IMG/VR virus record: IMGVR_UViG_3300047171_000019
Span: 1 to 36,908 of that record
DNA: 36,908 nt
DNA from: a virus
Strand: one strand, 5' to 3'
Both the position numbers and the translations under genes were made by a program. The notes beneath the pieces were generated by a model. That model did not search any database. It had not been told where the DNA came from and saw nothing but the letters and a program-made list of their open reading frames with translations. This document shows, piece after piece, positions 1-36,908 of the stretch. The stretch's first letter is position 1; every line of letters starts with the position of its first letter.

Positions 1-517
1 CTATATAAGCATCTATAACAACAGTGTAAGACCAAGCAAGCTACTTAGATTAGACTAGCTATAGTAATCTAAGGCTAGATAAATAATTGAGTCCAGGGGA
101 GTTCCTACTGAGTGACCATCCGAGAGCCTCAGTCTTACTTACAGTCGAATGAGTCATCCTGCTACTTGATATCTATGCATCTCTTACTAGCTTACTCTTT
201 CTAGTTGATGTTGATATCGTATTGCTTAATTGGTACGCACTAGCTAGAGTAATCAAGCTGTTGCTGCAGTTAATAAGCTCTCTTACTAGCTAGCACGTTG
301 TGTTTAAACGATATCTTGCATTACTTGTAGTACATGCATTCGTTAATGCTTCTATGTGTTTAGATATCCGCTTGAGTGCTCTAACGAGCAGCTAGTGCTG
401 GTATCAGCTTCGCCAATGCTTCGCTGATTCTTCTATGTGTTTAGTATAGCACATATATCAAGAGGGTTAGGCTGGATATCTGTTGCTTTGTATTGGGTAT
501 TAGTGTGTAGTTAGGGA
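1..517. other. A+T-rich, CTAG-rich non-coding region
   Basis: No convincing gene is seen on either strand. CTAG, usually rare in bacterial DNA, occurs about nine times in roughly the first 400 bases, often inside TAGCTAG. A 12-bp direct repeat (CTCTTACTAGCT) lies at 181-192 and 280-291. A 14-bp repeat (TTCTATGTGTTTAG) lies at 350-363 and 431-444. ACTGAG near 109 can pair with CTCAGT near 130. The stretch could be a genome-end, packaging or regulatory region, but nothing decides this. Confidence 0.5.
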
Positions 518-737
518 ATGAAGAGTAGTGATTTAGTAATATTAGTTCTAGCGGTAGTGTTGTTAACAGCATTAGGTGTTGGGGCAGATAGACGGGCATC
601 AGGAGCAGATGAGGCAGGATGTAGCTCAAGTTGCTACGCTAACAGAACGAGCATTGAATGCTAGCGAGGTTTATCCTAATAACATTACTCCTCAAGGCTC
701 TGTTATCAAAAGACAAGAAACAGAGACACACTTGTAA
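518..737 (+). pseudogene. small membrane protein, apparently frameshifted
   Basis: The first reading frame opens at ATG 518 and encodes a short polar start followed by a hydrophobic helix (about residues 6-22), then ends at TAG 664 with a Cys/Ser-rich tail that looks out of frame. The +1 frame is open through the GGGG run at 581-584 and continues to TAA 737 with a hydrophilic sequence (GQIDGHQEQMRQDVAQ...) typical of a small protein tail. Joining the frames at the G run gives one protein of about 70 residues with an N-terminal anchor and a soluble tail, like a small spanin or other anchored protein. Alternatives are programmed frameshifting, an assembly error, or two overlapping genes (the second from GTG 576 or ATG 609). 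The ribosome site is weak. Function unknown. Confidence 0.4.
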
Positions 738-861
738 TAATACCCAATAGAGTGATGTACATATCTACTTAGACTAGTAGTATATAGGCTGAACAGTGTG
801 CAGTTTAATTAGCTATGCGGGTACATGGAGTAATTAAGGCTGTGCATTGTCACGTGTATAC

Positions 862-1053
862 TTATTTGGCAATAGGCGGTGTTGCTGGGGGTTGGGCTGG
901 TTTGTCTGGGTGTACTGCATGTACAGCATTAATTAGGTCTTGCTTGGCTGCTGTCATTGCTTGTTCGCTCTTGCTTTGTACTGCACTTAAGAAGTTGTGC
1001 AAAGCTGTGTGTAGCTTGCCGACTTCACCTGTACTGGCTGGTTTGTTTGACAT
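862..1053 (-). CDS. hypothetical protein, 63 aa
   Basis: This 63-residue protein has an amphipathic helical middle (about residues 10-50) and a Pro/Ala-rich C-terminus (PAQPPATPP). An AAGGAG site sits about 9 bases upstream of the ATG, which is why this strand is chosen over the longer opposite-strand frame, which is Cys/Leu-rich and lacks a good ribosome site. No membrane segment or catalytic motif is seen. It is the last leftward gene of the small-gene cluster that starts at 2323, about 170 bases beyond its nearest co-directional neighbour. Function unknown. Confidence 0.7.
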   Translation of the reverse strand: MSNKPASTGEVGKLHTALHNFLSAVQSKSEQAMTAAKQDLINAVHAVHPDKPAQPPATPPIAK

Positions 1054-1156
1054 AGTTGGATTCTCCTTGTGTTGCCTTTAATACTACTCGATTGGGGGAG
1101 AGTATTTAGCATTAAATAGGACTATGCTGCATTAACTGATAGAGGAGACTCTACAA

Positions 1157-1258
1157 ATGATATCAACATTAGCTTTATTTACCCTGCTCGCTGGAGCAGC
1201 TTTATGCGCACTACTCGACTTCGGATTAAGTTGGAAGACCAAACACTTTAATCCCTAG
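1157..1258 (+). CDS. small membrane peptide, 33 aa
   Basis: A 33-codon frame begins MISTLALFTLLAGAALCALL, one strongly hydrophobic helix, followed by a short basic tail (WKTKHFNP). AGAGGAG precedes the ATG by about 9 bases. Its 3' end overlaps the opposite-strand gene at 1226-1372 by 33 bp, so the two transcripts converge. It is a plausible single-span membrane peptide. Shortness limits certainty. Confidence 0.5.
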   Translation: MISTLALFTLLAGAALCALLDFGLSWKTKHFNP

Positions 1259-1372
1259 AATAATAAACAACACTAAGTCAAATACACCTAAGTATCTGGC
1301 TAATGGGTCTGGAGCAAAGCGGCTGCATAGTGCAAGTATTATTAGCAGCCAGTAAATGACTACCAATACCAT
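1226..1372 (-). CDS. small two-span membrane protein, 48 aa
   Basis: The ATG overlaps the stop of the upstream gene in a TAATG arrangement, indicating translational coupling. The 48 residues contain two hydrophobic segments, about residues 2-17 (VLVVIYWLLIILALC) and 30-46 (FDLVLFIILGIKVFGL), separated by a short polar loop with Arg and Asp. A small two-span protein in a phage cluster could be a holin or other membrane effector, but no family is recognised. It overlaps the 3' end of the rightward gene at 1157-1258. Confidence 0.65.
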   Translation of the reverse strand: MVLVVIYWLLIILALCSRFAPDPLARYLGVFDLVLFIILGIKVFGLPT

Positions 1373-1707
1373 TATGCGTTAGGGTCAGCTGCGACCACGT
1401 TTGCTGAATCAGTTGTTAATGTGCCACCAGAGGCGGTTGCTTGTCCTACTGCTGTGTTTAATGCTGCCGTATCGGCTACAGCTACACTGCTCAGTTGAGT
1501 AACGCTAGCTAGTTCATTAGTTAAATCAACACCGTTCTTGGTATTATAGTCAGCAATGAATTTAGTAAGAGCTGAATCAATCGCGGCTACATCAGTTGCG
1601 ACACTGCCTACATTAGTTACGAGTGATTGAAGTACTGCTTCGCGTGCTGCATCATCAGACACTAGAGTCGCTAATGCTGTATCGAATTGAGTTTGATTAA
1701 CCGCCAT
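1372..1707 (-). CDS. putative coiled-coil structural protein, 111 aa
   Basis: The start at 1707 (MAVNQTQFDTALATL) is chosen over an upstream ATG at 1770 because AAAGAGG lies nine bases before it. The protein is Ala/Val/Thr/Asp-rich with heptad-like hydrophobic spacing over about residues 5-60, as in helical trimer regions of phage fibre proteins, and has no Cys or membrane segment. The C-terminus is Ala/Ser/Thr/Gly-rich. It is coupled to the two-span membrane gene downstream. A fibre-associated or tail-accessory role is only an inference. The same frame stays open upstream of 1770 into the neighbouring gene but without a usable start. Confidence 0.65.
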   Translation of the reverse strand: MAVNQTQFDTALATLVSDDAAREAVLQSLVTNVGSVATDVAAIDSALTKFIADYNTKNGVDLTNELASVTQLSSVAVADTAALNTAVGQATASGGTLTTDSANVVAADPNA

Positions 1708-1859
1708 TTGTTCTAGCCTCTTTAAAATGAGTTGTAATGTACATGGGAGTGATGATAGTTCTTGCCACATCGCTCTATTGTACTCAACTAATCTACTCCA
1801 AGCGAATCTAGCATGTGGCAGATTGAATAAACTATTAGTAATACTCCAACTGTTTCCAT

Positions 1860-2039
1860 CTATACCGACCTCATAGTTTTTATCAGACGCGCAATTGCTC
1901 CAGCATCGTCTAAATATCCTTTCGCCTCTAATACATTGTTCTCGCGCATAGATTTATCGTATGCGTCCAATAAAGCTTCTCGCACTAATTTTAATTGTTG
2001 TTTGAAATTTACTGTTTCTGTCTCGTCTAATGTCTGCAT
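1860..2039 (-). CDS. hypothetical helical protein, 59 aa
   Basis: A strong GGAGG site seven to eight bases before ATG 2039 supports this gene. The 59-residue product (MQTLDETETVNF...) is highly charged and predicted mostly helical, and ends at TAG 1860-1862. The ribosome site lies inside the last codons of the preceding 28-aa gene and the two are separated by one base, so they are probably coupled. The stretch 1771-1859 downstream contains no well-supported gene, only a 23-codon hydrophobic frame. Function unknown. Confidence 0.7.
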   Translation of the reverse strand: MQTLDETETVNFKQQLKLVREALLDAYDKSMRENNVLEAKGYLDDAGAIARLIKTMRSV

Positions 2040-2040
2040 A

Positions 2041-2127
2041 TTAACCTCCTAAGCTGAATAGCCAAATCAATCCACCGATAAACACCGCTCCAGTTACAAA
2101 CTCATCTAAACATCTAGAAAGGCACAT
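2041..2127 (-). CDS. small membrane peptide, 28 aa
   Basis: A 28-codon frame begins inside the end of the preceding gene (14-base overlap) and ends one base before the next start. It has a short polar N-terminus with two Cys and one hydrophobic helix (VTGAVFIGGLIWLFSLGG). Exact nesting between two well-supported genes is the main evidence. No independent ribosome site is obvious, so expression would depend on coupling. Confidence 0.5.
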   Translation of the reverse strand: MCLSRCLDEFVTGAVFIGGLIWLFSLGG

Positions 2128-2323
2128 ATTCATCAATCCTCATTGCTGCATCTAACTCTTTATCCGCAAACGTCTCCATTAATACTAATGCTGCTGCCAC
2201 ACTGCCAGGAATATAGTCTTGCCTAACAGCCTTAAACCAATAGCAGTTATCAGTCTTTATCTCTAATCCGTAAGTGTTTGGCTGACTGCTCTGTAATTTT
2301 ATTGTTATCGTACAATCTTGCAT
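2114..2323 (-). CDS. hypothetical protein, 69 aa
   Basis: AAGGAG precedes the ATG by about 8 bases. The 69-aa product begins with beta-like alternating residues (MQDCTITIKLQSS), has an aromatic segment (NCYWFKAVRQDYIPG) and then an amphipathic helix. No membrane segment is present. It is first in the leftward small-gene chain and directly downstream of a TTGACA-type promoter. Function unknown. Confidence 0.75.
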   Translation of the reverse strand: MQDCTITIKLQSSQPNTYGLEIKTDNCYWFKAVRQDYIPGSVAAALVLMETFADKELDAAMRIDEYVPF

Positions 2324-2345
2324 TTCTTTGTCTCCTTATACTTCT

Positions 2346-2373
2346 AGTTTATACTATAATTATTTAGTGTCAA
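2346..2373 (-). promoter_or_regulatory. sigma70-like promoter, leftward cluster
   Basis: Reading leftward, a perfect TTGACA (-35, at 2373-2368) is followed after 16 bases by TAAACT (-10, at 2351-2346, four of six consensus bases). It would start transcription just ahead of the gene starting at 2323. Confidence 0.5.
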
Positions 2374-2376
2374 TAG

Positions 2377-2406
2377 TAGACATCTGAATAATCTATATGG
2401 TATAAA
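2377..2406 (+). promoter_or_regulatory. sigma70-like promoter, rightward accessory operon
   Basis: TAGACA at 2377-2382 (five of six consensus) and TATAAA at 2401-2406 are separated by 18 bases, about 30 bases ahead of the first rightward start codon. It is divergent from the leftward promoter at 2346-2373. A second possible pair, TTGTCT at 2328 and TATACT at 2350, has 16-base spacing. Confidence 0.45.
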
Positions 2407-2434
2407 GTAGATTGTGGATTAAGGAGAAAGCGCA

Positions 2435-2527
2435 ATGTTTAATTGCTTGATGATTCTATTTATATTGTTCGCCCCCATATTTATGGGTGCTGTCTACTTC
2501 CATATATTAGAGAAATTAGAAGTATGA
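2435..2527 (+). CDS. small membrane peptide, 30 aa
   Basis: AAGGAG at 2421-2426 precedes ATG 2435 by about 8 bases. The 30-residue product is almost entirely one hydrophobic helix (MILFILFAPIFMGAVYF) with a short charged tail. Its TGA stop overlaps the next ATG (ATGA at 2524-2527), which links it to the operon. First gene of the rightward accessory cluster; role unknown. Confidence 0.6.
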   Translation: MFNCLMILFILFAPIFMGAVYFHILEKLEV

Positions 2528-2778
2528 AAATATCAGAACGATTAGCCTACCTGACGCGCCATCAAAAGTTTGTAGACGTCAGAGATTTATACCCTTTCAT
2601 CACTGCTATAGAAATCTTGGAAGTTGACGAAGGAATAGAAATCGCAAAAGAGCGAGATTTGTACAAAAAAGCTTTGAGCCTCGCTTGTATTGAAATGTCC
2701 AAGGGGCGCGATTGTGGACCGACAGACCCAGAATATTATTTGGACCTAGTAAAAATATTAGAGGAAGAGTTGAAATGA
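2524..2778 (+). CDS. hypothetical protein, 84 aa
   Basis: The start at 2524 (MKISERLAYLTRH) is chosen because it forms an ATGA overlap with the upstream peptide. A longer in-frame start at 2443 would read through that peptide. The product is acidic and largely helical, with Cys in a CIEM context and again near residue 66, and ends in a charged helix (LDLVKILEEEL). No known motif is recognised. Its stop overlaps the next gene by ATGA. Function unknown. Confidence 0.7.
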   Translation: MKISERLAYLTRHQKFVDVRDLYPFITAIEILEVDEGIEIAKERDLYKKALSLACIEMSKGRDCGPTDPEYYLDLVKILEEELK

Positions 2779-2999
2779 GCATGGATTGTTTTGATGAACA
2801 CTTGAAGATTGTTGAGGAAAAGAAAGACATATATACATACCTCAATATTTTAAAGAATGAAAATATAGCTTTAAGGCAAGAGATAGCCACCTTGAAAGCG
2901 CTTAGGGCGGCTGATGATGTTGCTTATCAGCGCATGAAAGAAGTTGCATTCAATCAATGCAAAATAGAACTACCAAGTGGAGATATTAGAGAGATATGA
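2775..2999 (+). CDS. hypothetical coiled-coil protein, 74 aa
   Basis: Start 2775 is set by the ATGA overlap with the preceding stop and a GGAAGAG-type site before it. Residues about 8-50 form a charged helix with leucine/isoleucine spacing (YLNILKNENIALRQEIATLK), likely a coiled coil, so it may dimerise or partner another small protein. It ends in another ATGA overlap at 2996-2999. Function unknown. Confidence 0.7.
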   Translation: MSMDCFDEHLKIVEEKKDIYTYLNILKNENIALRQEIATLKALRAADDVAYQRMKEVAFNQCKIELPSGDIREI

Positions 3000-3301
3000 A
3001 AAACCCGCACTACGGCTGCACTGTGGTAGCTAAAGACTACCTCGATCTTATACCCGATTATTCCGTTAATGGAAAACCTCTGGTGGTGTTTGAGATGCCC
3101 ACAGATACCGCCTACCTGTCTAAAGACCAAGTCAAAGACGTAATTGCGCAACTTCAATCATGGATCGATACCGGTGAGTGGATTAAGCCGAAGAAGAAAT
3201 ATTGCTGTGTTCCAAAAGATAAAAGCTGGGCATTCTCAATTGTAGAAGACCCAAGCGTTTGGAGAAATAAAGAAGATTATGAAAGGGAATTATATACTTG
3301 A
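2996..3301 (+). pseudogene. phage gene truncated by the IS insertion
   Basis: The frame starts at an ATGA overlap and runs 101 codons, but only the first 96 belong to the original gene. The last five residues (RELYT) and the stop are encoded by the left end of the insertion sequence. Removing 3285-4845 plus one target copy joins codon 97 to 4854 and continues the frame for 14 residues (IYELTEENRVKFDE) to TGA 4895-4897, giving about 110 aa. That stop overlaps the start of the gene at 4890, like every other junction in the operon. The protein has a mixed alpha/beta look (VVFEMPTDTAYLSKDQV), with an amphipathic helix near residues 43-58. Function unknown. The truncated product may still be made. 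Confidence 0.8.
3277..3284. repeat. left 8-bp target-site duplication
   Basis: TTATGAAA directly abuts the left terminal inverted repeat and is repeated exactly at 4846-4853 beyond the right one. Eight base pairs is the usual duplication length of the IS1595 family. Confidence 0.9.
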
Positions 3302-3306
3302 CTCCC
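3285..3306 (+). repeat. IS left terminal inverted repeat
   Basis: The 22 bases begin GGGAATTATATACTT and end TCCC. They match the reverse complement of 4824-4845 at 19 positions, with mismatches at repeat positions 5, 16 and 18. The GGGA tip and TCCC end also make each repeat a partial palindrome. Confidence 0.88.
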
Positions 3307-3326
3307 GCACTAATTTGTGTAATACT
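3298..3326 (+). promoter_or_regulatory. candidate inward IS promoter, -35 in the inverted repeat
   Basis: TTGACT (3298-3303) lies within and at the inner edge of the left inverted repeat. AATACT (3321-3326) follows after exactly 17 bases. The right repeat has TTCATT at the equivalent place and so lacks this -35. A hairpin between ACTCCCGCAC (3301-3310) and GTGGGAGT (3333-3340) overlaps the predicted 5' leader. The promoter would drive the passenger ORFs and transposase. Confidence 0.4.
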
Positions 3327-3361
3327 AGTGATGTGGGAGTTAAATATAAGGAGTTTTGAAC

Positions 3362-3580
3362 ATGCTAAGAACCAACAATAATCCAATGTCCTCAATACCT
3401 TCTAGTGATTTACCAGCTATCAAAGACGCTATTAAATCACTATCTGAAACTATTACATATACCCATCGTGCAAGCAACTATGGGGGCAGCTATTGTATTT
3501 TTCGCCGCAATGGTCAGTTAATCGCTTCTTATGACACATTGCCAACAACTGAATATATTTTAGAAGATGAGGCAGCATGA
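3362..3580 (+). CDS. IS passenger protein A, 72 aa
   Basis: AAGGAG about eight bases upstream supports ATG 3362. An in-frame TTG six bases earlier is less likely. The 72-aa product has a polar N-terminus, a helix (LPAIKDAIKSLSETI, about residues 17-31), then a beta-rich segment with a FRRNGQLIASYDTLP pattern and an acidic tail. No catalytic motif is recognised. It lies wholly inside the insertion sequence, first of a coupled chain with the second passenger ORF and transposase, so it is cargo or an accessory to transposition. Function unknown. Confidence 0.65.
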   Translation: MLRTNNNPMSSIPSSDLPAIKDAIKSLSETITYTHRASNYGGSYCIFRRNGQLIASYDTLPTTEYILEDEAA

Positions 3581-3795
3581 ATAACCAAGTTATTGAAAAA
3601 CCACCATTATCAACAACTAAATGTGCTCATCCAAGGTGTCAAGAGTTTATTTACAGAGATACTTTGGACAAAGATATTGGCTATGCTTTGCCTGAAATGA
3701 TTGGGCGTTATTTCTGTTCAAAACTATGCGCCTTAGAAGTATTAGGTAATAAGATTTACTTCAATATGGCTCAAAAAGGAGTGAGATATGACTGA
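3577..3795 (+). CDS. IS passenger protein B, Cys4 zinc-finger-like, 72 aa
   Basis: It starts in an ATGA overlap with passenger A and overlaps the transposase start by eight bases. Two Cys pairs, C-A-H-P-R-C (near residues 16-21) and C-S-K-L-C (near 48-52), are spaced like a treble-clef or zinc-ribbon finger. The C-terminus is slightly basic. It may bind DNA or the transposase and regulate or assist transposition, but this is only inference from motif and position. Confidence 0.65.
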   Translation: MNNQVIEKPPLSTTKCAHPRCQEFIYRDTLDKDIGYALPEMIGRYFCSKLCALEVLGNKIYFNMAQKGVRYD

Positions 3796-4702
3796 AACTA
3801 TTAGTACATTCCAACTATTGGAGCTATTTCCTAATGCGGAAGCAGCTAGGATTTATCTTGAAGGCAGATTATGGAAAGACGGCTGTAAATGCCCTACTTG
3901 TAAAAGCGGTGAACGTATAACCGTTAGGAAAGGCGGCTTTTACCGATGTAATGCCTGTCAGCTTGATTTTACAGTCAGAACAGGTACGATATTTGAACGC
4001 TCACATATCCCATTACATAAATGGGTTTACACCATGTATATCTTAGTGACTGCCCGAAAAGGCATAAGCTCATTGCAATTAGCTAAAGAGATTGGCGTTA
4101 CTCAAAAGTCTGCCTGGTTCATGCTTTATAGACTTAGAGAAGCATGTGGTTCAGATATCGGCAAATTAAGCGGCACTATTGAGATTGATGAGACATTTGT
4201 TGGCGGCAAAGAAATCAATAAACATGCTCATAAGAAGCTAAAAGCTGGTAGAGGCGCAGTAGGCAAGCAATCAGTAATAGGCTTGAGACAAAGAGGCGGC
4301 AATACCAAGGGCTTTGTGGTTGATACGACTAATCTAGGCACTGTTCAAAACACAATATTCAATAACATCAAGATTGGTTCAACAGTATTTACTGACGAAC
4401 ATCCGTCTTATGGGCGTACTGGTGGTTTATTCTTCAATCACAGCACTGTTAATCATAGTGCTGGCCAGTATGTTCTTGGTAATGTTCACACCAATAGCAT
4501 TGAGAGCTTCTGGGCATTATTAAAGCGGGGAATTGTTGGTGTATATCATCACACCAGCCCGAAGCACTTAAACCGATATGTTGATGAATTTGCTTTTCGG
4601 CTTAACTTCGGTAATGTCAAACGGACAACAATAGAACGGCTAGATAGCTTTATGGATGCTGTAGCCGGTAAGCGTATAACTTACCAGGAGCTAATCGCAT
4701 GA
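3788..4702 (+). CDS. tnp: IS1595/ISXO2-family transposase
   Basis: The 304-aa protein is full length for the family. An N-terminal zinc ribbon has C35-x2-C38 and C54-x2-C57. A helix-turn-helix follows at about residues 94-118 (LQLAKEIGVTQKSAW). The DDE-type (RNase H fold) domain shows D134 in IEIDETFVGG, D203 in FTDEHPSY, and the N236/E239 region of HTNSIESFW, the third acidic site of this family. It cuts and joins the element ends and makes 8-bp target duplications, consistent with the TTATGAAA repeats. The start overlaps the end of passenger B and the stop overlaps the next basic ORF. No frameshift or missing key residue is visible. Confidence 0.93.
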   Translation: MTETISTFQLLELFPNAEAARIYLEGRLWKDGCKCPTCKSGERITVRKGGFYRCNACQLDFTVRTGTIFERSHIPLHKWVYTMYILVTARKGISSLQLAKEIGVTQKSAWFMLYRLREACGSDIGKLSGTIEIDETFVGGKEINKHAHKKLKAGRGAVGKQSVIGLRQRGGNTKGFVVDTTNLGTVQNTIFNNIKIGSTVFTDEHPSYGRTGGLFFNHSTVNHSAGQYVLGNVHTNSIESFWALLKRGIVGVYHHTSPKHLNRYVDEFAFRLNFGNVKRTTIERLDSFMDAVAGKRITYQELIA

Positions 4703-4815
4703 AAGATGTGCCTGAAATATTGAATAGCATTACTGACATTGTGCTGAACTATAGACCGAAATCTAAACGTAAGAAGCCAAGAAAACGCAAAATAAAGAGG
4801 AAAAATAAGAAATGA
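4699..4815 (+). CDS. small highly basic protein inside the IS, 38 aa
   Basis: It starts in an ATGA overlap with the transposase stop and ends nine bases before the right inverted repeat. The N-terminal half is an amphipathic helix (VPEILNSITDIVLNY). The C-terminal half is almost all Lys/Arg (KRKKPRKRKIKRKNKK), suggesting nucleic-acid binding. A following 17-codon frame (4812-4865) runs through the inverted repeat into phage DNA and is probably not a gene. Confidence 0.55.
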   Translation: MKDVPEILNSITDIVLNYRPKSKRKKPRKRKIKRKNKK

Positions 4816-4823
4816 ACACTAAA

Positions 4824-4845
4824 GGGAATGAAGTATATAAGTCCC
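4824..4845 (-). repeat. IS right terminal inverted repeat
   Basis: Read leftward, it begins GGGACTTATATACTT and matches the left repeat at 19 of 22 positions. It abuts the right target duplication at 4846. Confidence 0.88.
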
Positions 4846-4853
4846 TTATGAAA
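4846..4853. repeat. right 8-bp target-site duplication
   Basis: TTATGAAA is identical to 3277-3284. The bases after it (4854-4897) are the displaced 3' end of the gene broken at 3284. Confidence 0.9.
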
Positions 4854-4889
4854 TCTATGAATTAACCGAAGAGAATCGGGTGAAGTTCG

Positions 4890-5081
4890 ATGAGTGATGC
4901 GCAAATTACTTATAGGCACTACGAAAGACTGCGAGTCCTGGCTGCGAAATTGCTTGGTTTGCCTAAGGTGGTAGAGGCGGCTTCTCTTGAATCTGTCGTG
5001 ACAAACATTGCGGTAGAGGCTGTACTAGCGCTAGAAGAATTTTGTTTGTCGCATTACACCGAGGATGAGCTCAATGAGTAA
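4890..5081 (+). CDS. hypothetical helical protein, 63 aa
   Basis: The 63-residue product is mostly helical (YERLRVLAAKLLGLPKVVEAA), acidic at the C-terminus and lacks motifs. Before the insertion, its start would have overlapped the stop of the gene broken at 3284 by eight bases. Now it follows the displaced 3' fragment, so its coupled translation is probably weakened and it relies on its own weak GGTGAAG site. Function unknown. Confidence 0.7.
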   Translation: MSDAQITYRHYERLRVLAAKLLGLPKVVEAASLESVVTNIAVEAVLALEEFCLSHYTEDELNE

Positions 5082-5319
5082 ATTTCAGGATGAATTATTC
5101 CTCGCATTAGCGGATTATTGTAGGGTTTGCAAGGAAGTCATGACAAAAGGATATATTGCTTCTGAAGTCGAATACAAAGCTACACAAAAGCTAGGGTCCC
5201 TAATATCACGCGCGGTTGATGTGAAGGCGCTGGAGTTGGCAAGCAAATACATTTACCAAGACCACGCCGACAAAGGCACGCCCGTAAGTACAGAAGACAA
5301 AGAGGCAAGCAATGACTGA
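5074..5319 (+). CDS. hypothetical protein, 81 aa
   Basis: ATG 5074 is preferred over an in-frame ATG at 5065 because the GAGG site at 5061-5064 is correctly spaced for it. It also overlaps the preceding stop by eight bases, like its neighbours. The 81-aa protein is helical with two close Cys (CRVC near residues 15-18) and a polar acidic tail. Its stop overlaps the next start. Function unknown. Confidence 0.7.
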   Translation: MSKFQDELFLALADYCRVCKEVMTKGYIASEVEYKATQKLGSLISRAVDVKALELASKYIYQDHADKGTPVSTEDKEASND

Positions 5320-5488
5320 CGAAATAGACGATCTAAAAACAGCAATAACTCTAGCCTTACGCCACGGATTAATACGCGAAGCTCAAGCTAGCACAGCCTT
5401 GGATAAAGACCCAAATTATCATACTTGTCATGACGAATGTATTGAATACCCGCAATGTCCTGGCAACACAGAGGTAAGCAATGACTAG
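5312..5488 (+). CDS. hypothetical Cys-rich small protein, 58 aa
   Basis: This gene begins inside the end of its neighbour (AGGCAAGCAATGACTGAC) and its own end repeats the module (AGGTAAGCAATGACTAGC) to start the next gene. The N-terminal half is a helix (DDLKTAITLALRHGLIREAQ). The second half carries His/Cys clusters (YHTCHDECIEYPQC) that could bind zinc. Function unknown. Confidence 0.6.
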   Translation: MTDEIDDLKTAITLALRHGLIREAQASTALDKDPNYHTCHDECIEYPQCPGNTEVSND

Positions 5489-5822
5489 CAAATTAAAACC
5501 AGGACGCGAATTAGATTTGCTTGTGGCTGAGAAAATATTCGGCGCCACAGTCCAACATGGGCAGATATTGAATCAAGAAACCGATTGGTGGGATTCTCCA
5601 AAGTGCTACAGCGAAGATATATCCAGAGCATGGGAAGTGTTGAAGAAGATGAGTGAGCTTGGGTATTGGTTCAGTGGAGGAATGACACAGAATAAAACGC
5701 ATTGGTTTTGGATTGCAAAAGTAGGATGCATGGCTCCAAGCGGTTCCGTTTACGAAAGAGCTACGGCCCAACTAGCGATATGTCTAGCCGCACTGAAAGC
5801 CAAAGGAGTAGAAATTGACTAG
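5481..5822 (+). CDS. phage ABA-sandwich domain protein, 113 aa
   Basis: The pattern LDLLVAEKIFG, then YSEDISRAWEVLKKM, then ATAQLAICLAALKAKG is that of the small phage ABA-sandwich domain proteins, common accessory proteins of tailed phages with no settled function. Length (113 aa) fits the family. GAGGTAAGCA precedes the start. The TAG stop overlaps the next TTG start, and the reading frame stays open for 35 codons beyond the TAG, which is better explained by a frameshifted neighbour than by readthrough. Confidence 0.75.
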   Translation: MTSKLKPGRELDLLVAEKIFGATVQHGQILNQETDWWDSPKCYSEDISRAWEVLKKMSELGYWFSGGMTQNKTHWFWIAKVGCMAPSGSVYERATAQLAICLAALKAKGVEID

Positions 5823-5930
5823 CAAACTCACACCTTACCAGCAAGAGTTAATGGATGCCGCTGGAAGGAAATTGGCGATGTGTACAACGGCACAAAGAGT
5901 GAAGATGAATTTTGGCAAGGGGAGATATAA
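5815..5930 (+). pseudogene. short phage gene with probable 1-base frameshift
   Basis: AAAGGAG six bases upstream supports a TTG start at 5815. The N-terminus MTSKLTPYQQELMDA echoes the preceding gene (MTSKLKP). In this frame the rest reads poorly (AAGRKLAMCTTAQ) and runs 85 bases into the next gene. One frame over, from about 5860, the sequence reads WKEIGDVYNGTKSEDEFWQG and stops at TAA 5928-5930, eight bases before the next start. A single missing base near 5856-5862 would join them into a protein of about 38 aa. It may be a real mutation, an assembly error or recoding. Confidence 0.5.
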
Positions 5931-5938
5931 GGTAAACG

Positions 5939-6289
5939 ATGACATTCGACAGAACCAAATACAAAGCAGTGGAGGATTTTATAAAAACTCCCGAAGCAGA
6001 GCAAAATTTTCCTTCTATTGCTAATTGGCAAGACGAAACTACCGAGTACTTATATGTGCAACATATTTGTGAAATGGCTTCCCGCATTAATAAATTTGTT
6101 CGAGAGCCTGGCGACTTTTTTTCAATTGAACTATCCGGGTTGACGTTTACTAATTTCCAACGTATTGGCGCCTTGCTTGCCGAGAAAGGCTTTGATGTTC
6201 TCTACGATAAATACACGCCTAAGAAGATGACTGTCGGATGGAAAGTCAAAGAGACGATCGACACAATGCGCTCAACTACTGCGAGTTAG
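5939..6289 (+). CDS. hypothetical protein, 116 aa
   Basis: A GGGGAGATATAAGG stretch precedes ATG 5939. The 116-aa product is mixed alpha/beta: an acidic N-terminal helix, a central helix (YVQHICEMASRINKFV), then strands and a helix (FTNFQRIGALLAEKGFDVL) ending in a basic segment (YTPKKMTVGWKVK). No catalytic motif is seen. It is the last gene of the rightward accessory operon and its stop overlaps the end of the convergent leftward gene by four bases. No terminator is visible at the junction. Confidence 0.75.
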   Translation: MTFDRTKYKAVEDFIKTPEAEQNFPSIANWQDETTEYLYVQHICEMASRINKFVREPGDFFSIELSGLTFTNFQRIGALLAEKGFDVLYDKYTPKKMTVGWKVKETIDTMRSTTAS

Positions 6290-6954
6290 TAATGCACTTT
6301 CTGTATCATACGCTGAAGTCCTGTGTACATTTGACTTACTCCAACTCCAGCGCCTACGCCGCCGCTGTCTCCGCTAGAAAGAAAAGCCACTGCGCTACCT
6401 GTCCATGCTGTGCTAGTCGCCCAAGTCCCTCTTGGGTCTTGTGGGCTTGAGGCTGCATTTGCGTAAGTCAGAAACTGTAAGCCGTAATTTGTACCTGCTC
6501 CGTAAGTAACAGATTCTTGTAAGACAAAATTTGTAGCGGGCGTCAATGTTTCTATAACACCCTCGGCTATGCAGCCTGTTACTAGCGCTGGGTGAGTGAA
6601 TGCCACATTGCCGCAGCTCGGCGAATTACTTACTCCTGTACCGCCATTGGTAGAAGGTGTTGAAATAGTACCAGCTGTAAATGAATATTCGTCTATGCTA
6701 ATAGCTGGAAATGTGCCACCAGAGGCAGTGACTACCAAAGCCGTGTTAGAAGTGTTGACGGTATACCAAATAGAACTAAATGTGACACCGCTTGTTTGTT
6801 TGGCTAGCGTATAAGTATTAACCGTGTCTGAAACAGCTGTAATAGTAGTACCTGACGCTACGCAAACAATTACTAGATGGCCTATGGCTACAGCACCGCC
6901 AAAAGTGGCTGATGCACTAGGACTAGAAGTTCCTTGTACCCGCGCCCACGTCAT
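6286..6954 (-). CDS. putative tail/surface structural protein, 222 aa
   Basis: The start MTWARVQGTSS followed by Thr/Ser/Ala/Gly-rich beta-like sequence resembles beta-sandwich virion surface proteins. No signal peptide or enzymatic motif is visible. A Gly/Val run (GDSGGVGAGVGVS) sits near the C-terminus. It lies three bases downstream of the 99-aa gene in the endolysin cluster. A tail-fibre or decoration role is inferred from composition and context. Confidence 0.6.
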   Translation of the reverse strand: MTWARVQGTSSPSASATFGGAVAIGHLVIVCVASGTTITAVSDTVNTYTLAKQTSGVTFSSIWYTVNTSNTALVVTASGGTFPAISIDEYSFTAGTISTPSTNGGTGVSNSPSCGNVAFTHPALVTGCIAEGVIETLTPATNFVLQESVTYGAGTNYGLQFLTYANAASSPQDPRGTWATSTAWTGSAVAFLSSGDSGGVGAGVGVSQMYTGLQRMIQKVHY

Positions 6955-6957
6955 CGC

Positions 6958-7257
6958 TTAATACGCTAAAATCGCGTAGTTGCCAGACGCCGCAGAGCCT
7001 ATAATTGTGATTTGTGTAATAGGCGGTCCTGAATAATTTAACGACTGCAAAGGGCTTATCGCAAAGTTGCCAGTCGTCGCCGTGCCGCTACCAAGAATCA
7101 TATATATTGTGGTTGTACTAGAAAGATTATTTAAAATAACACTAGAGCTGGCTTGAGCAAAAGTTATTGTCGTCGAGCTGGCAGGAATAGCAGCATTAAC
7201 ACTGTATTGTCCGGCAGGACCATTACCGCATTGTGTTACTTGGAGCGCATTAGGCAT
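6958..7257 (-). CDS. small beta-rich structural protein, 99 aa
   Basis: AAGAGG about eight bases before the ATG supports the start. The protein alternates hydrophobic and Thr/Ser residues (STTTIYMILGSGTATTG, PITQITIIGSAASG), typical of a compact beta-sandwich. It is similar in composition to the 133- and 161-aa proteins near the scaffold gene and may be a minor capsid or tail surface protein. No motif proves this. Confidence 0.6.
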   Translation of the reverse strand: MPNALQVTQCGNGPAGQYSVNAAIPASSTTITFAQASSSVILNNLSSTTTIYMILGSGTATTGNFAISPLQSLNYSGPPITQITIIGSAASGNYAILAY

Positions 7258-7288
7258 AGATAAACCTCTTGGGATTTAATCTACACTA

Positions 7289-7483
7289 TCATGTGTTCGG
7301 TTTGGCATCAAACATCTTCTGGAAGGTATAGGCAATAGTCAGGATTTTGGAGCAACAATTACTGCAACTACGTACCAGCCGACATTTGTAAATGGGACTG
7401 CTATCCGGAAACGAAATTGGATAAACATCGACGACTCTTTCTTTGCAGAAATAACACTGCCCTTTAGTTGATTTGTATCCCAT
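7289..7483 (-). CDS. zinc-ribbon-like small protein, 64 aa
   Basis: The chosen start at 7483 (MGYKSTKGQ) lies one base after the endolysin stop, with GCAGG before it. An ATG at 7498 overlapping the endolysin is the alternative. Paired cysteines, CYFC near the N-terminus and a CSNCC group about 30 residues later, resemble a zinc ribbon. It may bind nucleic acid or another phage protein. Its place just after the endolysin does not by itself mean a lysis role. Confidence 0.6.
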   Translation of the reverse strand: MGYKSTKGQCYFCKERVVDVYPISFPDSSPIYKCRLVRSCSNCCSKILTIAYTFQKMFDAKPNT

Positions 7484-7484
7484 G

Positions 7485-7964
7485 CTATGCCTGCACATCG
7501 TAATCAGCCCAGACAAATAAGCGTTGTTCTGCATTTCTGCGCTTAACTAACCCGGTTTCTGTAACCCCTTTGGCATCCCTAACCCAAGCATCCCACGCAT
7601 ATAAATCCGTGGACTTAGCTTCTAGTGTGGCATATATAATAGACTTACGGAATGCCCCTAAGCCTATATTATAGACAAGGGAAATGACAGCGTCTTGGTG
7701 GTGCTGGAGAGGCAAATCTAGCTTTAGGTACATTAGCCCGTTAGCTGTCGACTTGGCATCCTCAATCAACCATTCAGCCGCCTGCTCTTTGGTTATGCCG
7801 TTTTTATATGGAGTTGGTCCGACAATTCTATGCCCAAAGCCCAAAGTCCATAAACCGCCGCCATCCTGATAAGGGAAAAGGCGCAAGCCTTCAAAATGTC
7901 CGATAAATTCTGCGCCCTTTTCACTCAGGGCAATCGGAGTAAGAGCTTGTTTAACGACTGCCAT
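7485..7964 (-). CDS. endolysin, GH24 (T4-type) lysozyme
   Basis: Start 7964 (MAVVKQALTPIAL) is chosen because GGGGTGG lies just upstream. Longer starts would add residues lying over the neighbouring gene. The 159-aa protein has the catalytic arrangement E25-(8)-D34-(5)-T40 in HFEGLRLFPYQDGGGLWTLGFGH, which is the GH24 lysozyme signature, and later a family-like NIGLGAFRKS segment. It cleaves N-acetylmuramic acid-N-acetylglucosamine bonds in peptidoglycan at lysis. No signal peptide is present, so a holin is expected to release it. The start overlaps the secreted-protein gene by 14 bases. Confidence 0.93.
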   Translation of the reverse strand: MAVVKQALTPIALSEKGAEFIGHFEGLRLFPYQDGGGLWTLGFGHRIVGPTPYKNGITKEQAAEWLIEDAKSTANGLMYLKLDLPLQHHQDAVISLVYNIGLGAFRKSIIYATLEAKSTDLYAWDAWVRDAKGVTETGLVKRRNAEQRLFVWADYDVQA

Positions 7965-8217
7965 TCCACCCCATGTTATATCTGCCGCTAGCAAAGCCGT
8001 GTATCGGCTGGATAGGGGTAAAAGGGTTAGATGTACGGATTGGTCCTCGTGCAACAGTAGGATATGCCAAAGGCTGCATTGGCAAAGGTGCTGGCGCCTG
8101 TGCTGAGCCCATTTGATAAAATCCCCCGTTACTCAAAGGTAAGTAGTATTGATTTTGAGCGCTGGCTGGCGTTACGCACGTCAAGCAGAACCCTATTACA
8201 TACATAGCATTCTTCAT
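7951..8217 (-). CDS. secreted or periplasmic protein, 88 aa
   Basis: The N-terminus is a classic signal peptide: MKNAMYVIGFCLTCVTPASA followed by QNQYY, with an A-x-A cleavage site near residue 20. The mature part is Pro/Ala-rich (APAPLPMQPLAYP) and ends in Gly/Arg/Asn (GWNGSR). GAGAGG precedes the start. The C-terminal codons overlap the endolysin start. A lysis-related role such as a spanin-like partner is possible, but no lipobox is clear and the family is unrecognised. Confidence 0.7.
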   Translation of the reverse strand: MKNAMYVIGFCLTCVTPASAQNQYYLPLSNGGFYQMGSAQAPAPLPMQPLAYPTVARGPIRTSNPFTPIQPIHGFASGRYNMGWNGSR

Positions 8218-8231
8218 ATAAAAACCTCTCG

Positions 8232-8693
8232 TTAAAAGTCTGTAATGTCAGACTTGATTCTTTTTACCTTGTCTGTGTACCTATCTACTGGTGTAGCCTC
8301 TGCCACCTCCGCCACATGCTTTAGTAAGTAATAAAGCCTGGTCAATTCTTTAGTCTTATGTTCTTGAGTCGCAGCATGCAAAAACCTATTGTAGAAATGC
8401 ATGGCATTGTTGAAAATGTTGTCCAGATTATTGTCCGTGAATTGCCTAATATCTTTAACTAGCTCAGGTGGACATCCCCATGTATCTAGTATCTGGCGTA
8501 TTTGTTTTTCTAAGTCCCTTGCTAATAACATTACTTCTGCTAGCGCTTCTAAAGCCTCTCGGCTCGTTTGGACATTAAGCAGTCTTGAATAAGCTGCGGA
8601 CATGGTCTGCATGCGTTGCCATATGACAAACTCTACCGATTGGACGGCTTTAAGCAAGTCATCGGTTGAATTGGCTATCACTCTTTCTTCCAT
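8232..8693 (-). CDS. hypothetical all-helical protein, 153 aa
   Basis: AAGAGG with good spacing supports ATG 8693, which overlaps the preceding gene by 35 bases. The protein is predicted almost entirely helical, rich in Leu, Ala, Glu and Lys (REALEALAEVMLLARDLEKQI), with one Cys-Pro-Pro turn near the middle. No domain is recognised. It lies between a ribbon-helix-helix-like protein and the secreted protein of the lysis cluster. Function unknown. Confidence 0.7.
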   Translation of the reverse strand: MEERVIANSTDDLLKAVQSVEFVIWQRMQTMSAAYSRLLNVQTSREALEALAEVMLLARDLEKQIRQILDTWGCPPELVKDIRQFTDNNLDNIFNNAMHFYNRFLHAATQEHKTKELTRLYYLLKHVAEVAEATPVDRYTDKVKRIKSDITDF

Positions 8694-8874
8694 TTTTAAC
8701 CTCTTTCTTTAAGGTCTCTAGACCGACCTTCATTAAATGTCTGCCCATTTCTGTATAAGTAGCAAATACGGTTTGATTCTCGTAAAACCCCATTAGCTCA
8801 TCCCAGAATTTGCCAGGAAAGACTATCATCATAGTGTGAGTATTTTCTTTTTCTGTTCTTGCTGTTCGCGGCAT
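8659..8874 (-). CDS. ribbon-helix-helix-like protein, 71 aa
   Basis: The product starts with a basic arm (MPRTARTEKENTH), then a beta-like stretch (TMMIVFPGKFWDEL) and two helices (YTEMGRHLMKVGLETLKKEV), the order found in Arc/CopG ribbon-helix-helix regulators. GAGGA precedes the ATG. As first leftward gene of a divergent pair with the Sak4-like ATPase, it could regulate the 8875-8956 intergenic region. Homology is not certain. Confidence 0.55.
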   Translation of the reverse strand: MPRTARTEKENTHTMMIVFPGKFWDELMGFYENQTVFATYTEMGRHLMKVGLETLKKEVKNGRKSDSQFNR

Positions 8875-8956
8875 ATAATAAATCCTCGTAGTTTATTCAT
8901 AGTCTTATATAGTATAATACCATGTTATTATAGGATTAATAAGAGGGGTGTTGTAA
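8875..8956. promoter_or_regulatory. divergent A+T-rich promoter region
   Basis: The 82 bases between divergent starts are A+T-rich. A consensus TATAAT at 8913-8918 could be a rightward -10, though its -35 is weak. Read leftward, TATTAT and TATACT overlap the same place. A good AGAGGGG ribosome site precedes the ATPase start. Confidence 0.45.
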
Positions 8957-9871
8957 ATGTTTAAGAAAGCGACTAAAGAAGGTGCTCATTTAAGAATGGC
9001 ATTATTTGGGGCAGCAGGTACCGGCAAAACCAAAACTGCTTTGAGGCTAGGAAAGCTCTTTGGCAATCCTGCCCTAATAGATACTGAACACGGTAGCGCT
9101 AGTAAATATAGCGATGAGTTTGAGTTTGATACTTGCGAGCTGCACAATTTTAGCCCTGAAGACTACACAAAGGCTATTAAAGAAGCTCAGGGCTACAAGA
9201 CCCTTATTATAGATAGTTTGTCCCATGGCTGGAATGGCAAAGGCGGCGCACTGGAGCTAGTAGATAGGTTCGCGTCCTCCTCGGGTAATAAGTTCACAGG
9301 CTGGAAAGACGTGACACCTATGCAGTCAACGATGATAGAGACTATCTTGGGCTTTGCGGGGCATGTGATAGTCACGCTTAGAAGCAAAAGCGATTATGTG
9401 CTTGAGTCTTATCAAGACAAGCATGGCAATACTAAATCTAAGCCTGTAAAAATAGGTTTGGCGCCTATTCAAAGAGAGGGTGTCGAATACGAGTTTGATA
9501 TCGTTTGCCGCCTAGAGTCTAATCATGACATTACTGTTGTTAAATCTCGATGTCCTGCTTTGGACGACAAAGTATTGCCAGCCGAGAATGCGTACGAGCT
9601 TCTCTATCAAGAATTGACGACTTGGCTTGGGGAAGTAAAAGAAGAACCTAAGACAGAAATGGTAAATATTGGCGGGGGAGTGTTGCTCGAGACGGAAATT
9701 GCTCAACCGGACTGGTCAGACCTAACAACTGTTGGCAAAGAGAACAGATGGCCATCAGGTTATATAAAACAATGGATAGAAGACCAAAAGAAGGCGGGCG
9801 ATACTCCAGACAACATCTATGCTCGCGGCATGGCTAAGTTTTCTCAGACTAACGCTAAAGTCTCGGTTTAA
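8957..9871 (+). CDS. Sak4/RecA-like phage recombination ATPase
   Basis: The 304-aa protein carries a P-loop GAAGTGKT at residues 18-25, an acidic residue in LIDTEHGSA (about 42), and a Walker B TLIIDSL (82-88), followed by the phage AAA_24/Sak4-type core. Such proteins promote single-strand annealing or recombination of phage DNA, often with an SSB; no SSB gene is obvious here. The C-terminal region (after about 230) is divergent and charged. It is the only rightward gene between two leftward blocks. Its 3' end overlaps the convergent gene by 17 bases. Its own promoter suggests expression separate from the late genes. Confidence 0.85.
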   Translation: MFKKATKEGAHLRMALFGAAGTGKTKTALRLGKLFGNPALIDTEHGSASKYSDEFEFDTCELHNFSPEDYTKAIKEAQGYKTLIIDSLSHGWNGKGGALELVDRFASSSGNKFTGWKDVTPMQSTMIETILGFAGHVIVTLRSKSDYVLESYQDKHGNTKSKPVKIGLAPIQREGVEYEFDIVCRLESNHDITVVKSRCPALDDKVLPAENAYELLYQELTTWLGEVKEEPKTEMVNIGGGVLLETEIAQPDWSDLTTVGKENRWPSGYIKQWIEDQKKAGDTPDNIYARGMAKFSQTNAKVSV

Positions 9872-10187
9872 GAGGCGGGAAGTTCCCCTCTTCTTCTCCT
9901 TCTCCATTGTATTTGTTGACTCCATTTTTGGCTTTAATTGCATAAGCTGCTAATAAGGCTAGAAGTGGAGTTACAAATAGGGTGACGAAGCTTCCCGCTT
10001 TTTCAGGATACTGGAAAGCGAGATATCCGACAATGACTGATAATATTACAAAACCCAGAGCAAGAATTACTAAAGCAATTGCATAAGCAATCGCCATTAT
10101 TTTGCGAACGGCTGTATCTCGATAAGAATCGCAAAGGCGAGCAAGTTCATCGTCGCTAAAGTCATAAATGCGGGGTTTGTCATCCAT
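9855..10187 (-). CDS. two-span membrane protein, 110 aa, holin candidate
   Basis: A polar N-terminus (MDDKPRIYDFSDDEL) precedes two long hydrophobic segments, about residues 30-57 (IMAIAYAIALVILALGFVIL) and 66-83 (FVTLFVTPLLALLAAYAI), then a basic/acidic tail. Size and topology suit a holin, but it is about 2 kb from the endolysin and not linked to it by operon. It could equally be a superinfection-exclusion or other membrane protein. The ribosome site is weak. Confidence 0.6.
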   Translation of the reverse strand: MDDKPRIYDFSDDELARLCDSYRDTAVRKIMAIAYAIALVILALGFVILSVIVGYLAFQYPEKAGSFVTLFVTPLLALLAAYAIKAKNGVNKYNGEGEEEGNFPPLKPRL

Positions 10188-10197
10188 TCAAGCATCA

Positions 10198-10458
10198 TCA
10201 CCGTCTGTTCTGCATTCCTCTAGCCCTTTCCTCATTTCCCTCTACAGACATGCCGCGTCTAATGCGGGCGCCTTCTCTAAGGGCTCTAATATCTGGGTCA
10301 GTAGTTGTATTACCTGTAGGGTATACCTGGCGGACGCCGCCTTTAGGGGCGTTTCCACCATACTCAGAACAAACAGCCCTGCAAGCATCTGAGCTTTGAG
10401 ACCAATTGCTTCCAGGACCGTCATAACGCTCTACGTAACTAGAATTTTTATCGGACAT
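10198..10458 (-). CDS. small basic protein with ExNExxARxxxNR motif, 86 aa
   Basis: The 86-aa protein is polar and Gly/Asn/Ser-rich with two nearby Cys (ACRAVC). It ends in a basic stretch containing EGNEERARGMQNRR, which matches the C-terminus of the next upstream gene. The two are tandem relatives. It may be a minor virion or DNA-associated protein since it follows the structural operon; no domain is recognised. Confidence 0.7.
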   Translation of the reverse strand: MSDKNSSYVERYDGPGSNWSQSSDACRAVCSEYGGNAPKGGVRQVYPTGNTTTDPDIRALREGARIRRGMSVEGNEERARGMQNRR

Positions 10459-10460
10459 AA

Positions 10461-10691
10461 TTACCTACGGTTTGATGCACCACGGGCTTGGGATTCATTC
10501 TTTTCTACCGAAGTACCCTTGCGGACACCACGGTTAAATACGTCGCGGGCTTTTACTTCATTACCTTCAGCCATATAGCTAGTTGGATAACGATTGTCGA
10601 TAGGTCCAGTGCCAGTACGTCCACCACCTTCGGTAGATGGTTGATACATGGTTTCGCCGACTGAGTTGATTTCTCCGATTTGGTCTCTCAT
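10461..10691 (-). CDS. small basic protein with two ExNExxARxxxNR motifs, 76 aa
   Basis: AAGGAG before the ATG supports the start. The C-terminal half holds two copies of the 13-residue pattern: EGNEVKARDVFNR and EKNESQARGASNR, separated by a basic linker. The neighbouring downstream gene carries a third copy (EGNEERARGMQNR). The repeat suggests a short binding unit. It is two bases from the next gene. Function unknown. Confidence 0.7.
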   Translation of the reverse strand: MRDQIGEINSVGETMYQPSTEGGGRTGTGPIDNRYPTSYMAEGNEVKARDVFNRGVRKGTSVEKNESQARGASNRR

Positions 10692-10700
10692 GTTTGCTCC

Positions 10701-10877
10701 TTATTTCCTTTTATCTGCTCTAACAGCAGCTCTTTCATAACGTTTCGGATCTATGGGCTTAGCATCTGTCATTTTGCGACCTTGAACTTTGCCGCCCTCG
10801 CTAGTCTGACTGCCGTAAGAAGTCTTAGAAGCTTTAGGGGCTTCGATGCTCATTACATTACCTACACCTTTGCTCAT
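10701..10877 (-). CDS. small basic protein, 58 aa
   Basis: Too short for many gene callers, but GAGG before the ATG, a stop nine bases before the next gene and operon position support it. The product is Lys/Arg/Ser/Gly-rich (SIEAPKASKTSYGSQTSEGG; PIDPKRYERAAVRADKRK) and has no Cys or membrane segment. It is similar in style to the two following basic genes but lacks their repeat. A nucleic-acid or virion-associated role is possible. Confidence 0.7.
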   Translation of the reverse strand: MSKGVGNVMSIEAPKASKTSYGSQTSEGGKVQGRKMTDAKPIDPKRYERAAVRADKRK

Positions 10878-10879
10878 TA

Positions 10880-11017
10880 TTATTTCCTCGCGTGCTCTTT
10901 ACGGCCTTCCATTTTACGTTCATGTTCTTTCTTTTCTAGACGTGCATGATGTTCTTTCTTTTCCATCTTGCGATGTTCTTCTTTTTTCTCTTCATGCTTA
11001 GATTCGTGTTTCGACAT
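10880..11017 (-). CDS. Lys/Glu/His-rich single-helix peptide, 45 aa
   Basis: AGGAG precedes ATG 11017. The 45 residues are nearly all Lys, Glu, His and Arg with repeated EKKEH units (EEKKEEHRKMEKKEHH; LEKKEHERKMEGRKEH), the pattern of a charged single alpha-helix. The stop lies two bases before the next ATG. It follows the largest ejection-protein candidate and may accompany DNA or proteins in the particle. Function unknown. Confidence 0.7.
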   Translation of the reverse strand: MSKHESKHEEKKEEHRKMEKKEHHARLEKKEHERKMEGRKEHARK

Positions 11018-11026
11018 TTCTTTCTC

Positions 11027-14000
11027 CTAATAAATTCCTGAGCGAGACTTAAGAGTCTCTAAGCCTTCATCGTCTTTTCCTAACTTTAACCCGGTTTCAG
11101 CTGTCCTGTAAAGAGAAACGTCAGGCGGGGCACCTAGCCTTAGCATCCCTCTAAGTGCGGCACCTTGAGCACCGTCAAATGTTTTTAGCTCGGGGGATTT
11201 CAAAGGTTTGGCGTTACCCAGTCCATAAGGGCTCGGGATGCCAACCTCGGTGCTGCCGCTCATTACATCAGGCAAGTAATAAGCTGCTGCTGACAACGAT
11301 TGCAAAGGAATTGGTCCTAGCATCGGATACAGCATAGATATATCATTGATAATTGCTCGCAAGGCTTTCTGCGCCTTAAGAGCCTCGGGGTCATATTTGT
11401 CTTCCAGAAATATATGCGGGTTCTCATATGCATTTTCGGCGACGCTGGCTAATTGGCTTCTTACTTTAGGTAGGTCACCCATAATTTCTAATATGTTGTC
11501 TAAGCCAGGAGCTTCTGCGCCCATAAATGGAAATAGGAATGGGTCCCAATCTACCTTGCGAGACATGTCGCCCAAAAGCTGTTGCCCCATGCTGGTCTGA
11601 TCCATTAAAGCCTGCATCTTGGCTTGGTCTTCTGGCTGAAATAACCAGCCCATTATTTGCAGTATCTTTGGCTCGGCAGCGTGTCCGCCAAATTGCCATA
11701 GCACCGCCAAGCTTGCGGCTATCCATTTCAAATTGCCTTGAGTGACATTATTTACCAATAGTCGGGCATATCTTTCAGGCTGGCTGACAAACTTAACCAC
11801 GTACCCCATAGGCGAGCGTGACATCGGTCCTTTGGTAATACTTAAAGGGTCATGCCCTAGAGTGTCGACTAGGTCGACTGATAATTGAATAAATGCATTT
11901 GCTGTGGTGTCTTGCTTGAGTTGTCCAGCCATAAGCTTTTGTGCAAAGTCTTCCCATTTGCGTAAGTTCTGTGCACGCATTTCTCTTGGATGTGTGTCGA
12001 AGTAATGTTTCATGCTACCTAAAGACAGAATGCGAGCTTGCAAATTCTCTATCGATAACGGTTTCATTTTTGTAGAAGCCTCTTGCAAAGCTTCGGAGCG
12101 AGGACCAGATATGACTAGCTTGTCTACCAATCCTCGCAATACTGGATTTGTCCCGTAGGCTTTATATCCTTGCGCAGTCGCAACCGGACCGATTTTTAAA
12201 GGACCAGATATCGCCACATCGAAGAAGTTGGCAATAAATTGTTGAGGGTTTAAAGAGAACCAGGCTTTAGAAGCATTGGCAAAGAGTTTTGCCAAATGAG
12301 TATCTGCCAGGCTGTTTGATTTACCGGGAGAGACTGCGTTATGTATGAAGTCAACAGCATCTTTGACAGGCTTTAAGTAGGCTTGGTCGGCTGGCGTTTT
12401 GCCCTCGTATACCTTGTTAAACTCCTTAGAGTAATTCGCAACAAAGCCTTTGAAAGTCTTGCCCATATCGTGTATTTCTTTGGCATATTTTTGACCCTGC
12501 GGTGAAAGTAATTTGCCGTCTATTTCTTTAAAAGCTGCCCGCACTAAATACTCGTGGTCGTCAGGTGCTAGAAATAAAGCTTCCACTATTTTGCCCTGAA
12601 GTTGTTTTAATTGACCACCTAAGCAAGCGTCTGGATGAGTAAAAGGATTGATACCCATTATCTTGTCTGCAAAATGTGCCAGGTCTCTAGTGTTTGCCCA
12701 CGCACGCATATAGAAAAATCCGGGGCTTTTGGTCAGTCTTTGTGCGGCAACATGCCCGTATTTAGCAAGCAAAATTGTGCCCAATAAAGCCATACTCGCA
12801 TTGCCGAAGAAACGATGTCTTTCTTGTGGGTCTTCGTCGTCTGCTGCCTTGGCAGGATTATCTAACGAAGGCAAGCCCAGTACAGCTGCCAAGCCAATCT
12901 TCTCGACTGCTGGGTGCAATGCTCCGATTCTTTTTAAAGTAGCGAGTGCTTCTTTGCCTGACTGCTGTGTTAATTTTTCTACACCACCGACTTTATAAGC
13001 TAACTCTTTTACAAGATTCTCTTCGTTCGCCCGAATTGCTTTGTCTATTTGGTCTAGCTCTTGTGCAAAGACGCCATGCAAATAAGTTATGTGGCTCTTG
13101 TGTTGAGTGCCGACTGCAAACTCTGTGGTACCTTTTCGTGTATACGGATGACTTATCGAGTACTTAACCCAAACACGTGCTAACTTATCTCCTTTTTCCT
13201 GTAGCTCTTTCTCTGCATTCTCGAATGCTGGTAAGAAGTGCTTGGTTAACGCTGTGTACTGCTTACTCGCTGCTTTTAAGTTATTGGCTGATTCAACAAA
13301 CTGCTTGTATGCTTTACCGAAAGTAGGAGCTAAGTCTTTTGGTTCTTCTGCAATATGCGCTCTATTGGCGATACCATACAGGTGCTTTGTATTAGGAATA
13401 TTGAACAATTCTTCAGGCGTGTTTAGTCTTTGCAGAGCCTCGTCTAATGCTGTTATTTGTTGACGTAATTCGGCATGAGCTTTCTTAGGATTGGCGTTTA
13501 ATTGAGCAACTAATTCGTCTCTTAATTCTTTAGTTTTGGCTTTAACTGATTGCTGTTGCTTTAAATATAGCTCCGACTTTGCTTTTGCAAGTTTGTCTGC
13601 AGCCCCAGAAGTAAGCCTTACTTTTTCTTCGGCTTCGACTTTAGCTTTTTGTGCGGCGGTTTTCGCAAGCGACATTGCATGCTTAGCATAGACTTCGGTT
13701 TCGTTCTCGAAGTGTTTTTTAAAGGCTAAGGCTTCGCTGATTGCTTCTACGCCTTCTTTTAATTCGCCGAATGTTTTGGGGCTTAATTCGTGCTGCAATT
13801 CATGTAAAGGCTTAGCATACTCAATTGCTTCGTAACCCTTGTCACGCTTGGCTAATCTATAAGGACCGGAAGCTTCTGTTTCGGCTGTAGTCAAACCTTT
13901 GCCTTGCAATGCAGCCATGTCTTGTTTGATTTCGGCTTGATGACCTTTTACTTTATCTAAAGCAGCGCGTTGAGCCGTCTGCAAAGAACTCTTAGGCTCT

Positions 14001-14986
14001 TGGTCTTTTAGGTGATTCCAAAGTCTATTTAATTGGTCGTGCTCAAAACGTTGAGTCTCTTTAGCAAGCTTCTCTTTCATTTTTGCTCTGTATGCTTCTA
14101 TTGGCTCACCGGCTGACTCTGAAGCGGCGCTGCCAATTTTACCAAGCTTTTGTAAAGTCTGGCTTTTATCTTTTGCGCCTTTTAAGACTTTGCCAATACC
14201 AGCACCAACTGCGCCCAGTGCTGCACTAGTAGCACCGCCCATAGCGGCAGATTGAGCAAGTTGAGCCGGGTCTAAATGTCCAGTTTTTTGTAATTGCTCT
14301 TTTGCGTTTTCAGAGCCGCCAAAATATGCGCCTTGTGCAAACATGCCACCAAGTTTGGCACCAGCTCCGCCAGGGAGTAATAAACCTTCTGCTACATTGC
14401 CGCCTAATTCGCCTACTGCTTTACCTGCTTGGTAAGCCGGGTCGTCTTTCGTTTCTTTGTCTACGCCTTGCTCGTACGCTTGTTGCATATCTGGGGCAGC
14501 CTCTTGAGGAATGCCGTATTTTTGAGCTGCCAATCTAAAAGGGGTTTGCATACCAGCAACTGCAGTATCTGCGGTACCTAATGCGCCACCGCCTAACCCT
14601 TGAGCGAATTTACCGACAGGAGCAATCATCTTGTCCCATAAATTAGGCTGCGGTGGAGGTGGAGCTGTTGGCTCGGCAACCGAAACATCGTATTTTTGTA
14701 TTGGCGGCACAGAAGTATCGTGTCCAAAACTAGCACCATGCGCTTGTTCAAAGGAGCTAATAAAAGGGTGTGTTCCTCTCAGTGGAGCAACTGGAGCTGA
14801 CATAGGCGCAGCAGGCAAAGTTTGCATTGGCGCTGTCGGAGCGGGTCCGGGCGCGGCTTGGGCTGTGCCTTGCAGGGACTGAGCCTGTGCAGCAGCAGGT
14901 AATGTTGGCGCTGCGCTAGCTGCCGGAGCAGCAGGAGCGCTTGCCGCTTCCATTGCATTGATAAAGTCTTGAGTGCTGTCTGGCAT
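11027..14986 (-). CDS. large internal virion/DNA-ejection protein candidate, T7 gp16-like
   Basis: At 1319 aa it almost equals T7 gp16 (1318 aa) and holds the same last place in a 188/603/1319-aa series. The N-terminus (about 1-120) is Ala/Pro-rich. Residues about 130-290 have Gly/Ala-rich, membrane-active-looking segments (VGKFAQGLGGGALG, GLLLPGGAGAKLGGMFAQ). About 290-660 is long charged coiled coil. The C-terminal half is mixed helical with hydrophobic patches (WIAASLAVLWQFGG). No lytic transglycosylase motif is evident at the N-terminus, unlike T7 gp16. It probably forms part of the ejectosome or capsid core. Assignment is by size, order and composition. Confidence 0.7.
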   Translation of the reverse strand: MPDSTQDFINAMEAASAPAAPAASAAPTLPAAAQAQSLQGTAQAAPGPAPTAPMQTLPAAPMSAPVAPLRGTHPFISSFEQAHGASFGHDTSVPPIQKYDVSVAEPTAPPPPQPNLWDKMIAPVGKFAQGLGGGALGTADTAVAGMQTPFRLAAQKYGIPQEAAPDMQQAYEQGVDKETKDDPAYQAGKAVGELGGNVAEGLLLPGGAGAKLGGMFAQGAYFGGSENAKEQLQKTGHLDPAQLAQSAAMGGATSAALGAVGAGIGKVLKGAKDKSQTLQKLGKIGSAASESAGEPIEAYRAKMKEKLAKETQRFEHDQLNRLWNHLKDQEPKSSLQTAQRAALDKVKGHQAEIKQDMAALQGKGLTTAETEASGPYRLAKRDKGYEAIEYAKPLHELQHELSPKTFGELKEGVEAISEALAFKKHFENETEVYAKHAMSLAKTAAQKAKVEAEEKVRLTSGAADKLAKAKSELYLKQQQSVKAKTKELRDELVAQLNANPKKAHAELRQQITALDEALQRLNTPEELFNIPNTKHLYGIANRAHIAEEPKDLAPTFGKAYKQFVESANNLKAASKQYTALTKHFLPAFENAEKELQEKGDKLARVWVKYSISHPYTRKGTTEFAVGTQHKSHITYLHGVFAQELDQIDKAIRANEENLVKELAYKVGGVEKLTQQSGKEALATLKRIGALHPAVEKIGLAAVLGLPSLDNPAKAADDEDPQERHRFFGNASMALLGTILLAKYGHVAAQRLTKSPGFFYMRAWANTRDLAHFADKIMGINPFTHPDACLGGQLKQLQGKIVEALFLAPDDHEYLVRAAFKEIDGKLLSPQGQKYAKEIHDMGKTFKGFVANYSKEFNKVYEGKTPADQAYLKPVKDAVDFIHNAVSPGKSNSLADTHLAKLFANASKAWFSLNPQQFIANFFDVAISGPLKIGPVATAQGYKAYGTNPVLRGLVDKLVISGPRSEALQEASTKMKPLSIENLQARILSLGSMKHYFDTHPREMRAQNLRKWEDFAQKLMAGQLKQDTTANAFIQLSVDLVDTLGHDPLSITKGPMSRSPMGYVVKFVSQPERYARLLVNNVTQGNLKWIAASLAVLWQFGGHAAEPKILQIMGWLFQPEDQAKMQALMDQTSMGQQLLGDMSRKVDWDPFLFPFMGAEAPGLDNILEIMGDLPKVRSQLASVAENAYENPHIFLEDKYDPEALKAQKALRAIINDISMLYPMLGPIPLQSLSAAAYYLPDVMSGSTEVGIPSPYGLGNAKPLKSPELKTFDGAQGAALRGMLRLGAPPDVSLYRTAETGLKLGKDDEGLETLKSRSGIY

Positions 14987-16798
14987 TTACTTATGACCTT
15001 TTAAGCTTGCGACAATATCATTACCAGGAATATCGGCAAAAGCTGGCTCTTCTTTAGCTGGCTTGACGTCTACTTGTTTCATAAACTGGGATAACGCCTT
15101 AGATATTTGCTCTGGTGTCATTCCGGGTCTCAGTTTTTTCATAGCCTCGCCAACAAGCTCATTTCTGCGCTTTTCGGCTTCCTGATAACCCTTAGATTCT
15201 TCCTTAGCCAAGTCCGCGTTAATCTTCATTTTGTTTGCGTCAGCAGCTTCCTGCATCTTGTCGCGGGTCAATTGATTAGCGGTTGCTTGTTGTTCAACCA
15301 AGCCTTGATGTTGTTGGTCGGCAATACTAGCGCGTATAGATTGAGTTTGTAATTCGTTGATGCCTTTAACGCCGCCAAGCATCGCGTCAGCCGCTTTGTA
15401 ATAGTTCTGGCGCATATCGTTAGCCGCAGTTTCAGCAAGCTCTTGGGACTTCATATATCTGTCTTTTGCTTTGTTGAATTGCTCGCGCAACGCTGCCATC
15501 TGCGTCATATATCCTTTGACTAGTTCTTGTTGTTGGGCTGCTTGTAGTCTTAAAGTATTGGCTTTAGCAGTTGCAGTTTGAGTCTCTACGCCGCCAGATA
15601 TAAAGTCGATAAAGTTAGCGCGTTGCTTGCCACCACCAGCAAAAGCCTCGCCTGTCTTATGCGCTCTTTCGTGGTCAGCTTGGTCTAAGCCAACATTATC
15701 GGCTGCCTCAGATAAGTCGAATGCTTTAGCATTAGCTTTCTGAATAGCGTGATTTAAGTCCTTCATGGTCTCTAACATGCCTGAAGCTTGCAAGTCATCC
15801 ATTTCTTTTTTGGCAGGTGCCATAATGCCATCTTTTACAACTTGGGCTGCTTGCTCTATTTCTGCAGAACCCTGTAATAACGCATGATTAAAGGCGGCGA
15901 CATTCTCTTTTGATTGATTTAGATTTTGAGCCAACATAGCTGGGTAGCCAGCAGCCGCTGATAACAAATTAGCGTGACCAGCTGCATCTTCTGTAATTGG
16001 CATGCCGTTTACATTTGGCGTATACGGCGCCATAGGCTGAGCCATCATAGATTGATAAGGTGGCGGCGGAGGCACTAGGGTCGGAGGACCGTTAGTGACA
16101 GTGCCGCTTAAGACTGTTGGCATGGTTGCTTGTGATATCGAGGCTGGAGACAAAGTACCTGCTTGCGCCATTTGGTCTAAGGCAGCACGCTGCCAAGGTG
16201 TTATTGGAGGAGCAGCTTGCGCTGGAGCACCGCCACCAACACCAGAGGGCTGAGCCTCAGGACTTGTTGATTGAGCCGGATTAAAAGGTGTAGCGTAAGG
16301 CATACTTGGTTGTTGCGGCAGTTGCGGCATTAATTGAGGACTCGCTGGAGTAGGTGAGCTTGGTGCAGCACCTGGAGATGAGCCCATGCCGATATTAGGA
16401 CCACCGCCAAAGTTTTCAGAGGGAGCCATACCCATAGCAGCACCGCTGCTCGGGGCTGGTCCTGGCAAAGGGGTTAGTCCTGCCATTGGGGTTAATGGGG
16501 TAGGTGAAGTACTAGCCATTGCTGGTATAGGACCAAATTGTAAAGTGTTTGCATAGGTTGGAGCCGGAGCATCGCCGACTGAACCTGGAAGAGTTTTTGT
16601 TAGAAGACCAAAAGGTCCGTAGCTCATTTGAGAAGGCGCAAAAGCCCCGTTGCTACTAGCTGCCCCGCCACCCGAGCTAGAACCACCACCGCCACCGAAA
16701 AGGCTAGCAAAACCACCAAGTAAGCCTCCTAGTGGTCCGAGTAATCCTGCTCCTACGCCACCCGCTATAGCATCTGTCGATACGCCACCTGATAACAT
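14987..16798 (-). CDS. internal virion protein candidate, T7 gp15-like
   Basis: The 603-aa protein begins with a Gly-rich hydrophobic segment (IAGGVGAGLLGPLGGLLGG) and a Gly/Ser run. It continues with a long Pro/Ala/Gly/Met/Gln-rich disordered region (to about 270), then charged helical coiled coil (about 290-600). Its stop overlaps the start of the 1319-aa gene. Between a 188- and a 1319-aa protein it fits the position of T7 gp15 (747 aa). No sequence motif is diagnostic. Confidence 0.6.
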   Translation of the reverse strand: MLSGGVSTDAIAGGVGAGLLGPLGGLLGGFASLFGGGGGSSSGGGAASSNGAFAPSQMSYGPFGLLTKTLPGSVGDAPAPTYANTLQFGPIPAMASTSPTPLTPMAGLTPLPGPAPSSGAAMGMAPSENFGGGPNIGMGSSPGAAPSSPTPASPQLMPQLPQQPSMPYATPFNPAQSTSPEAQPSGVGGGAPAQAAPPITPWQRAALDQMAQAGTLSPASISQATMPTVLSGTVTNGPPTLVPPPPPYQSMMAQPMAPYTPNVNGMPITEDAAGHANLLSAAAGYPAMLAQNLNQSKENVAAFNHALLQGSAEIEQAAQVVKDGIMAPAKKEMDDLQASGMLETMKDLNHAIQKANAKAFDLSEAADNVGLDQADHERAHKTGEAFAGGGKQRANFIDFISGGVETQTATAKANTLRLQAAQQQELVKGYMTQMAALREQFNKAKDRYMKSQELAETAANDMRQNYYKAADAMLGGVKGINELQTQSIRASIADQQHQGLVEQQATANQLTRDKMQEAADANKMKINADLAKEESKGYQEAEKRRNELVGEAMKKLRPGMTPEQISKALSQFMKQVDVKPAKEEPAFADIPGNDIVASLKGHK

Positions 16799-16807
16799 TT
16801 AAGCCTC

Positions 16808-17374
16808 CTATATAGTAGGCATGTTAATGCCAGCGCTGTGCGTAGACTCAATCATGTTGATTAGGTCAGTTACGTTTTCTGTTTGTGTAGTGTCGCTCGT
16901 TCCTGATTGTTGTTGAGACTGATTGCCAGTTGCTCCAACAGCAGTTAGGGCTGGCGTTGCTGCTGCCGAGACAGCATTGCCGTAATTAGAAAATCCTTGT
17001 TGATAAGTTTGAGCAGCAAGATTTGTCAGCCCTGAATTTAAACTAGCACCAATAGCAGGACTGCCAGCACCATATTGAGCAGCTAGTTCCGGTGCTACAT
17101 ATTGATTGAAGTTATTCATGTAAGCAGAGGTCGCTGCTTGCGGATTAGTGTAAGAAGAGGGAACATTACCCGAAAGTAAGTTGCCTTCGGCTTGACCTAG
17201 TTGCCCTTGCAGTTGTTGCTGCCAAGGCAAATAGGTATTAGATTGTTGCGATTGACCTGTGCCTTGAGAGTTCTGGGTAGTATTAGCATTGCTAACGGCT
17301 GTGACATTATTGCCACCAGTTTGTGTGGTGGTGCCATTTGTTATGTACCCAGTACCTGAAAGTGAGTTAGACAT
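16808..17374 (-). CDS. internal virion protein candidate, T7 gp14-like
   Basis: The 188-aa protein is Asn/Gln/Ser/Thr/Gly-rich (GTGQSQQSNTYLPWQQQLQG) with Ala-rich helices in the middle (TSAYMNNFNQYVAPELAAQYG) and no enzymatic motif. An AGGG site lies before the ATG. Size (T7 gp14 is 196 aa) and position directly ahead of the 603- and 1319-aa genes suggest the first ejection protein. Composition is the only intrinsic clue. Confidence 0.55.
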   Translation of the reverse strand: MSNSLSGTGYITNGTTTQTGGNNVTAVSNANTTQNSQGTGQSQQSNTYLPWQQQLQGQLGQAEGNLLSGNVPSSYTNPQAATSAYMNNFNQYVAPELAAQYGAGSPAIGASLNSGLTNLAAQTYQQGFSNYGNAVSAAATPALTAVGATGNQSQQQSGTSDTTQTENVTDLINMIESTHSAGINMPTI

Positions 17375-17377
17375 GAA

Positions 17378-17593
17378 TTACCCTGCTGTTGGTGGCTTCG
17401 GTGCAACTGCTGGAACTGCTGCAGCATATTTTTTTGCTGTTGCAACTAGAGCTGCGCCTTTTGGATTCTTTTTGAAAACCGATATTACGCTTGCTACGGC
17501 TTGTTCTAATTCGGACATAGTGCCGTCAGCTTGCATCTCTTGCAAAACGCTAAGCACTTCGTCGACTATTTGTATAACTGCAATTACGTTCAT
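17378..17593 (-). CDS. hypothetical helical protein, 71 aa
   Basis: The start overlaps the preceding stop (ATGA). The N-terminal half is an amphipathic helix (VIAVIQIVDEVLSVLQEMQ), the middle Ala/Lys-rich, and the tail Pro/Ala-rich (AVPAVAPKPPTAG). No domain is recognised. It lies between the papain-like hydrolase and the ejection-protein candidates, so a virion-associated role is likely. Confidence 0.65.
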   Translation of the reverse strand: MNVIAVIQIVDEVLSVLQEMQADGTMSELEQAVASVISVFKKNPKGAALVATAKKYAAAVPAVAPKPPTAG

Positions 17594-18039
17594 ATAACCT
17601 CTTCTATTTTTATTAGTGGACTTGCGAATAATTCTGCTGGGTAAACTCTGTCTACTTCTTCTAAATCTAGCAGCTGATAATTAGCGGCTTTGAATGCATC
17701 TAATACCAACTCACTGCAAAAGTAACTGTTTCTCTTGTTGAAGTCATGCTTGATAATAAATCCTATTATCCCCAAAAGCGAGTACTTCTTTCCGATTTGA
17801 GAGCGAGCAAAAGCTTCGATTTCTTTGGCTAAAGCATCGCTTACATCTACCGTTCCTATCCAAGCCCTTTTAGGCTTAGAGTAGTTGAATGGTTTTACTT
17901 TTACACCGTCTGGAAAAAACGCGCCTAAATATCCGTCGCTAAAAACAAACTCTACGTGTGAGATATTGCTCCAAGAATAAAGTTTTATCAGCTTGGGAAA
18001 TATGCCTGGTTCGTCGGTAAATCTAAGTTTAATTGGCAC
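17590..18039 (-). CDS. permuted papain-like (YiiX/NlpC-P60-fold) hydrolase, 149 aa
   Basis: The protein starts at GTG 18039 after a GAGGTTA site. H28 in WSNISHVEFVFSDG and C108 in YFCSELVLDAF are the expected His and Cys of permuted papain-like peptidases/amidases of the YiiX type, in the permuted order His before Cys. A hydrophobic stretch near 88-97 (LLGIIGFIIK) precedes the Cys. Such phage proteins probably cut peptide or amide bonds in the cell wall during genome entry. It sits among tail and ejection genes, which fits, and could replace the wall-cutting domain found in T7 gp16. Confidence 0.75.
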   Translation of the reverse strand: MPIKLRFTDEPGIFPKLIKLYSWSNISHVEFVFSDGYLGAFFPDGVKVKPFNYSKPKRAWIGTVDVSDALAKEIEAFARSQIGKKYSLLGIIGFIIKHDFNKRNSYFCSELVLDAFKAANYQLLDLEEVDRVYPAELFASPLIKIEEVI

Positions 18040-18046
18040 ATTAACC

Positions 18047-19333
18047 TCAGTTGTTGATTACGGCGCTAAGTCCGTTAGCGATAGCAGCGTAAGTATTTAA
18101 GCCGTAAGTAATCGTTGCACCGTACGTAGACTCCATTCTTTGTAGGTAAGTTATGCCAACTCCCGCTGAACCTGCGTAACTGCAAGCAGCTGTAACGGCT
18201 ACGCCAGCCGAATATGCGCTGGTATAGCTGGAATATGCAGTATTGCTGTTAACGCCGATGCCCACATAGCTACCTATGCTACCGCCAGAAATAGCGCAAA
18301 AACAATCAGCTATATAGGCGCCGTTTGCTATTGTTTGCAAGAAACTAACCTTGCCCACACCATCCGTAGTATTAGCATTGGCTGCTCTAGGCGTAGTAGA
18401 ACCGTATGTCCAAGTCGGCGTTGTATCTGCACAAATCATCGCCCTAGGAACAGCGTTGTATAGATTGCTCACGCCACGAGTAGAGGTGTTGTCTATCGCT
18501 TGATTAGAGGCATTGATAAATATCGAGCCTGCCAAAAGACTGGTTGCGTCTCCACTCTTCGTTAATCGTCCGTCTTGAGTGCCTCTTGTTGGAGGCGTAG
18601 TTGTATTAGTCCAAATAACAGTACTTAAAGCCACAGTAGTGCCAGAGGCGCTTTTTACATAGACATCGTAAACGCTGTTAACAGTCAGGCTCACTAATGA
18701 CAAAGATACTTGAGCAAAAGTTTGGGTAACTTCAGAAGAGCCGTTATAAAGTGTGATTTGGTTGCCGTAAGCCGGACCAAAAAATAAAGTGCTTGTCGAG
18801 CCGCTGTCAGAAAAAGGTGTTCCTGAAACTAAATAAAGCCTGCCGCCGTTGACCATCGCCGAAGTAAAGCCAGAAAGAGTGCCGCCGTTTAAGTTAAGCG
18901 TACCTCCTGAGGATAGAGTGATGTTGCTAAAGTTCTGGAGCGTGCCAGCATTGCCGTCAAAAGTACCAGCTCCGCCAGCAGGAGTTAAAATCTGCAAGGT
19001 CGTCGCCGCTGACCGTTTAAGCTCTATATCTGGTGCGGTGCTACCGCCAGGACCGAACTGTAGCCCTTTGTCGGTTGTCATTTGGACTTGTGCTTGTGTG
19101 TCTGTCGTTAAGCCGCTAGACCAAGTGATTTGCCCTGTAGTGCTTTTATTAAATGCCGCGCTGCCTGGATTTAAACCTAGCTTGCTCAAAGCAATTGCTG
19201 CAGAAGAAGAAATATTAGTGTTGTCTATCGCACCGTTAACCACACTGGTTACAGCTGTAAAGTTGCTGTTAACTTGCGGCGCTTGGGCGATCGTGTTGTT
19301 GGTAAATGTAAATGGGATAGATATAAATGACAT
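18047..19333 (-). CDS. tail fibre/spike-like protein, 428 aa
   Basis: The N-terminus (FTFTNNTIAQAPQVNSNFTAV, then a NTNISSSAAIALSKL pattern) is typical of the head-binding start of phage fibre proteins. The rest is Gly/Ser/Thr/Asn-rich beta-type sequence without Lys clusters, ending in a Tyr/Gly/Ala-rich tip. It probably binds the host receptor. Its start overlaps the nozzle-gene stop by one base (TAATG). No chaperone or peptidase domain is seen. Confidence 0.75.
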   Translation of the reverse strand: MSFISIPFTFTNNTIAQAPQVNSNFTAVTSVVNGAIDNTNISSSAAIALSKLGLNPGSAAFNKSTTGQITWSSGLTTDTQAQVQMTTDKGLQFGPGGSTAPDIELKRSAATTLQILTPAGGAGTFDGNAGTLQNFSNITLSSGGTLNLNGGTLSGFTSAMVNGGRLYLVSGTPFSDSGSTSTLFFGPAYGNQITLYNGSSEVTQTFAQVSLSLVSLTVNSVYDVYVKSASGTTVALSTVIWTNTTTPPTRGTQDGRLTKSGDATSLLAGSIFINASNQAIDNTSTRGVSNLYNAVPRAMICADTTPTWTYGSTTPRAANANTTDGVGKVSFLQTIANGAYIADCFCAISGGSIGSYVGIGVNSNTAYSSYTSAYSAGVAVTAACSYAGSAGVGITYLQRMESTYGATITYGLNTYAAIANGLSAVINN

Positions 19334-21594
19334 TAGGGATTACTCGGTATGTTGGTGAATTTATTAGGACTATTACTTACAAAATTACCTTGAGAGCCGT
19401 ATGGCAAATTTCCTACAAACGTAGTCGCCCTTTCACTATAGCCTATGTTTACTCTTACTACACGAAAATCAAAAGCGCCTGCGCTCCAAGCTATTTTAAA
19501 TTGACAAGCGCCGCTTCTTAAAGCAAAGGGTTGACCGGCAGGAACCCATTTACTACCTGGTGAGAGATAGGTAATTCTCGACCTCATTGGCGTAGTCTCG
19601 TAAGGCTGCGAGATGGTCGAATAACCACCGCCCCAAGCTGCTACACCCCATAAAGACACGCCCCATATCATGGCGCCGTATGCTGTCGTTGCCCCGTAAG
19701 CAGCGTCGTTCAATATCATAGGCACGCCAGTCAATGTCTGGTTGTCTCCTCTGGGCATTGCATAAGGAGTGACTGTGTATTGAGTGCCTACGTTGTAAGC
19801 AAACAGAGTGAATACATCAAATTGTTTTTGTCTTTCTGGCTTACCGCCGTGTACATAAGGAGTAGTAAAGTATGCGGATATATTACTGCCGTTATCATTT
19901 AGACCTTGTAGTCCTAATTGATATACACCGTTTATACCGGGCGAATTACTTGCAACAAATACGGATGGCAATCCATTAGTGCCAGGAGCAATCATGTAAG
20001 GACCGGATGGCCAGCCGTTAAAATACCACCAGGCGCCCGTATCCCATTTATAGGCAAGCTGTGTATTATTGCCGAAGTCTATTAGCGAGTATTGAAATTC
20101 TTCGTTATAGGTCGAGTTAAATTGTTGATTGCCGTTAGTTTGCAAAGCATTCTGCACAAGATTATAAACAAGCGTTTTTATATTCTTGCTAGATATAAAT
20201 GCCTCAACGCCGTTGCTTAGCCATATTTGAGCATCGCTGCCCAAAAACTGTACTGCGCCTAAGCCTTCCTGGGTCGGTATATAAACAGCGCTTGGAGAAG
20301 TAAGCGCACCAACAGGACAAGATATGGCTTCTTCTGTTAGCTGTCCCAATGCGCCTGTATAGATAAAGATATTGGTTTTGGTTTTGCCAACCATAAAGGA
20401 CTTGCTTGGCTGAACGCCGACTTGCGATATACCCATTACCAATGCAAATGTACAAACAGCACCGTCATTAGAACCAACTTCCTGAATATTATTTCCATAC
20501 CAAGTTGTTGGGTCATTAACATCCGACCACATAAAAGCACCGTTTTGAGGCACTCCATTTGGTGACGGGTCTACTGCTACTAAAGAACCGTTGAAAGGTA
20601 TTAGGAATCTGCAAGCTGGAGGTTGAATTAAAATGCTACTTAGCGAGGGTCCGGTATAAGTTATTTGCGCTGTAGTATTGCTAATAATTATCTGGTTATT
20701 AATTGTGCCGATACTGGCTGTAAATATAGGTTCGCTAGTTACCCAATTAGTGCCTGTGCCTGTTAATTGCATAATGACACCAGAAGAGCTGTTAATTATA
20801 TTTTGCGGCGATATAGCAAGGCTACTCGTGCCTGTGTTTACGGCAATATTACCCATGCCATTGGTGCTGGGGTCGGTGATTACTACTTGCTGGGAAGTGC
20901 TTGGCAGAATAATATTTATCGTTGCCGTATTAGCAGAAGTAACCGTTTGGGTTGTAATGGTGCCTGCTGAGGTAGTGAATATTGGGAATCCCGGAGTGCC
21001 TGGGGTCCAAGCTGTGCCTGCTCCGGTTAAAGTAATTGTTGCTGTAGATCCGATCACTCCTGTCGTTTGAGACAATGTCAGACTTGTGACGTTAGGAGTG
21101 ATTTCAAAAGCTGTCGTGTTACCGCTGCTGGGGTCAGTGATTGTTACTTGTTGGAAGCCGGAATAAGGAACGGCTTGTTCGGTAATGCCGTCATATTGTC
21201 TAAGGGGTACTGTCGGGGTTGCCCAATAAAGCTTTGCGTTGAGTTGGCAGTGTGCGATATTTTGTCCTGCGACGTAGACATTACTAGTAATAAGTACAGG
21301 ACTCCCCGAAACAACATCATATAGATTACCTATGCACCAAACCATCATATGCTGTATGCCTGCAGCATCCGTAAAAGAATAGTCGCCATCTGCTGAGCCG
21401 GGCAAAGAGGACCAAAGACTGTAACCGCCTCTGAATCTCAATTGACCTTGCCATGCAAATACATTCAAAGAATCAGGTGTTTGATTCGCCGAAATAGCTA
21501 ACGGCCCTACATCAGTAGCAAGCCCGCCAGACATATCACTTAGAGCTATCTGCATCCTTGAGTCGTCTAGTGTCCCTGGTCTAGATACAACCAT
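19333..21594 (-). CDS. tail nozzle protein (T7 gp12-like), with two Ig-like repeats
   Basis: ATG 21594 is chosen because it follows the adaptor stop by two bases. A start at 21663 would overlap it deeply. The N-terminus GGLATDVGPLAISANQTPDS followed by LNVFAWQGQLRFRGGYSLW matches the usual opening of podovirus nozzle beta-propellers. Residues about 148-234 and 235-318 are tandem copies beginning QQVTITDPSS and QQVVITDPST, each with a TGxGTxW motif, an Ig/IPT-like insert. The remainder is beta-rich propeller-like. It would close the DNA channel at the tail tip. Position next to the adaptor and fibre supports this. Confidence 0.72.
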   Translation of the reverse strand: MVVSRPGTLDDSRMQIALSDMSGGLATDVGPLAISANQTPDSLNVFAWQGQLRFRGGYSLWSSLPGSADGDYSFTDAAGIQHMMVWCIGNLYDVVSGSPVLITSNVYVAGQNIAHCQLNAKLYWATPTVPLRQYDGITEQAVPYSGFQQVTITDPSSGNTTAFEITPNVTSLTLSQTTGVIGSTATITLTGAGTAWTPGTPGFPIFTTSAGTITTQTVTSANTATINIILPSTSQQVVITDPSTNGMGNIAVNTGTSSLAISPQNIINSSSGVIMQLTGTGTNWVTSEPIFTASIGTINNQIIISNTTAQITYTGPSLSSILIQPPACRFLIPFNGSLVAVDPSPNGVPQNGAFMWSDVNDPTTWYGNNIQEVGSNDGAVCTFALVMGISQVGVQPSKSFMVGKTKTNIFIYTGALGQLTEEAISCPVGALTSPSAVYIPTQEGLGAVQFLGSDAQIWLSNGVEAFISSKNIKTLVYNLVQNALQTNGNQQFNSTYNEEFQYSLIDFGNNTQLAYKWDTGAWWYFNGWPSGPYMIAPGTNGLPSVFVASNSPGINGVYQLGLQGLNDNGSNISAYFTTPYVHGGKPERQKQFDVFTLFAYNVGTQYTVTPYAMPRGDNQTLTGVPMILNDAAYGATTAYGAMIWGVSLWGVAAWGGGYSTISQPYETTPMRSRITYLSPGSKWVPAGQPFALRSGACQFKIAWSAGAFDFRVVRVNIGYSERATTFVGNLPYGSQGNFVSNSPNKFTNIPSNP

Positions 21595-21596
21595 TT

Positions 21597-22391
21597 CTAG
21601 ATACCTGTATCCATTGGGAACGGATCGACAACCACGACTGAAGAGGAAGCCGACTGGCGCCAAGGCTGGACAATCGTACCGTAACGAGCAGGTGAGTCAG
21701 ATTGCCTGTGTGTAGAGGCGTACATTCTGTAGTCTTCGCAAGTCTTTTCAAACTGCATAGAATACATTTGCGCTTCTGAATGAGCATTCTCAATGCGCTT
21801 ACAACGAGCTATTGCATAGGCTGCCCAACCTTCCATAAATCTTTCCGGTATCTCGCAAATATCGTCAGGGTCAGACATATAGCCGTGGAAAGCGCTGTAC
21901 CAAACATGGATAACGCTAGGATTAGGAGGTATTGGCCACACGCCAATAACTTCTCTGTAGCCAGCTCCGCCAGGAACAACCGGGTTCAGTGGTATTTGTT
22001 GAATATCAGAAGTACTTGGTACTTGGGGGGTAATAGATTTGGTGCCTGTCTTGGTGTAATACCATCTAGGTATAGAGCCTACGATGGCACCTTGTTGCAA
22101 CTCTTTCCAATCTTTGTATTCCAAGTCAAATAATTGACCCATGAAATACTTGACCGCTTTTACTTGGTCAACATTGGCAGGCAAGAAAGCCTCTTGTGAG
22201 CCTACAGTAGTACTGTTGCTTAGGCTTAAAGTGATATTGGCAAAGCCTGTTAGGGTCTGTCCAATAGAACACATTTTTTTCGCAGAGTAATTTAGGTCTT
22301 TGATTATCTGGTAATCAGACCAATTGTATTGTTCAGGTTCGCCTATTTCAGACCGGACGTAATAGACTCCGTCTCCTAGTGTTAGTGCCAT
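21597..22391 (-). CDS. head-tail adaptor (T7 gp11-like), 264 aa
   Basis: The protein opens with a helical segment (YYVRSEIGEPEQYNWSDYQI, with LNYSAKKMC after it), followed by a beta-rich middle and a C-terminal helix (FMEGWAAYAIARCKRIENAH). This layout is usual in podovirus adaptor/tail-tube A proteins. Its position between the capsid cluster and nozzle gene is the expected one. It would join the portal ring to the nozzle. Confidence 0.75.
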   Translation of the reverse strand: MALTLGDGVYYVRSEIGEPEQYNWSDYQIIKDLNYSAKKMCSIGQTLTGFANITLSLSNSTTVGSQEAFLPANVDQVKAVKYFMGQLFDLEYKDWKELQQGAIVGSIPRWYYTKTGTKSITPQVPSTSDIQQIPLNPVVPGGAGYREVIGVWPIPPNPSVIHVWYSAFHGYMSDPDDICEIPERFMEGWAAYAIARCKRIENAHSEAQMYSMQFEKTCEDYRMYASTHRQSDSPARYGTIVQPWRQSASSSVVVVDPFPMDTGI

Positions 22392-22414
22392 TCACTGCAC
22401 TTCTCCTTTCGAGA

Positions 22415-22888
22415 CTATCTTCCTATACGAAGTACTGGGCTCGAAGCTGCTACACCGCCGACCAATACAGTGTTTACTAAGTCAAACTCAACACTTGTAC
22501 CGGCTGTTACTGTTGTTAATGTGCCCAGAGTCGCGCTTGATACCACGACCGCTTCTTTAGCGGTTGCAGCTGCACAAAGAGGGAACATGAGACCTGAGGT
22601 TTTCATCCATCCACAGTAGTTAGCTGTGATTGAAATCAAAGACTGGTCGTTACAGCCAAGCACTGGTTGCAATGTCGCTGTAGTTGGCGTTACTTGGTAA
22701 GCATTTTGCCAAGCTGATAAATGCACTGCTGCAAAGCTTGCTGTAGTTGCTACATATTGAACGAATTGAATCGCCGAACCGTCAACAGCATTCATTTGCC
22801 AGTTGCCTAATATCGGACCATCACCGTTACCGGGAATAGTTGGGTATACGTCGCTAGGATTGCCCCATTGGCTTGTTGGTAGTGACAC
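22415..22888 (-). CDS. capsid-associated structural protein, 157 aa
   Basis: The 157-aa protein is Ala/Thr/Val-rich and beta-like with few charges, next to the major capsid gene. Such a position and composition suit a decoration or head-fibre protein. Cys residues occur singly (GCNDQ, YCGW, LCAAA) and do not form a finger. No family motif is certain. Confidence 0.6.
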   Translation of the reverse strand: MSLPTSQWGNPSDVYPTIPGNGDGPILGNWQMNAVDGSAIQFVQYVATTASFAAVHLSAWQNAYQVTPTTATLQPVLGCNDQSLISITANYCGWMKTSGLMFPLCAAATAKEAVVVSSATLGTLTTVTAGTSVEFDLVNTVLVGGVAASSPVLRIGR

Positions 22889-22905
22889 TTTCTAATCTCC
22901 TTTAA

Positions 22906-23940
22906 TTAACCTGTAATACCTGACAATACCGGCATCGTGTTTGGTCTTGAATGCACCATTGCGGCAATTAACAATAAGAACTTGACGTTAACCATGGCAT
23001 TGCTTGGTTGTCTCCAAGGAGTCTCTACGAATAGAGCATTCTTCCATACACGTAATTCGAGCATGTCGTTCAAGCCGTACAAAGTACCTGAGGTACATTT
23101 GTCATCTTGGAATATTGGAATACCCATGAAATCCAAAGCTTGAGGTCCGGTTTTAAAGACTTTCTCCATTGAGCTTTCGCGGGCAATGGCGATAAACAAG
23201 TTAGCAACTGCTTGCCAGGCGACAGCGTCACCAAAACCAGCGAGTATTGAATACATGCCGACTGAGCCTGCTAATTTCCAGGCGAATAAAGCATTGTAGG
23301 ACATAATAGAAGAGGTACCCACATTGAGCGATGGTTTAGACCATACTGTTTGAGTACCACCCGTCATGCTTAATACCGAGGCATTCCACCAAGGGGCAGA
23401 GCCTGTTGGGTTGCTCCAAGAACCGGACGAACCAGCTCTTGAGATACCGCCGTAAGGGACCGACGGGTCACTGCCGCTGGTACCGATAGCGCCTAAGCCC
23501 TGGATTGGATAGAAGCCGCCTTGAGCAGCACCGTTTCCGTAAAAGTCTATGCCTAAACGTTCAATCAAGCCCATTAACATCTGCTCGTATTGAGCTTCAA
23601 CGATGTCGACGATTTGGCTTTGACCTTGGTTTTGGATAGCTACAGTGTCGGGGATACCGATAGCACCGTAATAGTAAGCTGCTGACCAGCTAGCAAGTGT
23701 CGTGTTGGGAATGAAGTTAGCAGTTAATTGCTGAACGCCACCACCCCATACACCAGCCTGTGGAGTTGTGTTATACACAATCGGTTGACTGAACGAAACA
23801 CCGCCGTCTACTGGTTTAATACCTGTATTGAGTAAGAACTGTGCACCAGAAGTTGCAGTAAAATACTGGTCCCGAGCACGTCTGTTGTAATAACTTAGAG
23901 TGCTGCTGTTAAATGTATCTGGTGAAAGAATTACGCCCAC
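22906..23940 (-). CDS. major capsid protein, HK97-fold candidate
   Basis: The 344-aa protein has the organisation of HK97-fold capsid subunits of podoviruses: an N-terminal arm, a central helix (QIVDIVEAQYEQMLMGLIER), and a late P-domain segment with FMGIPIFQDDKCTSGTLYG followed by ELRVWKNALFVETPW. It follows the scaffold gene, as is usual. It forms the icosahedral shell. Confidence 0.85.
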   Translation of the reverse strand: MGVILSPDTFNSSTLSYYNRRARDQYFTATSGAQFLLNTGIKPVDGGVSFSQPIVYNTTPQAGVWGGGVQQLTANFIPNTTLASWSAAYYYGAIGIPDTVAIQNQGQSQIVDIVEAQYEQMLMGLIERLGIDFYGNGAAQGGFYPIQGLGAIGTSGSDPSVPYGGISRAGSSGSWSNPTGSAPWWNASVLSMTGGTQTVWSKPSLNVGTSSIMSYNALFAWKLAGSVGMYSILAGFGDAVAWQAVANLFIAIARESSMEKVFKTGPQALDFMGIPIFQDDKCTSGTLYGLNDMLELRVWKNALFVETPWRQPSNAMVNVKFLLLIAAMVHSRPNTMPVLSGITG

Positions 23941-23952
23941 GTTCTATACTCC

Positions 23953-24789
23953 TTATATTTTGCCTGCAAGCTGCATTTTTCTCTGCTCTTCTTGCAATAC
24001 GCCGTTCCAACCCATAAATTTGCCTTTACCCATACGGGCTGTCGCTCTTTGGTATAGCTCTTCGTTAAAATCACTATCCGCGTAAGGCTGTGCGGTAGAG
24101 ATACTGTTTGTAGAACGAGGAGTGACGCTAAGGTCATTGACGCTATTCCGACGAGACTCTATTGACGCAAGCTTGCCGCGCAAAGTTTCAATTTCTTTGT
24201 CTTGCATGGTGGCTCTTTTAGCGTCGTAATTCATCTTGAAATAATCATTCCAATCAGTGCGCTCTGCTAAATCAATATTGTTGCCGATACGCTCTTGCCA
24301 TAATTGTTGAATGTTTTGCTCAGACCAATCAAAGTCTGGATGCTTCGCTTTAAAAGCATTTAGAGTGTTGGTGGCACGTGAATAAGCATTGTTTAGACGC
24401 AATTGGGACATCTCGTTACGCATATTGCGCATTTCTGATGTAGTCGGGTCTATTTCTTCAGCCGTTTCAACAGTACGTTGACCGGACTTCAACTCGTTAA
24501 TAGCATTAGCTATCTGACCGAATTGCGTACGTGTCTCTTGTTTGATTGCTTGGATAGAAGTATTTAGGGGGTCAATTACTTCTTTAAAAACTTTGTCGTC
24601 AAGTGCAGTATCCACGGTTTTGGTTTCAGCTGGCACGACAGTATTGGCGCCTTCGGCAGCCAAGGCTTTCATTTCGTTGCCTTTGATAACACCGTCTAAT
24701 CCAAATCCTGGATTGGTATTAAAAGCTGGTCCGAGTTCTGAAAGCTTATTTGCTATATCTGAACCTAATATACTTGTACTATTCTCCAC
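23953..24789 (-). CDS. capsid scaffold protein
   Basis: The GTG start at 24789 overlaps the preceding gene by 11 bases. The 278-aa product is acidic and helical with a long coiled coil (about residues 75-215: IDPTTSEMRNMRNEMSQLRL), and a basic C-terminus (ARMGKGKFMGWN; EEQRKMQL) as scaffold proteins use to contact capsid subunits. Position directly before the capsid gene is decisive. It guides procapsid assembly and is normally removed afterwards. Confidence 0.8.
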   Translation of the reverse strand: MENSTSILGSDIANKLSELGPAFNTNPGFGLDGVIKGNEMKALAAEGANTVVPAETKTVDTALDDKVFKEVIDPLNTSIQAIKQETRTQFGQIANAINELKSGQRTVETAEEIDPTTSEMRNMRNEMSQLRLNNAYSRATNTLNAFKAKHPDFDWSEQNIQQLWQERIGNNIDLAERTDWNDYFKMNYDAKRATMQDKEIETLRGKLASIESRRNSVNDLSVTPRSTNSISTAQPYADSDFNEELYQRATARMGKGKFMGWNGVLQEEQRKMQLAGKI

Positions 24790-25096
24790 TACCGCTTACG
24801 CTCCCTGCTTCTGATGTATTGCCTGCCGCTATGTCGTTCAATTTGGTGCGGACTTTCTCAACGATGGAACTCGCCTTGTATAAATCCTGAGCAAGGGCTC
24901 GGTATTTATCACCGTTCTTACTAATAGCACTACCATACTCATTGATACTGTCAACTAGCCACATCAGATTTCCGTCGTAAGGCGACTTTACTTCCTGCCC
25001 GCCGCGAGGCTGAAAGGCGTTAGGCAAAATTTGCTGTGTTTGTTGTTGTCCTTGTTGAATGCCTTGAAGCGCGGCATTAGCTGCTTGAGGTAACAT
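24779..25096 (-). CDS. hypothetical Gln-rich protein, 105 aa
   Basis: The N-terminus is Gln/Ala-rich (GIQQGQQQTQQILPN), the centre helical (YRALAQDLYKASSIVEKVRT), and the tail Gly/Ser-rich. Its ATG forms a one-base TAATG overlap with the upstream gene and its end overlaps the scaffold start. It may assist head assembly. No motif is recognised. Confidence 0.65.
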   Translation of the reverse strand: MLPQAANAALQGIQQGQQQTQQILPNAFQPRGGQEVKSPYDGNLMWLVDSINEYGSAISKNGDKYRALAQDLYKASSIVEKVRTKLNDIAAGNTSEAGSVSGSGE

Positions 25097-25497
25097 CAGT
25101 TGTATATTATTCCTATGGTTAGGGTGATAGGCGTTGCTGCAGTATTAGATATATAAATGGTGGTCAAATTTGTAGGCTGCCAGGCAATAAAGCTTCCTGC
25201 ACCAATTAACTGTCTACCGCTGCCTGACACGGTTGTAAAGCTAAATCCAGTCGGTACGGTCGTTACTTCGACAATTTGAATAATTACTGGAGTCACTGCC
25301 GCTGGAAAGATTGTCGCTAAGTTTACTGCTTGGTCTGTGGTGGTAGCCGGAACATTGATTGTATTGCTGTTTTGAACACTGCCTTGTAAAGTGTCCGGCG
25401 ACAAATAGTAAACAGACATTTGCTGATTTGGCGGGGAAGAGCCTAAATAAGCCTTAAGACTTACTACTGCTTGCTGCGGTGTGACATTTACAGCCAT
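25096..25497 (-). CDS. beta-rich structural protein, 133 aa
   Basis: The sequence is Thr/Val/Ile-rich with alternating hydrophobics (TDQAVNLATIFPAAV, TTIYISNTAATPITLTIGI) and few charges, typical of a capsid decoration-type beta-sandwich. Together with the 161-aa gene before it, it sits between portal and scaffold genes. The actual role is unproved. Confidence 0.6.
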   Translation of the reverse strand: MAVNVTPQQAVVSLKAYLGSSPPNQQMSVYYLSPDTLQGSVQNSNTINVPATTTDQAVNLATIFPAAVTPVIIQIVEVTTVPTGFSFTTVSGSGRQLIGAGSFIAWQPTNLTTIYISNTAATPITLTIGIIYN

Positions 25498-25503
25498 TTT
25501 GAC

Positions 25504-25989
25504 CTATACGATTATGTAGCTTACGTTAACAGTCACTGTACTTTGTGTAGCGCCAGAGCCACCGCCGGTAAATACGGCGGTTGCATTAGTTATAGTAATC
25601 GCAGCATTTTGGGTTGCTGTGACAATACCTGTGGTCGGTACGATTACGGTATTAGTTGCGCCAGTAATAGTTGCTGCTGGGGCTGTTGCTGTAACGGCTG
25701 CTCCACCTTGGTATTGCAAAGAGATAGTGCCACCACCAGCAAAAGCCGTGCCGTTATTGACGTATTTAATCGTGGCATAGTCCACCATGATTGATAGACC
25801 GGCGCCAGGAGCCGGGACAAGAACTATTGGGGTTGTGAACATGCTATCGACTTGAGCTGCTGTCAAAGTGACTGTAGTTTGTTGAATAAGTCCGATAAAA
25901 CAATCGGTAGCTTGGACACCGCACATATTTCCGATACCAGGGCTAACTGTGCCGAGGTCGTTTGGTCCGTTATACCCGTTGTATGGCAT
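25504..25989 (-). CDS. beta-rich structural protein, 161 aa
   Basis: The protein opens with a Tyr/Gly/Asn-rich segment (MPYNGYNGPNDLG), then long Thr/Ala/Val/Gly-rich beta sequence (TATAPAATITGATNTVIV). Composition resembles head decoration proteins. Two Cys occur early. The location six bases before the next structural gene supports a virion role. Identity not certain. Confidence 0.6.
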   Translation of the reverse strand: MPYNGYNGPNDLGTVSPGIGNMCGVQATDCFIGLIQQTTVTLTAAQVDSMFTTPIVLVPAPGAGLSIMVDYATIKYVNNGTAFAGGGTISLQYQGGAAVTATAPAATITGATNTVIVPTTGIVTATQNAAITITNATAVFTGGGSGATQSTVTVNVSYIIV

Positions 25990-25992
25990 CGC

Positions 25993-26160
25993 TTATTTTC
26001 TCCTGTCGGTGCGTGGTTTATCTTTTTTGGCTGCTTGTCTTTGTTCGCTGTAGCCTATTGCTATAGCTTGTGCTCTTGGCTTGCCAGCTCTAATCTCTGT
26101 AGCAATATTTTCGGACTTGGCTTTCTCGCTAGTAGATTTAATTAACGGCAATGCTGGCAC
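25993..26160 (-). CDS. small basic phage protein, 55 aa
   Basis: GTG 26160 is preferred because AGGA lies before it, although TTG 26181 keeps the same frame. The core SENIATEIRAGKPRAQAIAIG resembles a small phage protein family with a GKPxxQAxAIA pattern often encoded near portal genes. The C-terminus is strongly basic (AAKKDKPRTDRRK). Function unknown. Confidence 0.65.
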   Translation of the reverse strand: MPALPLIKSTSEKAKSENIATEIRAGKPRAQAIAIGYSEQRQAAKKDKPRTDRRK

Positions 26161-26202
26161 TCCTATTCCTAGCAGTACCAAGAAAGTTAACGCTTAGCAA
26201 GT

Positions 26203-28128
26203 CTATTTGGATTTGGGTCGACGTCCCGGGGAAGCTTGTTTTATCTGCTCGGCTAAACCGACACCGATTTCTTTGCCGATGCCCTTACTCTTAATGTCGT
26301 CCATCTCTTGATTTGCCATGCGAGTAATGATTTGCTGTCTATTTGGATATTCAAGGGCATCTAACAAAGCTTGTCTGTCGATAGCCTTCTCTCGGTATAG
26401 CTCTAAAGCTTGTGCTTGTTGTCCTTGTTTGGCGCCAAAGTCACCTGTGCCTGCACGTATTTTTATTAAATAGTCTTCTTTCTTGCGTAAGGCTTCTATT
26501 TCTTCAGGGTCGCCTTTCTCGAATATACGTCTGTCCGACTCCCAGTCAATTTGCATGTCTTTGCCGTCGGGCATTTTGATATTGAGAGTTATCTTTTCCT
26601 TGACCCATTGACGCAATAGCCACATCAATTGCCGTCCCAATTGCTTGACAGCTGCATTCATAGAGCGCGTTTCTGCAACTAGCCTAGAAGAGGCGTAATC
26701 TTGTAGTTTAGATAACCCCTCTGCCGATAATTGTTGTCCGTCTGATATATTGCCACGCATGATACCGCTTGAGCCGCTGGTCATGTCTAATATATTTTGT
26801 AGACTCGATAGATATGGATTAGTAGAAGGAGGGATATCTTGTGGAGGTCTTCTGTCTAGTTTCTTGCCTGGAGCTAAGTCGATTATATAGCTTGGGTCAT
26901 TGGGCACCTGGTCTGCAATATCTGGATTTAGTATCGCGCCAGAGTCTCTATGCATTGGACGTGGTATCTCGGATTGCAGATATCTATGCACATTAGCGGC
27001 AATGTCGTTGTATTTGCGGGTAACGATAGCCATCCTGCCCGCTTCACCCTCGCAATAAGGGCGGCTAGACGGCAATCCTAGCGGAAATATATATGGAGCC
27101 TCTCCGTGAGCATATGGATTTGGTATATCTTTTAGCAATACGCTGTTGGTGCAGATGATTTGTCTAGCTGCTGGATAGCGCTTCTTCCAGGTGCCGATAA
27201 TGTAGCCTTCTTCGTCTGTTTTGAAGCGGTCTTTAAACTCAGTTGCGTTAGGGTCTTTAACTGTCGGTACAAAATGTGTGCGGCTGTCTTTAAGCCAAAG
27301 CTCTAAAACCGTGATTTTTTGCCTCTTAGCAGCGTTATCTCTAGCAAGCTTAGGTTGCGGGGATTGAATATAGTCCTCGTTATTGCGTGCTGATACGGAT
27401 GTGTCAGATATGATTTCGTCGTCAACCACGTTGACGCTAATAGATGCAAGAGGATATTGCTCACGTATATCTCCAATCTCCATCGTATGCTTTTCGATGA
27501 GATAGTCCATATAATCCCAGTGCAGCTCTTCGCATGCTGGGTCGGGATAAATGTTTTCCCATTCTTTTTTTTCTAGGCAAATATTGCCGTAATCACCAAA
27601 TAAGCCGCGTTTATTCTGGTCTACGCGCAATTTCCAAACGGAAGCTGCCCAAAAACGTATGTCATATACTGCTTTTGAATACTTGATATCGTAGTTATTA
27701 GCCTCTAAAACCATATCCATCAGCATGCTTAAGGCGGCTGTGTATTGAAATTGGCTTTCTTGCTGTGGTTGTACTTGTGGATGACCAGGGTTATTGCTCA
27801 AAAGAGCGACTTTCTCTTGTATTTGCGACACTGCAAGAGGCAAGGGCTCGTATGCTAAGGCGGAAGAATAGTCAGATATAGGGGTAGTTGGATTTTGCGC
27901 CATTTCTACAGCACGAGCAGATTGTTTGCCTCGTTGCTGCCATCTGCCGATATATGCCTTGGAGTATGTCATTAACTCTTTGGCTAAAGAGCAATAGTAG
28001 GCTTGGTAATCAGCTTCCGAATTAAATGCCGGGCTGTCTACTTCCCAGTGGGGGGCTGTCGTGTATCGCCAATAAAGGTCTGGAGTGAATCGTTCTATCT
28101 TTTCCCAGTTGATTCTTTCAGAAGGCAT
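26203..28128 (-). CDS. portal protein
   Basis: The 641-aa protein has the P22-type podovirus portal pattern: early helical region, a DPACEELHWDYMDYLIEKHT segment, a middle region with GEAPYIFPLGLPSSRPYCEG, a helix-rich stem and a basic C-terminus (PGRRPKSK). It forms the dodecameric ring through which DNA is packaged and ejected. It lies downstream of the terminase as usual. Its start overlaps the preceding membrane gene by 11 bases. Confidence 0.87.
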   Translation of the reverse strand: MPSERINWEKIERFTPDLYWRYTTAPHWEVDSPAFNSEADYQAYYCSLAKELMTYSKAYIGRWQQRGKQSARAVEMAQNPTTPISDYSSALAYEPLPLAVSQIQEKVALLSNNPGHPQVQPQQESQFQYTAALSMLMDMVLEANNYDIKYSKAVYDIRFWAASVWKLRVDQNKRGLFGDYGNICLEKKEWENIYPDPACEELHWDYMDYLIEKHTMEIGDIREQYPLASISVNVVDDEIISDTSVSARNNEDYIQSPQPKLARDNAAKRQKITVLELWLKDSRTHFVPTVKDPNATEFKDRFKTDEEGYIIGTWKKRYPAARQIICTNSVLLKDIPNPYAHGEAPYIFPLGLPSSRPYCEGEAGRMAIVTRKYNDIAANVHRYLQSEIPRPMHRDSGAILNPDIADQVPNDPSYIIDLAPGKKLDRRPPQDIPPSTNPYLSSLQNILDMTSGSSGIMRGNISDGQQLSAEGLSKLQDYASSRLVAETRSMNAAVKQLGRQLMWLLRQWVKEKITLNIKMPDGKDMQIDWESDRRIFEKGDPEEIEALRKKEDYLIKIRAGTGDFGAKQGQQAQALELYREKAIDRQALLDALEYPNRQQIITRMANQEMDDIKSKGIGKEIGVGLAEQIKQASPGRRPKSK

Positions 28129-28381
28129 TATTTAACTTATCCATCATGTCTCGTACGGCATTGCCATTTAAAACGGGCGAGCGGGTAGACGTCTTTCTGG
28201 CAGTTGGTGGATTAAGTGAAGCGTCGAAAGAAGGCGGAATGTCTACCCCGCTCTGATAAGACATTAGCTTAAAAAGCGGCACAAGAAAATAGTAATGGTA
28301 GATATATATGATAGATACCTGGGTCATTATCATGGCAAAAAGGGCTAAAAGCAGGATTGCTGTTATCTCTAAAGGCGACAT
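28118..28381 (-). CDS. single-span membrane protein, 87 aa
   Basis: The start at 28381 makes a TAATG overlap with the preceding gene, so a longer ATG at 28408 is unlikely. Residues about 6-35 are hydrophobic (ITAILLLALFAMIMTQVSII) and continue into an aromatic segment (YIYHYYFLVPLFKLM), then a polar tail. It lies between the terminase block and portal. Function unknown; holin or membrane-linked assembly roles are possible. Confidence 0.65.
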   Translation of the reverse strand: MSPLEITAILLLALFAMIMTQVSIIYIYHYYFLVPLFKLMSYQSGVDIPPSFDASLNPPTARKTSTRSPVLNGNAVRDMMDKLNNAF

Positions 28382-29181
28382 TATTGACTCCCTAATACTG
28401 ACTGCCACAAGCTGACTGATACTGGAGGGGCTGCAAGCTCTTGATGCAATCCAAGTATCTTGTCTATCAACATAACAAACACAATATAGATATGCAGCTT
28501 AGATACGTTGGATATTTGTTGCATAGCTCCGTATAATTCTTGTCCAAAACAGAACTGGAAAGCCTGTTCGCATAATCCTGCTTGCTTGGTCTCGATTTTT
28601 TCTATTGCTTCTGTGCAAGTTTTCTTTTGCTCAGGAGTAATTTCTCTATCTATCGTATATGCATAAGGCATCTTCGTTTCCATAAAGAGCTGTTGATTGA
28701 GCCAAAGGGCTGGATGGTCGACTTGCCCGCCTTTAATAACATAGTTTCTAAGCTTATTTAGCCTAGATTCGCCTAAAAATGTCAGCATTATCTGCAAATA
28801 GGTGTCTTGCTTTAGGTTGTTTGCATACGCTTTTAAATCGCCAGGGATATCCATTTTAAATATTTGTTTGTCCCTAACGATGTTTACTCGGGTATCGAGG
28901 TGTCTTATCTCGTTTAATTGAGTGGAGGTCTCGGCAAAGTCATGTTTTAGCACTTGGAGAGGCTCTCTCAGGTTGGCTATGTTGGCTGTAAAGTTTAAGT
29001 GTTCAGCAGTTGCTGCAGCAGCCGCTTTATAGGCTGTGTCGTATTGCCCGGCATCGAAAACTGGGTTTTTGGCTACCTCGGTTGTCGATATATAAGGCGT
29101 ATTTGGGTTTTGCTTAGCTGAAGACGACTGAGCTTGGATATTTTCTGGTAAAACGTCCATGATTTCGGGCTTTTTAGGCAT
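28381..29181 (-). CDS. hypothetical protein, 266 aa
   Basis: The N-terminal 50 residues are polar, followed by an Ala-rich helix (YDTAYKAAAAATAEHLNF) and mostly helical sequence with several Cys near 190-215. A hydrophobic segment (LHIYIVFVMLIDKILGL) lies near residues 230-246. The domain is unrecognised. It is encoded between terminase and the single-span membrane protein, in the packaging part of the operon. Possible roles are assembly or packaging accessory. Confidence 0.65.
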   Translation of the reverse strand: MPKKPEIMDVLPENIQAQSSSAKQNPNTPYISTTEVAKNPVFDAGQYDTAYKAAAAATAEHLNFTANIANLREPLQVLKHDFAETSTQLNEIRHLDTRVNIVRDKQIFKMDIPGDLKAYANNLKQDTYLQIMLTFLGESRLNKLRNYVIKGGQVDHPALWLNQQLFMETKMPYAYTIDREITPEQKKTCTEAIEKIETKQAGLCEQAFQFCFGQELYGAMQQISNVSKLHIYIVFVMLIDKILGLHQELAAPPVSVSLWQSVLGSQ

Positions 29182-29192
29182 GTGCTTGTCCT

Positions 29193-31010
29193 TTAGATAT
29201 TAATTTCAAACTTGTTTTTGTTAAAAGCGCCGTTTTTACCGGTGAATTGATTTATCACTTGATTTGGGGTAGCGCGTCTCTTGACTAATTGGGCTTGGTC
29301 GAGCGGTTTATTACTGTTGTCGAATCTATGTTGCTGGTAGATTAAATCTTTACTCGTACAATATACCTCATCTGCTGCGACCTGATGACAAATTGCCATA
29401 GCAATCACTCTATCGTCCGCACAGCCCACGTTTGCTTCTGGAATACCGCTTCTAGGATTAGTAGAGAATGTACGCATTTCATCCAGTAATGCTTCATCTT
29501 TAAACATGCCAGTATCTTTAATTCTTCCATTAACGGAGTCTAAGAAATCTGTTCTCAAGGTCTGCATCATTTGAGCACGACTTCTAGGATGAGTCCACCA
29601 ACCAATTTTATTAGTTCCTCTTAAGCCGTCTTTGCCGTCTCGGACGCGCCAAATATAGAATTGGAAGTAGCCAAGACGCTGCATGACGTTCATCGTTTCC
29701 GCGCCACCACCAGCCGGGTTAGTTTCTGGGGCGCAAGTAGCGTTATTATAAAATCTGGCTAATGAGACTAGGATATGGGCTGTTTCGTCTGGTCTTAGGC
29801 GCCCATGATAAGAAGCCATAAGCTCACGTGTATGCATGTCAATAATATAACCAGTGCTGTAGTCGCCGTAGGTCGTTCCTTGAGAGCCGTCAGCGCCAAT
29901 TATATATTGGCAGCCCTTAACTGGCGGTGCCCATATCTTCAAATTGGGCATGACACCGTAGTGGTCAAGCTTGTCGACTTGCTTAAGCTCAGTTAGATTC
30001 TGAAAAATAGTATTTAAACTATGCTCCTCGAAGACAAACATTAGTTCTGGGTGTTGGGGCTTGGCTTTGCCTATTTCATAAGCTCCGAAATAAGAAGCTC
30101 CGCCGCTTGACCAGGCTTCTTCTTCTCTGTACGGGAACTCTCGACAAAAATAATCGAAGTCGCAATTGGATTGGTAGAAATAGAAATTCCAGGATTGCAG
30201 TATCTGCTCTGGAGTAAGTCCGTAATGTTTATTCTTTTCAACGAGGCGAGGCTCTAACTCGCGCATTTTCTCTAAAGTCTCGTGATATTCCTTTTGAGAA
30301 GGGACTTTAATTATGCTGTCTTCGTCTTCTAGCCAGCAAAGAAAGTGCGCTTGAAACTCGTTGTGTCCGGCTTTGGATTCTTCCCAATGCGCATGTGGCT
30401 GAGAGCCTCTAATAGTTCCTGTGGACTCTAGTATAATTTCTGAGCCGGGTTCTGGGGGCACTACTGGACAGAGTTCTTCCATAACCCGGCCAAACAAGCT
30501 ATACCAGTGCGCGTGTTCTGACCCTTTGAATCTGTGTATGCCGTCTCCCCGTACTTTGACAGGATTTTCAGCAGTTGATATCAAGACTTGAGAATTATGC
30601 GTGTATCTTAAGCCTTGTATGTTGTCTCGTGTTGTTTCAAGGCGCAGCCATTCAGGCATTGAGTCAGCGTATATCTTGTAGTTCTGGAGCAATTCTTTAC
30701 TTCTTTCTTCTAAGTGCGCAATGATGCCTACGCGGGCATTGTCGTGCGCCCAGATATGAGCTAAGCCTCGGGCTGCTTCCAAGGCGGACATGCCGCACCG
30801 TCTCCACTTGATAAACTCTAATCGAACTGGCTTACCAGATTTGTGAGCCTCGTTAATGATGTTGACTACTTTTCGCTGGGCAGACTGCAGTTTAAAAGGG
30901 ACATTTTGCCCCATTTTATTAGCAATCCACATGTATTTCTGGATAAAGCCATGCGGGTATTTACGAGCCTGTGCCCTAACTTTCTGTACCTTGACAGGGA
31001 GTTTAGCCAA
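29193..31010 (-). CDS. terminase large subunit
   Basis: A TTG start at 31010, overlapping the small-terminase candidate by eight bases, gives 605 aa. The ATPase half shows an atypical Walker A, FIKWRRCGMSA (residues about 67-76), a Walker B-type FKGSEHAHW near 161-169 with E165, and coupling motif LESTG near 194-198. The nuclease half opens with IIGADGSQGTTYGDYSTG, the usual first acidic residue of the RNase H-like domain, and has later acidic motifs (GCADDRVIAMA). It pumps DNA into the procapsid and cuts concatemers. The lysine of canonical GKS is displaced, as in many terminases. Confidence 0.9.
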   Translation of the reverse strand: MAKLPVKVQKVRAQARKYPHGFIQKYMWIANKMGQNVPFKLQSAQRKVVNIINEAHKSGKPVRLEFIKWRRCGMSALEAARGLAHIWAHDNARVGIIAHLEERSKELLQNYKIYADSMPEWLRLETTRDNIQGLRYTHNSQVLISTAENPVKVRGDGIHRFKGSEHAHWYSLFGRVMEELCPVVPPEPGSEIILESTGTIRGSQPHAHWEESKAGHNEFQAHFLCWLEDEDSIIKVPSQKEYHETLEKMRELEPRLVEKNKHYGLTPEQILQSWNFYFYQSNCDFDYFCREFPYREEEAWSSGGASYFGAYEIGKAKPQHPELMFVFEEHSLNTIFQNLTELKQVDKLDHYGVMPNLKIWAPPVKGCQYIIGADGSQGTTYGDYSTGYIIDMHTRELMASYHGRLRPDETAHILVSLARFYNNATCAPETNPAGGGAETMNVMQRLGYFQFYIWRVRDGKDGLRGTNKIGWWTHPRSRAQMMQTLRTDFLDSVNGRIKDTGMFKDEALLDEMRTFSTNPRSGIPEANVGCADDRVIAMAICHQVAADEVYCTSKDLIYQQHRFDNSNKPLDQAQLVKRRATPNQVINQFTGKNGAFNKNKFEINI

Positions 31011-31500
31011 GCTCTTCCATCTCCGCTAAGTCAGCCTCAAAAGCCGCTTCGTCGTCTTTTTCAGGCTCTTTTGCGCTTAATGCATTCTTCGAAGTAGTTA
31101 CTTCGGCAACCAAAAACTCTTGCAGGACGACTTTAGACATATCCAAAACATTCTTGTTGTTAGCAGAGGGGTCGATTGCCGCTTGTTCTAGGGCGTCAAA
31201 TACCTTTTCTTGGGTAATTCTCCATCTAGCTTTTTTTCTGAGCCTAATAGAGTCATTCCAGCGCTTGTAAAGGGCTTTGTCGTGATAGTCGCTTAGTATT
31301 TTTTCTGCATGATAGATAATAAATTCTGGTGGAATGCCTGCGGCATCGACATTCTTGACAAATTTCATAACATCTCCGCCGCAATTCTCAAGCAGAGTAA
31401 CTATGTCTATCGGGTCTATTTGGTTTAAGACGCGAGTTTCAATTGCCGGAAGCAAGAGCTTTGTCGTATCCGTGTCCGTCTGCCGACCGTTGTTCAACAT
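31003..31500 (-). CDS. small terminase candidate
   Basis: The 165-aa protein is helical with a central basic region (LYKRWNDSIRLRKKARWRITQ) that could bind DNA and an acidic C-terminus (EKDDEAAFEADLAEMEELG) resembling small terminases. It lies immediately upstream of the large terminase. It would recognise the packaging site. The start is uncertain: ATG 31500 gives a 62-base overlap with the upstream gene and no strong ribosome site. Confidence 0.65.
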   Translation of the reverse strand: MLNNGRQTDTDTTKLLLPAIETRVLNQIDPIDIVTLLENCGGDVMKFVKNVDAAGIPPEFIIYHAEKILSDYHDKALYKRWNDSIRLRKKARWRITQEKVFDALEQAAIDPSANNKNVLDMSKVVLQEFLVAEVTTSKNALSAKEPEKDDEAAFEADLAEMEELG

Positions 31501-32290
31501 GTCTAAAAACCTTTGAGTCTGGGGGTAGTGAAATTAAATAATTGGTCAAGTGCGTCTTGAGTTTCTCTATTCGCTTAATCATATTTAATTGACCGAGGGT
31601 CCGCTCATGTCCGGTATGAACAGATAAAGCAACACCGCTTCTCTTGGCTGCTCCTATTTCTTTCTCTGTTACTCCGACTTCGGTTAATAAAGCTCCGTCA
31701 GCAACAAGCAATAAAGGGGTCTTCTCTTGAGAAGCATCTAAGGCTGTCTTGTAGCACTTCTGGCAAATAGCGTAATTAACAAGACCGCCGTTATAAACAT
31801 GCATAGCCCAAAGCTTTAAGGCATCCTCTTCGGTAACGATGTATACGCCCAATATCCAAGACTCGTGCTTGTCTATTTCTTTTAGGCAGTCTAAGCATAT
31901 CTCTGTTATAACAGCGCAAGCTTTAGGCAGAAAGCCGCCTGTAGGTTTAGCTTCTTTGCTGATATCTGGCTTTGGTTGTTCAGGTTGTTTGTAGCCTTTG
32001 GGAGTCATATCGTCGATAAACTCTGAGGCAAATTTCATTCCGTTGGGGAAGATAGCAGCCGAAGCGCCGGCTTTGCTAAAAGCTCCAGACCTGGAAGTCT
32101 TCTCAAAGCCTTTCGTATATCGCTCAAGTAGACGATGTTTTTGTTTTGCTCCCGGCAGATGAGCCTCAACTCGGGCGAAGTCTTCTGCAGATTTTCCACC
32201 ACCTTGAGCGGGACTGTAATACCCGAAGTACCTCTTGGCGTCTTCCTCATATTCCTTCCTTGTTTCAGACTTAATTTTTTTATCAGCCAT
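31439..32290 (-). CDS. hypothetical protein with two CxxC pairs, 283 aa
   Basis: First gene of the late operon. The N-terminus is charged (DKKIKSETRKEYEEDAKRYF). C132-x2-C135 (ICLDCLKE) and C176-x2-C179 (ICQKCYKT) form a likely zinc-binding pair. The C-terminal third is helical (ERTLGQLNMIKRIEKLKTHL). Position upstream of the terminases suggests packaging or late control. The family is not recognised. AAGAGCCC precedes ATG 32290, giving only a weak ribosome site. An overlapping frame at 32035-32334 is a shadow. Confidence 0.7.
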   Translation of the reverse strand: MADKKIKSETRKEYEEDAKRYFGYYSPAQGGGKSAEDFARVEAHLPGAKQKHRLLERYTKGFEKTSRSGAFSKAGASAAIFPNGMKFASEFIDDMTPKGYKQPEQPKPDISKEAKPTGGFLPKACAVITEICLDCLKEIDKHESWILGVYIVTEEDALKLWAMHVYNGGLVNYAICQKCYKTALDASQEKTPLLLVADGALLTEVGVTEKEIGAAKRSGVALSVHTGHERTLGQLNMIKRIEKLKTHLTNYLISLPPDSKVFRHVEQRSADGHGYDKALASGN

Positions 32291-32378
32291 GGGCTCTTGA
32301 ATAATTCCTTCAGGTCAGCTATTGAATTATACACAAGAAAAAACCCCCTGCAGTGAACAAGGGGCTCTTAAATAACTC
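32291..32378. repeat. 17-base imperfect direct repeat in divergent region
   Basis: GGGCTCTTGAATAATTC (32291-32307) and GGGCTCTTAAATAACTC (32362-32378) differ at two positions. The first copy overlaps the ribosome-site region of the leftward operon. The second overlaps the terminator-like hairpin. They could be binding sites of a regulator or a small duplication. Confidence 0.45.
32338..32364 (-). terminator. rho-independent terminator or attenuator, leftward
   Basis: Read leftward, CCCCT pairs with AGGGG around a 10-base loop and is followed by six T (the A run 32338-32343). The stem is only five bp, so strength is modest. It lies between the late operon start (32290) and early operon start (32426). 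It may stop antisense transcription or act as an attenuator downstream of a late promoter. Confidence 0.45.
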
Positions 32379-32425
32379 TCGCAGGACTTCACGACTGCTA
32401 AATCACCCCACAAAGGAGTAAATCT

Positions 32426-33082
32426 ATGGAAACAATAACACATAACCCTCGACATGCAATACGTTGGGATATAGGTCGCAACTTATATATACAAGGCATC
32501 AACTCTTATCAGGCTGTATATAAGGGCATCCGCGCTCTTGGATACTATCTAATGTGCGGCGACGCTGATATAGGGCTTTCTTCTGTCAAAGACGATGAGG
32601 AAAGAGCAAATATTATTTTATCCAGGCTTACGAAGACTTTATTTTGGAGTAAAGAAAAATTCTTGGAGTTGAAAGAGAGTGTTCTTTCCGCTTGTCGGTG
32701 GCGTCCGCCGAACTGGATGAACATGACAAAGAAAATATCCAAAATTGATGTAGGACGAAGAGATGTCAGGAGATACGAGAAGAAAATTATAGAAGAAGAA
32801 AGATTGGATATTCTTTCTGAACATTACTCCGAAGAAGAAATTAGAACGAGTCCAATTGCAAATATAGATAGTTCTAGTACTAATAGTTCTAGAAATAGTT
32901 TTAGATCTAATACTATCTATAACTATAGTAAACCAGAGAAAAGATGCAAAGAACCAGAACCGCCTTTAAAAGAAGACAAGCGGTTGGAGAAAGCCGAAAT
33001 ATACGACATCTTTAAAACCGTACTCGGCGATAAATTTCAAACCTACAAGCAAAACGGGATGCTAAGAGCACTCAGGCTTTAA
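32426..33082 (+). CDS. hypothetical protein, 218 aa, first rightward early gene
   Basis: AAAGGAG seven bases before the ATG supports the start. The N-terminal 95 residues are helical and aromatic (WDIGRNLYIQGINSYQAVYKG), the centre is highly charged (DVRRYEKKIIEEERLDILSE), about 145-170 is Ser/Asn-rich low complexity (DSSSTNSSRNSFRSN), and the C-terminal part is helical (AEIYDIFKTVLGDKFQTYKQ). It may be a DNA-binding or replication-related early protein, but no domain is recognised. It is transcribed away from the late genes. Confidence 0.7.
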   Translation: METITHNPRHAIRWDIGRNLYIQGINSYQAVYKGIRALGYYLMCGDADIGLSSVKDDEERANIILSRLTKTLFWSKEKFLELKESVLSACRWRPPNWMNMTKKISKIDVGRRDVRRYEKKIIEEERLDILSEHYSEEEIRTSPIANIDSSSTNSSRNSFRSNTIYNYSKPEKRCKEPEPPLKEDKRLEKAEIYDIFKTVLGDKFQTYKQNGMLRALRL

Positions 33083-33197
33083 ATAAAATTTATAAAAGGG
33101 TTTCCCTGCCGCTCTTTACAACAAAGAGTTAGATTTAATGTGTCTTGTTTTACTTTAATTATTTTCTTATACTAGAGATACTTACCCGAGAGCTCTA
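33083..33197. other. intergenic region between the first and second early genes
   Basis: This A+T-rich gap contains no gene. It holds the promoter at 33145-33173 and a short repeat of CTCTTT and AAAGAG (around 33113 and 33123) that can form a small hairpin. Confidence 0.5.
33145..33173 (+). promoter_or_regulatory. sigma70-like promoter, early operon
   Basis: TTGTTT (33145-33150) and TATACT (33168-33173) are separated by exactly 17 bases. The expected start of transcription is about 20 bases ahead of the GTG at 33198. It would drive the second part of the rightward operon. A CTAG-containing leader follows. Confidence 0.6.
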
Positions 33198-33404
33198 GTG
33201 CCTGAACCACCTATGAAAACATTGACTTCTAGAAAGACTAATTACAGTCTGTGTAAGTGGTGTAGTGTTTATGTTAAATGGGTTCAAGACCCGGTAACTA
33301 AGAAACATCAGCCAACCCAACCTGGCACTAATTTCACCCATTCTTGTAGAGGCAGGGTTAATTCTCCTTTTTATACTGACAGAACCCGGCTAAATGACTT
33401 TTAG
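33198..33404 (+). CDS. small zinc-finger-like protein, 68 aa
   Basis: A GTG start is preceded by only a weak GAGAG site. The 68-aa product contains SLCKWCSVYVKW and later a His and Cys (NFTHSC), compatible with a zinc finger. The C-terminus is basic. The C-x2-C-x4-VxW pattern recurs in the next gene, so they may be distant relatives. Its end overlaps the next start. Confidence 0.6.
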   Translation: MPEPPMKTLTSRKTNYSLCKWCSVYVKWVQDPVTKKHQPTQPGTNFTHSCRGRVNSPFYTDRTRLNDF

Positions 33405-33729
33405 GAGTACTGTTAAATATGACCTTGGGAGAGCCTTGTCCGACGAGGTTCTTGAGGATGCTAAGCACTCCGCTACTTGTAAGAAGTGCGGGGTTTCTAT
33501 TGTATGGAAACAAATTTGGCTTTGTTGGTTAGATTCTAAAAAAGAATACTTTATCTATAGACCCCTAAATAATAATGGTATAGAATTACATTATTGTGAG
33601 AAAGGAGAAGTTCATGTTAGAAAAATCGATCCCGAAGAAATGGCAGTTTATCGGCAGCGCGACAGAGACCAGCGACAAGCTAGACAAAGAACAGCCGCCT
33701 CAAGAGGCGCCCGCAAAGGCTACCTCTAA
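33394..33729 (+). CDS. zinc-ribbon-like basic protein, 111 aa
   Basis: The gene starts in an overlap with the preceding stop. CKKCGVSIVWKQ and a later HYCEKG form a likely zinc-binding unit in the first 70 residues. The C-terminal 45 are very basic and Gln/Arg-rich (YRQRDRDQRQARQRTAASRG). This last part is coded over the next gene in another frame, so its reality is less sure than the finger part. It may bind nucleic acid. Confidence 0.6.
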   Translation: MTFRSTVKYDLGRALSDEVLEDAKHSATCKKCGVSIVWKQIWLCWLDSKKEYFIYRPLNNNGIELHYCEKGEVHVRKIDPEEMAVYRQRDRDQRQARQRTAASRGARKGYL

Positions 33730-33808
33730 TACTCTGACTCTTTCTGGAGATATGACCTCCGACGGGGAAGAAATTACTTTTCTTCTAGATAGAGGTGGAA
33801 ATATTTAA
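33614..33808 (+). CDS. hypothetical protein, 64 aa
   Basis: AAAGGAG before ATG 33614 supports it over a longer start at 33596. The frame overlaps the preceding gene by 116 bases. The 64-aa product has a short basic N-terminus (EKSIPKKWQFIG) and then a polar acidic chain (TSDKLDKEQPPQEAPAK), ending in an acidic segment (GDMTSDGEEITFLLDRG). Function unknown. Confidence 0.55.
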   Translation: MLEKSIPKKWQFIGSATETSDKLDKEQPPQEAPAKATSNTLTLSGDMTSDGEEITFLLDRGGNI

Positions 33809-33809
33809 T

Positions 33810-34088
33810 ATGGAAATAGACGACGGCACCTATTACGGCAGAGATGGCAGCCAGGATGTTTTAAAAGAAGAGAACTTTGGTTTGACCAGAACTTTGCTAG
33901 TCCCTGTTAAAAGACACGCTAGAAAAGAGCTTTGGCAAATGTGTCTGCAGGAAATGCTCGAAGAGATTGGACAAGAAACGCCCGAAGTAACAGAAGAGAG
34001 CTTGAAGACCCTAGAACAAATACAAGAGTTGCAAAGACAAAGAAGGCATAATTGCGAACGCTACGGAACAAACTGGCCAAATTTCTAA
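33810..34088 (+). CDS. hypothetical acidic helical protein, 92 aa
   Basis: ATG 33810 is preferred to an in-frame start at 33795 because it follows the preceding stop and AGAGGTGGA lies before it. The product is acidic at the start (DDGTYYGRDGSQD), then helical (ELWQMCLQEMLEEIG; LEQIQELQRQRRHNCER). The Cys residues are single. Function unknown. Confidence 0.65.
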   Translation: MEIDDGTYYGRDGSQDVLKEENFGLTRTLLVPVKRHARKELWQMCLQEMLEEIGQETPEVTEESLKTLEQIQELQRQRRHNCERYGTNWPNF

Positions 34089-34102
34089 GGAGATATAAAT
34101 AT

Positions 34103-34360
34103 ATGAGTTTAGTTAATTTCGGCAAGTATTGGAGGCAGCCCCTAGAAGGAGGTTTTCCTTCGTGCTTCAAATGCCAATGCCCTGCACTTAAAAGTAATCT
34201 TATTGTCCAAACCTTTGCTGCTGAGCAATCTATGATACCGGAATGCGCCAAGAAAGCATTGCCGCCCGAGACACTATATGTAGTATCGAGATATGTTTGC
34301 CTTCCATGCGCTGGCAAAATAAATAGAATAGCTAATAAATTTAAGGAGGTTTTTAATTGA
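34103..34360 (+). CDS. Cys-rich zinc-finger-like protein, 85 aa
   Basis: AAGGAG before ATG 34103 marks this start rather than the upstream ATG 34052. Pairs CFKCQC near residues 21-26 and CLPCAG near 66-71, with an extra Cys in between (MIPECAKK), suggest zinc binding. The C-terminus is basic-helical (KINRIANKFKEVFN). It is coupled by TGATG to the small membrane peptide. It could regulate or modify host nucleic acids. Confidence 0.65.
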   Translation: MSLVNFGKYWRQPLEGGFPSCFKCQCPALKSNLIVQTFAAEQSMIPECAKKALPPETLYVVSRYVCLPCAGKINRIANKFKEVFN

Positions 34361-34449
34361 TGGAAGAATTAGAGCTAGTCTGGGTTATGCTCGGCGTGAC
34401 TTTAATTGGATATTTGTTTTCATTTACACCCGTGGGCTGTTGCCCGTAA
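34360..34449 (+). CDS. small membrane peptide, 29 aa
   Basis: AAGGAGG is one of the best ribosome sites of the window. The start forms a TGATG overlap with the preceding gene. The 29 residues are an acidic start (MEELELVW), one hydrophobic helix (VMLGVTLIGYLFSFTPVG) and a CCP end. It could act in the host inner membrane. It is too short to match a family. Confidence 0.6.
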   Translation: MEELELVWVMLGVTLIGYLFSFTPVGCCP

Positions 34450-34464
34450 TGCAAGGAGAATAGA

Positions 34465-34719
34465 ATGGACGATACAGCACGTGAGCTGAGAAGAGAAATG
34501 GTAGTACAAACCGCTAAAGCAATGTTTGTGAATCTTTGTCAGCCAGTTATGGATACCGACGAAAACGGTAATAAAATGCAAGGGATATTCTTCCCAAACC
34601 CTGATGGATGCTTCCAAGCAGCCGAAGTATGGGTTGACGCTCAAATGCATTATTTCGAAACAGGCGAATACTTTAAAAGAGAAGTTGCAGAAGCACCACA
34701 CGCGGAGGAAACAGAGTGA
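34465..34719 (+). CDS. hypothetical protein, 84 aa
   Basis: AAGGAG before the ATG supports it. The 84-aa product is helical (ARELRREMVVQTAKAMFVNL) and ends with an acidic tail (REVAEAPHAEETE). No motif is seen. Its stop overlaps the GTG of the next gene. Function unknown. Confidence 0.7.
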   Translation: MDDTARELRREMVVQTAKAMFVNLCQPVMDTDENGNKMQGIFFPNPDGCFQAAEVWVDAQMHYFETGEYFKREVAEAPHAEETE

Positions 34720-34979
34720 TACCAGATTTGTTATTAAAAGCTGCGGAAGAAGTAAAGAAAATTGACGAGCAAATAGGAAGAATGGCTAAGCTGGCTGATT
34801 ACAACGGCAGCTTAAGAATAAGCATTCCTACTTTCCAAGCTAATGGAGAATGGGAAGGAAAGGACGATACTGTATGTGGTGCTGTCAATTCCGCTGTTGG
34901 TAGAAGCGTAGAGAGCCTAAAGATAGAAAAACAATTGTTGTTGGATACTTTGGCAGCAAAAATAAAAGAGGAAGGATGA
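34716..34979 (+). CDS. hypothetical helical protein, 87 aa
   Basis: A GTG start overlaps the preceding stop. The product is a pair of charged helices (LLLKAAEEVKKIDEQIGRM; VESLKIEKQLLLDTLAAKI) around a short beta-like segment (RISIPTFQANGEWEG). A coiled-coil dimer is plausible. It immediately precedes the resolvase and its stop overlaps the resolvase start. Function unknown. Confidence 0.65.
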   Translation: MIPDLLLKAAEEVKKIDEQIGRMAKLADYNGSLRISIPTFQANGEWEGKDDTVCGAVNSAVGRSVESLKIEKQLLLDTLAAKIKEEG

Positions 34980-35434
34980 ACGCCAAAGCTATCCTCGCTA
35001 TAGACCCGGGCAATGTGCAATCAGCTTATTGTTTGTTTTCTATATTCCTCAAAGAGCCTATAGCATTTGGCACTTTATCTAATGAGGACATGATTCATTA
35101 TTTAAATGACGATGACCACAATCTTGTAATTGAAAAGGTGGCATGTATGGGAATGCCTGTTGGGGAGACGACATTTGAAACAGTATTTTGGTCTGGTAAA
35201 TTCGCTCGTACTGCCGAGCAGCAATCTAATAAGGTGGACCGCATAGCTCGCGAAACCGTAAAACTCCACCTATGCGGCACTAAGCGAGCAAAAGACTCAA
35301 ACGTAATCCAAGCGTTGAAAGATAGATTCGGGGGGAAAGGGACAAAGAAGAAACAAGGAGTTTTGTACGGGATAAAGAAAGATGAATGGCAGGCACTAGC
35401 GGTAGCGGTTACCTATGCGGAGACGATGTTATGA
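34976..35434 (+). CDS. RuvC-like Holliday-junction resolvase candidate
   Basis: The 152-aa protein shows the RNase H-fold resolvase layout: first acidic residue D10 in ILAIDPGNVQSAYCLF, E53 in LVIEKVACMG, and a late acidic motif KKDEWQALAVAV (D136/E137). Such phage and poxvirus-type RuvC relatives cut branched DNA to free replication intermediates for packaging. Size fits the family. The last motif deviates a little from the usual D-x2-D-A-L form. ATGA overlaps link it to the genes on both sides. Confidence 0.75.
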   Translation: MNAKAILAIDPGNVQSAYCLFSIFLKEPIAFGTLSNEDMIHYLNDDDHNLVIEKVACMGMPVGETTFETVFWSGKFARTAEQQSNKVDRIARETVKLHLCGTKRAKDSNVIQALKDRFGGKGTKKKQGVLYGIKKDEWQALAVAVTYAETML

Positions 35435-35730
35435 ATTTAAGCTATCACGATACAACAAATGAGCCCGTACAGCTAAATATTGTGTACGAGCAGAAAGCGA
35501 GAGACCAAGACAGATTGATATTGGGATATTTTAAAGCGCTGAATACTCCTCTCTCACCGTCCCAAATTTTTAATATTTTGATGACTTTTGACGAAATACC
35601 CAAAGACACGCCCCTAACAAGTATTAGACGCGCGATAACTAATCTGACTAAACGTGGATTGCTGCGTAAGACCGATAAAAAAGTGATTGGTAAATATGGA
35701 AGACAAGAGTATTTGTGGGAGAAAGCATAA
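35431..35730 (+). CDS. winged-helix-like DNA-binding protein, 99 aa
   Basis: Start 35431 is set by an ATGA overlap with the resolvase. The sequence LSPSQIFNILMTFDEIPKD, followed by LTSIRRAITNLTKRGLLRKT and a basic wing (DKKVIGKYGRQEYLW), looks like a winged helix-turn-helix domain. It probably regulates transcription or assists DNA transactions. The N-terminal 30 residues are polar. Confidence 0.68.
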   Translation: MNLSYHDTTNEPVQLNIVYEQKARDQDRLILGYFKALNTPLSPSQIFNILMTFDEIPKDTPLTSIRRAITNLTKRGLLRKTDKKVIGKYGRQEYLWEKA

Positions 35731-35735
35731 CTCAG

Positions 35736-35834
35736 ATGATTCGCATGAAGAAACCGCGTAAGCCCAGACGCCAAACCAGCTTTACTCGATTGGAAATGAG
35801 GCGCAGAAAACGCAAAGGGGAGTTGAAGAAATGA
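35736..35834 (+). CDS. small basic peptide, 32 aa
   Basis: The 32 residues are nearly all Lys/Arg (MKKPRKPRRQTSFTRLEMRR, continuing with RKRKGELKK) and end in an ATGA overlap with the next gene. No strong ribosome site is present. A nucleic-acid binding role is suggested by charge alone. It may be a by-product, but its nesting is exact. Confidence 0.5.
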   Translation: MIRMKKPRKPRRQTSFTRLEMRRRKRKGELKK

Positions 35835-36067
35835 ATAAGACTGAGACTTACCAAGACATTAAATGTTGGATTGAAAACTATCATCCTGCTCGCTACAGCT
35901 TTCTGGATTCGGCACACGAATATGTTCCGCTTTTGCTTAAGGCGCTGGAGTTGGCTGACGCGGCTTGGGTAAGGGAATTGAATAACAGATCTAATATAAC
36001 TTGCACTAACGATCCGGGATATTGGATAGAGAAAGCAAAAAAGCATTTGGAGGGAATAGAAAAATGA
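35831..36067 (+). CDS. hypothetical protein, 78 aa
   Basis: It starts in an ATGA overlap and ends in another (36064-36067). The protein is helical with aromatic positions (YQDIKCWIENYHPARYSFLD; LLLKALELADAAWVREL). No motif is known. Function unknown. Confidence 0.65.
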   Translation: MNKTETYQDIKCWIENYHPARYSFLDSAHEYVPLLLKALELADAAWVRELNNRSNITCTNDPGYWIEKAKKHLEGIEK

Positions 36068-36366
36068 CTACTGAGAGCTGGCTAAGGTCTTTGTATGATG
36101 ATGTGCCCAAGAAAAGCGTCATTTTAATCGGATTGGTTGATTATTTTGACTTATTTCAAGAAAGACCTGTCGCTAGTTTCTTTTTAAAAAGAAAAGGACT
36201 AAAAGTCACTTTCAAATGGGGCGATATCCCTGTATTGCAAGACGACAAGCTAAATCAGGGCGAGTCGCTCTATCTAACAAAACAAGACTTCATGAAACGA
36301 GAGATTGATTTTTATGAGCCGCAGCTCGGAATAAGAAGTAATCCAAAACTGGATGGAAGAAAATGA
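36064..36366 (+). CDS. hypothetical protein, 100 aa
   Basis: The ATGA overlap fixes the start at 36064. An earlier in-frame ATG at 36022 lies inside the previous gene. The product has an N-terminal hydrophobic/beta segment (SVILIGLVDYFDLF) and later strands and charged segments (LKVTFKWGDIPVLQ), ending in a basic tail. No domain is recognised. Confidence 0.65.
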   Translation: MTTESWLRSLYDDVPKKSVILIGLVDYFDLFQERPVASFFLKRKGLKVTFKWGDIPVLQDDKLNQGESLYLTKQDFMKREIDFYEPQLGIRSNPKLDGRK

Positions 36367-36455
36367 GTAAGACTATATGCATTTGGTATTGCTTTATGTG
36401 CTTCTTAATAGGGCAGTGCGTTGGCGTCGGCATAACATATTATCTGCCGCATTAG
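36363..36455 (+). CDS. Cys-rich small membrane peptide, 30 aa
   Basis: An ATGA overlap with the preceding gene and a clean stop support it. The peptide has one hydrophobic helix (IWYCFMCFLIGQCVGVGI) with four Cys. No ribosome site stands out beyond coupling. Role unknown. Confidence 0.55.
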   Translation: MSKTICIWYCFMCFLIGQCVGVGITYYLPH

Positions 36456-36545
36456 AAGATATACATCAGTACGTTTATATGTAATCAAGAATACACTGCA
36501 AGCCTATACTTGAGTCAGTTAGATTTATATAGGAGCAGTACCCCA

Positions 36546-36785
36546 ATGACTAAGTTTTTCGACAAAAAAATATTGTTTGCATTGCCTCAAACCCTTCTGG
36601 ACGAGCTCGATGCACTGGCTAATAACGAGCGTCGCCCTCGCTCCGACATGCTCCGAGAAATAATTCGCGCTTACCTGGAAGCATATGAGTTGAACGGGCA
36701 TAAAGCCGTTAGAAATAATCCGATGTGCGGAATAATCGGTCGCCCTAGTGTTCAACCTAATAACGGCACACTACCTGTAGCGTAA
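36546..36785 (+). CDS. ribbon-helix-helix (CopG-like) regulator, 79 aa
   Basis: AGGAG about ten bases before ATG 36546 supports this start. A TTG at 36510 in the same frame is weaker. KKILFALPQTLLDELDALAN and then RPRSDMLREIIRAYLEAYE match the strand-helix-helix pattern of CopG/Arc-type DNA-binding proteins. It lies last in the early operon and just before the palindromic site at 36799-36814, which it could bind to control transcription. Confidence 0.75.
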   Translation: MTKFFDKKILFALPQTLLDELDALANNERRPRSDMLREIIRAYLEAYELNGHKAVRNNPMCGIIGRPSVQPNNGTLPVA

Positions 36786-36786
36786 C

Positions 36787-36814
36787 TTGACATTCCAGAC
36801 ACTAGATATAGTGT
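36787..36814 (+). promoter_or_regulatory. TTGACA box with overlapping palindrome, possible operator
   Basis: A perfect TTGACA (36787-36792) is followed by the inverted repeat ACACTA-GATA-TAGTGT (36799-36814). The -10 spacing is poor (TATAGT after 14 bases), so it may be an operator rather than a strong promoter. The nearby ribbon-helix-helix protein is the obvious candidate ligand. Confidence 0.4.
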
Positions 36815-36886
36815 TCTAAGATGGATTGAACAAGGCTGCCCAGAATAAAAATCATCGAAGCGAAGCCTTTAGGCTGAGCGGCGTAT

Positions 36887-36906
36887 CTCTACTATGTAGA
36901 GTTTTT
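36887..36906 (+). terminator. rho-independent terminator
   Basis: CTCTAC (36887-36892), TAT loop and GTAGAG (36896-36901) form a perfect six-bp stem followed by TTTTT (36902-36906). It lies two bases from the window end. It would terminate the rightward early operon. A second small hairpin (AGCCT/AGGCT) lies about 15 bases before it. Confidence 0.8.
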
Positions 36907-36908
36907 AT

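Follow-up and report, generated by a model that had tools for sequence, protein, structure and literature searches.

An IS1595-family transposon with cargo genes in a phage contig and its probable place in a phage-borne lineage carrying counter-restriction genes

The DNA analysed here (the window) is a linear IMG/VR contig of 36,908 bp, itself a fragment. It contains an element that is very probably an autonomous cargo-carrying transposon of the IS1595 family (tIS), belonging to a lineage that resides chiefly in tailed phages and conveys counter-restriction genes. Phages are regarded as seldom containing insertion sequences, and virulent phages as containing them very seldom (PMC8136500). In the open-access literature searched we found neither IS1595 cargo elements reported from phages nor a phage-dwelling lineage that combines an additional basic protein (ORF4) with exchangeable cargo and with counter-restriction cassettes devoid of a transposase. 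The chemistry of the element is ordinary; its biology is new. No concrete vehicle has so far been available for the patchily distributed methyltransferases of phages, and the lineage may explain how counter-restriction genes pass between viruses, by a route that becomes directly testable.

Anatomy of the element and its insertion site

A first-pass annotation of this DNA had described a complete IS1595-family element with both ends resolved and an intact transposase inside a tailed-phage genome, and on each of these points the analysis bears it out. The 22-bp terminal inverted repeats (TIRs) match at 19 positions, differ at three, and are bordered by an exact 8-bp target duplication (Table 1). 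A de novo search of the window for such a duplication next to TIRs returned the 3285-3306/4824-4845 pair and nothing else, and the TIR pattern (≤3 mismatches) occurs exactly twice in the 36.9 kb, with a chance mean of 0.01. Such TIRs and 8-bp duplication agree with an IS1595-family element. The TIRs enclose four ORFs on one strand, with every adjacent pair overlapping in the manner of an operon, and two of these, ORF1 and ORF2, are non-transposition genes as in a tIS. Mobile insertion cassettes, described for IS231, consist of TIRs and a duplication around a gene without a transposase; the window element is not of this kind, as an intact transposase lies inside it.

Table 1. Coordinates of the element, its signals and the interrupted phage gene in the window
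Feature	Position	Strand	Remarks
Disrupted phage gene, 5' part	2996..3301	+	101 aa, now running into the TIR
Target duplication, left copy	3277..3284	.	TTATGAAA; sequence
Left TIR	3285..3306	+	GGGAATTATATACTTGACTCCC; same 22-mer in many phage elements
Candidate sigma-70 promoter	3298..3326	+	TTGACT-17-AATACT, TG before second hexamer; -35 inside TIR
Inverted copy of TIR inner end	3335..3342	+	GGGAGTTA; just past the promoter
Cargo ORF1	3362..3580	+	72 aa
Cargo ORF2	3577..3795	+	72 aa, Cys-containing; overlaps ORF1 (ATGA)
Transposase	3788..4702	+	304 aa; zinc ribbon, HTH, RNase H-like DDE domain
ORF4	4699..4815	+	38-aa basic protein; overlaps transposase stop (ATGA)
Right TIR	4824..4845	-	reverse complement GGGACTTATATACTTCATTCCC; sequence
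Target duplication, right copy	4846..4853	.	TTATGAAA; sequence
Disrupted phage gene, 3' remnant	4854..4897	+	from joined flanks

The family assignment follows the transposase, for which the Pfam domains DDE_Tnp_IS1595 (PF12762, 2.7e-42) and Zn_ribbon_IS1595 (PF12760, 3.5e-7) were both detected over cut-off, as in DDE enzymes of the ISXO2/IS1595 type that bear a zinc ribbon. Amongst 38 aligned sequences D134, D203 and E239 are invariant and K246 nearly so, and these four are taken as the catalytic residues. A structural model built from the same alignment (pLDDT 84) gave retroviral integrases and DDE transposases as the best fold matches.

The signals at the left end are less certain. The promoter is a suggestive candidate only, such patterns being not above chance frequency in the region. 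The inverted site GGGAGTTA is a possible extra transposase site or operator; a comparable subterminal site with ≤1 mismatch occurs in 12 of 79 elements against 2.7 expected, a weak signal limited to a subset. Family, profile and homologue searches returned no family and no relative for ORF1. For ORF2 they gave no confident family and a PDB search nothing credible; its one relative (43 % identity) comes from a viral contig, where no such element surrounds it, consistent with cargo drawn from the phage gene pool.

The carrier encodes a portal protein (phrog_156, 2.1e-24) and terminase-like proteins (phrog_5989/24361), in keeping with a tailed phage. Two large ORFs on the minus strand, at 11027-14986 (1319 aa) and 19333-21663 (776 aa), had no PHROG match. 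When the flanks of the element were rejoined in silico, a frame of 110 aa was restored. The element has entered this small gene close to its 3' end and swaps the last ~14 residues for 5, a mild and tolerable lesion. A relative of the window phage with an empty site was sought and none was found; the single relative, L082 (portal 83 %), did not align over the insertion site. Comparison of L035 with L077 gave 71 % identity across the joined site, a weak case in which homology starts only ~50 bp to the left of the junction.

Distribution and movement of the lineage

When IMG/VR was scanned with the window transposase, about 58 matches were near full length with 57-75 % identity, and shortened transposases reached 80 %; in 84,980 genomes the same query found about 6 of near-full length in the 57-75 % range. 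No match of ≥60 % identity was found in 50,697 records of cultured phages or in 72,556 plasmid records. The lineage homologues, plentiful in contigs of uncultivated phages and rare in bacterial genomes, carry the same TIR as the window element. Large ORFs flanking them encode terminases of several families, portals, capsid proteins, head-tail proteins, integrases and polymerases. Four members from metagenome-assembled genomes (MAGs; L083, L084, L085 and L087) have chromosome-like flanks, L086 adjoins a gene resembling a head maturation protease, and L088 adjoins phage-family genes. An exclusive restriction of the lineage to phages was rejected, given the chromosomal context of some MAG members.

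These distributions bear on two other accounts. An ordinary bacterial IS1595 element might have jumped recently from a host chromosome into the phage; the family is common in bacteria (408 relatives of the window transposase in genomes) and a few lineage members do sit on chromosomes. However, the closest relative, L002, lies in another viral contig (75 % identity, grouping support 100/97), relatives at ≥57 % identity are almost all in viral contigs, and ORF4 was not detected among relatives at 37-48 %, all of which leaves a recent jump from a chromosome unlikely. Alternatively the residence in phages might be an artefact, with fragments of plasmids or chromosomes mistaken for viral sequence: IMG/VR may include misclassified contigs, its records are mostly fragments, and 23 of the 50 carrier records had no terminase detectable with three profiles. 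This seems very improbable: the same profiles matched a terminase in the other 27 records, portal, capsid, head-tail and polymerase genes adjoin the elements, and plasmids gave no match at the ≥60 % level. A lineage residing mainly in phages is the preferred reading.

Insertions were collected by requiring the TIR consensus and an 8-bp duplication with 7-8 of 8 positions matching, which yielded 112 distinct cases; the true TIR consensus returned 169 raw pairs and shuffled versions of it 0. The GC content of the duplications is 17 % compared with 58 % in their surroundings, and A or T is nearly invariant at positions 2 and 7. A chimeric assembly as the source of the window element is unlikely, since the same ends recur with differing 8-bp duplications in about 110 independent insertions.

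On sequence comparison the family moves, since near-identical elements recur amid unrelated phage sequence and with duplications that differ. One element of 1561 bp, with 2-5 differences, is present in L193, L231 and L247, whose flanks are unrelated and whose duplications are TAATATAT, TAAATTTC and CATACCAA respectively; differing duplications are also seen in the pairs L165/L237 (94 %) and L210/L214 (91 %). Autonomous transposition within phages is inferred from these relatives. A domesticated, immobile element retained for its small genes would agree with the presence of mostly one copy per phage and with the three TIR mismatches in the window element, whose insertion cannot be dated. The exact duplication, the intact catalytic residues and the near-identical relatives at different sites nevertheless speak against domestication, for which we see little probability. 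The first-pass annotation had also suggested that the insertion may be recent or tolerated. An isolated insertion sequence merely tolerated by the phage is not supported: the nearest relatives are elements of other phages that have matching ends, an additional gene as hallmark, and cargo that can be exchanged.

ORF4, cargo and comparison with known elements

ORF4 marks the phage-borne lineage as judged from its occurrence. A protein with the consensus LDxIADxVLxYRPKPKxKxAKKRKR was found in almost all members, the window element included, and in none of the relatives at 37-48 % identity. Of 56 full-length cases, 41 have it ≤15 nt from the end of the transposase gene, usually with an ATGA overlap; a PDB search with it returned nothing credible. 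Several transposases have lost the catalytic domain and kept the zinc-ribbon/HTH part, which is fused in frame to ORF4 in L054, L058, L070 and L074 and joined in frame to the extreme transposase C-terminus in L057, L059 and L078. In-frame-deleted transposases were seen either fused to ORF4 or retaining the overlap of ORF4 with the transposase stop. Against full-length relatives the shortened forms have dN/dS of 0.04-0.17, values which include the time before the deletion. The derivatives joining the two hint that ORF4 cooperates with the DNA-binding part of the transposase; that shortened DNA-binding derivatives serve as repressors is speculation.

Six elements (L014, L016, L017, L018, L019 and L023) are 84-98 % alike at both ends: over their first 82-100 bp, which run from the TIR as far as the -10 element of a promoter, TTGACA-17-TACTAT, and over their last ~1066 bp (84-91 %), which begin with the start codon of the transposase and finish with the right TIR. 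Between these conserved ends the similarity is zero. The simplest reading is that the cargo in the stretch from promoter to transposase has been replaced repeatedly. Other members have their cargo downstream of the transposase, either ahead of ORF4 or behind it.

Judged by PHROG matches in elements with a full or shortened transposase, cargo of recognised function is mostly devoted to DNA modification or anti-restriction. It includes C5 methyltransferases (L006, L007, L027, L046, L078, L188), N6/N4 methyltransferases (L010, L289), another DNA methyltransferase family (L184), Mom-like (L031) and Lar-like (L042) proteins and PAPS reductases (L012, L281). ORF1 and ORF2 of the window matched no modification gene, which counts against the main reading; they are nominated, with other cargo lacking a known function, as candidate counter-defence genes.

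Methyltransferase cargo was considered as a feature unique to phages and rejected, since 5 of 36 bacterial cousin elements resemble the methyltransferases of the phage cassettes described below, and for this reason the habit of carrying methyltransferases may predate the phage lineage. In the bacterial IS1595 cousins L097, L129, L149, L094 and L095 (~2.7-3.4 kb) it is the DNA between the TIRs that shows the resemblance.

Known IS1595 cargo elements (tIS) such as tISCpe8 and MTnSag1/tISSag10 have ~25-bp TIRs and passenger genes (PMC5704250). They share with the present lineage the IS1595 DDE transposase, short target duplications and passenger genes. However, their passengers are resistance or mobilisation genes, their hosts Firmicutes and their means of transfer plasmids or conjugation, whereas the lineage is carried by phages, has largely anti-restriction cargo and possesses ORF4 as an extra hallmark gene. 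ISApl4, of the IS1016 type, likewise belongs to the IS1595 family and makes AT-rich 8-bp duplications (PMC12561309), but it is 712 bp long with 14-bp TIRs, encodes a transposase only and occurs in many chromosomal copies. On size and gene content an IS1016-type assignment of the window element is improbable. The same cargo proteins are known as orphan methyltransferases and Mom/Lar-type anti-restriction genes of phages (e.g. PMC4190342); here, in contrast, they are bounded by transposon ends and duplications, which constitute a physical route of spread.

Transposase-less cassettes and a proposed mechanism

Two TIR-pattern scans identified 33 distinct cassettes without a transposase, many of them filled by one gene, and 16 of the 33 carry a DNA-modification gene. 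Methyltransferases are present in L167, L185, L190, L191, L210, L214, L226, L249, L295, L300, L313, L338 and L361, and Mom-like proteins in a second L185 cassette, L284 and L346. L167 and L185, for example, with no transposase between their TIRs, are mobile insertion cassettes in the IS231 sense; the plan is the same, but the present cassettes sit in phages, have IS1595-type TIRs and often bear a DNA-modification gene. Methyltransferases were found in 14 of 22 cassettes with an ORF of ≥150 aa against about 9 of 128 flanking phage ORFs of that size, a clear excess (Fisher p about 9e-9, the background count being approximate). A family defined by its TIRs makes mobile counter-restriction cassettes in phages findable from their ends alone. 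A point against the main reading is that only 1 of 22 cassette records also contains a full-length lineage transposase, and its TIRs differ from those of the cassette at the inner end.

A working mechanism can be proposed. The transposase would bind both TIRs via its zinc-ribbon/HTH part, and DDE chemistry would insert the element into AT-rich 8-bp targets. A left-end promoter, in the window overlapping the TIR, would drive a single operon of cargo, transposase and ORF4, the last presumably a partner of the transposase. The DNA between promoter and transposase start forms a cargo slot whose contents are replaced over time, and one-gene cassettes with the same TIRs would probably be mobilised in trans. 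Since the recognisable cargo is mostly of the DNA-modification or anti-restriction kind, the element probably offsets the cost of being packaged by disseminating counter-restriction genes from phage to phage.

A more far-reaching form of this proposal, to which we give slightly less than an even chance, is a phage-to-phage delivery system: IS1595-derived autonomous elements and transposase-less one-gene cassettes would shuttle methyltransferases, Mom-like proteins' genes and other counter-restriction genes from one tailed phage to another, unrelated one, in a swappable slot under the element's promoter, ORF4 would be required for transposition or regulate it, and the deletion products combining the DNA-binding part with ORF4 would be repressors.

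Some individual cassettes deserve mention. Beyond modification genes and a QueD-like protein in L282, the only named PHROG function among the scanned cassette genes was a TnpB-type transposase, lying inside IS1595-type TIRs with an 8-bp duplication (L254:2001-3178). The QueD-like protein (L282:9791-10945) is accompanied by a second protein, from a PHROG family with no named function, which might belong to a 7-deazaguanine pathway. In one record a methyltransferase cassette (L214:732-1800) occurs together with a complete autonomous element of 2124 bp (L378, duplication CTTTGGAG), the TIRs differing at their inner ends. One phage contig (L185:1658-2462 and 11961-12588) holds a methyltransferase and a Mom-like cassette with separate duplications. 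In L323:477-1956 two cassettes stand in tandem and have one 8-bp site in common, in the arrangement CTATATTG-cassette-CTATATTG-cassette-CTATATTG.
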